Assembly: GCF_000787815.1 (NCBI RefSeq)
Contig: NZ_BBPO01000049.1
Location: forward strand, 1 to 54,468
Direction: 5' to 3'
DNA: 54,468 nt
DNA from: Streptacidiphilus neutrinimicus
GTDB lineage: Bacteria; Actinomycetota; Actinomycetes; Streptomycetales; Streptomycetaceae
Below, piece by piece: positions 1 to 54,468 of the stretch. The translations under genes and the position numbers were made by a program. Position 1 is the first letter of the stretch, and each line of letters starts with the position of its first letter. The notes under the pieces were generated by a model. That model worked only from the letters and a program-made list of their open reading frames with translations, did not search any database and had not been told where the DNA came from.

Positions 1-346
1 CACGCCGACGGGGGCTGCGGCTGCCTCCTGCGGCGCGCCTCCCCGCGGTCGAGGCCAGAGAGCGCCCCCCATGCCCCGGGTGTCTGGACCGGGCCGCGCC
101 GAGCGGCCGCCCGTGGCTTCCCGCAGGCCCCGCCCGGCTGCCGCCCGGCACGGGGCTACTGCGAAGCTCGGGCCAACGGCACGGCAAGACCACCTCGCCG
201 CCGCACCGGCCGGGCTCCCCGCTCCGCTCGGCTGCCGCACCGGCCAGGCCCGACCGTCGCGGAGCGTCGCCCGGCCGTGACGCCGGCTCGGTGGGTCGGG
301 CCGTGATCGAATCCGCGGGGGACCGGTCGTGCGGATTTAGCTACTG
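1..346. other. No supported gene at window start
   Basis: No reading frame here looks like a real protein. The open frame at 71-280 is rich in Arg, Pro and Ala with no recognisable motif, as chance frames in this GC-rich DNA usually are. The last bases hold the promoter of the thioesterase gene. A gene truncated by the window edge cannot be excluded. Confidence 0.5.
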
Positions 347-351
347 GTGGG

Positions 352-357
352 TAATAT
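352..357 (+). promoter_or_regulatory. Putative -10 element for a leaderless thioesterase mRNA
   Basis: TAATAT lies 13 nt (first base to first base) upstream of the ATG at 365, so transcription would start at or next to the start codon. No purine-rich ribosome binding site precedes the ATG. The -35 region is weak. Confidence 0.45.
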
Positions 358-364
358 CCCTCGC

Positions 365-826
365 ATGACGCAAGCCATGCCCTCGATCGCCGAGCTGCTG
401 CCCGCCACCGTGCCGATGGTCCGCACGCTCAACCTCGCCTTCGACGAGTGCACCGCCGACCGCGCGGTGCTGCGGATGCCCGACCAGGCCGAGTTCCACA
501 ACCACGTCGGCGGTCCGCACGCCGGTGCGATGTTCACGCTCGCCGAGTCCGCCAGCGGCGCGATCGTGCTCGCCGCCTTCGGCGACCAGCTCTCGCGCGC
601 CGTGCCGCTCGCTGTCGACGCCCGGATCGCCTACAAGAAGCTGGCCATGGGCGAGGTCACCGCCACCGCCGAGCTCGGCCGCCCGGCCGCCGAGGTCGTC
701 GCCGAGCTCGACGCCGGCCGTCGCCCGGAGTTCCCGGTCGAGGTGACGATCCGTCGCCCCGACGGCGAGGTCACCGGCGAGATGACCATCACCTGGACGC
801 TGAAGCCGAACCGTCCCACCGCCTGA
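365..826 (+). CDS. DUF4442/PaaI-type hotdog thioesterase
   Basis: A 153-residue single-domain protein resembling the DUF4442 branch of hotdog-fold acyl-CoA thioesterases. The visible core is the stretch HNHVGGPHAGAMFTLAESASG (positions about 44-64), where the hotdog helix and its small-residue turn lie, followed by alternating strands ending ITWTLKP. Family members hydrolyse acyl-CoA thioesters; the substrate cannot be read from sequence. A GTG at 347 is also in frame, but the ATG at 365 fits a -10 hexamer 13 nt upstream and is preferred. It is monocistronic, because the next region on either strand is decayed. Confidence 0.8.
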   Translation: MTQAMPSIAELLPATVPMVRTLNLAFDECTADRAVLRMPDQAEFHNHVGGPHAGAMFTLAESASGAIVLAAFGDQLSRAVPLAVDARIAYKKLAMGEVTATAELGRPAAEVVAELDAGRRPEFPVEVTIRRPDGEVTGEMTITWTLKPNRPTA

Positions 827-860
827 CGCGGCTCCAGGCCGCGGGCCGGGGGCGTCGGGC

Positions 861-1165
861 TCAGATCCCCTCGACCGGGTTGTACCCGCCCGCCGACCAG
901 GCTCGCAGCCTCTCGCCGTCGACCAGGGTGATGCCGACCTCCCCGGCGAAGGAAGCCGCCGCGGCGGTGAACAAGGAAGCCGCCGCGGCGGTGAACGTCG
1001 AGGTGGTGACGAAGGCCGCGAGGTCGGCGCGGTGGACGCCCCGAAGCAGGCGCCCGCGAACCGCTGCACGTCGGGGAAGCCGACGGGGCCGCGGACGTCA
1101 TAGCGCTCGCACCGGACTTCCCGCAGTTCGGCGACCCGGTCGCGGAACCGCAGGTCCATCGGCTC
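861..1165 (-). pseudogene. Remnant of an Mrr-like restriction endonuclease domain
   Basis: Read on the minus strand, one frame gives VRCERYDVRGPVGFPDVQRF and a frame shifted near 1045 continues with HRADLAAFVTTSTFTAAA and then GEVGITLVDGERL before a TGA at 861-863. These match the successive signatures of the Mrr catalytic domain (a Q/C-x-K/R strand, then the 'FVTTSTFT..A' and 'I.LVDGERL' blocks). The frameshift, the missing N-terminus and an in-frame 24-bp tandem duplication show it is not functional. Upstream it abuts a piece of an unrelated MBL-fold gene, so the two remnants were probably joined by deletion. Confidence 0.6.
949..996. repeat. Perfect 24-bp tandem duplication inside the Mrr remnant
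   Basis: Positions 949-972 and 973-996 are identical. On the minus strand the unit encodes eight residues, repeating FTAAAAS, within what should be a single conserved FTAAA motif. The length is a multiple of three, so the frame is kept. Perfect identity suggests a recent slippage event. Confidence 0.9.
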
Positions 1166-1169
1166 AGCA

Positions 1170-1347
1170 CGGCGGACGCGTGGGGGGCCGCGGCCAGGAA
1201 CTCGTTCATCGCGCCGCACTCGTCGGCCTCGATGTGGCCCAAGGCGATCCAGCGCAGCCGCTCGACCGGCATCACGCGGCGCGGGCTCGGGCACGTAGGT
1301 CGAGATCGGTAGATCCCCTCGGCGATCTCGTCGACGCGCGTCTCCAT
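1170..1347 (-). pseudogene. Remnant of an MBL-fold (flavodiiron/ODP-like) hydrolase N-terminus
   Basis: From ATG at 1347 the minus strand reads METRVDEIAEGIYR, then a shifted frame gives ISTYVPEPAP, and another gives VERLRWIALGHIEADECGAM followed by NEFLAAAP. The HxExDE-type motif (H-I-E-A-D-E) is the metal-ligand signature of the oxygen-binding di-iron branch of the metallo-beta-lactamase superfamily. Frameshifts, an internal deletion between the second and third blocks and loss of everything after NEFLAAAP make this a pseudogene. Confidence 0.55.
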
Positions 1348-1476
1348 GCACCCGTGCTCACACCCGTTCCGGCGGTGCACCGGACCGCCGCGCGCGGGCG
1401 TCCGGGGCCGGTCACCGGTTCGGCCGAGCGGCCGGCGACGGTCACCGCGCCCCGGGCGGCATCGGTCGCGGAGGTC

Positions 1477-1482
1477 TAAAAT
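1477..1482 (+). promoter_or_regulatory. Putative -10 element for the FHA-ABC gene
   Basis: TAAAAT, five of six consensus bases, begins 13 nt upstream of the ATG at 1490, predicting a leaderless transcript. Confidence 0.45.
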
Positions 1483-1489
1483 CCCAACC

Positions 1490-3877
1490 ATGGCAGAGCG
1501 CACGGCAGCGCCGCAGCTCCTGCTGGAGATCGACGGCGAAGCGCAGCTCATCAGCCCGGACCACAGCTACCGCCTCGGGCGAGATCCGGACAGCGACGTG
1601 GTGCTGGCCGATCCGCGGGTCTCCTGGCACCACGCGGTGCTGCACACCGCACCCGACGGCCACTGGATGCTCGACGACGAGGGAAGCACCAACGGCACCT
1701 ACGCCGACGGTCACCGCGTCCGGCATCTCGACGTGAGCCCCGGGACGCTGATGCGCTTCGGCGACGCGGTCGACGGCGTATGGGCCAGGGTCGCGGTGGT
1801 GCCCGAGCCGACGACGGTGAACCGGCGACCTTCCGCGCTGACGGTCCTCACCGGCTCCTACCGGCAGCCGACCCGGATCGCGCCGCTGCCGCAGCGCGTG
1901 CTGCGGATCGGGCGCGCGAGCGACAACGACCTGGTCGTGGACGACCTCGTGGTCTCGCGCCACCACGCCGAGCTGCTCGCCGACCCGACCGCCGGCAGCT
2001 ACGAGATCGTCGACCTGGGCAGCCACAACGGCACGTTCGTCAACGGGCAGCCCGTGGGCCGCGCGCCGGTCGGGCCGACCGACCTGATCGGGGTCGGGCA
2101 CTCGCTGTTCTGCCTCGTCGGCGACCAGCTGCAGGAGTACGTCGACACCGGCGCCGTCGGCCTCGACGTCACCGACCTGACCGTCCGCGTCGGCGGCGGC
2201 AGGGACGGGCGGACGCTGCTGGACGGCGTCACCTTCCCGGTCGCGGAGAAGTGCCTGCTGGCCGTCGCCGGGCCCAGCGGCGCGGGCAAGTCCACGTTGC
2301 TGAACGCCCTCACCGGGCTGCGCCCGGCCGAGGAGGGCAGCGTCCGCTACGACGGCCGCGACCTCTACCGCGACTACGCGGAGCTGCGGCAGCGCATCGG
2401 GCTGGTGCCGCAGGACGACATCCTGCACACCCAGCTGACCGTCCGCCGCGCGCTCGGGTACGCCGCCGAACTGCGCTTCCCCGGTGACACCAGCAAGGCC
2501 GAGCGCCGCGCCCGGGTCACCGAGGTCATCTCCGAACTCGGCCTGGAGCAGCGCGCCGACCAGGTCATCTCCTCCCTCTCCGGCGGCCAGCGCAAGCGCG
2601 TCTCGGTCGCCCTGGAGCTGCTGACCAAGCCGTCGCTGCTCTTCCTCGACGAGCCGACCTCCGGGCTCGACCCCGGCATGGACCGGTCGGTGATGCACAT
2701 GCTGCGTCGTCTCGCCGACGACGGCCGGACCGTCGTCGTGGTCACGCACAGCGTGCTCAGCCTGGACGTGTGCGACCGGCTGCTGCTGCTCGCCCCCGGC
2801 GGCCGGATCGCCTTCTACGGGCCGCCCGACGACGCGCTGCCCTTCTTCGGCTTCCCGGCCTGGCCGGACGCCTTCGAGGCGTTCGAGGAGGACCGGACGC
2901 GGGACTGGGCCGGGGAGTACCGCGGCTCGGCGGCCCACAGCCGCTACATCACGCAGGCCATGAGCCGCCCCGTCCTCGCCACGGGCACGACCGGAGCGAC
3001 CGGCACGACCGGAGCGACGGGTGCCGGCGCGGAGGCCGAGCTCGCGCCCCCGCCCCCGCCCGCGCAGAGCTGGGGCGCCCAACTCGGCACGCTCATCCGC
3101 CGTTACAGCGCAGCGCTGGCCGCCGACCGGACCTTCCTGATCATCATGATCGCGCTGCCCTTCGTCATGGGCGCGATGGCCCACGCGCTGGCGGGCAGCA
3201 AGCTGGACCAGAACAGCGCCCTGAACGCGCTGCTGATCCTCTGCGTCGGCGGCGTGCTGACCGGCGCCGCCAACTCCGTGCGCGAGCTGGTCAAGGAACG
3301 GACGATCTACCAGCGCGAAAGAGCCGTCGGCCTGTCCCGGTCGGCCTATCTGTGCTCGAAGATCGTGGTGCTGGGCACCGTGACCGTGGTGCAGGCGGTG
3401 GTGCTCACCCTGGTCGGCCTCTTCGGTGTCCGGCTGCGCCCTAACGGCGGTGGCGGGGTGCTGATGCCACCGCTGCTGGAGATCACGATCACGGTCGCGC
3501 TGCTCTCATTCACCGCGATGATGCTGGGCCTGGTCATCTCCGCGTTGGTGCGCAAGGAGGAGGTCACCATGCCGCTGCTGGTGCTCGTCGCGATCGTCCA
3601 GGTCGTCTTCTGCGGCGCGCTGCTGAAGCTGAACGGCGTGCCGGTGCTCAACCAGCTCTCCTGGCTCGTCCCCTCGCGCTGGGCGCTCGGAGCCATGGCC
3701 GGCACGATCGACCTGCACAGCATCGTGCCCGGCACGCTGACCGCCGATCCGCTGTTCCGGCACCGCACCGGCACCTGGCTGCTGGACGTCGGCATGCTGG
3801 TGGTCCTCTCCCTGGTCTTCGCGTTCGTCGTCTCCCGGCTGCTGCGGCGGCACGAGCCCGTGGTGATGCGGGGTTAG
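1490..3877 (+). CDS. Two-FHA-domain ABC transporter (ATPase-permease fusion)
   Basis: A 795-residue half-transporter. It has two forkhead-associated domains (about 15-100 and 125-215; each keeps the Gly-Arg, Ser-x-His-His and Asn-Gly-Thr phosphothreonine-binding residues), then an ABC ATPase (Walker A GPSGAGKST near 261, signature LSGGQRKR near 363, Walker B LLFLDEP near 383, H-loop VVTHS near 417). A low-complexity linker of repeated Gly-Thr/Ala near 500-515 leads to an ABC2-type membrane domain with about six helices from 547 onward. This is the architecture of mycobacterial Rv1747, an exporter regulated by Ser/Thr kinase phosphorylation. The kinase two genes downstream is the obvious partner (inference). 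The ATG at 1490 is chosen because the first FHA strand follows it and a -10 lies 13 nt before it. Confidence 0.9.
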   Translation: MAERTAAPQLLLEIDGEAQLISPDHSYRLGRDPDSDVVLADPRVSWHHAVLHTAPDGHWMLDDEGSTNGTYADGHRVRHLDVSPGTLMRFGDAVDGVWARVAVVPEPTTVNRRPSALTVLTGSYRQPTRIAPLPQRVLRIGRASDNDLVVDDLVVSRHHAELLADPTAGSYEIVDLGSHNGTFVNGQPVGRAPVGPTDLIGVGHSLFCLVGDQLQEYVDTGAVGLDVTDLTVRVGGGRDGRTLLDGVTFPVAEKCLLAVAGPSGAGKSTLLNALTGLRPAEEGSVRYDGRDLYRDYAELRQRIGLVPQDDILHTQLTVRRALGYAAELRFPGDTSKAERRARVTEVISELGLEQRADQVISSLSGGQRKRVSVALELLTKPSLLFLDEPTSGLDPGMDRSVMHMLRRLADDGRTVVVVTHSVLSLDVCDRLLLLAPGGRIAFYGPPDDALPFFGFPAWPDAFEAFEEDRTRDWAGEYRGSAAHSRYITQAMSRPVLATGTTGATGTTGATGAGAEAELAPPPPPAQSWGAQLGTLIRRYSAALAADRTFLIIMIALPFVMGAMAHALAGSKLDQNSALNALLILCVGGVLTGAANSVRELVKERTIYQRERAVGLSRSAYLCSKIVVLGTVTVVQAVVLTLVGLFGVRLRPNGGGGVLMPPLLEITITVALLSFTAMMLGLVISALVRKEEVTMPLLVLVAIVQVVFCGALLKLNGVPVLNQLSWLVPSRWALGAMAGTIDLHSIVPGTLTADPLFRHRTGTWLLDVGMLVVLSLVFAFVVSRLLRRHEPVVMRG

Positions 3878-3888
3878 GGCGGGGCCCT

Positions 3889-4530
3889 ATGGACGAACTG
3901 GCCGACTTCCATCCCACCCACGTGGCGCCGACGGACGGCCTGGCCACCTGGGCGCATCCCGACTTCTCCGAGCCGAGCGCCCGGCTGGACCCGCTGCTGC
4001 CGGTCCGCGTCGCCGACGTCCGCGGCGACTGGGCCCGCGTCGTCTGCTCCAATGGCTGGACCGCCTGGGCCGACGGACGGCTGCTGGTCTCCCTCCCGCA
4101 GCGCCCGCCGTCGGCGGCCCGGCAGCCCCTGAGCTTCGCGACCGATCCGCGGCCGCTGCTGCAACGGCTGGAGCACGCGCTCACGCAGTACCGCGAGGCG
4201 GCCGAGGACCTCGCCGAGGGCACCATAGACCTGGAGACCTTCCGGCACGTCACCCACGGCCTGCGGCTCGGCGCGGTGCTGGACGGCGAGGCGGGCTGGC
4301 TGCTCGACCTCGACGAGGGCTGCTGGTACTACTGCGACGGCCTGCGGCTGCGGGCGCTCGCCGCCACCGAGCCGCCGGAGGACTCCGGCCCGCGGCCCTG
4401 GGCCGATCCGCGGTCCGGATCCGATCCGCGTTCGGGCCCCGACGCCTCCGCCTCGGATCCGTCGTCCGCTCCGACGACGTTCTCGCCGCGTGAGCGCGTG
4501 GCCGAGCCGCCGCGCCGTGGGACGCCGTGA
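3889..4530 (+). CDS. SH3-like protein of the kinase/FHA-transporter operon
   Basis: A 213-residue soluble protein starting 11 nt after the FHA-ABC stop. Residues about 25-65 (PVRVADVRGDWARVVCSNGW, then TAWADGR) have the spacing of a small SH3-like barrel. The middle is helical and includes LDEGCWYYCDG, and the last 50 residues are Pro/Ser/Asp-rich and probably disordered. There is no signal peptide or membrane segment. Its stop overlaps the kinase start (TGATG), so the two are translationally coupled. Its role is unknown; an adaptor between kinase and transporter is a reasonable guess from position only. Confidence 0.7.
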   Translation: MDELADFHPTHVAPTDGLATWAHPDFSEPSARLDPLLPVRVADVRGDWARVVCSNGWTAWADGRLLVSLPQRPPSAARQPLSFATDPRPLLQRLEHALTQYREAAEDLAEGTIDLETFRHVTHGLRLGAVLDGEAGWLLDLDEGCWYYCDGLRLRALAATEPPEDSGPRPWADPRSGSDPRSGPDASASDPSSAPTTFSPRERVAEPPRRGTP

Positions 4531-5591
4531 TGTCGACCTTTCCCGGCAATCCCCTCCCCGGCACCCCCTCGGGCCTGACCGGTCGCCGCATCGCCGGGTA
4601 CCTGCTCGAACACGAGCTGGGACGCGGCGGCATGGCCGTCGTCTACCGGGCACGCGACCTGCGCCTCGAACGGACCGTCGCGATCAAGCTGCTCGCCCCG
4701 CAACTCGCGACGGACGACACCTTCCGCCGCCGCTTCGAGCACGAGTCGCGGGTCGCGGCCGCGATCGACCATCCGCACATCGTCCCCGTCTTCGAGGCGG
4801 GGGAGGCGGACGGGGTGCTCTACATCGCGATGCGCTACGTGCAGGGCCGCGACCTCGCCGCGCTGCTGGACCGGGTCCGGATGCTGCCGCCCGCACAGGC
4901 GATCCGGATCACCACCCAGGTCGCCTCGGCGCTCGACGCCGCGCACGCCCACGAGCTGGTCCACCGCGACGTCAAGCCGGGCAACATCCTGCTGGCCGAG
5001 GGCACCGACCCCGACCACCCCGAGCACGTCTACCTCACCGACTTCGGTCTGACCAAGAAGTCGCTCTCGCTGAGCGGCTTCACCACCGTGGGGCAGTTCG
5101 TCGGCACTCTCGACTACGTGGCGCCCGAGCAGATCACCGGCAAGCCGGTGGACGGACGCTGCGACGTCTACAGCCTGGCCTGCGTCGCCTTCGAGATGCT
5201 CACCGGCGCGCCGCCGTTTCGCCGCGACGACGACCTGGCGCTGCTCTGGGCGCATCAGTACGACGAGCCGCCGCTGGCCACCGCGCTGCGCCCGCAACTG
5301 CCGGGAGCCGTGGACGCGGTGCTGGCCCGTGCCCTCGCCAAGACGCCGCCGGAGCGCTACGACAGCTGCCTGGACTTCGTCGCCGCGCTGCGCGCCGCCA
5401 CCACGGGCGCCGCCGCCCGCGCCCCGCAGGAGGGCCACGCGCCCACGCAGGTGGTCACCGCCCCGCGCCGCCATGGTTCGGGCATCAAGGAGCAGATCGA
5501 GGAACGGCTCGAGGAACGCGGCGACAGGTCACCGCCCCCGCCGCCGCACTGGGCCCTGCCGGTCTACGCGCCCGACGACCTGCCCCTGTGA
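4530..5591 (+). CDS. Ser/Thr protein kinase (PknB-type, cytosolic)
   Basis: A 353-residue Hanks-type kinase. Visible elements: glycine loop GRGGMAVVY near 30, catalytic Lys in VAIKLL near 52, HRDVKPGN catalytic loop near 145, DFG near 170, and APEQ near 199. The C-terminal 70 residues after the kinase fold are Arg/Pro-rich, with no transmembrane helix and no PASTA repeats, unlike PknB, so it should be soluble. A GTG at 4527 is also in frame, but the ATG at 4530 directly overlaps the upstream stop. Phosphothreonine sites made by this kinase could be read by the FHA domains of the operon's ABC transporter; this is inference from the Rv1746/Rv1747 precedent. Confidence 0.92.
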   Translation: MSTFPGNPLPGTPSGLTGRRIAGYLLEHELGRGGMAVVYRARDLRLERTVAIKLLAPQLATDDTFRRRFEHESRVAAAIDHPHIVPVFEAGEADGVLYIAMRYVQGRDLAALLDRVRMLPPAQAIRITTQVASALDAAHAHELVHRDVKPGNILLAEGTDPDHPEHVYLTDFGLTKKSLSLSGFTTVGQFVGTLDYVAPEQITGKPVDGRCDVYSLACVAFEMLTGAPPFRRDDDLALLWAHQYDEPPLATALRPQLPGAVDAVLARALAKTPPERYDSCLDFVAALRAATTGAAARAPQEGHAPTQVVTAPRRHGSGIKEQIEERLEERGDRSPPPPPHWALPVYAPDDLPL

Positions 5592-5643
5592 CACAGCTCC
5601 TGACATGGGAATTTGACGAACCGTCGGGTTTGCATCACCATTC

Positions 5644-5659
5644 CACTAACACATTAGTG
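5644..5659. promoter_or_regulatory. Inverted repeat, likely operator of the GntR/YtrA regulator
   Basis: CACTAA-CACA-TTAGTG is a perfect 6-bp inverted repeat with a 4-nt centre, lying 16 nt before the GTG of the GntR gene. A TTGACG hexamer at 5613-5618 could be the -35. AT-rich dyads close to the start codon are usual for autoregulated YtrA-type repressors. Confidence 0.55.
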
Positions 5660-5675
5660 AAAGAGTGGTGCCGAG

Positions 5676-6107
5676 GTGATCGAGTACCGGATCGACCGGC
5701 GTTCCGGCGTCGCCACCTACCAGCAGATCGTGCAGCAGACCAAACAGGCGCTGCGGCTCGGCCTCCTGCAGCCGGGGGACAAGCTCCCGACGGCGCGGGA
5801 GGTGGTGGAGGCGACCGCCATCAACCCGAACACCGTCCTCAAGGCCTACCGCGAACTTGAACGGGAGGGCCTGGTCGAGCCGCGACCGGGTCTCGGCACC
5901 TTCGTTCAGCGCTCGCTCGGCAATGCGGACGCGACGGGCGACGCCGCGCTGCGGGCCGAGCTCTCCACCTGGGTGGACCGTGCCTTCGCCACGGGGCTGG
6001 ACCGCGAGGACGTGACGGCGCTGGTGAGCGCCGTCCTGGACGCACGCGAACAACGGACGTCCGCCCCGGCCGACCGGGCCGGCGGCGGCAGGGAGGGGAC
6101 CAGGTGA
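5676..6107 (+). CDS. GntR-family regulator, YtrA subfamily
   Basis: A 143-residue repressor with an N-terminal winged helix: TYQQIVQQTKQALRLGLLQPG, then DKLPTAREV, then INPNTVLKAYRELEREGLVE, ending GLGTFV near 83. The short C-terminal part of about 55 residues is too small for a classical GntR ligand domain, which defines the YtrA subfamily. These usually control adjacent ABC transporter genes and respond to envelope-active compounds. The gene starts at GTG 5676 just downstream of the dyad at 5644-5659 and overlaps the following ATPase gene by 4 nt, so the transporter operon is probably its target. Confidence 0.9.
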   Translation: MIEYRIDRRSGVATYQQIVQQTKQALRLGLLQPGDKLPTAREVVEATAINPNTVLKAYRELEREGLVEPRPGLGTFVQRSLGNADATGDAALRAELSTWVDRAFATGLDREDVTALVSAVLDAREQRTSAPADRAGGGREGTR

Positions 6108-7036
6108 CCGGGCAACCACGCGCGGGGGACGCGCGGACGACGCCGGAGGCGGCCTTCGCCGCGACCGGGCTCAGCAGGCGCTACCGGCGCCGCTGGGCGC
6201 TGCGCGACTGCGACTTCGCGATACCCGCCGGAGCCGTCTGCGGCCTGGTCGGGCCGAACGGCTCCGGCAAGAGCACGCTGCTCACGCTCGGCGCGGGCCT
6301 GCAGCAGCCGACGGCCGGGGAGGTGCGCGTCCACGGACTGCGCCCCGGGCTGGACGCCGTTCTGCGCGAGCGGATCGCCTTCGTCGCCCAGGACAAGCCG
6401 CTCTACCCGCGCCTGACCGTCGCCGAGACGCTGCGTCTCGGTCGCGAGCTCAACCCGCGCTGGGACCAGGACCTGGCCCTGGAGGTCGTGCAGCAGGGAG
6501 GGCTCTCGCTCACCGGCCGCGTCGGCGAGCTCTCCGGCGGCCAGCGCTCCCGGGTCGCGCTCGCGCTCGCCCTGGGCAAGCGGCCGGACGTGCTGCTGCT
6601 CGACGAGCCGATGTCCGACCTGGACCCGCTCTCCCGCCACCAGCTCATGGGCACCCTGATGGGTCAGGCTGCCGAGCACGGCACGACGGTGGTGATCTCC
6701 ACGCACATCCTCAGCGAGCTCGACGGCGTGATCGACCACCTGCTCCTCGTCGACGACGGGCAGGTGCGGCTGGCCGGCCCCGTCGAGGAGATCCTCGGCG
6801 CGCACCTCCTGCTGGACGGCCCGGAGAGCCTCCCGCTCGAACCGCACACGGTGCTGGAGCTCCGCCGCACAGGGCGCGGCGTCTCCGCGCTCGTCCGCCC
6901 GGACGGGCCCGTCGCGGAGGGCTGGCGGGCCGAGCCGCCCGACCTGGAGCAACTGCTCCTCGCCTACCTGCGCTCGCCGGGGGCCGCCTCGCTCAACACC
7001 ACCGTCCCCTCGTCCCCGATGGAGGTCGCCGCGTGA
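6104..7036 (+). CDS. ABC transporter ATP-binding protein (YtrB-like)
   Basis: A 310-residue ATPase. Walker A GPNGSGKST is near residue 49, signature ELSGGQRSR near 142, Walker B DVLLLDEP near 162, and the switch His in STHIL near 200. The last 70 residues extend beyond the nucleotide-binding fold. GTG at 6104 overlaps the regulator stop (GTGA) and a strong AGGGAGGGG site lies just upstream. The partner membrane protein follows with a 4-nt overlap, so regulator, ATPase and permease form one transcript. Substrate is unknown; cell-envelope stress or antibiotic export is typical of YtrA-controlled pumps. Confidence 0.9.
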   Translation: MTGQPRAGDARTTPEAAFAATGLSRRYRRRWALRDCDFAIPAGAVCGLVGPNGSGKSTLLTLGAGLQQPTAGEVRVHGLRPGLDAVLRERIAFVAQDKPLYPRLTVAETLRLGRELNPRWDQDLALEVVQQGGLSLTGRVGELSGGQRSRVALALALGKRPDVLLLDEPMSDLDPLSRHQLMGTLMGQAAEHGTTVVISTHILSELDGVIDHLLLVDDGQVRLAGPVEEILGAHLLLDGPESLPLEPHTVLELRRTGRGVSALVRPDGPVAEGWRAEPPDLEQLLLAYLRSPGAASLNTTVPSSPMEVAA

Positions 7037-8016
7037 CCACCGCCGCCCTTCCCGCCCGCTCAGGTCCCGCCGTCCGTCGCGGCCTCCGCCCGCGCGGCGT
7101 CACCTGGCTGACCTGGCGTCAGACGCGGCTCGCACTGCTGGTCGTGACGCTCGGCTACCTCGCCGCGCTGGCCTACCTGCTGTATCAGCGCCACCAACTC
7201 GACGTGATGCAGGCGCGGTACAGCGGCCTCCAGTGCGACTCGACCACGCGCGGTACCGTCAGCGAAATCGTCGGGGAGTGCGGCCGGACCGGGATGGCCC
7301 TGGCGGCCACCGCCAACAGCCTGCACGAGTTCGCGAGTTACGCCGCCGTCGTGCCGGGGCTGCTGGGTGCGGCGCTCGCGGCACAGCCGCTCGCCGCGGA
7401 CTTCGAGCACGGCCGCCATCTACTGCTGTGGAGCCAGTCAGTCTCCCCGCGCCGCTGGTTCACCCAGCGCCTGGTGCTGCCGGCCGCGGTCCTGGTCGTG
7501 CTGAGCACGGCGCTGTCGGCCGCGATGCGCTGGGCCGCCTTCTGGTCGCACCCCGCGTCGTCGATGAACGACCTGGCCTTCGCCTTTCCCTCCGACGCGA
7601 TGGTCCCCGTCTACCCGCTCCTGACGCTGACCGCCATCGCCCTGGGAGCCCTCGTCGGCCTGCTGTGGCGCCGGGTGATCCCGGCGCTCGGGACCACGCT
7701 CGCCCTGTACGGCGCCCTGCTGTACGGGATCGAGAAGGTGCGCCCGTACCTGCTCCCGTTCCGCAGGACGGTGTTCGCCCCGGGAGCCATGCCGGGCGAC
7801 GCCTGGGCGTACGACTTCGGCCCCGTGGTCCACGGAAAGGACCTCCCCTACAGCGCGTGCGACCACCTGGCCTGCGAGAACCTGTCGAACTGGACGGTCT
7901 ACCACTCGCTCTCCCAGTTCGGGCCGATGCTCTGGGTCGAGACGGGCGTCCTCGCCGTGCTGACAGTCGGGCTGGTCGCTCTCGCGTACCGGCGGCTACT
8001 CGCCGTCACCCGCTGA
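7033..8016 (+). CDS. ABC-2-type membrane protein of the YtrA operon
   Basis: A 327-residue integral membrane protein with a cytosolic N-terminus of about 30 residues and roughly six hydrophobic segments (near 33-51, 100-122, 143-162, 190-212, 216-234, 305-324). Between the first two lies an extracytoplasmic loop with two Cys residues, and another loop with a Cys pair (CDHLACEN) precedes the last helix; these may form disulfides. It pairs with the ATPase whose stop it overlaps. The strong hairpin after its stop ends the operon. Confidence 0.82.
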   Translation: MTTAALPARSGPAVRRGLRPRGVTWLTWRQTRLALLVVTLGYLAALAYLLYQRHQLDVMQARYSGLQCDSTTRGTVSEIVGECGRTGMALAATANSLHEFASYAAVVPGLLGAALAAQPLAADFEHGRHLLLWSQSVSPRRWFTQRLVLPAAVLVVLSTALSAAMRWAAFWSHPASSMNDLAFAFPSDAMVPVYPLLTLTAIALGALVGLLWRRVIPALGTTLALYGALLYGIEKVRPYLLPFRRTVFAPGAMPGDAWAYDFGPVVHGKDLPYSACDHLACENLSNWTVYHSLSQFGPMLWVETGVLAVLTVGLVALAYRRLLAVTR

Positions 8017-8017
8017 G

Positions 8018-8046
8018 CATGGGCCCGACGGGGGGTCGGGCCCATG
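8018..8046. terminator. Strong hairpin ending the YtrA operon
   Basis: CATGGGCCCGAC and GTCGGGCCCATG form a perfect 12-bp stem around a 5-nt G loop, beginning 2 nt after the permease stop codon. There is no U-tract, as is common in high-GC actinomycetes. Confidence 0.75.
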
Positions 8047-8081
8047 ACGTCGGACCGGATGTCGCACGGTCGGTCGCGGGC

Positions 8082-8110
8082 TATATTGAACGCTGTCCAG
8101 ATCTGTGAAC
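8082..8110 (+). promoter_or_regulatory. IclR promoter with candidate IclR-type boxes
   Basis: TATATT at 8082-8087 is a good -10. It overlaps TTGAACG (8086-8092), and TGTGAAC follows at 8104-8110. The TGTGAAC heptamer recurs three times in the promoter region of the target genes at 11076-11161, so it is a candidate recognition element for the IclR regulator encoded next. Confidence 0.5.
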
Positions 8111-8132
8111 GCGTAGGACGAGGGATCGCCCG

Positions 8133-8915
8133 ATGGCGCAGCCGCCGAGCACCGCCGCAGCCGCCGGCGGCAACGTCAAGTCGGCCGTGCGGACCGTCGA
8201 ACTCCTGGAGTTCTTCGCGGGCCGACCGGGGCTGCACAGCCTCGCGGAGGTGCAGGAGGCGCTGGGCTACCCCAAGAGCAGCCTCTACATGCTGCTGCGC
8301 ACCCTGGTCGAGCTCGGCTGGGTCGAGACGGACGTCACCGGCACCCGCTACGGCATCGGGATGCGGGCGCTGTTGGTCGGCACCGCCTACATCGACGGCG
8401 ACGAGGTGGTCGCGGCGACGCGCCCCGTCCTCGACCGCCTCGCCGACGAGACCACCGAGACCATCCACCTCGCGCGTCTCGACGGCGCCGACGTCGTCTA
8501 CCTCGCCACCCGCGCCTCCCAGCACTACCTGCGGCCGTTCACCCGTGTCGGTCGGCGGCTGCCCGCGTACGCGACCTCCCTGGGCAAGGCGCTGCTGGCC
8601 ACGCACACCGACGAGGAGCTGGAGCAGCTCCTCCCGGAGCGGCTGGAGCCGCTGACCGAGCACACGCTGACGACGCGTGCGGCGCTGCTGGAGGAGCTGC
8701 ACGCGATCCGTGAGCGCGGTTACGCCACGGACCGGGAGGAGAACACGGTCGGCCTGTGCTGCTTCGCCGTGGACATCCCCTACCGGACGCCCTCCCGGGA
8801 CGCGGTCAGCTGCAGCGTCCCGGCGGCCCGGCTGACACCGGGCCGCGAGCAGATGATCCGCGACGCGCTCCTCGCCGCCCGGGACCGGCTGGCCCTGGCG
8901 ACCCGGCACCTGTAG
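8133..8915 (+). CDS. IclR-family regulator of the uronate locus
   Basis: A 260-residue regulator. The N-terminal winged helix (about 15-75) includes KSAVRTVELLEFF and LGYPKSSLYMLLRTLVELGW; the effector domain (about 85-255) has the IclR landmarks TIHLARLDGADVVYL, AYATSLGKALLA and ENTVGLCCFAVDIPY. Start ATG 8133 has a GAGGG site about 7 nt upstream. It sits beside genes for aldarate and uronate catabolism, processes commonly controlled by IclR (KdgR-like) proteins, so a sugar-acid intermediate as ligand is plausible. Confidence 0.9.
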   Translation: MAQPPSTAAAAGGNVKSAVRTVELLEFFAGRPGLHSLAEVQEALGYPKSSLYMLLRTLVELGWVETDVTGTRYGIGMRALLVGTAYIDGDEVVAATRPVLDRLADETTETIHLARLDGADVVYLATRASQHYLRPFTRVGRRLPAYATSLGKALLATHTDEELEQLLPERLEPLTEHTLTTRAALLEELHAIRERGYATDREENTVGLCCFAVDIPYRTPSRDAVSCSVPAARLTPGREQMIRDALLAARDRLALATRHL

Positions 8916-8926
8916 CGATTCAGGAC

Positions 8927-10072
8927 TCAGCCGAGCGCCGCGACCGCCTTCCGCATGGCGTCCAGGTCGGCGGCGGAGGCCAGCCCAGGGTGGTAGAAGC
9001 GCAGTTCGGTAGCGCCGGCCGCGACCAGGTCGGTGCACCAGGCGGGCAGATCCGCCGGGTCCGCGCCCAGGCCCTGGACCGCCGTCACCGTCGCGACCAC
9101 CCTGCGGCCGCGCCCCGCGTACGCGCGGACCGCGTCGAGCGCGGCGCCGCCGCGGACGCCGCAGAGCAGCACCGGGTCGTGGGCGGCGTCCGGGGAGAGG
9201 CCGGGGGAGGCGCCGCAGGCCAGGGGGTCGGGGTGGGCGTGCAGCAGGACGGGAAGGTCCGGGCGCTCGGCCCGGACCGCCTCGACGGCGCGCTCGCGCA
9301 GGCGGGTCGCGACGCCGGTCCGCATGCGCGCGACCGCCTCGGCCTGCTCGTCGCCGAGCCGTGCGTCGCTCGCCGTGCCGGCGAAGACCGGGTCCAGCGC
9401 GGCCCGGACGTCCGCGCGCAGGCGCGCGGGGTCCGTGCCCGCCTCCCGGTAGGCGTCTTGGCAGGCGGGGCAGAAGCAGAGCGAGAACAGCAGCTTCGCG
9501 CTCGGCGGCAGCGGGACGCCCGCGGTCTTGTCGTGGGCGTGGAGGTGGTCGAAGCCGTACCAGCCGCACGACTCCAACTCCACACCCGCCAGACAGGGTT
9601 GGCTCGCCGCCTCGGCGGCCAGGGTGGCGCAGTGGTGCTGCACCCGCTCCTGGGCGACGCACAGCGCCCACGGGTACCGGTCGCCGTAGGCGTTGACGAC
9701 GGTCGCCTCGGGGTGGCGCAGGCCGAGGCCGTCGTTGTGCGCGAGGATCGTCCAGGCGTAGACCTCGAGCCCGGCGTCGTTCAGCGCCGCCACGGCCGGA
9801 CCGAAGGAGCGGGGGGACCAGGCGGCCTCCACGGGGCGGAGCCGGTCCGCACCGGTCCAGCGGGCGGGATCGAGGGGGTAGGTGAGCGCGGAGTGGTCCG
9901 CCGTCACGACCCTGCGGTGCGGATGGCGCGGCGTCAGAGCCCGTACGGCGTGGTAGGCCGCCGCGACCGAGGCGCGGCGGACGCCGAGGGAGGCGAGCCG
10001 ATCGGCCGCCGCCGGGTCCCCGTCCACGTCCCAGGGGTAGACGTACGCGCCGACGGGCGTCGCCCGCGTCAC
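8927..10072 (-). CDS. Conserved unknown protein of the uronate locus, TIM-barrel-like
   Basis: A 381-residue soluble protein that I do not recognise as a named enzyme. It starts with GAYVYPWDVDGD and has regularly spaced strand/helix units (VYAWTILAHN near 125, GVELESCGWYGFDHLHAHDK near 180, VLLHAHPDP, VVATVTAVQG, ELRFYHPG) resembling a (beta/alpha)8 barrel. A CFCPACQ Cys pair near residue 205 resembles a motif seen in some glycoside-hydrolase-like barrels. GTG at 10072 overlaps the stop of the upstream dehydratase (GTGA), so it is co-translated with a uronate-pathway enzyme. A role in uronic-acid sugar processing is inferred only from context. Confidence 0.75.
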   Translation of the reverse strand: MTRATPVGAYVYPWDVDGDPAAADRLASLGVRRASVAAAYHAVRALTPRHPHRRVVTADHSALTYPLDPARWTGADRLRPVEAAWSPRSFGPAVAALNDAGLEVYAWTILAHNDGLGLRHPEATVVNAYGDRYPWALCVAQERVQHHCATLAAEAASQPCLAGVELESCGWYGFDHLHAHDKTAGVPLPPSAKLLFSLCFCPACQDAYREAGTDPARLRADVRAALDPVFAGTASDARLGDEQAEAVARMRTGVATRLRERAVEAVRAERPDLPVLLHAHPDPLACGASPGLSPDAAHDPVLLCGVRGGAALDAVRAYAGRGRRVVATVTAVQGLGADPADLPAWCTDLVAAGATELRFYHPGLASAADLDAMRKAVAALG

Positions 10073-11007
10073 GCCAGTGCCTCGCGTGTGCGCTCCAGCA
10101 GCGCGAACAGCGTGGCGACGTGCGCCGGGTCAGGCTCCGACAGCGGCGCGCGAACCTCGCCGACAGGGTGGCCGGCCGCCCGCGTCGCGGCCTTGACCAG
10201 CGAGACGGCGTAGCCGGGCCGCAGGCGGCGCAGTTCGACGTAGGGGCGCAGGAAGGTGTCGGTGAGCAGGGCGAGCCTGCCCGTGTCGCCCTCCTCCAGC
10301 GCCCGGTGGAAGGCGAGGGCCAGGTCGGGCGCGAAGCAGAAGACGGCGGAGGAGTAGAGCGGGACGCCGATCGCGCGGTAGGCCTGCTGGGTGGACTCGG
10401 CGGTGGGCATGCCGTTGAAGAAGAGGAAGTCCTCCGCCGCCACGCCTGACGTGCGCACCGCGCTGACGATGCGCAGCATCAGGTCGAGGTCGCCCCGGCC
10501 GTCCTTGAACCCGACGATGTTGGGCGTCTGGGCGAGCCGGGCCACCGTCTCCGGGGTGAAGGCCAACTGGTCGCGCTGGTAGAGGATCAGATCGAGGGAG
10601 GTGGACTCGGCCAGCGCCGTGTAGTGCCGCAGCAGCCCTGCCTGGTCGGCGTCGACGCCAGCGGGCGGCAGCACGAGCAGCGCGTCGGCGCCGCAGGACT
10701 CGGCGGCGCGGGCGTACTCGCGGGCGAGCGCGGTGCCGTAGCCGGTGCCGCCGACGACGGGGACCCGGCCCGCGACGGTGTCCACGGCGGTGCCGAGGAC
10801 CGCGGCGTACTCGTCCGGAGCCAGCGCGGGGAACTCGCCGGTGCCGCAGGCCGCGAAGACGGCGCCGGGGCCGTCCGCCAGCCGGGACTCGAGGTGGACC
10901 CGGTAGCCGCCCGCGTCGAAGCGGCCCGCCGCGTCGAACGCCGTCACTGGGAAGAAGAGCAGGCCGTCGAGGCGACGGGCGAGCGGCGGGGCGGGGTGCT
11001 CGGTCAC
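10069..11007 (-). CDS. kdgD: 5-dehydro-4-deoxyglucarate dehydratase (KdgD-like)
   Basis: A DHDPS-superfamily aldolase/dehydratase of 312 residues from GTG 11007. It has the KdgD signature start LARRLDGLLFFPVTAFDA, then GTGEFPAL, the Tyr of LILYQRDQ near 142 and the Schiff-base Lys in VGFKDGRGD near 165. The enzyme converts 5-dehydro-4-deoxy-D-glucarate to 2-oxoglutarate semialdehyde with loss of CO2 and water. GTG 11007 is preferred because AAGGGA lies about 10 nt upstream; an ATG at 11034 is also in frame, but its GGAGG is too close. It is divergent from the uronate dehydrogenase gene and forms an operon with the unknown gene downstream. No glucarate dehydratase is visible in the window. Confidence 0.85.
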   Translation of the reverse strand: MTEHPAPPLARRLDGLLFFPVTAFDAAGRFDAGGYRVHLESRLADGPGAVFAACGTGEFPALAPDEYAAVLGTAVDTVAGRVPVVGGTGYGTALAREYARAAESCGADALLVLPPAGVDADQAGLLRHYTALAESTSLDLILYQRDQLAFTPETVARLAQTPNIVGFKDGRGDLDLMLRIVSAVRTSGVAAEDFLFFNGMPTAESTQQAYRAIGVPLYSSAVFCFAPDLALAFHRALEEGDTGRLALLTDTFLRPYVELRRLRPGYAVSLVKAATRAAGHPVGEVRAPLSEPDPAHVATLFALLERTREALA

Positions 11008-11075
11008 GGGCGCGATCCCTTTCTCGGCAACCATGCCTCCACCGTGCATCCAGGTACGTGGATCGTGTGCATGGA

Positions 11076-11161
11076 TGTGAACACGGTCGAGCGTAGGTCG
11101 CGCCGCAGGGTCGGTCAAGGATGGGCGTTCCTGTATGTGAACGAGAGCCTCTCTTGTGAAC
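11076..11161. promoter_or_regulatory. Divergent promoter region with three TGTGAAC boxes
   Basis: The heptamer TGTGAAC occurs at 11076-11082, 11136-11142 and 11155-11161, all in the same orientation, between the divergent kdgD-like and udh-like genes. The same heptamer lies upstream of the IclR gene at 8104-8110. Box spacings are 60 and 19 nt. This points to control of the whole locus by the IclR protein (inference). Confidence 0.5.
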
Positions 11162-11230
11162 GGCCTCGGCTTCTGTGAGCATGAGCCGCACACGAGTCGA
11201 CATCACGAGCCGACATCACGAGGAGACTCC

Positions 11231-12052
11231 GTGTCCCGGATTCTGATCACCGGCGCGGCGGGCGGCGTCGGAACTCTGCTGAGGCCCCGGCTGGCCCGCC
11301 CCGGGCGGACCCTGCGCCTTCTCGACGTCGCCGCACTGACGCCCCGCGAGGGCGAGGAAGCGGTCCAGGTCTCCGTCACCGATCTGGACGCGATGACGCG
11401 GGCCTGCGAGGAGGTGGACGCCGTCGTCCACCTCGGCGGCATCTCGGGCGAGGCGCCCTGGGCGGACATCCTCGACGTCAACATCAACGGCACCTGGACG
11501 GTGTTCGAGGCCGCCCGGCGGGCCGGTGTGCCGCGCGTGGTCTTCGCCTCCTCCAACCACGCCGTCGGCTTCCACACCCCGGACGAGTACCCGCTCACCG
11601 TCGACGCCCCGCCGTTGCCCGACACCTACTACGGCGTCTCCAAGGTCGCGGGCGAGGCCCTCGGCGCGCTCTACCACCACCGCTACGGGCTCGACGTCGT
11701 CTGCGTCCGCATCCTCACCTGCGCCCCGGAGCCGCCCGACGCGCGCGCCCTCGCCACCTGGCTGTCGCCCGACGACTGCGCGCGGCTGATGGAGGCATGC
11801 CTGACCGCTCCGAGCCCCGGCTACCGGATCGTGCACGGCGTCTCCGGCAACACCCGCGGCGGCTGGGTCTCCCTCCAGGAGGCCGCGGAACTCGGCTACA
11901 CCCCCGAGGACGACGCCGAGGATTACGCGGACGCGGTCCTCGCGCGCCAGGGCGAACCGAGCCCGGACGATCCGGTCTTCGCCCACCTCGGCGGCTGCTT
12001 CACCTTCCACGCCCTCGACGCCGACCGCCTGGGCGGCACGGTGGACGGCTGA
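11231..12052 (+). CDS. udh: Uronate dehydrogenase (NAD-dependent SDR/epimerase fold)
   Basis: A 273-residue extended-SDR protein. The dinucleotide motif GAAGGVG is at 8-14, a Ser-rich active-site segment VVFASSNHAVGFH near 107, and the catalytic YxxxK as YYGVSK near 133-138. The lengths and the HAVGFH and LRILTC segments fit bacterial uronate dehydrogenases, which oxidise D-glucuronate or D-galacturonate to the aldaro-lactone. That product feeds a pathway that includes the neighbouring kdgD-like dehydratase. GTG 11231 has a GAGGAG site 7 nt upstream. It could also be another NAD-epimerase, but the divergent kdgD-like gene favours Udh. Confidence 0.82.
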   Translation: MSRILITGAAGGVGTLLRPRLARPGRTLRLLDVAALTPREGEEAVQVSVTDLDAMTRACEEVDAVVHLGGISGEAPWADILDVNINGTWTVFEAARRAGVPRVVFASSNHAVGFHTPDEYPLTVDAPPLPDTYYGVSKVAGEALGALYHHRYGLDVVCVRILTCAPEPPDARALATWLSPDDCARLMEACLTAPSPGYRIVHGVSGNTRGGWVSLQEAAELGYTPEDDAEDYADAVLARQGEPSPDDPVFAHLGGCFTFHALDADRLGGTVDG

Positions 12053-12139
12053 GCGCCGGGGCGTCACGAACCGACGAACCCCCACTCCGGCAGCACGAGT
12101 TGACCGGGTCGCCCCCATCCCCACAACCGAGGGAGTCAG

Positions 12140-13063
12140 ATGTCCCCCACCGTCGAACGCCGCCAGGGCCGACACGGCCGTCGCGCGAAGGCGCCGGTCG
12201 CGCTCGCGACCGCCGGCGCGCTCATGGCCGCCACTGCCGTCGGCTTAGCGCTGGCCGGCCCGAGCGCCACGGCCGCCGCCGTCCGCGCCCCGCGCGGATC
12301 CGCCGCCTGGACCGGCCAGTTCACCGGCTACGGCTCCGGCGCCTGGAAGTCCGCCTGGGGCTGGACCTCCACCGGCTCCTGGGGCGCGGCCGACGTCAGG
12401 CAGGTCACCGATCCCACCGCGCCCGGCGACCACAGCGCCCTGGAGGTCACCTACGGCGCCGGCTCCTCCGCCCCCTCCTGCACCGACTGCCCGAACCCCG
12501 GCGGCGCGCAGTTCTACACCCGGCTCGCCTCGCTGAGCGGCGGCTCGGCCCTCGCCTCATCCACGACGCTCGATCTCCGGTACGCCGTCAAGTTCCCCAT
12601 CGGCCACGACTTCGGCAAGGCGGGCAAGCTCCCCGGCCTGTACGGCGGCCAGATCGGCCAGGAGTCCGGCGGCAACCACGGCGACGGCTGGTCCACCCGC
12701 TACATGTGGCGCGGCGCGAAGGGCGTGTCGAACAACGGCGAGGTCTACCTCTACACCCCGACCGACTCCGGCCCCACCGGCTACGGCGTGGACCTGGGCG
12801 TCGGCGACTGGACCTGGCCCGCCGACGGCAGGTGGCACACCGTCGAGCAGTTGGTGGACCGCGGCACCGGCGACGTCACCGTCTGGTTCGACGCCCGCAA
12901 GGTCGCGACCTTCACCGGCGCCGCGTCCGGCATCGGCTCGATCCCCTTCAGCGGCGTGCTCTTCTCCACCTTCTACGGCGGGCACGACACCACGTGGGGT
13001 CCGAAGACGACCTCGCACACCTACTTCGCCGACTTCTCGCTCTCCCGGTCCGTGCAGCACTGA
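12140..13063 (+). CDS. Secreted polysaccharide lyase, PL14-like (alginate/glucuronan lyase)
   Basis: A 307-residue exported protein with an Arg-rich start, hydrophobic core and Ala-rich cleavage region (signal peptide about 1-48). The mature part resembles the PL14-type lyase jelly-roll: KLPGLYGGQIG near 170, then WSTRYMWRGAKG, EVYLYTP and DGRWHTVEQLV with VTVWFDARKV. A uronic-acid polymer lyase would supply the substrate for the adjacent uronate dehydrogenase route, tying degradation outside to oxidation inside. GAGGGA precedes the ATG. Polymer specificity is not visible from sequence. Confidence 0.75.
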   Translation: MSPTVERRQGRHGRRAKAPVALATAGALMAATAVGLALAGPSATAAAVRAPRGSAAWTGQFTGYGSGAWKSAWGWTSTGSWGAADVRQVTDPTAPGDHSALEVTYGAGSSAPSCTDCPNPGGAQFYTRLASLSGGSALASSTTLDLRYAVKFPIGHDFGKAGKLPGLYGGQIGQESGGNHGDGWSTRYMWRGAKGVSNNGEVYLYTPTDSGPTGYGVDLGVGDWTWPADGRWHTVEQLVDRGTGDVTVWFDARKVATFTGAASGIGSIPFSGVLFSTFYGGHDTTWGPKTTSHTYFADFSLSRSVQH

Positions 13064-13161
13064 GCTGCCGGTCAGGCCGGGGACCGTGCTCGCGATGCCC
13101 GATCTGCTCACTTTTTGAGACGCTTCGTCCCGTGGCGTGGATGTCCTGCCATCCTGAGCGC

Positions 13162-13434
13162 GTGAGCACGGTCCTTGAAACCCCCGTCCCGCGCCCGGCT
13201 CGCGTCGCGACCGGGCCGACCCTGATCGCGACCGCCGTCCCCGGCGGCCGTCTGCTCGGCCGCCTCGCGGCGGTGCTGAGCGTCCACCCGGTCCAGGCCC
13301 TGGCCGTCCGGACCGACTCGGCCGGTCCGGCGGTCGTCGAGATCACCGTCGCGGAGTCCCACCGGGCCCGGGTCCGCGCCAAGCTGCTGCGCATGGTCGA
13401 CGTGCTGGACGTCGTCGACGGCGCGGTCGGCTGA
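13162..13434 (+). CDS. Small ACT-like protein, unknown function
   Basis: A 90-residue protein from GTG 13162. After a Pro/Arg-rich lead it has a beta-alpha-beta pattern (LIATAVPGGRLLGRLAAVLS, then PAVVEITVAESHRARV and LLRMVDVLDVVDGAVG) like a minimal ACT domain. No catalytic motif is visible. Codon use is normal for the region, and a hairpin follows 15 nt after the stop, supporting a real monocistronic gene. Confidence 0.6.
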   Translation: MSTVLETPVPRPARVATGPTLIATAVPGGRLLGRLAAVLSVHPVQALAVRTDSAGPAVVEITVAESHRARVRAKLLRMVDVLDVVDGAVG

Positions 13435-13448
13435 GGTCCGCAGGCTTC

Positions 13449-13482
13449 GGGGCTCCGGGGGGCCCGGGCGTCCCGGAGCCCC
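13449..13482. terminator. Hairpin after the ACT-like gene
   Basis: GGGGCTCCGGG and CCCGGAGCCCC form a perfect 11-bp stem with a 12-nt loop, 15 nt downstream of the stop codon. Confidence 0.6.
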
Positions 13483-13519
13483 TGCGTCCGGAGCCCTGCG
13501 TCCGGAGCCCCTGCGTCCG
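13474..13519. repeat. Short tandem repeat, about three 14-15-bp units
   Basis: The unit CCGGAGCCCCTGCGT occurs at 13474, again (one C shorter) at 13489, and at 13503, followed by a partial fourth. Its first copy is also the 3' arm of the preceding hairpin, so the repeat may have grown from the terminator. Confidence 0.7.
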
Positions 13520-13583
13520 GAGGGCCGCATCGGCGGCGAGGGCGCATCCTGGAAGCATCCGGACCGAGGAGGTGCCGTACGTC

Positions 13584-13832
13584 ATGACGCTCTTCATGGA
13601 CGTCCACCACGGGATGACCGGGATCACCGCCGACCAGCTGGCGGCGGCGCACCAGGCCGACCTCGCGATCGAGGCTGAGGAACACGTCCACTTCAAGCAG
13701 GCCTGGGCCGACCCCGAGTCGGGCACGGTCTACTGCCTGTCCGAGGCGCCCTCCATGGACGCCGTCAAGCGCATCCACGAGCGCGCCGGTCATGCCGCCG
13801 ACGAGATCCACCCGGTCTCGTTGACCGTCTGA
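13584..13832 (+). CDS. SCO4226-like nickel-binding protein (DUF4242)
   Basis: An 82-residue protein closely resembling the Streptomyces SCO4226 nickel-binding family: MDVHHGMTGITADQLAAAH, then EEHVHFKQAWADPESGTVYCL and KRIHERAGHAADEI. His, Glu and Cys residues of the known metal sites are present. ATG 13584 is chosen; a GTG at 13572 is in frame but lies directly on the GAGGAGG ribosome binding site. It is convergent with the methyltransferase gene and the two share the hairpin at 13857-13879. Confidence 0.85.
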   Translation: MTLFMDVHHGMTGITADQLAAAHQADLAIEAEEHVHFKQAWADPESGTVYCLSEAPSMDAVKRIHERAGHAADEIHPVSLTV

Positions 13833-13856
13833 CCGCGAGTGACCACGTTCCGCCAC

Positions 13857-13879
13857 GCCCCCGGCCGCGCGCCGGGGGC
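13857..13879. terminator. Bidirectional hairpin between convergent genes
   Basis: GCCCCCGGC-CGCGC-GCCGGGGGC is a perfect 9-bp stem with a 5-nt loop, placed between the stops of the nickel-binding gene and the convergent methyltransferase gene. Confidence 0.65.
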
Positions 13880-13881
13880 CT

Positions 13882-13941
13882 TCCCGTCCGACGTCCCGTC
13901 CGACGTCCCGTCCGGCGTCCCGTCCGACGTCCCGTCCGACG
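13882..13941. repeat. Five 12-bp tandem repeats (TCCCGTCCGACG)
   Basis: Five head-to-tail copies start at 13882, 13894, 13906, 13918 and 13930; the third has one substitution (GACG to GGCG), and a sixth, degenerate copy overlaps the stop codon of the methyltransferase. The array lies wholly in the intergenic space, 3' of the methyltransferase gene. Confidence 0.85.
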
Positions 13942-14568
13942 TCAGGTCCGGCGCCACGGGCGGCGGAACGGCAGCAGGGCCGGGACGCGTCGGCGGTAGT
14001 CGCGGTACTGGTCGCCGAACTCGGCTGCCATCAGGCCGTCTTCGACACGGACGCGGCGCAGCAGCCAGGGCACGGTGACTGCGGTGGCCGCCAGCCAGAC
14101 GCCGAAGCCCTCGGCGAGGGTCGCGCCGACGACGACCCCGAGGAACCCCGTGTAGATGGGGTGCCGCACACGGGCGTACGGCCCGTTCGTGCGCAGCTCG
14201 TGGCCCTCCTGGACCAGCGGGACGCTCGCCCACATCGCGCCGAGCACCAGGCGCGCCCAGACCAGCAGCGCCGTCGACGCGACGGCCAGCGCCGCGCCCG
14301 TGATCCCGAGCACCGGGTTCCAGTAGCGCAGGTGGCGCCAGAACGGACTGTGCGCCGGACCGGTCAGCACGATCATCGCGGCGATGCCGAGCACCAGCGC
14401 GATCCGCGCCGGCAACGAGGCGCGCAGACCGCGCAGCCAGCCACGCGCCCGCTCCCGGGAACCGTGCGCGAGAAGCCCGAAGTAGAGGGCGCCCAGCAGC
14501 CAGGTGACTCCGAAGACCACGATGCAGCCGCTCACGACGCCCTGCACGGCCGTCTGCACTCCGCTCAT
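13942..14568 (-). CDS. Isoprenylcysteine carboxyl-methyltransferase-family membrane protein
   Basis: A 208-residue polytopic protein with about five hydrophobic segments. The C-terminal half carries the ICMT signature: GHELRTNGPYARVRHPIYTG near 135-155 (with the conserved Arg-His-Pro) and later AAEFGDQYRDYRRRVPALLP. Family members methylate prenylcysteines or other small lipophilic substrates using S-adenosylmethionine; bacterial substrates are mostly unknown. ATG 14568 has no clear ribosome binding site. The frame continues upstream to 14727, but that part is Pro/His-rich and non-conserved. Confidence 0.8.
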   Translation of the reverse strand: MSGVQTAVQGVVSGCIVVFGVTWLLGALYFGLLAHGSRERARGWLRGLRASLPARIALVLGIAAMIVLTGPAHSPFWRHLRYWNPVLGITGAALAVASTALLVWARLVLGAMWASVPLVQEGHELRTNGPYARVRHPIYTGFLGVVVGATLAEGFGVWLAATAVTVPWLLRRVRVEDGLMAAEFGDQYRDYRRRVPALLPFRRPWRRT

Positions 14569-14704
14569 GGCGTAAGCGTTCCCCCGCGCGCGACGCCGGG
14601 GCACCACCCTGGGGTGGAGATCCGGGTGGAGGTGCGGAGGGGGAGGTTGGGGACTTTGGGGATGGTTTGGGTGGATCGTCTTCGAGAGGTTTTCGACGCC
14701 GCAG

Positions 14705-14734
14705 TTGATCCGGTCACGATCCGGCAACTATGGT
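14705..14734 (+). promoter_or_regulatory. Candidate promoter for the riboswitch-NlpC transcript
   Basis: TTGATC (14705-14710) and TATGGT (14729-14734) are separated by 18 nt. The position, about 100 nt upstream of the riboswitch core, suits a long structured leader. Confidence 0.45.
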
Positions 14735-14839
14735 TCACCTTCGAACCGTTGTGCAGTCGATCGTCCGAGGGACATCCACGACGGTTCCCGTCGAGTCTGT
14801 CGAGGACTTCGGACCGATCCGCGCAGGTCGCGCGGGGAC

Positions 14840-14990
14840 GCCCGGAGGACGAGACGGAGCCGGGGACCCACTTCCCCGGGGTGAATCGGCATCAGGGCGG
14901 TTGCGGCGCGTGCGTGCACGCGAGGCGACCGTGAGATGTCGTAGGGCAGACTTCCGGCCCGAACCCGTCAGCTCACCCGGTAGACGGCCA
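14840..14990 (+). ncRNA. c-di-AMP riboswitch (ydaO-yuaA class)
   Basis: The leader contains the conserved ydaO blocks in order: GGAGCCGGGGACCCA at 14856-14870, then CCCCGGGGTGAATCGG ending near 14889, AGGGCGG, and at the 3' side CCGAACCCGTCAGCTCACCC followed by GGTAGACGG (to about 14986). Spacing and order match the c-di-AMP-binding class that precedes cell-wall hydrolase genes such as rpfA in Streptomyces. The coding start follows about 20 nt later. In this class ligand binding turns expression off. End points are approximate. Confidence 0.88.
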
Positions 14991-15010
14991 GGAAGAAGGA
15001 GCCCGTCCAG

Positions 15011-16021
15011 GTGGCGTCCCACCGCCGTCCCGCCGCGCCCAGTCGCACCCGTACCCGAATATCCGCGCTCACCGTCGTGGCGGCCACGAGTGTCGGCCTG
15101 GCCACGCAGACGGCGCAGGCGGCCCCGCAGCCGAGCACCTCCCAGCTGAAGTCCCAGCTCGACCAGCTCAACAGTCAGGCGGACCAGGCGGTCGAGGCGT
15201 ACAACCAGGCTCAGGCGCAGCAGCAGCAGATCCAGCAGAAGGTCTCGATCCTTCAGGACGAGATCGCGCGGAACCAGGCCAAGGCGAACGACCTGCTGGA
15301 CAGCGTCGGCGCGATCGCGCAGAGCCAGTACGCCTCCGGCGCGGTGGACCCCACCGTGCAGCTGATGCTCACCAGCGACCCGGGCGAGTTCCTGCAGAAG
15401 GCCTCCTCGATGAACCAGCTGACGAGCAACGAGGCCTCCCAGCTGACCCTGCTCCAGGCCGAGGAGAGCACCCTCGCCCGCGAGAAGGCCGAGGCGGAGC
15501 AGGAGCTGCAGTCCCTGCAGGCGATCACGCAGAAGGCCCAGGCGCTGAAGAACGCGGCGGCGGCGAAGGTCAAGGCCACCCAGAAGCTGCTCGACTCCGC
15601 GACGGCCAGTCAGCGCACCGTCCTGGTCGGCGGCACCGGCTCCAACCTGAACTACGGCGGCGCGGCCGGCGACTCCATCGAGGCCGCGGCCTTCGCCGCC
15701 GCGAAGACCAAGATCGGCTCGCCCTACAACTGGGGCTCGACCGGCCCGAACGAGTTCGACTGCTCGGGCTTCATGATGTGGTCCTACGAGCAGGCGGGCT
15801 ACCAGCTCGGCCGCGACACCTACGCCCAGATGACCGACGGCACCCCGGTCACCTCCGTCGCCGACCTGCGCGTGGGCGACCTGGTCTTCTTCAACGGCGG
15901 CGAGCACGTCGGCATGTACGCCGGCAACGGCGTCGTCCTGCACGCCCCGCACACGGGCGCGGTGGTCCGCTTCGAGTCCATCTCGACCATCGGCTCGATC
16001 TACGCGATGCGCCACATCTGA
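15011..16021 (+). CDS. Secreted NlpC/P60 peptidoglycan endopeptidase
   Basis: A 336-residue exported cell-wall hydrolase: signal peptide (about 1-38, ending QTAQA), a long Gln/Ala-rich coiled coil (about 42-205), and an NlpC/P60 domain (about 225-336). The catalytic Cys is in FDCSGFM near 252, the first His in GGEHVGMY near 298, and the polar third residue in VLHAPHTG near 310. Such enzymes cut D-Glu-mesoDap bonds in stem peptides during growth or germination. GTG 15011 follows GAAGGAG. The c-di-AMP riboswitch upstream places it under control of osmotic and wall signalling. Confidence 0.93.
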   Translation: MASHRRPAAPSRTRTRISALTVVAATSVGLATQTAQAAPQPSTSQLKSQLDQLNSQADQAVEAYNQAQAQQQQIQQKVSILQDEIARNQAKANDLLDSVGAIAQSQYASGAVDPTVQLMLTSDPGEFLQKASSMNQLTSNEASQLTLLQAEESTLAREKAEAEQELQSLQAITQKAQALKNAAAAKVKATQKLLDSATASQRTVLVGGTGSNLNYGGAAGDSIEAAAFAAAKTKIGSPYNWGSTGPNEFDCSGFMMWSYEQAGYQLGRDTYAQMTDGTPVTSVADLRVGDLVFFNGGEHVGMYAGNGVVLHAPHTGAVVRFESISTIGSIYAMRHI

Positions 16022-16039
16022 GCCGTCGCGCGCCGACAC

Positions 16040-16078
16040 GGCCCCTGGGGCGGCGGATCCTCTGCCGCCCCAGGGGCC
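16040..16078. terminator. Strong hairpin after the NlpC/P60 gene
   Basis: GGCCCCTGGGGCGGC pairs perfectly with GCCGCCCCAGGGGCC (15 bp) around a 9-nt loop, and TT follows. It begins 18 nt after the stop codon. Confidence 0.85.
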
Positions 16079-16108
16079 TTCGCATACCTGTCTCAGGCTC
16101 ACCGGAAG

Positions 16109-16381
16109 ATGTGCGGCACCTATCGCACCACGCGGTACGACCTCACGCTCACCGTCGAGGACGGCCGCGCGTTCCTGATCCGTCACTCCCGCACCGCACG
16201 CGCGACGTCCTTGTTCGGCAGACCCGGGGACCGCGTCGAGGTGGTCCGCCTGGGCGACAGCGCCGTCATCACCGCCAGACCGGCCTTCGACGGCCATCGC
16301 GTGCTGTCCCTGATCGGCTCCGACCAGCACGGTCGTGCCCGCTTCCTGCACAACGGCGCCGCCGCCTACCGCGTCGCCTGA
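16109..16381 (+). pseudogene. Probable C-terminal remnant of a serine hydrolase (beta-lactamase-like)
   Basis: A 90-residue frame, MCGTYRTTRYDLTLTVEDG..., with a beta-rich pattern and GRARFLHNGAAAYR at its end. This resembles the accessory C-terminal barrel that follows the catalytic domain in actinobacterial serine hydrolases of the beta-lactamase family, where a GTYR/GRYR motif opens the domain. No catalytic domain lies upstream; instead there is a terminator. I therefore call it a truncated leftover, though a free-standing small protein is possible. It overlaps the phosphatase gene on the other strand by 16 nt. Confidence 0.45.
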
Positions 16382-17124
16382 CTCCAGTGGACGGCGGAGG
16401 CGTCGTCGTGGCGTTTGCCGCGGAAGCTGCCTTCGGGGAGGGCGAGTTCGGACTTGCGGACGGCCCCCACGAGGTGGGAGGGGCCGTCGCCGGCGAGGGA
16501 GTCGAGGAGCTCCGTCCAGGTCCAGCCGAAGCGGTCGACGAGCCGGGTGACTCCGTCGGAGAGTGCGGCGGCGTCGCGGACGTGGGTGAGCGGGAACGAG
16601 GCCAGGACGGCGTGTTCCGCGGCGTCGGGGCGGGCGGAGGCGACCCAGAAGCCGCCGGGGGTGTTGCGCAGGGCGCTGACTGAGTCGCGGTCGTAGGCCG
16701 GGAGATGGTCGATGCGGTCGTCGGAGACGAGGTCCACGTGGCCGTCGAGGGTGCGCACGACCACGGGGGAGTCGGCGAGGACCAGGCAGTCGAGGCGGTC
16801 GGCGACGGGGTCCGCGCGCAGCAGCGCGACCGTGCTGGAGGGGCTCTCTGGGCTGCCGTGGTCGCACTGGGGGTGCAGGTCGCGGGTGCGGAGGATCGCC
16901 TGCCGCAGCACCTCCTGCAGGGGCTCGTCCGGGTGCGCGAGCAGGAACGCGCCGAGCTGGCCCGCCAGGCGCGTGACGAACCAGGGGACGTCGTGGACGC
17001 AGCCGGTGGGCAGGCCGCTCGGGGTCGCGCCGTCGAGCACCAGCGCGAAGTTCGCGCCGGTGAGGACGAAGTCCTCGTTCGCCGCCGTGTCCGGGCTCGG
17101 CTCGCAGGTGTAGCGGATCTCCAC
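16366..17124 (-). CDS. PP2C-like (PPM) protein phosphatase
   Basis: A 252-residue protein with PPM-type landmarks: TAANEDFVLTG near 15, VLDGATPSG near 33, LADSPVVVRT near 119, and a late Asp-Asp pair in KRHDDASAV near 239, corresponding to the metal-binding acidic residues of this fold. It probably removes phosphate from Ser/Thr targets, possibly those of the Ser/Thr kinase encoded at 4530, although they are not linked. GTG 17124 is preferred because GAGGAG lies 4 nt upstream; longer starts give a Pro-rich non-conserved lead. Confidence 0.75.
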   Translation of the reverse strand: MEIRYTCEPSPDTAANEDFVLTGANFALVLDGATPSGLPTGCVHDVPWFVTRLAGQLGAFLLAHPDEPLQEVLRQAILRTRDLHPQCDHGSPESPSSTVALLRADPVADRLDCLVLADSPVVVRTLDGHVDLVSDDRIDHLPAYDRDSVSALRNTPGGFWVASARPDAAEHAVLASFPLTHVRDAAALSDGVTRLVDRFGWTWTELLDSLAGDGPSHLVGAVRKSELALPEGSFRGKRHDDASAVHWSQATR

Positions 17125-17224
17125 GGCTCTCCTCGGGCTCGGTCCCGGGCTCGGCCCGGGCGCGGGCATATGCGACCTTCTCCGATCATGCCCCGAGTGG
17201 CCCCGGAGACGCATGAGGCTTCTC

Positions 17225-17230
17225 TACGCT
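17225..17230 (+). promoter_or_regulatory. Putative -10 element, leaderless small gene
   Basis: TACGCT begins 13 nt before the ATG at 17238, and no ribosome binding site is present. Confidence 0.4.
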
Positions 17231-17237
17231 GACTCCC

Positions 17238-17615
17238 ATGGATCCTTCGGACCCCGCGCTCGGACCGCGGCGGCTGGAGCCGCCCGCCGCCGCGGCGCTG
17301 CTGCGGCTGGCCGCCCGTGTGGAGCGCGACCTGCTGGCGGCGGGCCTGAACGCCAAGCCCTACGAGGTGACCCCGTCCTCGCTGGCCGGGGTCGAGGTGG
17401 AGGCCGACGCCTTCGACGACGCCGTGGGCGGCGTGTGGCTCCACTGGAGAACCCACCCGTCGGTGGGCCCCGACGGTCCGGACTCCCTCTCCGTCCGGGT
17501 GGTGATGGCCGAGGCGCTGGTTCGCACGCTCACCGCCCTCGGCTACGCCGCCGAGCACGGTGACGACAGCCTGCGCCCCTTCGCCGTCCGTGTCCTGGCC
17601 GGGCCGGACGACTGA
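17238..17615 (+). CDS. Conserved small actinobacterial protein, unknown function
   Basis: A 125-residue soluble protein, divergent from the phosphatase gene. It has a helical N-terminal half (PPAAAALLRLAARVERDLLAA), a central GVWLHWRTHPSVG segment and a C-terminal helix MAEALVRTLTALGYAAEHG followed by a strand. No catalytic motif or membrane segment is seen and the family is not recognised. Codon bias supports expression. Confidence 0.65.
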   Translation: MDPSDPALGPRRLEPPAAAALLRLAARVERDLLAAGLNAKPYEVTPSSLAGVEVEADAFDDAVGGVWLHWRTHPSVGPDGPDSLSVRVVMAEALVRTLTALGYAAEHGDDSLRPFAVRVLAGPDD

Positions 17616-17678
17616 CCGAGGCGGTGTCCGCCCCCGCGGTGACCCTCACCAACGGAGTCGACCGGGTTTGGCGGGTCA

Positions 17679-18040
17679 TCACTGGGCGGGCGACCAGCCA
17701 GACCAGGTCGCAGATCCGGCGCTCGCCGTAGTGCCGGGGCAGCCGGGCGAAGGTCTCCGGACGGACGTGCCGCTCCTCGGCCACCTCGCGCACGTGGTCC
17801 AGCGCGGCGCGCTCGGACTCGTCGAACAGCTTGCTGGTGCGGTACCGCGGCAGCGCGTCCAGGCGCTCCGCGCCGACCACGCCCTGCGCGGCGCGTACCA
17901 GCGGGTCACGTCCTGGCAGGACAGGCAGCCGTTGGCGCCGCGACCGTCTCGCGCACCAGCACCACGGTCTCCGCCGGGAGCGTGAGCTTGCGGTCCAGCC
18001 GGCCGATCTTCGTGGAGAAGCCGAGGAAGGCGAACGGCAT
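17679..18040 (-). pseudogene. Frameshifted carboxymuconolactone decarboxylase/AhpD-like gene
   Basis: From ATG 18038-18040 the minus strand reads MPFAFLGFSTKIGRLDRKL and ETVVLVRETVAA. It then needs one frameshift to give NGCLSCQDVTRWYAPR (the redox CxxC of the family) and a second to give GAERLDALPRYRTSKLF, ESERAALDHVREVAEERHV and FARLPRHYGERRICDLVWLVA. All core blocks of a CMD/AhpD-type peroxidase-like protein are present but in three frames. It lies divergent from an ECF41 sigma factor, whose usual partners are CMD, oxidoreductase or epimerase genes, so the sigma factor's natural target appears to have been lost. Confidence 0.75.
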
Positions 18041-18113
18041 TCGCGCGCTGAACACTGTGAGCTGCGTGGGGACTTTGCCGGAACACGTTCGATCCCGTGC
18101 GAGACTGGGCGCG

Positions 18114-19004
18114 ATGGACGACGAGAAGTGGTTCGCGGAGCGTTTCGAGGAGCACCGGCCCCGGCTGCGGGCCGTGGCCTACCGGATGCTCGGCTCCTTC
18201 GCCGACGCGGAGGACGCGCTGCAGGACGCGTGGCTGCGGATCAGCCGGGCGGAGGTGCGCGCCGCCGAGATCGAGAACCCCGCAGGCTGGCTGACGACGA
18301 TCGTCGGCCGGGTCTGCCTGAACGCGCTGCGCAGCCGCCGCACCCGGGCCGAGGAGCCGTGGGACGGGCGTCTGCCCGACCCCGTCGTCGCCGAGGACGG
18401 GCCGTCCACGCCGGAGGACGCCGTGCTGCTCGCCGACGACCTCGGCCTGGCCCTGCAGATCGTGCTCGACACGCTCTCACCGGACGAGCGCCTGGCCTTC
18501 GTGCTGCACGACATGTTCGAGGTGCCGTTCCCGGAGATCGCCGCCGTGCTGGAGCGCGAGGACGCGGCGACGCGGCAACTCGCGAGCCGGGCACGCAAGC
18601 GCGTGTCGACGGCCCGGATCCCCGAGCAGCAGCGGGACGTCGCCCGGCAGCGCGAGGTCGTCGACGCCTTCTTCGCCGCCGCGCGCGAGGGGGACCTCGA
18701 CGCGCTGGTGTCGGTGCTGCACCCGGACGTCGTGGCCCGCGCCGACTTCGGCGCGATCAAGCTGCCGCGGCCCGCGCTGGTGCGCGGCGCGCGGACGGTC
18801 GCCCAGAACGCGAAGATCGGCTACGTCCCGGCGGCCGAGCTCCGGCCGGTGCTGGTCAACGGCGCCGCCGCCGCGCTGGTCGTGCGCGACGGACGGCCCA
18901 CCAACATCATGGCGTTCACCGTCGTGGACGGCCTGATCACGGCCCTCGACATCTACGGGGACCCGGACCGCGTCCGCGAACTCGCCGCGTCCGCGCTGTC
19001 CTGA
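18114..19004 (+). CDS. sigJ: ECF41-type RNA polymerase sigma factor with SnoaL-like C-terminal domain
   Basis: A 296-residue ECF sigma factor: region 2 (about 12-75, LRAVAYRMLGSFADAEDALQ), region 4 (about 115-170, SPDERLAFVLHDMFEVPFPE) and a SnoaL-like extension (about 178-290) typical of the ECF41/SigJ group. The C-terminal DGRP motif, which tunes sigma activity in this group, is present near 259 (VVRDGRPTNIMAF). ATG 18114 has a GAGACT hexamer 13 nt upstream. No anti-sigma factor is encoded, consistent with ECF41, where the extension itself regulates. The neighbouring CMD gene is broken. Confidence 0.88.
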   Translation: MDDEKWFAERFEEHRPRLRAVAYRMLGSFADAEDALQDAWLRISRAEVRAAEIENPAGWLTTIVGRVCLNALRSRRTRAEEPWDGRLPDPVVAEDGPSTPEDAVLLADDLGLALQIVLDTLSPDERLAFVLHDMFEVPFPEIAAVLEREDAATRQLASRARKRVSTARIPEQQRDVARQREVVDAFFAAAREGDLDALVSVLHPDVVARADFGAIKLPRPALVRGARTVAQNAKIGYVPAAELRPVLVNGAAAALVVRDGRPTNIMAFTVVDGLITALDIYGDPDRVRELAASALS

Positions 19005-19033
19005 CAACGGGTCGGCCGTAGGTCGGTCGTGGG

Positions 19034-20161
19034 TCAGTTCTGGCGCAGCGGCGGCATCGGCACCGGGACGCCGTAGGTGGCGGACCCGACGCCGACGCCG
19101 CCCTGGCAGCTGTTGGGCGGATCAGTGGTGACGCCCTTCATGGAGGGCGTCTCCGCCGCCCAGAACATGTAGCCGAGCATGCCGGGCGTGGTGCCCGCCC
19201 CGGCAGGGGCCGCGCTCTGGACCCACGAGCCGGTGGTGTTCTCCACCGAGGTCGAGAAGTTCGTGCACTCCGGCCGGACGGAGGAGCCCTCGGCGATGTA
19301 GAGGCTGCCGGTGAACTTCGCCGGGGCCAACGGCGGGATCGGCGGGCTGTAGGTGGGCTTGCCGGAGAGGTGCTCCTGCCAGTTGGACTCGGCCCCCGCC
19401 GCGTTCGGCTGTTTGCTGGGCACCATCGCGTTGGCGTAGTCGGGCACCGGGTTGCCGGTGGTCAGCCAGTAAGCGGGTACGTACTGGGTGAGGCCGACCA
19501 GCCAGCGGTCGCCCGCGGCGAGGTCGATGGTGAGGCGCGCGGTCGGGTCCGCGCCGGTGGCGTCGTAGGGGTGGACCGCGCGGTAGGCGGAGACGAACGA
19601 CTGAAGGCCCGTCAGGTTCGGGCTGGAGGAGTTCTCGTAGTCGATCTCGATGCCGACGCCCAGCTGTGTCGCGAGCGCGGCCGCCTTCTGTCCGAGCAGG
19701 GTGGGGTTCTGCGCGAGGGCGGTGTCCCAGTCGCCCGCGTAGGTGATGCCGCCGATCGAGAGCATCACGCGGACGCCGTGGCTGGTGAAGTAGTCGACGA
19801 TCGCCTGGGTCATCCCGTTGGGGACGCCGTTCGTGTCGCCGGCGTCCGTTGTGCCGTCGAGCAGCCGCAGCGGGTTGACGAAGCTCAGCACCACGAGGTT
19901 GACGGAGGGGTGGCCGTCGCCCCGGTCGATCAGCCAGTGGTTCTTCTGGTCGAAGTCCGTCATGTCGCGGACGGTCGCCCAGGTGCACGCGTCGTCGGAG
20001 CAGTGCCAGGCGCCGTACACCTGGATCGGGCTGGTGGCCGCGGTGGCCTGGGCGGCGGCAGCCTGGGCCGCCGCCGCCGCCGCCGCGGACGGGGCGGCGG
20101 CGGCGAGGGCGACGGTTCCGACGGCGAGCAGGGTGGGGGTTCGGCCAACGTGCATGCGCAT
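19034..20161 (-). CDS. Secreted GH18-like (chitinase-fold) protein
   Basis: A 375-residue exported protein with an Ala-rich signal peptide (about 1-42). The barrel resembles glycoside hydrolase 18: VYGAWHCSDD near the start, VRVMLSIGG near 130-140 (strand 3 SxGG), and VGIEIDYEN near 168-176, matching the DxxDxDxE motif with the catalytic Glu kept but the first Asp replaced. Cys pairs and a WVQSAAP...YMFWAAE region close the barrel. Chitin or another amino-sugar polymer is the probable substrate; reduced activity is possible given the degenerate motif. ATG 20161 has GGGAGG 5 nt upstream. Confidence 0.75.
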   Translation of the reverse strand: MRMHVGRTPTLLAVGTVALAAAAPSAAAAAAAQAAAAQATAATSPIQVYGAWHCSDDACTWATVRDMTDFDQKNHWLIDRGDGHPSVNLVVLSFVNPLRLLDGTTDAGDTNGVPNGMTQAIVDYFTSHGVRVMLSIGGITYAGDWDTALAQNPTLLGQKAAALATQLGVGIEIDYENSSSPNLTGLQSFVSAYRAVHPYDATGADPTARLTIDLAAGDRWLVGLTQYVPAYWLTTGNPVPDYANAMVPSKQPNAAGAESNWQEHLSGKPTYSPPIPPLAPAKFTGSLYIAEGSSVRPECTNFSTSVENTTGSWVQSAAPAGAGTTPGMLGYMFWAAETPSMKGVTTDPPNSCQGGVGVGSATYGVPVPMPPLRQN

Positions 20162-20325
20162 CCACGCCTCCCGGCGAAGGGGTGTTGGGCCGCGCCACCC
20201 ACGTGCCCGTGCGGACCGGCGCGCGTACGGGTCCGCGTCCCGCGCGTTTCCCTGCCGGACGCCGACTGTGCAACCGGCGGACCTGTTCCGGCTCACCCAC
20301 GAGGGTCAGAATCGAGTGCCCGAGC

Positions 20326-20341
20326 ATTGGGCTAGCCCAAT
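20326..20341. promoter_or_regulatory. Perfect 16-bp palindrome between two secreted-enzyme genes
   Basis: ATTGGGCTAGCCCAAT is fully self-complementary and lies 45 nt upstream of the phosphoesterase ATG, in the 225-bp space shared with the divergent GH18-like gene. It is AT-richer at its ends than the surroundings. It is likely an operator; the cognate regulator is not evident nearby. Confidence 0.5.
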
Positions 20342-20386
20342 AGCAGGTCCCGTCATGCGCACCCCTCCCGCAGAAGGACGCCCGCG

Positions 20387-22849
20387 ATGAGTCGATCCGC
20401 CCCGCCGTCGCCCAGCCCCGCACGACGCACTGTCCGGCCCCGCACCGCGACCCTCGCCGCCGCCGCGCTGACCGCACTGGCCGCCGCGGTCGCCCCCGTG
20501 CTCGCCGCGCCCGCCCAGTCCGCTTCGGCCGCCACCGAGAGCGCCAACCTGCTGCTGAACGGCAACGCCGAGACCTCGCAGTGCAGTCCGGGCGGGTGGG
20601 AGGAGACCACCGTTCCGGGCTGGCAGATCACCTCCGGCGACCCGGTCATCAACTGCTACAACTCCACCAACGGCGCGAGCACCACCACGCCCGGCTCGCC
20701 GACCAAGGGCACCGCCTACTTCCAGGGGGGCTCGCGCGGCTCCTCCGAGATGACGCAGGTCACCGACGTCTCCTCGGCCGCCCCCGCGATCGACGCCGGC
20801 GGTGTGCACGCGACCCTCTCCGCCTGGCTCGGCGGCGTCAGCGGCTACAACGACGCCGCCGCCGTCACCGTCACCTACCGCAACGCCTCCGGCGCTTCCC
20901 TCGGCACCGCCTCGATCGGCCCGGTGCTCGCCGCCGACCGCAGCAGCACCACCGAGTTCCTGCAGCGCAGCACCACCGCGGCCGTGCCCGCCGGCACCCG
21001 GTCCATCCTCACCACGGTCGACTTCACCATGACCGGGACCCAGAACGACGGCATGGCCGACGACCTGTCGCTCACCCTGGACACGCCGATCACCGCCCCG
21101 ACGCTGAGCGTGCCCGCGTCGACGGTGCCCGGATACGACCACGTCTTCGTCGTGATGATGGAGAACAACAACTACTCCGCGTCCTCCAACACCGCCGACG
21201 GCGGCGCGGGCATCATCGGCGACTCCAGCGCGCCCTACATCAACAACACGCTGGTGCCGATGGGCTCGCTGCTGACCAACTACCACGCCAACACGCACAG
21301 TTCCGACCCGAACTACGAGGCCATCGCGTTCGGCAACTCCTACGGGCGCAGCAACAACAGCAACCCCGGCGCCGACTGCATCACCAACGCGGCCTGCGCC
21401 GCCACCAACAACGGCCTGAACGACAACCTCGACGCGGCCGGCAAGAGCTGGAAGCAGTACGTCCAGAGCCAGACCAGCAACTGCCAGACCAGCAACAGCG
21501 GCAACTACGAGTCCGACGACGTGCCGTTCTACTACGACCCCAAGATGCAGAGCGACAACGCCTACTGCCAGGCGCACTGGCAGCCGCTGCCGCAGCTGCT
21601 GAACACCGACCTGAAGTCGACCGCCACCACCCCGGCGTTCGTCTGGGCCGACGCCGACTCCTGCAACGACATGGAGGGTTGCGGCATCGCGGCCGGTGAC
21701 ACCTGGCTCAGCCAGACGCTGCCGACCCTGTTCGCCTCCCCGGCCTGGACCCAGCAGAAGTCCCTGCTGGTCCTCACCTGGGACGAGGACGGCAGCGGCG
21801 GCCCCGGCGGCTTCGGCCCCGGCCAGAGCAACCAGGTCGCCACGATCGTGATCGGCTCGCAGGGCACGGTGAAGGCGGGCTACCAGGACGCCACCCGCTA
21901 CGACCACTACAGCACCGCCCGCGTCATCGAGGGCGCGCTCGGCCTGCCGAGCATGACCAACAACGACAAGTGGGCCACCCCGTACAACGAGGTGTTCACC
22001 GGTGCCCAGTCGGGCGGCGACACGGTGACGGTCACCAACCCCGGCAGCCAGGCCGCGACCGCGGGCACGGCGATCTCCTCGCTCCAGCTCGCCGGGAGCG
22101 ACTCGGCGTCCGGGCAGACGCTCAGCTGGTCGGCCATCGGCCTGCCCGCCGGACTGTCCGTCAGCGGTTCCGGCGCGATCACCGGCACGCCCACCACGGC
22201 CGGCGTCTACCAGGTGACCGCCTCCGCCACGGACGGCACCGGCGCGTCCGGCTCGGCGAATTTCACCTGGACGGTCGGCGCCTCCGGCACCGCGTTCCAG
22301 CTGCCGATCGCCAACCCCGGCGCGGAGACCGGCTCCTGCGGCAGCGGGACCGGCGGCTACCCGGCGCAGGGCTGGACCGCCACCTCCAACCTGCCGCAGC
22401 AGGTCTGCTACGGCGCGCCCTCCTACCCGACCACGTCCCAGGGCCCGAAGGCGCCGGCCACGCCGGGCAACGCGTTCTTCGACGGCGGTCCGTACGCGTC
22501 CTCGCAGATGACGCAGACGGTCGACGTCAGCAGCCGGGCCGCACAGATCGCGACCGGCACGCTGCCCTACAGCCTCTCCGGCTGGATCGGCGGCTACAGC
22601 ACGCAGGGTGACAAGGCCGGCGTCGTGGCGACGTTCCTGAACGCCTCCGGCGCCTCGCTCGGCACCGCCAGCCTGGCGCCGGTGACGGCCGCGCAGCGCA
22701 ACAACCAGACGGAGCTGCTCCTGGAGCAGGCCACCGGCACCGTCCCGCAGGGCACCACGTCGGTCAAGCTCACCGTCTCCTTCACCCGGTCGGCCGGAAC
22801 CGACGACGACGGCTACGTCGACGACCTGGGCATGACGTTCGGCAGCTGA
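20387..22849 (+). CDS. Secreted phosphoesterase with duplicated flanking beta domains
   Basis: An 820-residue exported enzyme: signal peptide (about 1-46), beta-sandwich A (about 48-230), PF04185-type phosphoesterase/acid phosphatase (about 245-540; FVVMMENNNYS, HSSDPNYEA, LLVLTWDEDG and YDHYSTARVIE), a putative Ig/He_PIG domain (about 548-635) and beta-sandwich B (about 640-820). Domains A and B are clear duplicates: both have N-x-G/A-E-T near the start, a 'YF/FF-x-G-G ... S-Q/E-MTQ' block, FLNASGASLGTAS-like repeats and a terminal DDL. The flanking domains probably bind carbohydrate. AGAAGGA precedes ATG 20387. Phosphate scavenging or phospholipid cleavage is likely. Confidence 0.82.
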   Translation: MSRSAPPSPSPARRTVRPRTATLAAAALTALAAAVAPVLAAPAQSASAATESANLLLNGNAETSQCSPGGWEETTVPGWQITSGDPVINCYNSTNGASTTTPGSPTKGTAYFQGGSRGSSEMTQVTDVSSAAPAIDAGGVHATLSAWLGGVSGYNDAAAVTVTYRNASGASLGTASIGPVLAADRSSTTEFLQRSTTAAVPAGTRSILTTVDFTMTGTQNDGMADDLSLTLDTPITAPTLSVPASTVPGYDHVFVVMMENNNYSASSNTADGGAGIIGDSSAPYINNTLVPMGSLLTNYHANTHSSDPNYEAIAFGNSYGRSNNSNPGADCITNAACAATNNGLNDNLDAAGKSWKQYVQSQTSNCQTSNSGNYESDDVPFYYDPKMQSDNAYCQAHWQPLPQLLNTDLKSTATTPAFVWADADSCNDMEGCGIAAGDTWLSQTLPTLFASPAWTQQKSLLVLTWDEDGSGGPGGFGPGQSNQVATIVIGSQGTVKAGYQDATRYDHYSTARVIEGALGLPSMTNNDKWATPYNEVFTGAQSGGDTVTVTNPGSQAATAGTAISSLQLAGSDSASGQTLSWSAIGLPAGLSVSGSGAITGTPTTAGVYQVTASATDGTGASGSANFTWTVGASGTAFQLPIANPGAETGSCGSGTGGYPAQGWTATSNLPQQVCYGAPSYPTTSQGPKAPATPGNAFFDGGPYASSQMTQTVDVSSRAAQIATGTLPYSLSGWIGGYSTQGDKAGVVATFLNASGASLGTASLAPVTAAQRNNQTELLLEQATGTVPQGTTSVKLTVSFTRSAGTDDDGYVDDLGMTFGS

Positions 22850-22865
22850 TCCTGCTCGTCCGGAA

Positions 22866-22895
22866 GCGGCGACCGGCCTTCGGGCCGGTCACCGC
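22866..22895. terminator. Hairpin between convergent phosphoesterase and membrane-protein genes
   Basis: GACCGGCC-TTCG-GGCCGGTC is a perfect 8-bp stem with a stable UUCG tetraloop; flanking GCGG/CCGC extends it across one mismatch. Confidence 0.75.
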
Positions 22896-22920
22896 CCCCT
22901 TCCTCATGCGCCCCGCTGTC

Positions 22921-23613
22921 TCACGTTCCCCCGACCCAGCCCGGCGCGGCAGGCAGCACCTCCTGGGCGATCCGTAGCAGGGACGCGGCGTCCGGCGTCG
23001 TGCCGTCCTGGCGCCAGACGGCGAGCTCGAAGCTGCCGCCGCCGTCCTTGGCCGATTTCGCCACGACCAGGTGCCGGGCGATGCCCCCGGCACGAGTGCC
23101 GCCTGCCTGGTCGCCGCCGAAGGTGATCTCCATCGTGCGGTCCGCGTAGGTCAGGGCCGCATGGCCGAGCACCGTGGTCGGCTGGACCGAGTCCGTGACG
23201 GCCGCCAGCGCCTTGACCGAGATGTTCTGGTTGTCGGTCAGCCGCACGTTGTAGGTCCCGAGCTGCACCTCGGCGGCGGCGTCGCTCTCCGTGGACCCGT
23301 TGGGATAGGTGAAGGTGCTCCCCGCGGACTGCGCGAGTATCACGTGCTCGCCCGGCGCGCCGAGCAGCACCGGCAGGTCCGGCTGGTTGAGGGCCGCGCA
23401 CAGGGCCGGGTACTCGGCCGCGTCGGAGGGCTTGCGCGCCTGGCAGCCCGCCGGCCTCCCCGCCCCCGCCGCGTCCGTCGGCTTGCGGAACACCCCCAGA
23501 CCCCACATCGCCCCGAGCGCGACCGCGCCCAGACCGAACGCCGCCACCACCTGGAGCGCCACGTTGACGCCCTTGGCGGATCTCTCTCCGCCCTCGATCG
23601 ATTCGTCGACCAT
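22921..23613 (-). CDS. Membrane-anchored extracytoplasmic protein, unknown function
   Basis: A 230-residue protein with a charged N-terminus, one membrane helix (about 17-42, VNVALQVVAAFGLGAVALGA) and an extracytoplasmic domain. The domain has two Cys (CQARKPSDAAEYPALCAAL near 56-72) that could form a disulfide, followed by beta strands (TFTYPNG, VQLGTYNVRLTDN, ALTYADRTMEITF, FELAVWRQDG). I do not recognise a catalytic motif. A similar anchored architecture is widespread in Streptomyces proteins of unknown function. ATG 23613 is chosen as the first codon in frame. Confidence 0.65.
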   Translation of the reverse strand: MVDESIEGGERSAKGVNVALQVVAAFGLGAVALGAMWGLGVFRKPTDAAGAGRPAGCQARKPSDAAEYPALCAALNQPDLPVLLGAPGEHVILAQSAGSTFTYPNGSTESDAAAEVQLGTYNVRLTDNQNISVKALAAVTDSVQPTTVLGHAALTYADRTMEITFGGDQAGGTRAGGIARHLVVAKSAKDGGGSFELAVWRQDGTTPDAASLLRIAQEVLPAAPGWVGGT

Positions 23614-23788
23614 GTCGTTGTTCCCCCCTGGACACAGCTGTCTGCACCGCGTGCAGGCCGCGTGATCTTAGCCCACTCGGGGGAGCGGGCGGGCCGTCGT
23701 GCGATGAGAGATCGTCAGAGTACGTACCGTCCGGGGTTCGTGTACGCCCGGCCACGTCCCTCTGATGGCGCAACCGGCCGTGCTTCGC

Positions 23789-23804
23789 ATCTCAGATCTG
23801 AGAT
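23789..23804. promoter_or_regulatory. Perfect 16-bp palindrome at the HTH-MurA promoter
   Basis: ATCTCAGATCTGAGAT is fully self-complementary. It ends on the first base of a TAGTGT hexamer (23804-23809), which starts 13 nt before the GTG at 23817. A protein bound here would cover the -10 and transcription start, so self-repression by the HTH of the encoded protein is plausible. Confidence 0.6.
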
Positions 23805-23816
23805 AGTGTGAGCCGT

Positions 23817-25349
23817 GTGACTGACGACTACCTCGTACGCATCGGCAAGCTCATCCGTACCGCCCGACAGCACAAGGGCCTGACTCAGGCCGAACTGGCG
23901 GAGGCGCTGACCACCAGTCAGAGCGCCGTGAACCGGATGGAGCGCGGTCAGCAGAATCTCAGCCTTGAGATGATCGCCCGAATCGGTGAGGCGCTCGACA
24001 GCGAGATCGTCTCCCTCGGGTACGCCGGGCCGATGCACCTGCGGGTCACCGGCGGGCGGCGCCTCACCGGCGCGATCGACGTGCGCAGCAGCAAGAACGC
24101 CGGCGTCGCCCTGCTGTGCGCGTCGCTGCTCACCACCGGCCGCACGACGCTGCGCCAGGTCGCGCGGATCGAGGAGATCTACCGCATCCTCGAGGTCCTG
24201 ACCAGCATCGGCGTCAAGGCACGCTGGATCAACAACGGCAACGACCTCGAGCTCACCCCGCCGGCCAGGCTCGACCTCGACGCCATGGACGCCGACGCCG
24301 CGCGTCGCACCCGCAGCGTGCTGATGCTGCTCGGCCCGCTGATGCACCTGGAGCCGCACTTCAAGCTCCCCTACGCGGGCGGCTGCGACCTCGGCACCCG
24401 GACCGTCGGCCCGCACCTGGCCGCGCTGCGCCAGTTCGGCCTGCGCGTCAACGCGACCGACGGCCACTACCACGCCGACGTCGAGCCCGGCGTCGCACCC
24501 GGCCGCGCCATCGTGCTGACCGAGCGCGGGGACACCGTCACCGAGAACGTGCTGCTCGCGGCCGCCCGCCACCCGGGCGTCACGGTCATCCGCAACGCCA
24601 GCCCGAACTACATGGTCCAGGACCTCTGCTTCTACCTGGAGCGGCTCGGCGTCAAGGTCGAGGGCATCGGCACCACGACGCTGACCGTCCACGGCGTGGA
24701 GAAGATCGACAGCGACGTCGATTACGCCCCCGCCGAGGACCCGGTCGAGGCGATGAGCCTGCTGGCCGCGGCCGTGGTCACCTCCTCGGAGCTGACGATC
24801 CGCCGGGTGCCGATCGAGTTCCTTGAGATCGAGCTCTCCGTGCTGGAGGAGATGGGCCTCGACTACGACCGCAGCGAGGAGTACCTCGCCCGCAACGGCC
24901 GCACCCGCCTCACCGACCTGACGATCCGCCCTTCCAAGCTGACCGCGCCCGCGGACAAGATCCACCCGATGCCGTTCCCCGGCATCAACATCGACAACGT
25001 GCCCTTCTTCGCCGCGATCGCGGCGGCCGCGCACGGCGACACGCTCATCCACGACTGGGTCTACGACAACCGCGCGATCTACCTCACCGAGCTCAACCGC
25101 CTCGGTGCCAACGTCAAGCTCCTCGACCCCCACCGCGTCCTCGTCCAGGGCCCGACGACGCGCTGGCGCGCCTCGGAGATGATGTGCCCGCCCGCCCTGC
25201 GCCCCGCCGTGGTCGTCCTCCTCGCGATGCTCGCCTCCGAGGGCACCTCCGTGCTCCGCAACGTCTACGTGATCAACCGCGGCTACGAGGACCTCGCCGA
25301 ACGCCTCAACTCCATCGGCGCCCGGATCGAGACCTTCCGCGACATCTGA
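23817..25349 (+). CDS. MurA-like enolpyruvyl transferase fused to an Xre-type HTH
   Basis: A 510-residue fusion. Residues about 5-62 form an Xre/Cro-type helix-turn-helix (IGKLIRTARQHKGLTQAELA, then TSQSAVNRMERGQQNLS). Residues about 72-508 are an EPSP-synthase/MurA fold: GGRRLTGAIDVRSSKNAGVA, the loop Cys in YAGGCDLGTRTVGPHL near 188 (site of fosfomycin attack in MurA), and NIDNVPFFAAIAAAAHG near 400. The enzyme part would transfer enolpyruvate to UDP-GlcNAc, the first peptidoglycan step. A palindrome overlaps its -10. GTG 23817 fits a leaderless start; GTG 23808 is an alternative. Whether it is a regulator, an enzyme or both is open. Confidence 0.85.
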   Translation: MTDDYLVRIGKLIRTARQHKGLTQAELAEALTTSQSAVNRMERGQQNLSLEMIARIGEALDSEIVSLGYAGPMHLRVTGGRRLTGAIDVRSSKNAGVALLCASLLTTGRTTLRQVARIEEIYRILEVLTSIGVKARWINNGNDLELTPPARLDLDAMDADAARRTRSVLMLLGPLMHLEPHFKLPYAGGCDLGTRTVGPHLAALRQFGLRVNATDGHYHADVEPGVAPGRAIVLTERGDTVTENVLLAAARHPGVTVIRNASPNYMVQDLCFYLERLGVKVEGIGTTTLTVHGVEKIDSDVDYAPAEDPVEAMSLLAAAVVTSSELTIRRVPIEFLEIELSVLEEMGLDYDRSEEYLARNGRTRLTDLTIRPSKLTAPADKIHPMPFPGINIDNVPFFAAIAAAAHGDTLIHDWVYDNRAIYLTELNRLGANVKLLDPHRVLVQGPTTRWRASEMMCPPALRPAVVVLLAMLASEGTSVLRNVYVINRGYEDLAERLNSIGARIETFRDI

Positions 25350-25364
25350 CCACCAGCGCGGCCC

Positions 25365-25667
25365 TTGCAGCAGGAGCGGCCCTCGGCCGACCCGCCGAGG
25401 TTCGGCTGGCTCCGCTCTCAGGCCGGCTCGGCCGCCGAGGCGGTTCTGGACGTAGGGGCCGCGGAGTTCGCCGTCCGGGGTGAAGGTTCAGTCGAAGGCC
25501 CAGCGGGCGGCCTCGGCGTCGCCGGGCTGGGGGTCGAGCAGCTCGGCAGGCCGGTCTTTGCGCTGGACGGCGACCTCGATCCCGCTCACCCCGGGGAAGA
25601 CCGGCCCCGGAGCGCAGTCGCGGCCCGGGAGCGTGTAGGCGTCGATGCGCAGTTGCAGGTTCTGCAT
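25365..25667 (-). pseudogene. DUF5990-family gene interrupted by an in-frame TGA
   Basis: From ATG 25667 the minus strand reads MQNLQLRIDAYTLPGRDC, GPVFPGVSGIEVAVQRKDRP and LLDPQPGDAEAARWAFD, then TGA at 25488-25490. The same frame continues TFTPDGELRGPYVQNRLGGR, which is the expected next block of the DUF5990 family (W...C/T ... D..GPY.QGR.G.R), and then decays. A single nonsense change, perhaps TGC or TGG to TGA, explains the break; the 3' third is also lost. The remaining 59-residue frame may still be translated. Confidence 0.6.
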
Positions 25668-25684
25668 GCTGCCAGAGACCACTG

Positions 25685-26398
25685 TCAGCGGCGGCCCGAC
25701 CAGAGGGGGAGGCGCAAGTCGAGGCCGTCGATGTCGGAGCCCGTGCGTGCGAGCGACTTGGCCACCGGGTCCGGGAACGGCCACGCGCCGAGGAGGGCAC
25801 CGGTCAGCAGCGTGGTGAGGCGGTGCCAGGTCGGCGCGCGGCGGACCATCGCGTGGTCGCTGCCCGGGATGACGCAGCGAGCCGCCTGCGCGCCGGCCAT
25901 CCGGGCGCGCGCGGCGAGGTCGAGGGACTCCGCCGGGGACGTCACCCGGTCGTGGTCGGAGTGGATGACCAGCACGCGGCGGTCGGCGAGGTGCTCGACG
26001 GGCTCGCCCGGCGGGCACCAGGGCGCGAGCGCGACGACCCCGGCGACGGACGCGTGCCCGCCGACGCGCAGGGCGGCGCGCCCGCCCATGGAGTGGCCCA
26101 GCAGGACCACCGGCACACCCGGACCGACCAGCCCGACCAGCTCCGCGAGCGCCTCCTCCGCGTCCATCGCCGCGTCCGCCCGCTGGCCGTTCCAGCCCCG
26201 GCAGCGGTACCCGACCTCGGCCACGCCCAGCGCCTCTCCGAGCGGAGACCGCAGCAACGCCCGCTCGAACGGGCGCATCCGCTGGAGAGGCGGGTTCAGC
26301 CACGACGGCGGCTCGAGCCCGTGCTCCTCCCCGCCGTGCATCACGAGCACGACCCCGACGGTCGGCGGCACGGGGTGGTGACGCCAGATCAGCGACAC
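25685..26398 (-). CDS. Alpha/beta hydrolase
   Basis: A 237-residue serine hydrolase. Nucleophile elbow GHSMGG near 99-104, acidic residue in VIHSDHDRVTSP near 147-150, and catalytic His in IPGSDHAMVRR near 180. The oxyanion-loop region is VVLVMHGGEEHG near 16-27. It is similar to dienelactone-hydrolase or lysophospholipase-like small esterases; the substrate is unknown. GTG 26398 has GAGGGAG about 8 nt upstream. It precedes the broken DUF5990 gene on the same strand. Confidence 0.85.
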   Translation of the reverse strand: MSLIWRHHPVPPTVGVVLVMHGGEEHGLEPPSWLNPPLQRMRPFERALLRSPLGEALGVAEVGYRCRGWNGQRADAAMDAEEALAELVGLVGPGVPVVLLGHSMGGRAALRVGGHASVAGVVALAPWCPPGEPVEHLADRRVLVIHSDHDRVTSPAESLDLAARARMAGAQAARCVIPGSDHAMVRRAPTWHRLTTLLTGALLGAWPFPDPVAKSLARTGSDIDGLDLRLPLWSGRR

Positions 26399-26485
26399 GG
26401 TGCGGGCTCCCTCGGTTCGGCGGCTGTGCCGGGTGCGGCGGCTGTGCCGTAGAGCCTACGTGGCCCGCGCCGCCCGGCGGACGCC

Positions 26486-27040
26486 TCAGCCCTCGGTGAT
26501 CCGGGACAGCAGCGCGGGCCGCAGCGCCGCCGTGTTAACGTCCAGTGCGGTCAGGACCGCCAGAGCGGTCGTGCGCTCCGCGTCGTCCCCGCCGACGGCG
26601 AGGATGCCCAGCAGCATGTGCTCGGTGCCGAAGCGCTCGTGCCCGAGTGCCTTCGCCTCGCGCAGCGTCTGCTCCAGCGCGGCCTTGGCATGCGGGGTGT
26701 AGGCCGGGCGCGGGAACTGGAACTTCCCCTCGCCGAAGCTCTCGTCCGCGCGGCGCCGGATCTCCGCGACGTCGATGCCGATCGACGCGAGCGCGTCGCT
26801 CGCGGGGCGGCCGCCGGTCGCGTCGACGCCGGCCTCGGTGAGGAGACGGACGGTCACCTCGCGGGTGCGGTCGGCGTCGACGCCGTGGGCGGCGAGGACC
26901 GAGCCCGCGGCGCTCTCCGGATCGGCGGCGAGGCCGAGCAGCAGGTGCTCGGTCCCCATGAAGTCGTGGCCGAGGGCGATCGCCTCGTCCTGGCCGACGA
27001 CGATGGCGCGCTTGGCGCGGCCGGTGAAGTACTCGAACAC
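26486..27040 (-). CDS. Free-standing Clp N-domain protein
   Basis: A 184-residue protein made of the ClpC/ClpA N-terminal substrate-recognition domain. Two Clp_N repeats are visible: TGRAKRAIVVGQDEAIALGH, DFMGTEHLLLGLAA, and the second, TPHAKAALEQTLREAKALGH, RFGTEHMLLGILA. There is no AAA+ ATPase module. Such proteins may act as adaptors or bind Clp-type cargo. GTG 27040 lies 2 nt after the stop of the HTH gene, so the two are one operon under the double operator at 27315-27376. Confidence 0.85.
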   Translation of the reverse strand: MFEYFTGRAKRAIVVGQDEAIALGHDFMGTEHLLLGLAADPESAAGSVLAAHGVDADRTREVTVRLLTEAGVDATGGRPASDALASIGIDVAEIRRRADESFGEGKFQFPRPAYTPHAKAALEQTLREAKALGHERFGTEHMLLGILAVGGDDAERTTALAVLTALDVNTAALRPALLSRITEG

Positions 27041-27042
27041 TC

Positions 27043-27318
27043 TCAGCTCTCCTTGCCCGTGGCCTTGCGCCTGCTCGCATGCTTCTCGTGCACGGACTGC
27101 CGGCTCACCTGCAGCGCCGACGCGATGCTCTGCCAGGTCCAGCCCTGGTCGCGCGCGTTGTCGACGTGCAGACGCTCCAGCTCCTCCAGCAGTCGGCGCA
27201 GCGCGACGACGGCGCTCAGCCCGACGGCCGGATCCCTGGCCGTGACCTGTCCCAGCAGGTCGGCGGCAGCTCCCGCGCCCTCGGCGGACCGGGCAGCGGA
27301 CTCCTCAGGAACTCCCAT
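27043..27318 (-). CDS. Small HTH regulator paired with the Clp_N gene
   Basis: A 91-residue protein whose C-terminal half holds a helix-turn-helix (RDQGWTWQSIASALQVSRQS) followed by a basic tail HEKHASRRKATGKES. The N-terminal half (LLGQVTARDPAVGLSAVVALRRLLEELERLHVD) is helical and probably dimerises. ATG 27318 lies inside a palindrome, 13 nt downstream of TAACCT on the minus strand, suggesting a leaderless and self-regulated message. HTH/Clp_N pairs are recurrent in actinobacteria; the physiological signal is unknown. Confidence 0.78.
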   Translation of the reverse strand: MGVPEESAARSAEGAGAAADLLGQVTARDPAVGLSAVVALRRLLEELERLHVDNARDQGWTWQSIASALQVSRQSVHEKHASRRKATGKES

Positions 27319-27376
27319 GGCTGTCAGGTTAGCCTGACAGCCATGGCGCGTGTCAAGGAATCCTGACACGCGCCAT
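27315..27376. promoter_or_regulatory. Double palindromic operator of the HTH/Clp_N operon
   Basis: Two adjacent inverted repeats share the core TGTCA-N8-TGACA. The first (27315-27346) has perfect 14-bp arms, CCATGGCTGTCAGG / CCTGACAGCCATGG around TTAG; the second (27343-27376) has perfect 13-bp arms, ATGGCGCGTGTCA / TGACACGCGCCAT around 8 nt. Their centres are 29 bp apart, near three helical turns. The first covers the predicted -10 and start codon of the HTH gene. Confidence 0.75.
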
Positions 27377-27413
27377 GCGCGGGGAAGGGAGGTGGTCGGT
27401 GTGGTGCGGGGGG

Positions 27414-28166
27414 CTACTTCGCCAGGCGGCCGAGCAGCAGCGAGGCGGCCGTCACCCCGAGCGCCGCCGAGAAGGCGAGGACGCCGAAGTCCAGGCCCAG
27501 ATGGGCGTGGATGCCCAGCAGCAGGCCGCGCAGCGCGTCGACCTCGTAGCTGAGCGGATTGGCCTTGCTGATCGCCTGCAGCCAGCCCGGCATCACCGCG
27601 ACGGGGTAGAGCGCGTTGGAGCCGAAGAAGAGCGGCATGGTGATGGCCTGGCCGATGCCCATCAGCCGGTCGCGGGTCAGCACGATGCCGGCGATCGTCA
27701 TGGACAGGCAGGAGAAGAACGCGGACCCGAGCACGACGATCACGGCGACGCCGAGCAGCCGGAGCGGGTTCCAGGTGAGCGAGACGCCCAGCACCGCCGC
27801 GATGACCACCACGACCAGCGCCTGGATCACCGACTTCACGCCGGCCGCGAAGGCCTTGCCGGTGACGAGCGCGGCCCTGGGTGTCGGGGTGACCAGCAGT
27901 TTGGTCAGGACGCCGGAGTCCCGCTCCCAGATGATCATGATGCCGTAGAAGATGGCGATGAACATCGCGGACTGGGCGATGATCCCGGGGGCCAGGTAGT
28001 CGAGGTACGGGATCCCGCCCGTGGGTATCGCGTGGATCCGGGTGAAGGTCTCACCGAAGATCAGCAGCCACAGCGCCGGCTGGATGGCCCGGGTGTAGAG
28101 CTCGGTCCGGTCGTGGCGCAGCTTCTGCAGCTCGACCGTGCACATCGCCCCGACGCGCGCGAGCAC
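27414..28166 (-). CDS. ABC-2 exporter permease (DrrB-like), N-terminus in doubt
   Basis: A 250-residue membrane protein of the daunorubicin-resistance DrrB type with six hydrophobic segments: QPALWLLIFGETF, GIIAQSAMFIAIFYGIMII, SVIQALVVVVIAAVLGV, GVAVIVVLGSAFFSCLSM, ITMPLFFGSNALYPVAV and FGVLAFSAALGVTAASLLL. The first possible start in this frame is GTG 28166, yet recognisable sequence (LRLLLKPPPARTAWRLV) continues upstream to a stop at 28260-28262 without a start codon. A second frame from ATG 28353, overlapping the ATPase gene end, gives a plausible disordered N-terminus. A frameshift near 28250 would join them: either a broken gene or a sequence error. Confidence 0.75.
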   Translation of the reverse strand: MLARVGAMCTVELQKLRHDRTELYTRAIQPALWLLIFGETFTRIHAIPTGGIPYLDYLAPGIIAQSAMFIAIFYGIMIIWERDSGVLTKLLVTPTPRAALVTGKAFAAGVKSVIQALVVVVIAAVLGVSLTWNPLRLLGVAVIVVLGSAFFSCLSMTIAGIVLTRDRLMGIGQAITMPLFFGSNALYPVAVMPGWLQAISKANPLSYEVDALRGLLLGIHAHLGLDFGVLAFSAALGVTAASLLLGRLAK

Positions 28167-28315
28167 CAGCCGCCAGGCCGTGCGCGCGGGCGGCGGCTTG
28201 AGCAGCAGCCGCAGCTGGACCGGTTGCGGACCGGCGGCCAGAGTGGCCGCCGGTCGCGGTCACAGTCGTGGTGCCGGTCGTCGGGCCGGACGCGCCGGTC
28301 TCGGCGGGGTCGGCC

Positions 28316-29209
28316 TCAGCGGAGACGGGCGGCGGAACGGGTGCGGCGGACATCGCGGAAATCCCCTCCCTCGTCGGGTCGGTCGGCACCGGTCAGGCCG
28401 GCGCCGGCATGGTGGCGGAAGACGTCCTCCAGGCTGACCCGGTCCGGGTCGACCCCGAGTTGTGCGGCCAGTTCGGCACGGAGCTCACCCGGCGCGCCCA
28501 TGGCCTGGATCCGGCCGCGGTGCATCAGCGCGAGCCGGTGGCAGTGCTCGTCGGCCTCGTCCATGTAGTGCGTGGTCACCAGGACGGTCATCCCGGTCCC
28601 GGCGCGGACCTGGGCGATGCAGTCCCAGACGCTCGCGCGGGCCAGCGGGTCGAGGCCGATGGTCGGCTCGTCGAGGATCAGCAGGCGCGGCGCGCTGACC
28701 AGGGCCTGGGCCAGCTCCAGTCGGCGGACCATGCCGCCGGAGTAGGTACCGGCGAGCCGCCCGGCCGCCTCGGTGAGGTCCACGGCCGTCAGCGCCTCGT
28801 CCACGCGGTCGCGGCGTTCGGACCGCGGCACGTCGAAGACCCGGGCGAAGAGCTCGACGTTCTCACGGCCGGTCAGGCCGCTGTCGGCGGACAGCTGCTG
28901 CGGGACGTAGCCGAGCAGTCGGCGCACCTGCATGCGCTTGCGCGCGCAGTCGAGGCCGAAGACGCTGATCTTCCCGGCGGGGACGGGCAGCAGCGTGGTG
29001 ATCGCGCGTATCGCCGTGGTCTTGCCTGCGCCGTTCGGGCCGAGCAGCCCGAACACCTCGCCCTGGGCGACCTCCAGGTTCAGGCCGTCGACCGCGCGCG
29101 TGTCGCCGAAGGAGTAGGTGAGGTCGGTGCAGTGCAGGGCGGGCTCGGCGGCCGCGTCGGCGGTGGCGGCGTCCGCGGCGGCCGGGCCTGCGGCGGGTGC
29201 GTCGGTCAT
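28316..29209 (-). CDS. ABC exporter ATP-binding protein (DrrA-like)
   Basis: A 297-residue ATPase. After an Ala/Asp-rich lead of about 22 residues come LTYSFGDTRAVDGLNLEV, Walker A GPNGAGKTT near 56, signature TYSGGMVRR near 155, Walker B LLILDEPTIGLD near 175, and TTHYMDEADEHC near 208, as in DrrA-type drug exporters. The C-terminal segment (VSLEDVFRHHAG) is the usual DrrA 'LEDVF' tail. ATG 29209 overlaps the MarR stop (ATGA). It works with the permease downstream. Confidence 0.92.
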   Translation of the reverse strand: MTDAPAAGPAAADAATADAAAEPALHCTDLTYSFGDTRAVDGLNLEVAQGEVFGLLGPNGAGKTTAIRAITTLLPVPAGKISVFGLDCARKRMQVRRLLGYVPQQLSADSGLTGRENVELFARVFDVPRSERRDRVDEALTAVDLTEAAGRLAGTYSGGMVRRLELAQALVSAPRLLILDEPTIGLDPLARASVWDCIAQVRAGTGMTVLVTTHYMDEADEHCHRLALMHRGRIQAMGAPGELRAELAAQLGVDPDRVSLEDVFRHHAGAGLTGADRPDEGGDFRDVRRTRSAARLR

Positions 29210-29664
29210 GGCGTGGCCTCCTCGCGCAGTCCTTCGGCCAGGCGGCGCAGCGCGGGGAGCGCGGCGGCGAGCGCCTGGTGGTCGGCGTCGTCCAGTCGTC
29301 CCAGCTGGTCGGCGAGGAGCGCGCTGCGTCGCGCGTCCCAGTCGGCGAGGCGGGCGACCGCTTCGGGCTCGGCGTGCAGGCGGGCGGCGCGGCCGTCCTT
29401 GGGGTCCGTCTCCCGGCGCAGCAGGCCGGCCTTGGTCAGTTGGTTGACCAGCGTGGAGACGGAGTTGTCGGCGAGGAACAGCTCCTGCGCCGCCTCGGAG
29501 ACCCGCAGGCCGGGCTGGGCCGCGACCAGACGCAGCAGCTCGATCTGCGCCCCGCGCAGCCGTGGCAGCTCGAGCCCGGAGCGCAGTCGCCGCCGCACCA
29601 GCCGCTGGATCGCGGGCAGCAGCTCCGCGAGCTCGGCGGAGGGATCGGGGTTGTCGGTGTTCAC
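29206..29664 (-). CDS. MarR-family repressor of the ABC exporter operon
   Basis: A 152-residue regulator with the MarR winged helix: LRGAQIELLRLVAAQPGLRV, SEAAQELFLADNSVSTLVNQ, LTKAGLLRRETDPKDGRAAR (the DxRxxR-like wing) and helical dimerisation ends. It heads an operon with ATPase and permease by 4-nt overlap. GTG 29664 is tentatively chosen; a TTG at 29682 is in frame and lies inside the 21-bp operator. A GGAGGGG run directly before 29664 is too close to be an ideal binding site. Confidence 0.85.
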   Translation of the reverse strand: MNTDNPDPSAELAELLPAIQRLVRRRLRSGLELPRLRGAQIELLRLVAAQPGLRVSEAAQELFLADNSVSTLVNQLTKAGLLRRETDPKDGRAARLHAEPEAVARLADWDARRSALLADQLGRLDDADHQALAAALPALRRLAEGLREEATP

Positions 29665-29671
29665 CCCTCCA

Positions 29672-29692
29672 TTACCTCTCAATGAGAGGTAA
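29672..29692. promoter_or_regulatory. 21-bp palindromic MarR operator
   Basis: TTACCTCTCA-A-TGAGAGGTAA is a perfect 10-bp inverted repeat around one base, just upstream of the MarR coding start. TATTAC, read on the minus strand from 29694, overlaps it and can serve as -10. Confidence 0.7.
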
Positions 29693-29773
29693 TAGTCCAG
29701 AGGGCCGGAGCAGGAAGATCGCTACGCGGTGCGCGGTGCGCGCCGTGGCAGTCGGCTCCCGGGGAGCGGGCGG

Positions 29774-30424
29774 CTAGGCTGCGACGGCCTTGGCGCGGTC
29801 GGCGGCGATGTGGACGGCGAGGCCGGCCAGGACGGTGCCCATGGCGTAGCGCTGGACCTTCACCCAGACCGGACGTCGCGAGAAGAACGACGCGATGCTT
29901 CCCGCGCCCATCGCGATCAGCGCGTTGCCGGTCAGGGCGATCGCGATCTGCGTCAGGCCGAGCAGCAGCGACTGCTCCGCGACGTGGCCGCGCGACGGGT
30001 CCACGAACTGGGGGAGCAGGGAGACGTAGAGGACGGCCAGCTTCGGGTTGAGCAGGCAGGTCAGGAAACCCATGGCGTAGAGGCGGCGGGGGGAGTCGGG
30101 CGGCAGCGGCTGCGGCGCGAAGACCGCGGTCCCGCCCGGCTTGACCGCCTTCCACGCCAGCCAGAGCAGATAGGCGGCGCCGGCCAGCTTGATCACGGTG
30201 TAGAGCACGGGCACGAGCGTGAAGACGGTGACGATGCCCGCCGTCACGGCCACGAGGTAGACCAGGAAGCCGGTGCCGACGCCCATGAGCGAGATCAGCC
30301 CCGCGCGCCGGCCCTGCACGATCGACCGCGAGACCAGGTAGATCATGTTCGGTCCGGGGGTGAGCACCATCCCCAGGGCGACGGCGGCGAGGCCGAGTTC
30401 CGCGTGCAGGCTGATCAGATCCAT
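29774..30424 (-). CDS. LysE/RhtB-family amino-acid exporter
   Basis: A 216-residue membrane protein with six helices. The family signature LGMVLTPGPNMIYLVSRSI is near 17-35 (TPGPN/D motif), followed by GLISLMGVGTGFLVYLVAV, KLAGAAYLLWLAWKAVK near 70-86 and GFLTCLLNPKLAVLYVSLLP near 113-132 (NPK motif). It exports amino acids or related metabolites. It is divergent from a MocR-type regulator with paired boxes between, so export is probably tuned to an amino compound sensed by that regulator. ATG 30424 has TAGCCT 13 nt upstream, suggesting a leaderless message. Confidence 0.9.
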   Translation of the reverse strand: MDLISLHAELGLAAVALGMVLTPGPNMIYLVSRSIVQGRRAGLISLMGVGTGFLVYLVAVTAGIVTVFTLVPVLYTVIKLAGAAYLLWLAWKAVKPGGTAVFAPQPLPPDSPRRLYAMGFLTCLLNPKLAVLYVSLLPQFVDPSRGHVAEQSLLLGLTQIAIALTGNALIAMGAGSIASFFSRRPVWVKVQRYAMGTVLAGLAVHIAADRAKAVAA

Positions 30425-30452
30425 GGCACCGAGGCTAGGGTGGGCGGCAGGT

Positions 30453-30484
30453 CGGTGCAATACTGGTATTACCCTCGGTGCAAT
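30453..30484. promoter_or_regulatory. Direct-repeat operator between lysE-like and MocR genes
   Basis: CGGTGCAAT occurs at 30453-30461 and 30476-30484 in the same orientation, 23 bp apart, with the dyad AATAC-TG-GTATT (30459-30470) between. Direct repeats about two turns apart plus a dyad are the pattern bound by MocR/PdxR dimers. Confidence 0.6.
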
Positions 30485-30556
30485 CGCGGGGAGGCGGCTT
30501 CGGAATGCGGCCTAGGCATGCAGCCGGGGAGCGCGGCCGGGGAGTTGGGCCGAGGC

Positions 30557-31948
30557 ATGCGGCGCCTGGAACGGAGCGTGGCCCTGGTGGACGACTACCG
30601 CCTGTTCGCGGACGAGATCGCGAACGCCATCGCGGCGGGCCGGCTGCAGCCCGGCGAGCGCCTGCCGACCCAGCGCGCCTTCGCGCGCCGACGCGGCATC
30701 GCCGCGTCCACGGCCGGGCGCGTCTACGCGGAGCTGGTGCGGCGGGGCCTGGTCGTGGGCGAGGTCGGCCGCGGCACCTTCGTCCGCGCCGCCGCCGGGC
30801 TGCCCGGCGCGGGGCTGCCGCTGAGCGAGCCCTCCCGCGCCAGGGTCGATCTGGAGCTCAACTACCCCGTCGTGCCCGGGCAGTCGGCGCTGCTCGCCAC
30901 CGCCCTGACCCCGATGGTGCGCCCGGACGCGCTCGACGCCGCCCTGCGGCCGAGCCGAGCCGAGGGCACGCCCGCCGCACGCTCGGCCTTCGCCGCCCTG
31001 CTCGCTGCGGACGACCCCGGGCTGCCGGAGGGTGGTTGGCTGCCCGAGCCGGAGGCGCTGCGGTTCGCGGGCAGCGGCCGCCAGGCGCTCGCCGCCGTCC
31101 TCGCGGCGCTGGTCGCGCCCGGACAGCGGCTGGGCGTCGAGGAGTTGACGTATCCGGTGGTCAAGGCCACCGCTCAGCGCCTCGGCATCGTGCTGGTGCC
31201 GATCGCGCTGGACGGCGACGGCCTCGATCCGGACGCGCTCGCCGCCGCCCACCGAGCGGCGCCGCTGCGCGCGGTCTACCTCCAGCCCCGCGTCCACAAC
31301 CCGCTCGGCGTCACCATGCCGCCGCAGCGCCGGGAGCGGCTGGTCGAGGTGCTGCGGCGGCTCGACCTGACCGCCGTCGAGGACGCCGTCTGGGCGTTCC
31401 TCCGGCCGGACGTGCCGCCGCTCGCCGCGCTCGCGCCCGAACGGATCGTGCTGGTCGACAGCCTGTCCAAGCGCGTCGCGCCCGGCCTGAGCACCGGGTG
31501 CGCGGTGGTGCCGCGCGCCTTCCGGGAGCAGGTCACCGCGTCGCTGCGGGCGGGGAGTTGGCTGCCGAGCGGCTTCGCCCTGGAGGCGGCGTTCCGCTGG
31601 ATCGGCGACGGCACGGTGGCGCGCATCGGCGCGGCCAAGCGCGCCGATGCCACGGAGCGGCAACTCGTGGCACGCGAACAGCTTCCTGACGCGCTCCTGC
31701 GCGGCGATCCCGGGTCGTACTACTGCTGGTGGGAGCTGCCGCCCGGGTGGCACGCCGAGACCTTCGTCGCGGCCGCGGCCCGCGAGGGCATCGGCCTCAC
31801 CCCAGCCGCGGCCTACGCCGTCGGCCCGCGCATCCCGCGCGCGGCCGTCAGACTCGGCCTCGCCTCGCCGCCGCTCCCCGTCCTCGCGGAGACCCTCGCG
31901 ACCCTCGCAACCCTCGCGCGCAGTACACCGGACGTGCACATGGCATGA
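30557..31948 (+). CDS. MocR-type regulator (GntR HTH plus aminotransferase fold)
   Basis: A 463-residue fusion. The N-terminal GntR winged helix (about 8-75) has ANAIAAGRLQPGERLPTQRA and AASTAGRVYAELVRRGLVVG. A fold-type I aminotransferase domain (about 95-455) has the PLP Lys in VDSLSKRVAPGL near 304, EDAVWAFLRP near 275 and an HNPLG-like segment near 251. Such regulators sense PLP and often amino compounds without catalysis. It is divergent from the LysE-type exporter. ATG 30557 is the first codon that leaves the HTH intact; the frame is open much further upstream, but that part overlaps the exporter gene. Confidence 0.88.
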   Translation: MRRLERSVALVDDYRLFADEIANAIAAGRLQPGERLPTQRAFARRRGIAASTAGRVYAELVRRGLVVGEVGRGTFVRAAAGLPGAGLPLSEPSRARVDLELNYPVVPGQSALLATALTPMVRPDALDAALRPSRAEGTPAARSAFAALLAADDPGLPEGGWLPEPEALRFAGSGRQALAAVLAALVAPGQRLGVEELTYPVVKATAQRLGIVLVPIALDGDGLDPDALAAAHRAAPLRAVYLQPRVHNPLGVTMPPQRRERLVEVLRRLDLTAVEDAVWAFLRPDVPPLAALAPERIVLVDSLSKRVAPGLSTGCAVVPRAFREQVTASLRAGSWLPSGFALEAAFRWIGDGTVARIGAAKRADATERQLVAREQLPDALLRGDPGSYYCWWELPPGWHAETFVAAAAREGIGLTPAAAYAVGPRIPRAAVRLGLASPPLPVLAETLATLATLARSTPDVHMA

Positions 31949-31980
31949 CGCTCCGTGACATGCCCGCCTACGCTGCCCAG

Positions 31981-32313
31981 GTGACGACCTCCGACAGCGC
32001 CCTCGCAGTCGACGCCGCCCTTCGCCGATTGGATGCGGCGGTCACGCACGACAATCCCGAGCAACTGGGGTCCGCATAAACCGAGTTGACCGTGCTGTCT
32101 GTGAGCGCGCTGAACGCCCACGCCGCCCGGCTCGGCCCTCACCTCGTCCGGCAGCCGCGGTCCCTGCCCGCGTGGCACGCGGCCGCCTACGCCGAGCTGG
32201 TGGGCCAATCGGCGGACGGCGGCGCCGACGCCCTCGTCTGCGCGCCGCCGGTGCTGCGGGGGCTGCGCAGGCTGCGGGAAAGCCTGCTGGGGGCAGAGGA
32301 GTTGCTGATCTGA
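31981..32313 (+). pseudogene. Small unknown gene interrupted by TAA
   Basis: GTG 31981 opens MTTSDSALAVDAALRRLDA and runs 32 codons to TAA at 32077-32079. The same frame continues TELTVLSVSALNAHAARLGP to TGA at 32311-32313. The two pieces read as one helical protein of about 110 residues with a nonsense codon, though they could be two small genes (the second from TTG 32086 or GTG 32092). I do not recognise the family. The next frame starts at this stop (TGATG). Confidence 0.4.
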
Positions 32314-32522
32314 TGCTCGGGTCGCGTCGGTTCGGGGAGGAGGAGCCTCCGGAGCCCGCGGCCGTGCCCGACCCCGACCTCCAGGCCCGCCTCGACGAGT
32401 CCTGCCCCGACCTCTGGCACTCCTCCTACCTCGGCTGGCTGGCCCTGCACCGCTGGTCGGCCGCCGCCGTGCCGATCCTCGCCGACGCGCGGGGCCTACG
32501 GGGACGTGCGGCCGCTCCGTGA
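32313..32522 (+). CDS. Small unknown protein coupled to the upstream frame
   Basis: A 69-residue frame from ATG 32313, overlapping the upstream stop as TGATG. It has an acidic, Pro-rich first half (RFGEEEPPEPAAVPDPDLQA) and a hydrophobic second half (LWHSSYLGWLALHRWSAAAV). No motif is recognised. It may be the truncated 3' portion of a longer gene in the same decayed neighbourhood. Confidence 0.35.
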   Translation: MLGSRRFGEEEPPEPAAVPDPDLQARLDESCPDLWHSSYLGWLALHRWSAAAVPILADARGLRGRAAAP

Positions 32523-32610
32523 GCCGTCCGACGGCGGGTGACGTCGATCTGTCGTCCCTGTGCCCTCAATTCCCGTGCGCCGACGACCCGGTTCTGTTTG
32601 GCTGGCCCGC

Positions 32611-33439
32611 ATGGATCACGGCATCGTCGTCTTCAACGGGTGCGGCGTGAGCCCCGTCCGGATCGCGCGGGAGGTCGCCGAACGCGGCTTCGAGTCGCTG
32701 TTCTTCCCCGAGCACACGCACGTCCCGGTCGCCAGCCGTCGGCCGGACGGGCGTTCGGCCGAGGGCTACGCCCACTCCTACGACCCGTTCGTCGCGCTCG
32801 CGGCGGCCGCGGCGGTGAGCGCGACGCTGACGATCGGCACCGCGGTGTGCCTCGTCACCCAGCGGGACCCGATCACGACGGCCAAGGCCGTCGCCAGCCT
32901 GGACCAGCTCGCCGACGGCCGGTTCGTCTTCGGCGTCGGCGCCGGGTGGAACCGGGCTGGAGCTGGCCAACCACGGCACCGACCCGCGCACCCGGATGGC
33001 GCTCCTGGCCGACCGGGTCCACGCGATGCGGGTCGCCTGGGCCGAGGACGAGGCCGAGTACCACGGTGAGCACGTCGACTTCGACCCGCTGTGGTCCTGG
33101 CCCAAGCCCGTGCGGCGCCCGCACCCGCCGGTGCTCGTCGGCGGCAACGGGCCGGGGGTGGAGGACCGGGTGCTCGCCTTCGGGGACGGGTGGATGCCCC
33201 AGTGCGCGCCGCTCGCCTCGGTGGAGGAGCTGGCCGGCCGCGCGACGCGACTGCGCCTGCGGGCGGCGCAGGCCGGACGGGAGCGGCCGTCGGTTACGCT
33301 GTTCGGCGTCCCGAACGACCCGGTGCTGGTCAAGCGGTTCGCGGAGGCGGAGGTTGACCGCTGTCTCTTCCCGGTCCGTGCGGACGACGAGGGCGAGCTG
33401 CTGAAGCAACTCGACGAGGCGGCGGCGCTGCTCGGGTGA
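32611..33439 (+). pseudogene. LLM-class F420-dependent oxidoreductase, frameshifted
   Basis: The first frame from ATG 32611 gives a luciferase-like start (GIVVFNGCGVSPVRIAREV, ERGFESLFFPEHTHVP, AVCLVTQRDPITTAKAVASL) up to VGAGWNRAG. The protein then resumes in another frame as ELANHGTDPRTRMALLADRV, HVDFDPLWSWPKPVRRPHPP and VLVGGNGPGVEDRVLAFGDG, through to TGA at 33437-33439. A single frameshift between about 32953 and 32962 breaks an otherwise complete, roughly 275-residue TIM-barrel reductase that would use F420. Conservation on both sides is good, so a recent mutation or a sequencing error is likely. Confidence 0.75.
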
Positions 33440-33480
33440 GGCGTGCTCGTGGTGGCCCGTCCGGCTGATGCCGAGATCGC

Positions 33481-34674
33481 TCAGCCTGGCCCTGGCCGCG
33501 CGGTCGCGGCCTGGGCCGACGGCGGGGTCGGTGGCGGTGGGGGAGTCGTGGGCGCGTTGCGGGCGGCGATGGCCCCGGCGGCCGTCGCGGCGGCGACGGA
33601 GACGAGGGCGCCGAGCAGCAGCGCCGCCGACTCGCCCGGACGCAGCAGGTGGAGCTGGGTGCCCAGCGTCGCGGCCGCGACCGGAACGCCCAATTGCGCC
33701 GAGGCGAGGACGCCGTGGCTGAGCGGCTGGCCGGTCAGGCGCATCGAGGCGTGGGCGAGGATCGTGGCCGCGCCCAGGAGCAGGCCCAGCACGATCGCGG
33801 ACGGGTGGCTGCCGAGCTGACGCAGGTCCAGGGAGGCGCCGAGCCAGACGAAGAAGAGCGGTCCCAGGAATCCCTCGGTGAGCGCGAACAGCTGCCGGGC
33901 GAGCCGGCGCGGCTCGCCGATCGCGGCGACGACCAGCCCGAACGAGAACCCCGCGAGCATGATGGAGACGTGGGTGTGCGTCGCCAGCGCGGCGAGCGCG
34001 AACACGATCGCCAGACTGATCCGCAGCTCGATCGCGAACTTGCGCTCTTTCGAGAGCCGGTGGAGGCGTCGATGCCACCCTCGCCGCTCCGCCTCACGCA
34101 GCGCCAGGAACAGCAGCACCGCGCAGCCGAGCACCGCCGCCGCGCCGAGCGCGGAACGCGCCGCATGGGCCGGGTCGACGGCCAGGGGCAGCGCGACGAT
34201 GCACGCGGTGTCCGCGACCGCGATCTGCGGCAGCAGGGCCAGCACGGACGGCCCGCCGAGGTGCAGCGCGTCGATGATCGGCAGGATCAGCGCGGCAGAG
34301 GACGACGCGATCAGCACCGCGTACAGGGCGGTGTGCCCGGTGTCGAACCCCCGCGAGAGCGCGAAGGCGGGCACCACGCCGACCGCCGCGACGGCGACCG
34401 CTCGCAGCAGGCCCTTGAGCAGTCCGCTCCGCAGCGCCCTGTCCCGGACGGGGACGTGCGCGCCCGCGACGAACATGATCAGCGCGAAGCCCATGTCGGC
34501 GAGGAAGGCGAAGGTCTTGTCCCCGGAGTGCAGGTACCCCGCGAAGGTCGGACCGAGCAGTACGCCGGCCGCCAACTCGCCGATGACGACCGGGACCCGC
34601 CAGCTCGCGCGCAGCGCGATCAGCGGGCCGAGCATCCCGGCCACCATGATGACCGCCAGGGTCGAGAAGTCCAC
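33481..34674 (-). CDS. CPA2-family cation/proton antiporter
   Basis: A 397-residue membrane protein with about 12 helices. Family marks include VIGELAAGVLLGP near 30-42, FLADMGFALIMFVAGAHV near 57-74, LPQIAVADTACIVALPLA near 147-164 (acidic ion-binding Asp) and EGFLGPLFFVWLGASLDL near 268-285. The C-terminus is a Pro/Ala-rich tail. It lacks the cytosolic TrkA domains found in KefB/C. It probably exchanges Na+ or K+ for H+. Confidence 0.9.
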   Translation of the reverse strand: MDFSTLAVIMVAGMLGPLIALRASWRVPVVIGELAAGVLLGPTFAGYLHSGDKTFAFLADMGFALIMFVAGAHVPVRDRALRSGLLKGLLRAVAVAAVGVVPAFALSRGFDTGHTALYAVLIASSSAALILPIIDALHLGGPSVLALLPQIAVADTACIVALPLAVDPAHAARSALGAAAVLGCAVLLFLALREAERRGWHRRLHRLSKERKFAIELRISLAIVFALAALATHTHVSIMLAGFSFGLVVAAIGEPRRLARQLFALTEGFLGPLFFVWLGASLDLRQLGSHPSAIVLGLLLGAATILAHASMRLTGQPLSHGVLASAQLGVPVAAATLGTQLHLLRPGESAALLLGALVSVAAATAAGAIAARNAPTTPPPPPTPPSAQAATARPGPG

Positions 34675-34735
34675 GCGCCGTCACCCTTCACCGCTGCTCC
34701 GCCCGGGGAAGCGTAATGCGCCGCAGGCCCCGCCG

Positions 34736-34821
34736 GGGTCGGCCCGCGCCGGGGGTCGGGGTCAGACCGAGCGGGGCCAGGGTCGGCCCGCGCCGGGGGT
34801 CGGGGGCAGTCCGAGCGGGGC
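34736..34821. repeat. Two 42-bp direct repeats, 44-bp period
   Basis: Positions 34736-34777 and 34780-34821 share the pattern GGGTCGGCCCGCGCCGGGGG ... CCGAGCGGGGC with two substitutions. They fill the space between the antiporter start and the stop of the OB-fold gene. They may act as a hairpin-rich spacer; no protein-binding site is recognised. Confidence 0.75.
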
Positions 34822-34826
34822 TGCGG

Positions 34827-35237
34827 TCAGGCGCAGGCGCGGAAGACCGGCAGGTGGGTGTGCGGGGCCGGGGGAGCCAGGCGCACCCGGGTGCCCTCGG
34901 GCACGGTGCCCGGCAGCGCGTCGTCGAGGGACGCCTGCACGGTGAAGCCCTCCTCCATCACGACCAGGCAGATCGTCTCACCGTCGGTGTACTGGCGGTG
35001 GCGCGGCGTCAGCAGCCGGTGCACGATGCCGGAACCGGCGCTGGCCTGCTCCTGCAGCTCCGACGAACCGCAGATCGGGCAGAGCAGGGTGGCGCGTCCG
35101 GTGGCCGAGCCGCACCAGCCGCACCGGTGGTAGCGCAGGACGGGCGCGGACTCCTCGTCGCCCGTGGGGGCGGCGGCGAGGGGCTGCGTCGACAGCAGGG
35201 TGAGCGACGAGGACGGAGCAAGGGTGGAAGAGGGCAT
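34827..35237 (-). CDS. DUF35-like OB-fold protein with zinc ribbon
   Basis: A 136-residue protein. A rubredoxin-like ribbon supplies two Cys pairs (YHRCGWCGS near 44-49 and LLCPICGSSEL near 58-63), then an OB fold (GIVHRLLTPRHRQYTDG, ICLVVMEEGFTVQASL, VPEGTRVRLAPPAP). DUF35-type proteins accompany thiolases or acyl-CoA enzymes and act as their accessory subunits. The promoter carries the same GGCACTCAGTGCC palindrome pair as the acyl-CoA dehydrogenase operon, so it belongs to the TetR regulon despite lying on the other side of the regulator. Confidence 0.75.
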   Translation of the reverse strand: MPSSTLAPSSSLTLLSTQPLAAAPTGDEESAPVLRYHRCGWCGSATGRATLLCPICGSSELQEQASAGSGIVHRLLTPRHRQYTDGETICLVVMEEGFTVQASLDDALPGTVPEGTRVRLAPPAPHTHLPVFRACA

Positions 35238-35298
35238 GAGGGCTCCAGTGAACGGGGTGGTGGGGTCGTTCAGCGGCGCAGTGCCGGTTCGACTGTAT

Positions 35299-35333
35299 GG
35301 CACTCAGTGCCCCACGTAAAGGCACTCAGTGCC
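35299..35333. promoter_or_regulatory. Paired TetR operators upstream of the OB-fold gene
   Basis: GGCACT-C-AGTGCC occurs at 35299-35311 and 35321-35333, 22 bp apart (two turns). The same element, with G at the centre, lies twice before the acyl-CoA dehydrogenase gene. Confidence 0.75.
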
Positions 35334-35416
35334 CTCCCCTTTCGGGCCCTCCCCGCCGGCTCCCCTTCGGGCCCCTCTCCGGCGCCCCTCCGGTCCCGTT
35401 CGGGTCCCGGTCCGGT

Positions 35417-36202
35417 CTACTGCCCGAGTGCGCCCTCGACGTCCTTGACGACCTGCCACAGCGGAGTGCCCTTGCGTGCGAGCAGTACCACGACCTGCTC
35501 GTCCTGGTCGCTTCGCCCGTTGTCGCCGTCCGCCCGCGCCGTTGCGGTGGCGGCGCCCGCGCTCCCGTCCGCCGGGACGCCTGTAGACGGACCTGCGGAC
35601 GGGCCGGCCGGGGAGAAGGCGCGGGCGACGTAGCCGAGCGCCTCGTCCATCGCCGCCTGCACGTCGCCCTCGCCGCCCGCGCGCAGCCAGGTCCGCAGCG
35701 CGTGGTTGTGCGCGGCGACCACCGCGGCCGCCACCACGTCCGCGCGCAGCGCCCCGTCGGCCTGTTCCGCGCCGCGCCTGCGCAGGTGCTCCGCGAGGGC
35801 GCGCTCGTAGCGCCACACCACCGACAGCTCGTGCGCGCGCAGCCCCGGGACCTCGCGGGTCAGCCGGTAGCGCTGCACGGAGAAGAGCGGATCGGCCGCG
35901 TACATCCGCAGCACCAGCCGGGACGCGTCGCAGACCTGGGCGACCGGGTCGCCGTCGAGGGGTGCGGTGCGCAGGAACTCGGTCATGTCGACCAGGCAGC
36001 CCTCGTGGTCGGGGAAGACCACGTCCTCCTTGGAGGGGAAGTAGCGGAAGAACGAGCGGCGTCCGACCCCGGCCAGCGAGACGATGTCGTCGATCGTGGT
36101 CTGCTCGAAGCCGCGGTCGAGAAAGAGCTGGAACGCGGCGTGGACCAGCGACTCCCGCATGGTCGGCTTGGCGTCGTCCCCGGTGCTCACAGCTGCTGCC
36201 AT
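35417..36202 (-). CDS. TetR-family regulator of acyl-CoA dehydrogenase genes
   Basis: A 261-residue TetR regulator. The HTH (about 15-60) has RESLVHAAFQLFLDRGFEQT, TIDDIVSLAGVGRRSFFRYF and PSKEDVVF. The ligand domain follows, ending in an Ala/Gly-rich linker and a tail with VVVLLARKGTPLWQVVKDVE. Flanking genes carry GGCACTNAGTGCC palindromes on both sides, so the protein probably represses both and itself, released by an acyl-CoA. A GTG at 36190 is an alternative start; ATG 36202 has TACGTT 12 nt upstream on its strand. Confidence 0.88.
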   Translation of the reverse strand: MAAAVSTGDDAKPTMRESLVHAAFQLFLDRGFEQTTIDDIVSLAGVGRRSFFRYFPSKEDVVFPDHEGCLVDMTEFLRTAPLDGDPVAQVCDASRLVLRMYAADPLFSVQRYRLTREVPGLRAHELSVVWRYERALAEHLRRRGAEQADGALRADVVAAAVVAAHNHALRTWLRAGGEGDVQAAMDEALGYVARAFSPAGPSAGPSTGVPADGSAGAATATARADGDNGRSDQDEQVVVLLARKGTPLWQVVKDVEGALGQ

Positions 36203-36247
36203 GTGCAGAACGTAACACCAGACAGGGGTCCGGAGCTCCCCCAGGAT

Positions 36248-36283
36248 GGCACTGAGTGTGCATAATCGAGGGTACTGAGTGCC
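36248..36283. promoter_or_regulatory. Paired TetR operators upstream of the acyl-CoA dehydrogenase gene
   Basis: GGCACTGAGTGTG (36248-36260) and GGTACTGAGTGCC (36271-36283) are half-matching copies of the GGCACTNAGTGCC palindrome, 23 bp apart, on the promoter of both this gene and the divergent TetR gene. Confidence 0.7.
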
Positions 36284-36324
36284 ATACGGGTGCCGAGGGG
36301 CGCCGACAGATCTCGGGAGCGAAC

Positions 36325-37476
36325 GTGAGCGCAGATTTCGACCTGTTCCAGATCTCCGAGGAGCACCAGATGCTCCGGGAGACGGTCCGGGGCCTGGCCG
36401 AGGCGAAGATCGCCCCGTTCGCCACCGAGGTGGACGAGCAGGCTCGCTTCCCCCAGGAGGCGCTCGACGCGCTCGTCGCTTCCGACCTGCACGCCGTCCA
36501 CGTCCCGGAGGAGTACGGCGGCGCGGGCGCCGACGCGCTCGCCACCGTGATCGTGATCGAGGAGGTCGCGCGCGTCTGCGTCTCCTCCTCGCTGATCCCG
36601 GCGGTGAACAAGCTCGGCTCCCTCCCGGTGATCCTCTCCGGCTCCGAGGAGCTCAAGAAGCAGTACCTCGCCCCGCTGGCCAAGGGCGACGCGATGTTCT
36701 CCTACTGCCTCTCCGAGCCGGACGCCGGCTCCGACGCGGCCGGCATGAAGACCCGCGCGGTGCGCGACGGCGACGACTACGTCCTCAACGGCGTCAAGCG
36801 CTGGATCACCAACGCGGGCGTCTCCGAGTACTACACGGTCATGGCCGTGACCGACCCCGAGAAGCGCTCCAAGGGCATCTCCGCGTTCGTCGTCGAGAAG
36901 GGCGACGAGGGCGTCTCCTTCGGCGCGCCGGAGAAGAAGCTCGGCATCAAGGGCTCGCCGACCCGCGAGGTCTACTTCGACAACGTCCGCATCCCGGCGT
37001 CCCGCATGATCGGTGCCGAGGGCACCGGCTTCGCCACCGCGATGAAGACCCTCGACCACACCCGCATCACCATCGCCGCCCAGGCCCTCGGCGTCGCCCA
37101 GGGCGCGCTCGACTACGCCAAGGGCTACGTCAACGAGCGCAAGCAGTTCGGCAAGGCGATCGCCGAGTTCCAGGGCATCCAGTTCATGCTCGCCGACATG
37201 GCCATGAAGCTCGAGGCCGCCCGCCAGCTCACCTACGCCGCCGCGGCCAAGTCCCAGCGCGTCGACTCCGACCTCACCTTCTTCGGCGCCGCGGCCAAGT
37301 GCTTCGCCTCCGACGTCGCCATGGAGGTCACCACCGACGCCGTCCAGCTCCTCGGCGGCTACGGCTACACCCGCGACTACCCGCTGGAGCGCATGATGCG
37401 CGACGCCAAGATCACCCAGATCTACGAGGGCACCAACCAGGTGCAGCGGATCGTGATGGCGCGCAACCTGCCGTAG
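36325..37476 (+). CDS. Acyl-CoA dehydrogenase
   Basis: A 383-residue FAD-dependent acyl-CoA dehydrogenase of normal length. Visible signatures: VPEEYGGAGAD near 55, FSYCLSEPDAGSDAAGMKTR near 124 (FAD loop), WITNAGVSEYYTVMA near 161, RKQFGKAIAEFQGIQF near 270, and the C-terminal catalytic block QIYEGTNQVQRIVMARNLP with the base Glu near 366. It oxidises acyl-CoA at the alpha-beta carbons. GTG 36325 has GGGAG 6 nt upstream. It is controlled by the TetR regulator just upstream. The last 66 bp of the gene are repeated 6.6 kb away at 44098-44163. Confidence 0.95.
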   Translation: MSADFDLFQISEEHQMLRETVRGLAEAKIAPFATEVDEQARFPQEALDALVASDLHAVHVPEEYGGAGADALATVIVIEEVARVCVSSSLIPAVNKLGSLPVILSGSEELKKQYLAPLAKGDAMFSYCLSEPDAGSDAAGMKTRAVRDGDDYVLNGVKRWITNAGVSEYYTVMAVTDPEKRSKGISAFVVEKGDEGVSFGAPEKKLGIKGSPTREVYFDNVRIPASRMIGAEGTGFATAMKTLDHTRITIAAQALGVAQGALDYAKGYVNERKQFGKAIAEFQGIQFMLADMAMKLEAARQLTYAAAAKSQRVDSDLTFFGAAAKCFASDVAMEVTTDAVQLLGGYGYTRDYPLERMMRDAKITQIYEGTNQVQRIVMARNLP

Positions 37477-37735
37477 GGTGAAAGCGCAGGTCAGCGGCCT
37501 TATAGCGCCAGATTGCACCACCAGGACAGGCGCCCTTCCGACCCCGGAAGGGCGCCTGCCTGCGTAGATCCGTGAGATCTACGAGGGCACCAGCCTGGTC
37601 CCTTGTTTCATGTGGGTTGGCGTTCTTGTGTCAGTGCAGGTCAGCGGCCTGCCCGACGTGCGGCCAAGGGGGGTTGAGTCGATATCAGGGCACGGCTGAA
37701 GCCGTCGTGTTGCGTGTATGTTGCGTGGGAGGTGG
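37413..37735 (+). repeat. Left copy of a direct repeat bounding the 37-44 kb island
   Basis: This stretch covers the last 64 bp of the acyl-CoA dehydrogenase gene, its terminator and downstream DNA with a GTTGCGT motif pair (37706-37735). Its counterpart is 44098-44410. The first 66 bp match at 63 positions, the terminator stem is conserved, and later blocks (CTGCGTAGAT..., AGGTCAGCGG, ATGTTGCGT) match in order with gaps. A second, partial copy of the acd core (GAGATCTACGAGGGCACCAG) lies at 37574-37593. Confidence 0.75.
37528..37557. terminator. Terminator of the acyl-CoA dehydrogenase gene
   Basis: AGGCGCCCTTCCG pairs perfectly with CGGAAGGGCGCCT (13 bp, loop ACCC). A similar but imperfect hairpin is found in the right repeat at 44204-44233. 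Confidence 0.85.
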
Positions 37736-37817
37736 AGCACAGGTCGGGGACAACCACCGAAGGTCCTAGGGGCTTGCTGCTGCGGGTCGGATGTCGGGCG
37801 GGAAGTGACTACGGAAA
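37558..37817. other. Non-coding stretch at the island's left edge
   Basis: No gene is supported. It holds a partial copy of the acd 3' core at 37574-37593, a second AGGTCAGCGGCC block at 37638-37649, and the GTTGCGT pair near 37709 and 37720. These may be recombinase arm sites or remnants of repeated insertions. Confidence 0.5.
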
Positions 37818-37970
37818 GTGACCTTCCTCAAGTCCTCTACAGTGCGGCTCGGGGAGGCCAAGGCTCTCGTCGAGGAGCGTCAGATCGTAATTCCCGACGC
37901 CACGGGCGAGGCCATTAAGGACTGGCGGCGCGTGATCGAGTACGCCAAACGGCAAGATGCCCCAGGCTGA
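37818..37970 (+). CDS. Small unknown ORF at the island's left end
   Basis: A 50-residue frame from GTG: VTFLKSSTVRLGEAKALVEE and RQIVIPDATGEAIKDWRRVI, then a short tail EYAKRQDAPG. It reads like natural protein (charged helix, strand, helix) rather than chance frame, and codons are less GC-biased than in flanking chromosomal genes. It is probably the remnant of a larger mobile-element gene; I do not recognise the family. Confidence 0.35.
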   Translation: MTFLKSSTVRLGEAKALVEERQIVIPDATGEAIKDWRRVIEYAKRQDAPG

Positions 37971-38187
37971 ATCGAAGGTCCGACGAGGGCCGCTGATGCC
38001 GTGTTCCCCGGCGGCGAGCTGAGCGCCCGGCATGTACAGAGAGTGACTGTTGGCCAGCCGGGATCTGGCGGGGGCGGCAGGTATCAGCATGGGTCGTCGA
38101 CGCCTCCGGGGCGGCTCCAGAGGTCGACAAAGGTTCTGCTGTCTGTGCCGTGCTTCGCTGCCGAAGCTGGGCTGACGGTCGTGTGTT

Positions 38188-38416
38188 CTAGAGGTCGAGC
38201 ACGATGTCGGTCAGCGGTCGTGAGCAGCACAGCAGGACGTTTCCGGGGGTCGCCCCCGTGCCCGGCGAGATCACCCTGCCCGTCGCCGTCGACGTTCAGC
38301 CGGCGTACCCGGCTGGGACCGGTCACGGGACGTTTCCACACACCTGTGTGCACGGTCTTGCCCTGCCAGCCCACGTCCTGGGGCCTGCTGACGTTCACCG
38401 ACACCAAGGTGGCCAT
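38188..38416 (-). pseudogene. MOSC-ferredoxin-reductase remnant with a giant internal deletion
   Basis: From ATG 38416 the minus strand reads MATLVSVNVSRPQDVGWQGK, then RPVTGPSRVRRLNVDGDGQG and DLAGHGG, which is the N-terminus of the intact MOSC fusion protein at 50246-52051. After HGG the frame shifts and the next residues are ATPGNVLLCCSRPLTDIVLD-L-stop, matching that protein's C-terminus (ALVCCSRPGEDVVLDL). About 525 of 601 residues are missing, with the join at a run of G and C that could be microhomology. It is a clear pseudogene of a paralogue. Confidence 0.8.
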
Positions 38417-38577
38417 CCGGCCACCCCCGTTCAGGCGGGAGCAGTAACAGATGCCAGGCTAGCCGCCCCGAGCCGCCGTGCAACTTTCGGGCTCCTGCCG
38501 AACCGAAGACACTGGCGAAGTGAGCCATGGTGATCCCGCCCGTCGCACCTGCCGGGCGGACCACTGCAGGCCGACCG

Positions 38578-38902
38578 ACTGGAGGACGTCGGCGAGGTTG
38601 ACCTGGTCTTCGACATGATCGGCGACGAGATTCAGGAGCGGTCGGTCGAGCTGGTTCGGGCCGGAGGCACGCTGGTGACCATCGCCGCGCCGTCCTCACA
38701 TCAGCCCCAGGGCGGACGAGTGGTGTTCTTCGTCGTGGAATCCGACCGAGCCCGGCTGATCGAATTGGCACAACGCGTTCGGGATGGACGGCTCAAGCCG
38801 ATCATCGGCGCCGTCAGACCGCTGAATGAGGCTCCCGCAGCATTCGGTCCCGGCCCACGAACCCGCGGCAAGACCATCATTCAGGTCACCGACGCCCAGT
38901 AG
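38578..38902 (+). pseudogene. C-terminal fragment of a zinc-type alcohol dehydrogenase/quinone oxidoreductase
   Basis: In frame from about 38578 the fragment reads VDLVFDMIGDEIQERSVELV, RAGGTLVTIAAPSSHQPQGG, VVESDRARLIELAQRVRDGR and RTRGKTIIQVTDAQ. These are the last Rossmann strands and tail of medium-chain NADP-dependent oxidoreductases (D..G...... RAGGTLV....). The N-terminal catalytic domain and nucleotide motif are absent upstream, where the preceding sequence is decayed. ATG 38614 would give a 95-residue product of no known use. Confidence 0.65.
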
Positions 38903-39064
38903 CCGAGCGCCGCGGGGGCGATCCGAGGTGGAGTATTCAGAGCGCCACCAGCCACTGGAGGTGGAAGGCCACCGATCCGCGTTCCGATGGGCCGACCGTC
39001 GCGCCCGCACAGCGCGACCCCCAATCTTCCCTCGGCGCGGTTGCCGAGACGGCGTGGACCACCG

Positions 39065-39550
39065 TCACAATGCGTAGACCCGTGCAATGATCCGGCTGCG
39101 TGGGACTTGATCCGGTCCAGGGTGGCTCACCGCCACCGTTACACCGCTCGGATCACGGCCCTCGACCCAGACGAACCCGTCGGTCTCGTGGGTGCCGATG
39201 TAGGCGTGCCGATCCTTGAGAACCTGCTCGCAACGCTGCAGTTCGGCCTGGCTCGGGGCTGTCCAGAACATGGAATGGATGCCCACTCCGCTGACGTGGG
39301 CAGCCTGGCTGCCGAGCGAGCGTAGGAATAGCTGTGAGCCGTCGGCGCCGACCAGCAGGGCGGCGGTGTCGGTGGCTGCGGATACCTCCAGATCCAGGAG
39401 TTGGCGGTAGAAACCCACCGCCTCATCCAGATGGAAGACGTTCAGGACGACTGACGCAAGCCGCATGCTGTGCACGTCCGCTTCGTGAACGTCGTCAGGC
39501 CCGCGGCGCCGTGGTTGCGCGGCGGAATCAGCCGGAGTCGTCTCGGGCTC
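39065..39550 (-). CDS. VOC-superfamily (glyoxalase-like) protein
   Basis: A 161-residue protein with a short N-terminal lead and one VOC domain (about 30-145): ASVVLNVFHLDEAVGFYRQL, TAALLVGADGSQLFLRSL, GVGIHSMFWTAPSQAELQRC, HETDGFVWVEGRDPSGVTVA. Metal-ligand His and Glu positions are only partly kept. The function is unknown; VOC proteins bind small electrophiles or are dioxygenase-like. GTG 39550 is preferred because AGGAGG lies 5 nt upstream; the domain itself starts near an in-frame ATG at 39466. Confidence 0.7.
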   Translation of the reverse strand, partial: EPETTPADSAAQPRRRGPDDVHEADVHSMRLASVVLNVFHLDEAVGFYRQLLDLEVSAATDTAALLVGADGSQLFLRSLGSQAAHVSGVGIHSMFWTAPSQAELQRCEQVLKDRHAYIGTHETDGFVWVEGRDPSGVTVAVSHPGPDQVPRSRIIARVYAL

Positions 39551-40145
39551 CACGAGAACCTCCTGGTTCGCCACCACTGGGCGGCAACGCGCACTATCGG
39601 CCGCACACCCGTACCGGCATGCGTGTCCGTCGGACCGTCGTGCGTTCAAGCGGACGGTCACCCCGAACGTCCCGGACGACGAATCACAAGGTCGTCCACA
39701 ACTAGTGATGAGTGTGGCATATCAGGCATCAGGGACGGTGTATGCGGTAGCGCGGCTGTGGCGTTTCGGGCGATCTGCCTTGGGTCGGCCGTCGCCGGCA
39801 GCGTAGGGCCGCGAGCGTCTCGGCGGGCCGCTCTTCGGATTGAGTCGAGGCCCGATCCGGCTGTGTCCCGCGTCGTTGATGGGGAGGCCGACATGGCGAA
39901 CGGAAACGCAGGCTTCGGCAGTAATACAGCTTGCCATGGGGCAGCTGATCGCCGATACACGCCGATCGCGGGGCGGACCGATCGGCGATCTCCGCACCGC
40001 CTCCCGCCCCGAGGACCTCTCCGTCGGGCGCCACCCTGGGCACGGGTGCTGACCTGCCGCATCCGGACGCGTTCCGGCCGGGCGACGCCTCACCTGTCCG
40101 GAACGATGTCGGCCGTGGGTGTCGAGCAACAGTGCGTGTCCGCTT
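39551..40145. other. Long stretch with no supported gene
   Basis: No frame shows a recognisable family or a consistent coding bias on either strand. The overlapping frames on the minus strand are Arg/Pro-rich and mutually inconsistent. It may be decayed sequence belonging to the island. Confidence 0.4.
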
Positions 40146-40193
40146 CAGCGGGTCAGCGGGTCAGCGGGTCAGCGGGTCAGCGGGTCTGCGGGT
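40146..40193. repeat. Six 8-bp tandem repeats spanning the USP stop codon
   Basis: CAGCGGGT repeats perfectly at 40146, 40154, 40162, 40170 and 40178, followed by CTGCGGGT at 40186. Because 8 is not a multiple of 3, gain or loss of a unit would move the frame after the stop. The array covers the last five residues and stop of the universal stress protein gene. Confidence 0.9.
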
Positions 40194-40632
40194 CGCGGAC
40201 GACGACGATGGGGCAGGTGGCATGGTGGGTGAGGTGCTGCCCGACGGAGCCGAGCAGGGCTTCGGAAAATCCGCCGTGCCCACGGTTCCCCACGACCAGC
40301 AACCCGGCGCCGTTGGCTTCGTCCAGGAGTACGCCGGCCGGATGGCCCTGAACAACTCGGGTTCGGATCTCGATGACCTGATCAGTCCCGAGAGCCTCAT
40401 CGATGGTTGCGGCGAGGATGTCGCGGGCGCTGTCCTCCCAGTCGAACGAGGGCTCTCCGGGCGGGGACCAGCCGGTCCAGTTGTGCGGGAAGTCCCAGGC
40501 GATCGCGGCCACAAGGGCGTATCCGGTCAGTTCGGCCTGCCAGACGGCCCAGCGCAGGGCAGCCTTCGAGGGTTCGGAACCATCGACGCCGACCACGATG
40601 AGTGGGGCTTGTATCGCAGTCGTGTCGCTCAT
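40177..40632 (-). CDS. Universal stress protein (UspA family)
   Basis: A 151-residue single UspA domain: IVVGVDGSEPSKAALRWAV near 12-30 and the ATP-binding signature VVGNRGHGGFSEALLGSVGQ near 117-136 (G-2x-G-9x-G-S). The final strand is CPIVVVRD. UspA proteins bind nucleotides and assist survival during starvation or redox stress. The 3' end lies in an octanucleotide repeat array, so its C-terminal tail could vary between strains. Confidence 0.9.
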   Translation of the reverse strand: MSDTTAIQAPLIVVGVDGSEPSKAALRWAVWQAELTGYALVAAIAWDFPHNWTGWSPPGEPSFDWEDSARDILAATIDEALGTDQVIEIRTRVVQGHPAGVLLDEANGAGLLVVGNRGHGGFSEALLGSVGQHLTHHATCPIVVVRDPQTR

Positions 40633-40735
40633 TGCGTACCTCCGTATCCGCTGCCGACGTTCATCACATCAGCCTGTGTGCTTTCCACTGTTTCCGGCAG
40701 CCGGCGTGGCTGCCACTCCACCGGTTGACGTCTTC

Positions 40736-41494
40736 TCAGAAGACGAGCTGTTGCCCTCCGTCGATGTCGTAGGTGGCTCCGGTGAGTGCCGTGTTGGCCA
40801 TGAGATGGACAGCGAGCGCGGCGACGTCGGCAGGGGTGACGACGCGGCCGATCGGGAGCCTTTCGGCGAGCTCGGCGCGGCGCCCCTCGAGTCGGTCTTC
40901 GAGCACCGCCGCCGACAGCGGAGTGTCGACGAATCCAGGCGCGATGGCGTTGACGCGGACGGGTGCGATCTCCAGCGCCAGCGCGGCGACGAACAGGGGC
41001 ATCACGGCGCTCACGGCGGAGGCGATGCCGATGCCAGGTGCGACGCGGCGCGAGCCGGCGTCACCCATGAAGATCAGCGTGCCCCCGGGCCTCATCTTGC
41101 CGACAGCGTTGCGCGTGACCTCGAGCCCCAGTTCCACATGACCGCCGAGGGCGTCGCGCAGGTGCGGCGAGTCCACCTCGAGCAGTGGGCCGTAGTGTGG
41201 ACCCCCGGCTGTCACCATCACATGGTCGATCGAACCTGGCAATTCCTGGAAGAACCGCTTCAGGGCGGCGACGTCGGTCGCGTCGAAGGCTGCCGTTTGT
41301 CGCGCGCCGACTGCGCTGGCCGCCTGCGTGAGTCGGTCGGGATTACGGCCGGTGAGGACGACCTCGGCGCCCTCCGCTCGGGCGCGTCGAGCGGTCTCGA
41401 ATCCGATTCCCGAGCTTCCGCCGATCAGGACGACGATCTGGCCGAGGAGTTCGGGTCCGTGCCTGGCAGAAGCGCTGTGGGTCGTGCCAGTCAT
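40736..41494 (-). CDS. Atypical SDR oxidoreductase without the catalytic Tyr
   Basis: A 252-residue Rossmann protein: cofactor loop IGGSSGIGFETARRA near 24-38, TGRNPDRL near 48, GSIDHVMVTAGGPHYGPLL near 86-104, and the end ALTGATYDIDGGQQLVF. The active-site Ser-Tyr-x3-Lys is missing: the expected YxxxK region reads APGIGIASAVSAVMPLFVAA. This variant occurs in a subgroup of actinobacterial SDRs, so the protein may bind NAD(P) without classical catalysis or use other residues. ATG 41494 is the first codon before the cofactor motif. Confidence 0.8.
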   Translation of the reverse strand: MTGTTHSASARHGPELLGQIVVLIGGSSGIGFETARRARAEGAEVVLTGRNPDRLTQAASAVGARQTAAFDATDVAALKRFFQELPGSIDHVMVTAGGPHYGPLLEVDSPHLRDALGGHVELGLEVTRNAVGKMRPGGTLIFMGDAGSRRVAPGIGIASAVSAVMPLFVAALALEIAPVRVNAIAPGFVDTPLSAAVLEDRLEGRRAELAERLPIGRVVTPADVAALAVHLMANTALTGATYDIDGGQQLVF

Positions 41495-41745
41495 TCGCGC
41501 TCCTCATGGATCGCTGCTGTGCGTGAACATGCCTTGGTGATGGGCTCCTCGTCACCGAGCGCGGTCGGCAACGGAAGGTGGCCGGTGCAGGGCTCTCTGA
41601 GGTGGGTCGGTGGTCAGCCGGCGCGCGAGCCCGGTGACGTTGGGGTCTCGGCCTGTCGAGCATCAGGACCTCGTGCAGCAGCCGAGGACCCGCATCGTGG
41701 TGACACCGCCCCCGGCTTCCCGCAGCTTGGCCGCGTATCGCTCGA
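41495..41745. other. Intergenic region with a possible hydrolase remnant
   Basis: Minus-strand codons around 41675-41760 read GLIERYAAKLREAGGGVTTM, which resembles the pattern 'YAARLREAGVPV' near the end of alpha/beta-hydrolase-3 proteins. No other motif supports it, so it is noted only as a hint. No other gene is seen. Confidence 0.25.
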
Positions 41746-42150
41746 TCAGTCCCTCGTGATGGTTCTGCCTGGCATCGGCTCCGCGAGTTCCGTTCGCCAT
41801 TCGGGCGCGCCGAAGGCGTCGGCGAAGTACTGGGTCTCGTGGACAACATGCTCGTGGTCGAATTCCATGATGCTTACCGAATAACTGGGCACACCGTCGT
41901 ACGTGATCAGGCACTCACTCACCCACAGACTCCCGCCGCCGGTGATTCGCCGAACTGTGAAATGGCGGTTCGCGGGGTGTCCGCCGCGCTGGGCCGAAAT
42001 CGCCGGACGGCCTCGGAATCGCTCGCCCGACTGCGGGTAGTCGAGGATCGCGTCAGCGGCGTACACAGCATGTTCGGCTTCGGTGTCCCCACGTTCCGAT
42101 GCTCGCCAGTGTTCTTCGACAGCGGCTCTGGTACGGGCGTCCGGATCCAT
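41746..42150 (-). CDS. SnoaL/NTF2-like protein
   Basis: A 134-residue NTF2-like fold protein: RAAVEEHWRASERGDTEAEH, AVYAADAILDYPQSGERFRG, ITGGGSLWVSECLITYDG, VSIMEFDHEHVVHETQYFAD. The layout matches SnoaL-like small polyketide cyclase or ketosteroid-isomerase relatives; no specific catalytic residue can be assigned. ATG 42150 is chosen, with TTG at 42153 just before it. Confidence 0.8.
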   Translation of the reverse strand: MDPDARTRAAVEEHWRASERGDTEAEHAVYAADAILDYPQSGERFRGRPAISAQRGGHPANRHFTVRRITGGGSLWVSECLITYDGVPSYSVSIMEFDHEHVVHETQYFADAFGAPEWRTELAEPMPGRTITRD

Positions 42151-42879
42151 CAAGGCGCCTCTCTCCTGAACTTCCGAGGTTCCACCGCAACCGCCCAGAT
42201 TTCATCGTAGGCGTGCGCGCAATCCTGCGCATCGGGACGGTGTCCCGTAGTGGTCGCAGAGCCTTCCGTGGACGAGTTGCCTGATCTGAAGCCCGGTATA
42301 TCGTGGTCGTCTTCACGGGCGCTCGTCGGTGATCGAGCAAGATCCCGGCCGACGTTCAGGCGGGCGGGAGGCGGATCGGGGGGAGCCTTCTCATCCGACG
42401 TCATCGTGTTGTCCCGTCGGCGATCCATGGGCGCCGATCCCGAGGGCACGGAGCCGGTCCATTCCGAGAACCCAGAACTCGAAGCGACGAGATCTTCGTA
42501 CTTTGGGGACAACTGTTTGTTTCGTACTTCCGCGAGCCAGGCGATAAACGAGGAGGCCGCCGCAACCGACACCCCCGCCAACGGGTCGGGACGGCTGGTC
42601 CTGTCGGCCGCCGCGGTCCGCCGCAGGCGTCGCGCGCTGCGCCTTCTCGCGCCCGTCACCGTCCCGCGTCCGGCTCGGGATGAGTGCGACTCGGACGTGT
42701 TGCTTGTACGCAACGTCCGGTGCGGAGCCTGTTGTGAACTTCGACCGAGGGGAGGCGGCCGGGCTTGAGGACGGGGATCGGACGTCGCCACCGTGCCGAC
42801 AGGAGCGGACAGCGAGATTGCCCGAACCGGTAGCAGACCGAGACAACCGGGATGCCGGGCGCCGCGCGGTGGTGAGCTG
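42151..42879. other. Long stretch with no supported gene
   Basis: Open frames exist on both strands (for example 42250-42768 on the plus strand), but residue composition is irregular and no motif is recognisable. The base composition is less GC-rich than flanking genes. It is probably decayed or acquired DNA within the island. Confidence 0.4.
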
Positions 42880-43599
42880 TCAGTGGCCCGCGCTCTGGCC
42901 ACCGTCCACGTGCAGGATCTCGCCGGTGACGAACGGCGCGTTCTCCAGGAACATCACCGCGTCGACCACATCACGGATCTCGCCCATGCGGCCGAGCGGA
43001 TGGAGCCGCGCCAGAGCCTCGCGGTCGGCATCGACGTTCGGGAACGTGTCGATCACCCCGAGCGAGACGGCGTTGGCGCGGATGCCTTGCGCCGCGTACT
43101 CAATGGCCAGGCCCTTGGTGGCGGCTTGCAGACCGCCCTTGGTGAGCGAGGCCAGCAATGCCGGGGCTGCGGACTGCGCGTGGTCGACGAGGCTTGTTGT
43201 GACCTGGACGATGTGGCCGCCGCCCTGGGCGATCATGTGCGGGACCGAGAGCTGGGTGATGTGGAAGAAACCGCCGATGTTGACGGCGGTGACCACCTCG
43301 TAGTCGTCCTCGGTGTAGTTGCTGAAGGGCTTCCCGATGAAGCGGCCGGCGTTGTTGACCAGGGTGTCGATCCGGCCGTAGCGGTCGAGTGCGGCCGCGA
43401 CGACGCGTTCGGCGGCCTTCCGATCGGCGACATCGCCCTGGACCGTCAGCAGATCGGCCTCGTCGGAGGAGGCGATGGTGCGTGAGGCGGCGACGACGGC
43501 GTACCCGAGTCGGCGATAGGCCTCGACCAGACCTGCGCCGATGCCCTGCGAGGCACCCGTCACAATGGCGACTTTGGGGAACTCCTCGGCCTTGTCCAT
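42880..43599 (-). CDS. Second atypical SDR oxidoreductase without the catalytic Tyr
   Basis: A 239-residue SDR: cofactor motif TGASQGIGAGLVEAYRRLG near 14, DTLVNNAGRFIGKPFSNY near 78, and the C-terminal PFVTGEILHVDGGQSAGH. At the catalytic position the sequence reads APALLASLTKGGLQAATKGL, so the Tyr four residues before the Lys is replaced. Close family members in actinobacteria share this 'ASLTKGGL' form. It probably binds NAD(P)H, but the reaction is unknown. ATG 43599 precedes the first strand directly. Confidence 0.85.
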   Translation of the reverse strand: MDKAEEFPKVAIVTGASQGIGAGLVEAYRRLGYAVVAASRTIASSDEADLLTVQGDVADRKAAERVVAAALDRYGRIDTLVNNAGRFIGKPFSNYTEDDYEVVTAVNIGGFFHITQLSVPHMIAQGGGHIVQVTTSLVDHAQSAAPALLASLTKGGLQAATKGLAIEYAAQGIRANAVSLGVIDTFPNVDADREALARLHPLGRMGEIRDVVDAVMFLENAPFVTGEILHVDGGQSAGH

Positions 43600-44097
43600 G
43601 TCCTGAAGCTATCAATGTGCAAGGAAGCCACAACTCGAACACGACCGGCGGACCTTGCGCCGGCGCAGGCGGGAGGCCGGATGTGACCCGACCCCCTTTC
43701 TCCCGCACGTTCCACTATGACCGAGCACACCCCCGAAGACACCCGCGCCCTGGACAACGCCGAGCGAATCCTCGGATTCAGTCTCGGGCCGCTTGTCGAC
43801 CCGCGGCCGTCCGAGCCGGAACCCTGTGGTCGGACGGGACGTCAGCCAGCCTTGGCCCGGTTGGGCGCCGGGCGCGCTGGGCAAGTTCGAGCCGGTTACT
43901 GACTGCGACATGCGAGCCGGTCGAGGAGCGGCGAACGATGGCAGGCTGTGCGTACTCCCACCTCCTGACGTTGCGTCAGTGTTGCGTGGGAGGGCCGAAA
44001 GCCATGGCAGGCAGTGCGAACTCATGAAGGGAGTTCGCGCAGGTCAGCTAGGCTGCACAGGGCAAAGCCCCAGGTGGCCCGGCTGTACCTCCAAGGC
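43600..44097. other. Non-coding stretch before the right-hand repeat
   Basis: A frame from 43717 (MTEHTPEDTRALDNAERILG...) starts convincingly but loses protein character after about 35 codons, so it may be a truncated gene. At 43966-43975 a hairpin-like CTGACG-TTG-CGTCAG is followed by TGTTGCGTGGGAGG, identical to the left repeat's tail at 37719-37732. ATGGCAGGC(T/A)GTGCG occurs twice near 43937 and 44003. Confidence 0.4.
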
Positions 44098-44163
44098 CAC
44101 CCAGATCTACGAGGGCACCAACCAGGTCCAGCGCATCGTCATGGCGCGCAACCTGCCGTAGGG
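44098..44163 (+). pseudogene. Duplicated 3' end of the acyl-CoA dehydrogenase gene
   Basis: These 66 bp encode TQIYEGTNQVQRIVMARNLP and the stop, identical in protein to the end of the intact gene at 37413-37478. The three base differences are all third-position and synonymous (Val, Arg, Val codons G to C). No upstream part of the gene is present; the frame before it is unrelated. Confidence 0.85.
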
Positions 44164-44410
44164 ATTAAAGCGCAGGTCGGAGACCTGATCGTGCTACCAG
44201 AGCAGGCGTCCTTCCGAGCCCGGAGGGGCGCCTTCCTGCGTAGATGTACGACATCTACGAGGGCCCGGTAGAGCAACTCCTGACTGCTTCTGCATGATCC
44301 TGACACTTGTAGCAGGTCAGCGGCTTGCCGTGATCCGGCTTTCCGGCCCTGCTCCCTTGCTGTGTGGGTCTTGCGAGTACGGCTGTTGCGCATATGTTGC
44401 GTCAGAGGAG
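44098..44410 (+). repeat. Right copy of the direct repeat bounding the island
   Basis: This region repeats the acd 3' end, a diverged terminator hairpin (44204-44233), CTGCGTAGAT with CATCTACGAGGGC (near 44238-44266), AGGTCAGCGGCTTGCC (near 44313) and GTTGCGC/GTTGCGT (near 44384 and 44396), in the same order as 37413-37735. The pair flanks 6.6 kb of mostly accessory sequence. Confidence 0.7.
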
Positions 44411-44651
44411 CGCGGGGCCTTATCCATCTCCCGTCAAATGTCGCTGACGCCGCGTTCGCCAACCTCGAACTGAGAGCCGCAGCATGCACGGAGAGTGAGA
44501 TCCGACTGGGTCCGGATCTGCTCCGACGCAGTAGAGGGAGGACGCACGACGTGCGTGCGGGCCCATGCCGACGGCCGCTCGGGTTGATCGCCGGATGGCA
44601 GGTCTGGGACGCGATCCAGGGGGCGCGGCCGGCGATCGTACCGCCGCCTGC

Positions 44652-44849
44652 TCAGTGGGGGACCAGGGTCAGCGACAGCTCGGTGCCCATGGCCTGTGCG
44701 AGTCGCAGCAACATGTCCACCGTGGGGCTCGCCTCGCCGCGTTCGATGCGGGACACGACGGCCTGTGTGGTTGCTGCGGCTGTCGCGAGCCGGGCCTGGG
44801 ACCAGCCCAGTTCCATGCGTCGCTCGCGCACGAGCTCGCCCGGGGTCAT
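44652..44849 (-). CDS. Small Xre-type HTH protein paired with Uma2
   Basis: A 65-residue single HTH: ELVRERRMELGWSQARLATA, AATTQAVVSRIERGEASPTV and a hydrophobic tail. ATG 44849 overlaps the stop of the upstream Uma2 gene (ATGA). A homologous protein is at 47335-47532 (sharing WSQ..LA.AA.T.Q.VVSRIE.G..). It could be the regulator or antitoxin-like partner of the Uma2 protein. Confidence 0.85.
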   Translation of the reverse strand: MTPGELVRERRMELGWSQARLATAAATTQAVVSRIERGEASPTVDMLLRLAQAMGTELSLTLVPH

Positions 44850-45418
44850 TGCTCCTCCGGTGCGTACAGGGGCAGCTCGGAGGTGTCGATGGTCCATGCG
44901 CCGATGGGGATCTTGTCGCCGAACTTGTAGTGCAGGCGGTTCGCGTACTCCTCGCCGACCGGGTCCCACAGGTGGACGCAGGTGCCGTTGCGGGGGTCGA
45001 CGATCAGGTAGTGCTCGATGCCCATGGCCGGATAGTCGCGGGTCTTGGCCTCGTAGTCGTTCTCGGGATTGGAGCGGGAGACGACCTCGACGGCGAGCAG
45101 GATCTCGCGGGGGTCGACGCGGTCACCCTCGGAGTCGAGGGAGGACTCGGGCAGCACGAGGACGTCCGGGCGGCGCAGTGAGCCCAGGGCCTCGCTTTCA
45201 GCGTCCCCGATGTTGGACGCGATGAGAGGCGCGGGGATCTGCCGGTTGAGTTGCCGGGCGATGCGGAACGCGGCCAGGTCGTGTCGCTTGGCCGGGCTCA
45301 TCATCATGATCACCTGACCGTCGGCGATCTCGAAGCGCCCGGAGAAGCCTGCCGGCGGCTCGAAATGCTCCGCCAGCTCACGCAGGTGCCGGTAGGTCTG
45401 CGCCGTCTCCATGGCCAT
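44846..45418 (-). CDS. Uma2-family (PD-(D/E)XK-like) protein
   Basis: A 190-residue Uma2/DUF820-type protein with the usual blocks: RFEIADGQVIMMMSPAKRHD near 28-47, RRPDVLVLPESSLDSEGD near 82-99 (catalytic Asp), REILLAVEVVSRSNPENDYE near 104-123 (ExV motif) and KTRDYPAMGIEHYLIVDPRN. The fold resembles restriction endonucleases; members expand in filamentous bacteria and their role is unsettled. The downstream HTH gene overlaps it by 4 nt. Confidence 0.88.
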   Translation of the reverse strand: MAMETAQTYRHLRELAEHFEPPAGFSGRFEIADGQVIMMMSPAKRHDLAAFRIARQLNRQIPAPLIASNIGDAESEALGSLRRPDVLVLPESSLDSEGDRVDPREILLAVEVVSRSNPENDYEAKTRDYPAMGIEHYLIVDPRNGTCVHLWDPVGEEYANRLHYKFGDKIPIGAWTIDTSELPLYAPEEQ

Positions 45419-45901
45419 ATCTTATCAGGCATAGGAATGCTCGCGGAGTCCTCCGCGGCGTCGCGGACGACTGTCCTGCCAGGAGGATCCTGGCTGTCGT
45501 CCTGGCGCCGATGCCCGGCGTGGGCGTCAGGACCAAGCACCTGCGGCGCCGGCACTACGTCAGCGAACCACCATCGTGACCGGCTCGCCGACGGATTCTC
45601 GAAGTGCTCGAAGAAGTTCCGGATGGTCGCCGGGTCGCCGGGTCGCGTCGATCGTGATGTGGCCGTCGGCCGGGATCCTGGGTGGCCCGGTCCAGTCTTG
45701 TGGCGTGGCGGGCTGCCTGGATGAAGGTGCGGGAGCGGTGGTGGTCGACGCCGACGCGGGGCCACTCCCATCTGGGGATGGCCTGCCACGCCTCGGGTGT
45801 CGGGGGATTCGCATGTGCTGGGCACGAACACCATCCCTGCCCTCGCGCGACGGCTGGCGCTAGCGCAAGCCCAAGGGGCGGTCGTGACGGCGCTCCTGTG
45901 A
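45419..45901. other. Region without a confident gene
   Basis: Minus-strand frames around 45560-45814 give segments such as PADGHITIDATRRPGDHPEL and LRESVGEPVTMVVR, which look protein-like, with frame changes between. I cannot assign a family. It is probably another degraded gene next to the sulfatase remnant. Confidence 0.35.
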
Positions 45902-46490
45902 TCAGGTGGTGTTCGGTGTCGGATTCCGCCGCTCGGCCGCTGTGTTCTCTGTGGGGCGACGGCTTGGGACAAGGCCCTGGGTGGGATCCACTTGTAGAAG
46001 GCGTCTCCGCGTAATCGCAGCTCCTCGTAGAGGCGCGTGGTGAGTTCCCCGACGCGCCGCGCGATATTCGGGCTCCTCGTACACGTTGTGCAACGCGTGG
46101 GGGTCTGCGACGAGGTCGTAGAGCTCGCTGACGCTCAGCTCCGGCCGTCGCACGGCTCCACCGGCTCCAGCCAGGCGAGATCGCGGACGGTCGCGGTGAA
46201 GTCGAGAAGGGTACTGAACCGGTCCGAGACCCTGGGGCTCGGCGCCGGAAACGCTCACCAGCGCGGGGATGCGGTAGATGTCGTACATCGCCGGGCCCTT
46301 GTCGTTCAGCTGGTGCGCACCGGTGAACTTCCCGTGGTCGGCGGTGAACACGATCGCCGTCGGTCGGCGTGGCCGGACTCGTCCAGCACGGCCGGGATGC
46401 GGCCGATCTGGTCGTCGATCATCGTGACGTAGCCTCAGTACAGCGCGATGAGCCTGCGCCAGCCGCCGTTGCCGAAGTGGTCTGCTGACT
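45902..46490 (-). pseudogene. Broken sulfatase gene, C-terminal half
   Basis: On the minus strand, DHFGNGGWRRLIALY is followed in frame by TGA and then GYVTMIDDQIGRIPAVLDES; normal sulfatases have 'YWGYVTMIDDQIGR', so Trp became a stop. A shifted frame gives TAIVFTADHGKFTGAHQLND and KGPAMYDIYRIPALVSVSG (the sulfatase metal-site block DHG). Another shift gives SVSELYDLVADPHALHNVYE and LTTRLYEELRLRGDAFYKW. The N-terminal half with the formylglycine Cys/Ser site is absent. Confidence 0.75.
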
Positions 46491-46596
46491 TCGAAGACCC
46501 CGATTGGGTCATGGGCCGGGGGTGTACGTGCCCGAATGAGTGGCCGAGCGAAGGTCGCGGGAGGGGGTCGCGCTGCCGGGCGTATGAGGCCCGCTG

Positions 46597-47094
46597 TCAG
46601 GCGTCGAGTACTTGGCCGTCGTGCCCGACGACCGGCGGTTCCGTCGACCATGGGAAGTTGATCCAGTCGTCGGTCTTCTTCCATACATACTCGCATTTCA
46701 CCAGGGAGTGCGACTTCTCGTAGATGACGGCGGACCGCACCTCGGCGACGTGATTGAGGCAGAAGTCGTGGACCAGCTTGAGCGTCTTGCCGGTGTCGGC
46801 GACGTCGTCGGTGATCAGGACTTTCTTGCCGGAGAAGTCGATCGCATCGGGGACGGGCGCCAGCATGACGGGCATTTCGAGCGTGGTGCCCACGCCGGTG
46901 TAGAACTCGACGTTCACGAGGTGGATGTTCTTGCAGTCCAGTGCGTACGCCAGACCGCCGGCCACGAACACGCCGCCGCGGGCGATGCTCAGGATCAGGT
47001 CGGGCTCGTACCCGTCATCGGCGATCGTCTGCGCGAGTTCGCGCACCGCCTGGCCGAATGTCTGGTAGTCCAGCGTCTCGCGCACGTCAGTCAC
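46597..47094 (-). CDS. Phosphoribosyltransferase (PRTase type I)
   Basis: A 165-residue type-I PRTase with the PRPP-binding loop VLITDDVADTGKTLKLVHDF near 92-111 (DDVADTGKT), preceded by LILSIARGGVFVAGGLAYAL near 33-52 and followed by EVRSAVIYEKSHSLVKCEYV. The sequence resembles small actinobacterial hypoxanthine/xanthine-type salvage PRTases, but the base specificity cannot be told. GTG 47094 is the start. It lies between a sulfatase remnant and the decayed Uma2 pair. Confidence 0.88.
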   Translation of the reverse strand: MTDVRETLDYQTFGQAVRELAQTIADDGYEPDLILSIARGGVFVAGGLAYALDCKNIHLVNVEFYTGVGTTLEMPVMLAPVPDAIDFSGKKVLITDDVADTGKTLKLVHDFCLNHVAEVRSAVIYEKSHSLVKCEYVWKKTDDWINFPWSTEPPVVGHDGQVLDA

Positions 47095-47267
47095 AGCGTC
47101 CAGTATCCCTGTTTGGCTGCGTTCACGTGAGTCAGCGGCGACCGGTCAGCAGGACCCGACGAGGTCATGGCTCAGGCTCCCCACACCGCTGCCGCTTCAA
47201 GCTATGGGGAAGCCGAGCAGTACGAGTCGCACTTTCAAAGAGCGCCATTACGAACAGCAAGAAGATC

Positions 47268-47338
47268 CCCGGCCCGGGCGGGAGCTCCGCATCGACACCA
47301 CGGATCTTCCGCTGTACGACGACGCGGGCCGGTCGTGA
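47268..47338 (+). pseudogene. C-terminal scrap of a second Uma2 gene
   Basis: In frame before TGA 47336-47338 the sequence reads ELRIDTTDLPLYDDAGRS, which corresponds to the intact Uma2 C-terminus IDTSELPLYAPEEQ. Earlier sequence does not match the family. The stop overlaps the following HTH start exactly as in the intact pair at 44846-45418 (there ATGA, here GTGA). Confidence 0.6.
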
Positions 47339-47532
47339 ACGTCGGCCGCTTGATCCGGAGGCGTCGCGAGGAGCTGAACTGGTCCCAGTCGCAGCTCGCC
47401 GAGGCAGCAGCAACGGCGCAGTCCGTCGTATCCAGGATCGAATCCGGGCGACTGAACCCGACCATGGACATGGTGGCGCGTCTTGCGGAGGCGATGGACT
47501 CGGAGCTGAGGCTCACCATCGAGTCGCGCTGA
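47335..47532 (+). CDS. Xre-type HTH protein, orphan of a decayed Uma2 pair
   Basis: A 65-residue HTH from GTG 47335: GRLIRRRREELNWSQSQLAE and AAATAQSVVSRIESGRLNPT. It is homologous to the HTH at 44652-44849. The partner Uma2 gene directly upstream is reduced to a C-terminal scrap, but this HTH remains intact. GTGA overlap with the upstream stop is retained. Confidence 0.75.
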   Translation: MNVGRLIRRRREELNWSQSQLAEAAATAQSVVSRIESGRLNPTMDMVARLAEAMDSELRLTIESR

Positions 47533-47754
47533 CCGGTCACGCAGATCGCGGAGACACGAACATGGAGCTGGCTACTGAGTCGGCCCGGTATCTCATCAGG
47601 TAGGGACGATCAGCCGAGCTCTGGATCGCCGCCGCTGGGCGGGGAGGTGGGCACGACCTTCTTGATCGCGGGCGTCGCGTGATGCGTCGTCGAAGGTCGC
47701 GCCCATCGTCGTTCTCCCGGCTCGCTGGAGCCGTCTGCGGTGGCGTGGCGGGGG

Positions 47755-49185
<1,431 letters not shown>

Positions 49186-49235
49186 CTAGCCGTGGCCGCC
49201 TCCCGCTAGCATCGGAACCGATCGGAGGTACGGGC

Positions 49236-49784
49236 GTGCGAAAGATCGTCGTGTACGAGTTGCTGTCCCTCGACGGGGTGGCCGAACAGCCGCACCGCTT
49301 CTTCCCCGACTGGGACGGGGCGATGGACGCCAACCTCGCCGACGTGATCGGGACGCAGGACGCGGTCGTCCTCGGTCGGCGCAGCTACGCCGAGTGGGCG
49401 GGGTACTGGCCGGAGAGCCGGATCGAGCCGTTCGCGACGTTCGTCAACGGGGTCGCGAAGCATGTCGCGACCTCCACGCCGCTCGACCAGGACTGGGCCG
49501 GTGCGCGCGCGATCGACGGCGACCTGGTCGCCTTCGCCCGCGACCTCAAGCAGCAGCCCGGTGGCGACATCGGCGTCCACGCGAGCATCTCGGTCGCGCA
49601 GGCCCTGCTCGCCGCCGACCTCGTCGACGAGCTCAGGCTCGTGATCGCGCCGAGCATCGTGGGCGCGGGACGGCGACTGCTCGACGGCTTGCCGTCGATC
49701 CGGCTCGAACCGCTCCGCAGCCGGATGTCGCCGACCGGCTATCTGCTGGCCGACTACCGGGTGGTCGGCCGCAGCGACGCATGA
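49236..49784 (+). CDS. Dihydrofolate-reductase-like (RibD C-terminal) protein
   Basis: A 182-residue RibD_C/DHFR-like reductase: MRKIVVYELLSLDGVAEQP near the start, DAVVLGRRSYAEWAGYWPES near 45-65, QPGGDIGVHASISVAQALLA near 106-125 (GxxGSxxLxxxL-like) and VDELRLVIAPSIVGAGRRLL near 129-148. Such proteins reduce pteridine- or riboflavin-type substrates with NADPH; specificity is unknown. GTG 49236 has GGAGG 7 nt upstream and TAGCAT at 49206 as candidate -10. Confidence 0.9.
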   Translation: MRKIVVYELLSLDGVAEQPHRFFPDWDGAMDANLADVIGTQDAVVLGRRSYAEWAGYWPESRIEPFATFVNGVAKHVATSTPLDQDWAGARAIDGDLVAFARDLKQQPGGDIGVHASISVAQALLAADLVDELRLVIAPSIVGAGRRLLDGLPSIRLEPLRSRMSPTGYLLADYRVVGRSDA

Positions 49785-50245
49785 CGGGAAGAGCCGTCGG
49801 CAGCGGTCGGCCTCCCAGCGGGTCGGGAGCGTTCACAGCATCGTGGCGAGCCAGACGGTCACGGCGGCCAGGACGGCGAGACCGACGGCCGTCGTACCGC
49901 TGACCGACATGCCGCCGAGCCGCGTGGTGGCGGCGTGGAACGCAGGCGACGCCAACCTGTTGATCCGGTCGTTCGTCGAGATCGCCACCGCTGCGTACCG
50001 CAGTTGAGGACGGGCGAGGAACGCGGGGATGTCCGCCCCGCTCCTCGGCCCCGGGTTCCCGGACGACGATGACCCGGCCTCCGCGCGGGGGGCCCGCCTG
50101 GCTGTCGATGTGCGCCGCAGCGGTCGCGGCGCACGTGTGCGACTGCTCGACCGGAATGTTGATCCTTCCCCGCGCGATGAGGTCGGCGGCGACGGCGAGC
50201 GCGTCCGGCGGGGCCGTGGTGCTTCGGGCGGCGGGGGCGCGGACC
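49785..50245 (-). pseudogene. Decayed medium-chain oxidoreductase tail and an unassigned remnant
   Basis: Around 50060-50212 the minus strand reads DALAVAADLIARGRINIPVE, SHTCAATAAAHIDSQAG and GGRVIVV, the C-terminal block of zinc-type quinone oxidoreductases (L..AA.LIA.GR..IPVE ... A..A....AG...G..VI.V). At 49833-50030 another frame gives STNDRINRLASPAFHAATTR and a hydrophobic end, TTAVGLAVLAAVTVWLATML, which I cannot assign. A related oxidoreductase tail also sits beside the other MOSC remnant at 38.6 kb. Confidence 0.5.
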
Positions 50246-52051
50246 TCACAGGTCCAGGACGACGTCCTCACCGGGACGGCTGCAGCACACCAGGGCCTCC
50301 CCGGGGGCGGCGGGCTCCAGCGGCTCGGTGGTGTAGACGACGGTGCCCGAGAGGACGGGAGTGACGCAGGTGTGGCACACACCGGTGCGGCAGGACCAGC
50401 GGGTGGGGATGTCGCACGCCTCGGCCAGGGTGAGCAGGGACGCCTGCTCCGGCTGCCAGCGGGTGGTGATCCCGCTGCGGGCGAAGGTGACCAGCGGACC
50501 GGTGCCGGGCGGCCCCGGGGGGCGGTGCGGCCGGGCCGCCGCCGCGGTGGTGATGCCGGGGTTGACCGCGGCGAGGGAGCCGAACTGCTCTGTGCGGATG
50601 CGTTCGGGCGCGAGGCCGATGGTCCTCAGGTGGTCGCTCACGTCGTCCATGAACGAGACGGGGCCGCACAGGTAGGCGTCGGCGTCGGCGGGGAGGCCCA
50701 GGACGGTCAGGGAGCGTGCGGTGAGCCGGCCGTGGGTGACCTGCGGTTCCGCTGGGGCGTCGGCGCCGGCGGTCGCGTCGGTGGCCCCGCCGTCGGTGGC
50801 CTGGTCGTCGTCGGCGGCGGTGTAGAAGACGTGCTCGTGGGCGTCCGGGAGCCGGGCCAGCAGCACGTGCGCCTCGGCGGCGAAGGCGTGCAGGGCCCGG
50901 TTGCGCGCCGTGTGGATCCACCAGACCGGTCGCGGGTCGCGCACCTCGGCCAGCTGATGGAGCATCGCCAGGACCGGGGTGGCGCCGATGCCGGCGGAGA
51001 CCAGCAGGACCGGCCGGACCCCGGCTTCGAGGACGAAGGCGCCGCGCGGGCTCGCGACGTCAAGGACGTCGCCGACCCGCAGGCGCGCGTGCAGGTAGCC
51101 GCTGACGGTGCCGTGCGGCTCCCGCTTGACGCTGATGCGGTACTCGTCGGCGCCTGGGGCCGAGGACAGCGAGTAACTGCGCACCGTGGGCTCGCCGTCG
51201 GCGGCGACCCGGACCGAGAGGAACTGCCCCGGCAGGGCGGCCGGCAGAGTACTGCCGTCGGTGCTCGCGAGACGGACGGAGGCGATCACCGGGGTCTCCT
51301 GGTCGATCCCGGTGACCCGCAACGGCCGGAAGCCCGGCCAGCCGCGCCGTTCGGCCGCGCCGGTGTCGTCGCCCGTGCGGGTGTCGTCGGCCGCGCCGGA
51401 CGGGCGCGGCGGGTTGGCCAGGTCCAGGAACGACCGCCGCCAACCGGGGCTGAGCGCGGGGATGTTCAGCGCCCTGCGCAGCATGGCCGGGTCACGCCCC
51501 GGGAGGTAGAGCAGGGCGTCGGTCTCGGCGACGCTCAACTCCTCGGGACCCCTGCTGATCAGGGAGATCGGGTCGCCCGCCTGCACCTGCCCTTCGGTGA
51601 GGACGCGCAGGTAGAAGCCCGGGCGGTGATGCGCGACCAGCAGCGAGGCCATTCGCGGCTCGCCCAGGCGCAGCCCGACCCGGTAGCAGGTGACGCGGGG
51701 CTGGGTGACCTCGAACTCGGCGTCGCCGATGCGGTAGCGGTCCCCGATGCACACCTCGTCGTCGGGCAGGCCGTCGACGGTGAAGTTCTCGCCGAACATT
51801 CCGAACGTCAGGTCGTCGCGGCGCAGTTCCTCTCGCCAGTAGGCGTAGGACTGGAGCTGGTAGACCAGTACCGCCCTGATCTCGCCCCCGTGGCCGGCGA
51901 GATCCCCCTGCCCGTCGCCGTCGACGTTCAGCCGCCGGACCAGCCTGGGGCCCGCAACCGGGGCCTTCCAGGCGCCGGTGCGGACGGTGCGTCCCTGCCA
52001 CTCGACGTCGGCGGGAAGTCCGACGTTGACGGAGACCAGCGTCGCCGTCAC
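50246..52051 (-). CDS. MOSC domain fused to a ferredoxin reductase (FAD, NAD, 2Fe-2S)
   Basis: A 601-residue multidomain redox protein. Residues about 1-150 are a MOSC domain (RLNVDGDGQGDLAGHGGEIR; Cys in QPRVTCYRVGLRLGEPRM), about 155-205 a three-helix YiiM-type segment, about 240-345 an FAD-binding barrel (TVRSYSLSSAP), about 350-480 an NAD domain (VSAGIGATPVLAMLHQL; YLCGPVSFMDDV), and about 510-601 a plant-type [2Fe-2S] ferredoxin (SCRTGVCHTC plus a late Cys in ALVCCSRP). MOSC domains handle molybdenum cofactor-bound sulfur, so reduction of N-oxide or sulfur compounds is plausible. GTG 52051 overlaps the VOC gene stop (GTGA). Confidence 0.88.
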   Translation of the reverse strand: MTATLVSVNVGLPADVEWQGRTVRTGAWKAPVAGPRLVRRLNVDGDGQGDLAGHGGEIRAVLVYQLQSYAYWREELRRDDLTFGMFGENFTVDGLPDDEVCIGDRYRIGDAEFEVTQPRVTCYRVGLRLGEPRMASLLVAHHRPGFYLRVLTEGQVQAGDPISLISRGPEELSVAETDALLYLPGRDPAMLRRALNIPALSPGWRRSFLDLANPPRPSGAADDTRTGDDTGAAERRGWPGFRPLRVTGIDQETPVIASVRLASTDGSTLPAALPGQFLSVRVAADGEPTVRSYSLSSAPGADEYRISVKREPHGTVSGYLHARLRVGDVLDVASPRGAFVLEAGVRPVLLVSAGIGATPVLAMLHQLAEVRDPRPVWWIHTARNRALHAFAAEAHVLLARLPDAHEHVFYTAADDDQATDGGATDATAGADAPAEPQVTHGRLTARSLTVLGLPADADAYLCGPVSFMDDVSDHLRTIGLAPERIRTEQFGSLAAVNPGITTAAAARPHRPPGPPGTGPLVTFARSGITTRWQPEQASLLTLAEACDIPTRWSCRTGVCHTCVTPVLSGTVVYTTEPLEPAAPGEALVCCSRPGEDVVLDL

Positions 52052-52413
52052 GGCCGTGCCGTCGCATCGGACCTCGTCTCCACGAGCTCGTAGAGGTGGC
52101 CGTCCGGCGCGCGGAAGTGCGTGTAGCGCCACCGCTCGTTCGCGGAGATCTCCGGGTCGACGTCGAGCCCGAGCGCCCGCAGCCGCTCGACCGCCTCGTC
52201 GAGCCCCTCGACCAGGAAGCCGACGGTGCGTTCGGTGCCCATGCCACCGGCGTCCGCAACGGCGAACGACGTGCCGTCGGGGAGGTCGAACACGTCGGCG
52301 TCGACGCCGTCCACGTCCACCGTGTGCAGGCCGAAGGCCGTCCGCAGGAAGTCGCTCATCGGAGCGCGGGCGGCGGTCGAGGTGCCCACGAAGGTCAGTC
52401 CGAGGATGCGCAT
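52048..52413 (-). CDS. VOC-superfamily protein coupled to the MOSC reductase
   Basis: A 121-residue VOC protein: MRILGLTFVGTSTAARAPM, FGLHTVDVDGVDADVFDLPD, GTERTVGFLVEGLDEAVERL and YTHFRAPDGHLYELVETRSD. The terminal HxYE-type strand (HLYELV) is kept. It lies first in a two-gene operon with the MOSC-reductase, 4-nt overlapping. The metabolite is unknown. Confidence 0.85.
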   Translation of the reverse strand: MRILGLTFVGTSTAARAPMSDFLRTAFGLHTVDVDGVDADVFDLPDGTSFAVADAGGMGTERTVGFLVEGLDEAVERLRALGLDVDPEISANERWRYTHFRAPDGHLYELVETRSDATARP

Positions 52414-52674
52414 GGCGACAGGCTAGTGGCCGGGGCCGGCGGCCGGTGGGGGGCGCACCGTGCGGTTGCGGGCGGAAGTTCGACACTGTGGCAGGGAATT
52501 CGAAATCGTTGCGTCAGAACCAGTCAGTTTCCGACGGGCGCAGCGGCGCGAGGCTGCTGCCGGCCCCCGGACGGTTCCGCAGGAATTCCGCACCGAATCC
52601 TGCATTTGTTCGGACGGGCGGCGTCTCGGCTACCTAGACTTGAGGTCAGCCACGCACTTTAAGTGGAGGAGCTG

Positions 52675-53775
52675 TTGGACGCCGCGTCCTTCGCCGACTA
52701 CCTGAAGAACCTGCTGCAGGGATCCGGTAAGCCGTCCTATCGGAGACTGGGCCTTCAGATCGGATACGGCAGGACCACGGTGTCCGACGCCTTCCAGGGC
52801 CGACGCCTGCCCTCCTGGGACGTGACCGAGCCACTGGTGCGGGCCCTCGGCGGGGACGTCGCCGAGGCACGGCAGCGGTGGGCCGAGGCAAGCGGCGGTG
52901 GCACACCGGTCTTCCCGGAGTGGCTGACCGACCCGGTGCTGGCGGTCCCCGCGCTGATCCCCGGCGTCGGGCTGGCGAAGTCGGCCGCGCTGGCCGCGGG
53001 AGATCCGGACGCCGCCCTGGCGGACGGCTGGGCGGTCGTGCGCCTGAGCGCGGCCCAGCTCTCGTACGAGGCGGGAGCGTTGCCGCCCGTCTCCGCGTCC
53101 GCCGTGGTGGACGCGTTCCGCCGGGCCGAGGGGGAGAACCGGCTTCCGCCAGGCGTGGGCGAGACCGTCTCCCGGATGGAGCGGCTGCACGAGCAGCACC
53201 GCGCGGGCGGTGCGGGCGTGGACGCGGCGCTGCAGTTCGTGGTCTTCGCCTACCGGCTGGCGGGGCTGGTCGCGGGCGGGCGCCGGGACGTGCCGGAGCA
53301 GGGGGAGGGCCGGGCTCCCGCCGACATCGTCACCCTGCGGCTCCTCGCGGAGGACTTCGGCTGGCCTGCGGACGGTGAGCTGCTGGCCGACTTCAGGGAG
53401 TTCCTGGCGATCCTGGTCTCCGGCCTGCAGGCGGTCGCCGAGACGGACCGCGCGGTGCTCGCGGCGCTGGTGCAGCATGGAAAAACGCTTCGCCTGGGGC
53501 TCGGCTCACCCACCTACGGCATGACCGGCGCCGAACTGTGCGACGCGACGGGCGTCGCTCCTTTCGACCTGAAAGGGCATCTGTCCGCCCTCAGCGAGCA
53601 GGGCCTGGTGGAGTGGCAGCGGGAGGGGCCGAGGGAGGCGCAGACTTCCGCGGAATGGGCGTGGACGAGCAAACGCGACGCCTATGCGCTGGACGGCCTG
53701 CGCAGCTTCTGCCGTGGCCGGAATCAGGACTTCAGTGCGATGATCCGCGATATTCGACTGGACTGGCTCGGCTGA
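52675..53775 (+). CDS. HTH-domain protein with large C-terminal region, unknown function
   Basis: A 366-residue protein from TTG 52675 (370 from GTG 52663). The first 55 residues hold a helix-turn-helix-like segment (RRLGLQIGYGRTTVSDAFQG). The middle is Ala-rich and helical. Near 290-330 a winged-helix-like segment appears (GMTGAELCDATGVAPFDLKG, ALSEQGLVEWQREG), ending SFCRGRNQDFSAMIRDIRLD. TTG 52675 is preferred because GGAGGA ends 4 nt before it; GTG 52663 overlaps that site. It precedes the Roadblock protein by about 90 nt. Confidence 0.7.
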   Translation: MDAASFADYLKNLLQGSGKPSYRRLGLQIGYGRTTVSDAFQGRRLPSWDVTEPLVRALGGDVAEARQRWAEASGGGTPVFPEWLTDPVLAVPALIPGVGLAKSAALAAGDPDAALADGWAVVRLSAAQLSYEAGALPPVSASAVVDAFRRAEGENRLPPGVGETVSRMERLHEQHRAGGAGVDAALQFVVFAYRLAGLVAGGRRDVPEQGEGRAPADIVTLRLLAEDFGWPADGELLADFREFLAILVSGLQAVAETDRAVLAALVQHGKTLRLGLGSPTYGMTGAELCDATGVAPFDLKGHLSALSEQGLVEWQREGPREAQTSAEWAWTSKRDAYALDGLRSFCRGRNQDFSAMIRDIRLDWLG

Positions 53776-53868
53776 CGGTCGGGGCACCTTACATGCGGGC
53801 GGCCGATTCGAATCCGTCTATCACCAAATCCGACTCTGTGATTATCGAGATGCATAGGGTCATCGTCC

Positions 53869-54249
53869 ATGGCTACCACCACCACCGACCAGTGCCTTGC
53901 CCGCCTCCTCCGCATCGAAGGGGCCATCGGCGCCGCGCTCGTCGACTATCACAGCGGACTCGCCCTCGGCGTCGCCGGAGGCGGCCCGCACTTCGATCTG
54001 CAGGCCGCCGCCGCGGGCAACACCGACGTCGTGAGAGCGAAGATGCGCACGATGGAGATGCTGCGCCTCGACGGGGAGATCGACGACATCCTGATCACGC
54101 TGACCGGCCAGTACCACCTGATCCGCCCGACGACCGCGCCCGGGGCCGACGGGCTCTACTTCTACCTCGCCCTGGACCGCCAGAAGGCCAACCTCGCCAT
54201 GGCGCGCCGCACCCTCCAGCAGGCGGAGAAGACTCTGCGGGAGGTCTGA
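53869..54249 (+). CDS. Roadblock/LC7-domain protein
   Basis: A 126-residue Roadblock/LC7 protein: CLARLLRIEGAIGAALVDYH near 9-28, AAAAGNTDVVRAKMRTMEML and DDILITLTGQYHLIRPT, then LYFYLALDRQKANLAMARRT and an end helix. In actinomycetes such proteins occur with small GTPases, sensor kinases or P-loop partners (MglB-like), or free-standing. Here no GTPase is adjacent; the upstream HTH gene may be functionally linked. ATG 53869 is the first codon in frame. Confidence 0.85.
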   Translation: MATTTTDQCLARLLRIEGAIGAALVDYHSGLALGVAGGGPHFDLQAAAAGNTDVVRAKMRTMEMLRLDGEIDDILITLTGQYHLIRPTTAPGADGLYFYLALDRQKANLAMARRTLQQAEKTLREV

Positions 54250-54292
54250 CCGCCTCCCACGCCGACCGGCCCGACGGCACACGAGGGCCCCG

Positions 54293-54309
54293 GACGCCGA
54301 AGGGGCGTC
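54293..54309. terminator. Weak hairpin after the Roadblock gene
   Basis: GACGCC-GAAGG-GGCGTC is a perfect 6-bp stem with a 5-nt loop, 44 nt after the stop. It is short, so support is weak. Confidence 0.35.
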
Positions 54310-54468
54310 GGCCGCTACGCCGCCACGTACCAGATCCAGGCAGAGCAGTGCGCCGCCGACCACTCCGCCGCATCCCCGCCCGGGCCCACCCGGACGCCTC
54401 CGCGAGCATGTCATGGCCACCCTCTTCAGCTCACTGGGCCAAGGCTCCGGGGGGTTGGGGTGCTGAGG
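54310..54468. other. No gene seen at window end
   Basis: No frame shows recognisable protein. A downstream gene may begin outside the window. Confidence 0.4.

Follow-up and report, generated by a model that had tools for sequence, protein, structure and literature searches.

The DNA analyzed here (the window) is a 54,468-nt stretch of Streptacidiphilus neutrinimicus, a single contig of an 8.4-Mb genome. At 23817–25349 on the forward strand it carries a gene, running from GTG to TGA, whose 510-residue product joins an Xre-type helix-turn-helix (HTH) domain to a complete MurA fold. The HTH domain, of the Xre/Cro-C1 type, occupies residues 1–68 (23817–24020, forward strand) and contains the recognition-helix motif TSQSAV; the HTH_3 profile matches residues 16–67 of the 513-residue open reading frame (E = 3.9e-13). 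The enolpyruvyl transferase (MurA) domain follows at residues 75–510 (24039–25346, forward strand), and EPSP_synthase (PF00275) covers residues 80–500 of the same frame with its full profile (E = 1.8e-45). An AlphaFold2 model of the fusion (mean pLDDT 88) contains HTH helices at residues 3–19, 24–30, 35–42, and 50–59 and the MurA domain, with a low-confidence linker at residues 61–70, and a Foldseek search against the PDB returned MurA structures as top matches, with a TM-score by target of about 0.9. The full-length PF00275 match and the Foldseek result both give the complete enolpyruvyl transferase fold that a MurA should have. The Xre-type HTH and the complete MurA-like fold proposed in a first-pass annotation are borne out. 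Orthologues were compared to choose the start: the preferred GTG at 23817 lies 12 nt past the palindrome described below, and the first in-frame GTG is at 23808. The closest named relative, Streptacidiphilus anmyonensis, shares 98% protein identity.

Immediately upstream of the gene lies a perfect 16-bp palindrome, ATCTCAGATCTGAGAT (23789–23804), with arms ATCTCA and TGAGAT around a 4-bp spacer, which we refer to as the operator. With up to three mismatches allowed, it has two matches in the window against a mean of 0.06 in shuffled sequences, and none of 100 shuffles reached two. A −10-like box recognized by eye, TAGTGT (23804–23809, forward strand; consensus TANNNT), overlaps the operator by one base and ends 7 nt upstream of the GTG at 23817. 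Since this distance is so short, the message is probably leaderless. The first-pass annotation had the palindrome covering the −10; it does touch the box, but shares only position 23804 with it. When 80 named loci were aligned on the palindrome, they shared the palindrome block and the following TANNNT, the TA and the final T being identical in all 80, while the bases upstream of the site were little conserved and no clear conserved −35 could be found in this alignment.

Absence of the palindrome upstream of orthologues had been named beforehand as the observation that would speak against the proposal. The orthologues did not show it: an exact palindrome precedes 79 of the 80 named ones, the last having one mismatch, and the start codon follows it at 11–13 nt in all 80. 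Being the 80 best among 591 matches, the named loci lean toward close relatives, a lean that the class-wide set corrects for: 38 of 40 class loci, hand-picked for spread among the 114 class genomes in which a match was found, carry the site with at most two mismatches (18 with none, 14 with one, six with two), and the remaining two have no recognizable site (five and six mismatches). Within the genus (13 loci in 12 genomes) the arms are exact in 10 loci and have one mismatch each in the other three; the palindrome is also exact in 23 of 23 further family loci, taken as the next best matches. Random 150-bp windows from the flanks contain a site with up to two mismatches in 2 of 578 and 3 of 1452 cases, and with up to three in 19 of 578 and 24 of 1452, which makes a site with three mismatches weak evidence by itself. 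The operator on the fusion's own promoter is conserved in orthologues of many families, and the gene combines the HTH_3 domain and the conserved palindromic operator on its own promoter that are expected of an Xre/Cro-C1 autoregulator.

The same site is close to exclusive to this gene. A search of the host genome for the arms with a free spacer, one of the checks proposed at the outset, gave exactly two occurrences in 8.4 Mb, at 23789 and 23956, both belonging to the fusion gene. Sixty-one family genomes contain 48 exact sites, of which 38 lie at the fusion promoter, five within the gene, and five elsewhere, and the reversed control pattern does not occur in them (site positions were compared with fusion loci by eye, and two were confirmed by reading the loci). 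A fusion match is present in 43 of the 61, and 38 of these have the exact promoter site; among the other five, three have one mismatch and one has two (by eye), and the fifth falls outside the loci read. Of the 18 family genomes that lack the fusion, a single one contains an exact site, which precedes a gene that by eye is MarR-like. A slightly wider pattern applied to 36 genomes, mostly of other families, placed 25 of 31 sites at the fusion promoter and six elsewhere. Most genomes, then, have the operator at the fusion gene only. At the looser threshold of up to two mismatches in the arms, the host genome has 55 sites per strand versus six for the reversed pattern, a difference that base composition may explain.

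Family f33 revealed what happens to the operator when the HTH is lost. A protein of the fusion clade is present in 112 of the 119 f33 genomes searched, and the start region was read in 54 of the 112: the 30 closest to the G545 protein (including locus L373, read by eye), 20 picked from the rest, and four read earlier. All 49 genomes whose HTH is intact (by eye) keep the operator, 48 with at most two mismatches and one with three. All five with a degenerate or missing HTH lack it. Four of these (G545, G1101, G1075, and G373) have a degenerate recognition helix, and the fifth, G1061, has no HTH ahead of the enzyme domain and an in-frame stop codon shortly before that domain. G545 and G373 are also the two operator-less loci of the class set, in which unrelated letters stand in place of the TSQSAV of the recognition helix. 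Since G1118 and G416, near relatives of the two loss groups, retain both HTH and operator, we count two independent losses and not five, with the enzyme domain kept in each. This joint loss, set against the retention of the site wherever the HTH is intact, means that the HTH of the fusion very probably reads the palindromic operator.

The second exact occurrence in the host genome, ATCTCAGCCTTGAGAT (23956–23971), lies 167 bp past the operator, in the part of the gene that encodes the HTH. Both the window and its near relatives have it as an exact dyad; most other Streptomyces-family loci keep one half-site, by way of the rare leucine codon CTT, which is used at this place in 76 of 81 genes versus 37 of 4588 other leucine codons of the same genes. 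Across the 80 named loci, 166–168 bp separate this place from the operator, or nearly 16 turns of the helix, and members of the Streptomyces family may use it to assist the operator by looping or blocking. As a universal feature the intragenic site was rejected: among the 37 class loci in which the motif could be read, CTT is present in 5 of 5 from families f1 and f17 and in 0 of 32 from other families. The f1 and f17 sequences are close in the tree, so that shared ancestry explains part of the retention. Another rare codon, CGT at Arg14, is likewise retained by 57 of the 81 genes, which leaves the codon argument for a function of the half-site suggestive.

The enzyme domain has the residues needed for catalysis. 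K93, N94, R166, C190, R195, D393, R419, R462, and R488 are invariant among 29 diverse clade sequences aligned, and these Lys-Asn, Cys, Asp, and Arg positions, mapped by alignment with canonical MurA as had been suggested, are presumably the MurA catalytic residues. They include the loop Cys that the first-pass annotation had seen, residue 190 in GGCDLGTR (codon TGC, 24384–24386, forward strand), which we take to be the equivalent of Cys115 of the Enterobacter cloacae enzyme. The fusion passes the cut-off of the NCBIfam MurA subfamily NF006873 (313.4 against 297) and scores below that of the equivalog TIGR01072 (303.5 against 392.7 bits), for which reason we describe it as a MurA-clade enzyme and not as a TIGR01072 equivalog. 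Several positions differ from canonical MurA throughout the clade (REPE has become SPNYM-like, the Arg of PDRIE is Pro, and the Asp before LR is Ala), and kinetics or even the substrate could therefore differ.

Genomes in which the fusion clade supplies the only MurA bear on the same question. Among 36 genomes chosen from the fusion-bearing class genomes, with the two pieces in G373 counted as one, the clade's protein is the sole TIGR01072 match (E up to 1e-15) in 23: 16 of 18 in f26, 2 of 2 in f42, 5 of 5 in f33, and 0 of 11 elsewhere. When 40 f33 genomes were taken as a second set, the clade's protein was present in 36 and the sole match in 27; two of the other nine have a broken or weak second match and seven a full canonical MurA, and the four genomes without the clade's protein have two canonical MurAs each. 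In this set G373 is again counted as one and the G1061 copy is without an HTH; G416, G545, and G373 belong to both sets. Because peptidoglycan needs a MurA, the clade's protein very probably supplies it in the sole-MurA genomes and is very probably a working MurA enzyme. The clade-specific residues would allow for a change of substrate, but these genomes make a loss of MurA function unlikely. In one fusion-bearing genome (G1063:C1:2441054–2441990) the second MurA match is in two pieces without the middle, which looks like an ordinary MurA in decay next to the fusion. The gene of G373 (L231, L277), which has lost the operator and whose HTH is degenerate, provides that genome's sole MurA match and lies in two frames, a split that is either genuine or a sequencing fault; genes split between two frames or stretches are also found in G013 (a member of the genus set), G121, and G488.

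Canonical MurA has the fold and catalytic residues in common with the fusion, but is only about 30% identical, lacks the HTH, and falls apart in phylogeny. In a tree of 46 rows, which left out the partial L293 and a diverged transferase on C177, 25 fusion-clade proteins form one clade (97/96 support) on a long stem, apart from 19 canonical MurAs. Searching 396 genomes of the phylum with only the enzyme domain gave 24 rows (E up to 1e-60), which were either at least 66% identical (fusion clade) or at most 34% (canonical), with nothing between. The fusion is matched in 265 of 297 Streptomyces-family genomes and 114 of 394 class genomes; the 32 family genomes with no match evidently live without it. 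The second canonical murA that the first-pass annotation advised looking for was found twice over, as the host genome contains two HTH-less MurA genes that both exceed the TIGR01072 cut-off. One (L085:4739–6019, G000:C115) lies beside ATP-synthase-like genes (by eye) and has Asp in place of the loop Cys (GGDAIG), which would predict fosfomycin insensitivity, whereas the fusion keeps the Cys; the other adjoins an HU gene. The transferase on C177 (L087:5220–6635, G000:C177) has GHKH where others have GAKN or SSKN, in a setting that by eye resembles a biosynthetic gene cluster.

Four Nonomuraea loci (L145, L152, L159, and L164) carry fusion genes about 81% identical to that of the window. L145, the one of the four included in the tree, groups with L101 from the Streptomycetaceae, which suggests horizontal transfer. 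A mobile origin of the gene was rejected: only two plasmid records matched, both large replicons, and the 25 phage records all fell below 60% identity, the 20 matches listed reaching 31% at most. Across the loci compared, gene neighborhoods show no conserved operon that would point to a pathway. Aconitase adjoins the fusion in one family genome (L079), and a protein of the same cluster is nearby in L078; by eye, glycerophosphodiesterase-like, transporter-like, and RbpA-like genes lie downstream of the fusion in f26, and dxs-like and RNase D-like genes lie near it in f33.

Taken together, we read the fusion as bifunctional, being both a working MurA (UDP-GlcNAc enolpyruvyl transferase) and, through its N-terminal Xre HTH, a protein that would bind a dedicated palindrome touching its own −10. 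The protein would bind most likely as a dimer, beside the −10, and when plentiful would exclude RNA polymerase, so that the enzyme would cap its own supply. With autorepression as the best reading, we put the probability of a self-regulating bifunctional MurA at roughly 0.85. Its parts differ in strength. That the fusion binds its operator specifically seems highly likely and is the one part on which the sequence bears directly; that it represses its own gene when bound is likely, judging by the position of the operator. UDP-GlcNAc, PEP, or UDP-MurNAc would put the MurA domain in an open or closed state and in this way change the affinity for DNA; such gating by a ligand is a tentative proposal, to which we give slightly less than an even chance. 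About as tentative is the joint reading in which ordinary MurA was displaced in whole lineages and the Streptomyces family uses a second operator within the coding sequence. The self-regulating MurA of the first-pass annotation stands as far as the fusion, its intact active site, the operator on its own promoter, and the coupled loss of HTH and operator carry it.

The opposite sign, in which the fusion activates its own gene or either activates or represses it depending on a ligand, is unlikely. The weak −10 and the lack of a clear conserved −35 do resemble some activated promoters, but the operator touches and overlaps the −10 of the fusion promoter, where activators seldom sit. Moreover, the gene persists as the only MurA found where HTH and operator have been lost, and activation is thus not needed there.

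We consider it very unlikely that the palindrome serves another regulator, with the HTH of the fusion acting elsewhere or only dimerizing the enzyme, although other regulators are known upstream of the gene in Streptomyces. By its sequence the fusion is the Streptomyces MurA2 (SCO5998, sven5810, vnz_28735). The available passages of the relevant papers report a BldM-WhiI footprint in the promoter region of S. venezuelae murA2 (PMC4125116), a SigB promoter of SCO5998 (PMC8346170), a predicted DmdR1 site between SCO5998 and the adjoining aconitase gene SCO5999 (PMC12161575), and overexpression of murA2 that did not reproduce the whiI overexpression phenotype (PMC11005364). In these same passages of all four accounts MurA2 is a plain transferase, with neither HTH nor operator mentioned. 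The published SCO5998 promoter (PMC8346170, as given in its available text) agrees at 34 of 36 bases with a stretch ahead of the S. tendae fusion; this SigB-dependent promoter lies at L156:3646–3681, 355 bp upstream of the start, with a short open reading frame (by eye) between it and the palindrome. As the BldM-WhiI and SigB inputs act upstream, autorepression would not be the only control in Streptomyces. Against the palindrome belonging to such a regulator, operator and HTH were lost together in two lineages while the enzyme stayed, and the exact site is found in only one of 18 fusion-less family genomes, at another gene, and is rare elsewhere. The available text of PMC12565409 and PMC4021200 contains nothing on the fusion or its operator, and none of the matches listed from the open-licence PMC literature described the fusion, the operator, or the motif letters, which may still have been published.

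Less probable again is a former enzyme turned pure sensor-repressor in the manner of BzdR. The clade-specific changes at several MurA positions and the TIGR01072 score below the equivalog cut-off would fit such a history, but the catalytic residues are invariant in 29 sequences, the protein is the sole MurA in 23 of 36 and 27 of 36 genomes, and two lineages have kept the enzyme domain after losing the HTH. Least credible is an RNA hairpin in place of a protein site. The arms in the window are complementary, so that a transcript started at a promoter further upstream might fold on them, but the palindrome lies upstream of the inferred leaderless transcript start, the arms do not fully pair in several loci (e.g., AACTCA/TGAGAT and ATCTCA/TGAGTT), and the palindrome vanishes along with the HTH.

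Known control of MurA in other bacteria is mostly post-translational. A MurA equipped with a DNA-binding domain and a dedicated operator would bring feedback directly to transcription; the fusion is matched in 265 of the 297 Streptomyces-family genomes, and in other families it is often the only MurA found. Relatives that lost HTH and operator and kept the enzyme provide a natural control for a clean test of autorepression.

Judged by the domains and operator present, the fusion would be a further case of a known kind, that of enzymes doubling as repressors. PutA, NadR, and BirA each combine enzyme activity with repression of transcription by way of a DNA-binding domain, and the likeness to the fusion lies in this pairing of enzyme and repressor; their pathways are different ones, and to our knowledge none of them acts on peptidoglycan precursors. 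By analogy, the nearest architecture is that of BzdR, whose HTH is also of the Xre type. The available text on BzdR describes an N-terminal DNA-binding domain, a linker, and an enzyme-derived, shikimate-kinase-like domain, and holds the loss of enzyme activity to have been essential for becoming a regulator (PMC3602430). Here the two part ways: in the sole-MurA genomes the enzyme of the fusion must still work.
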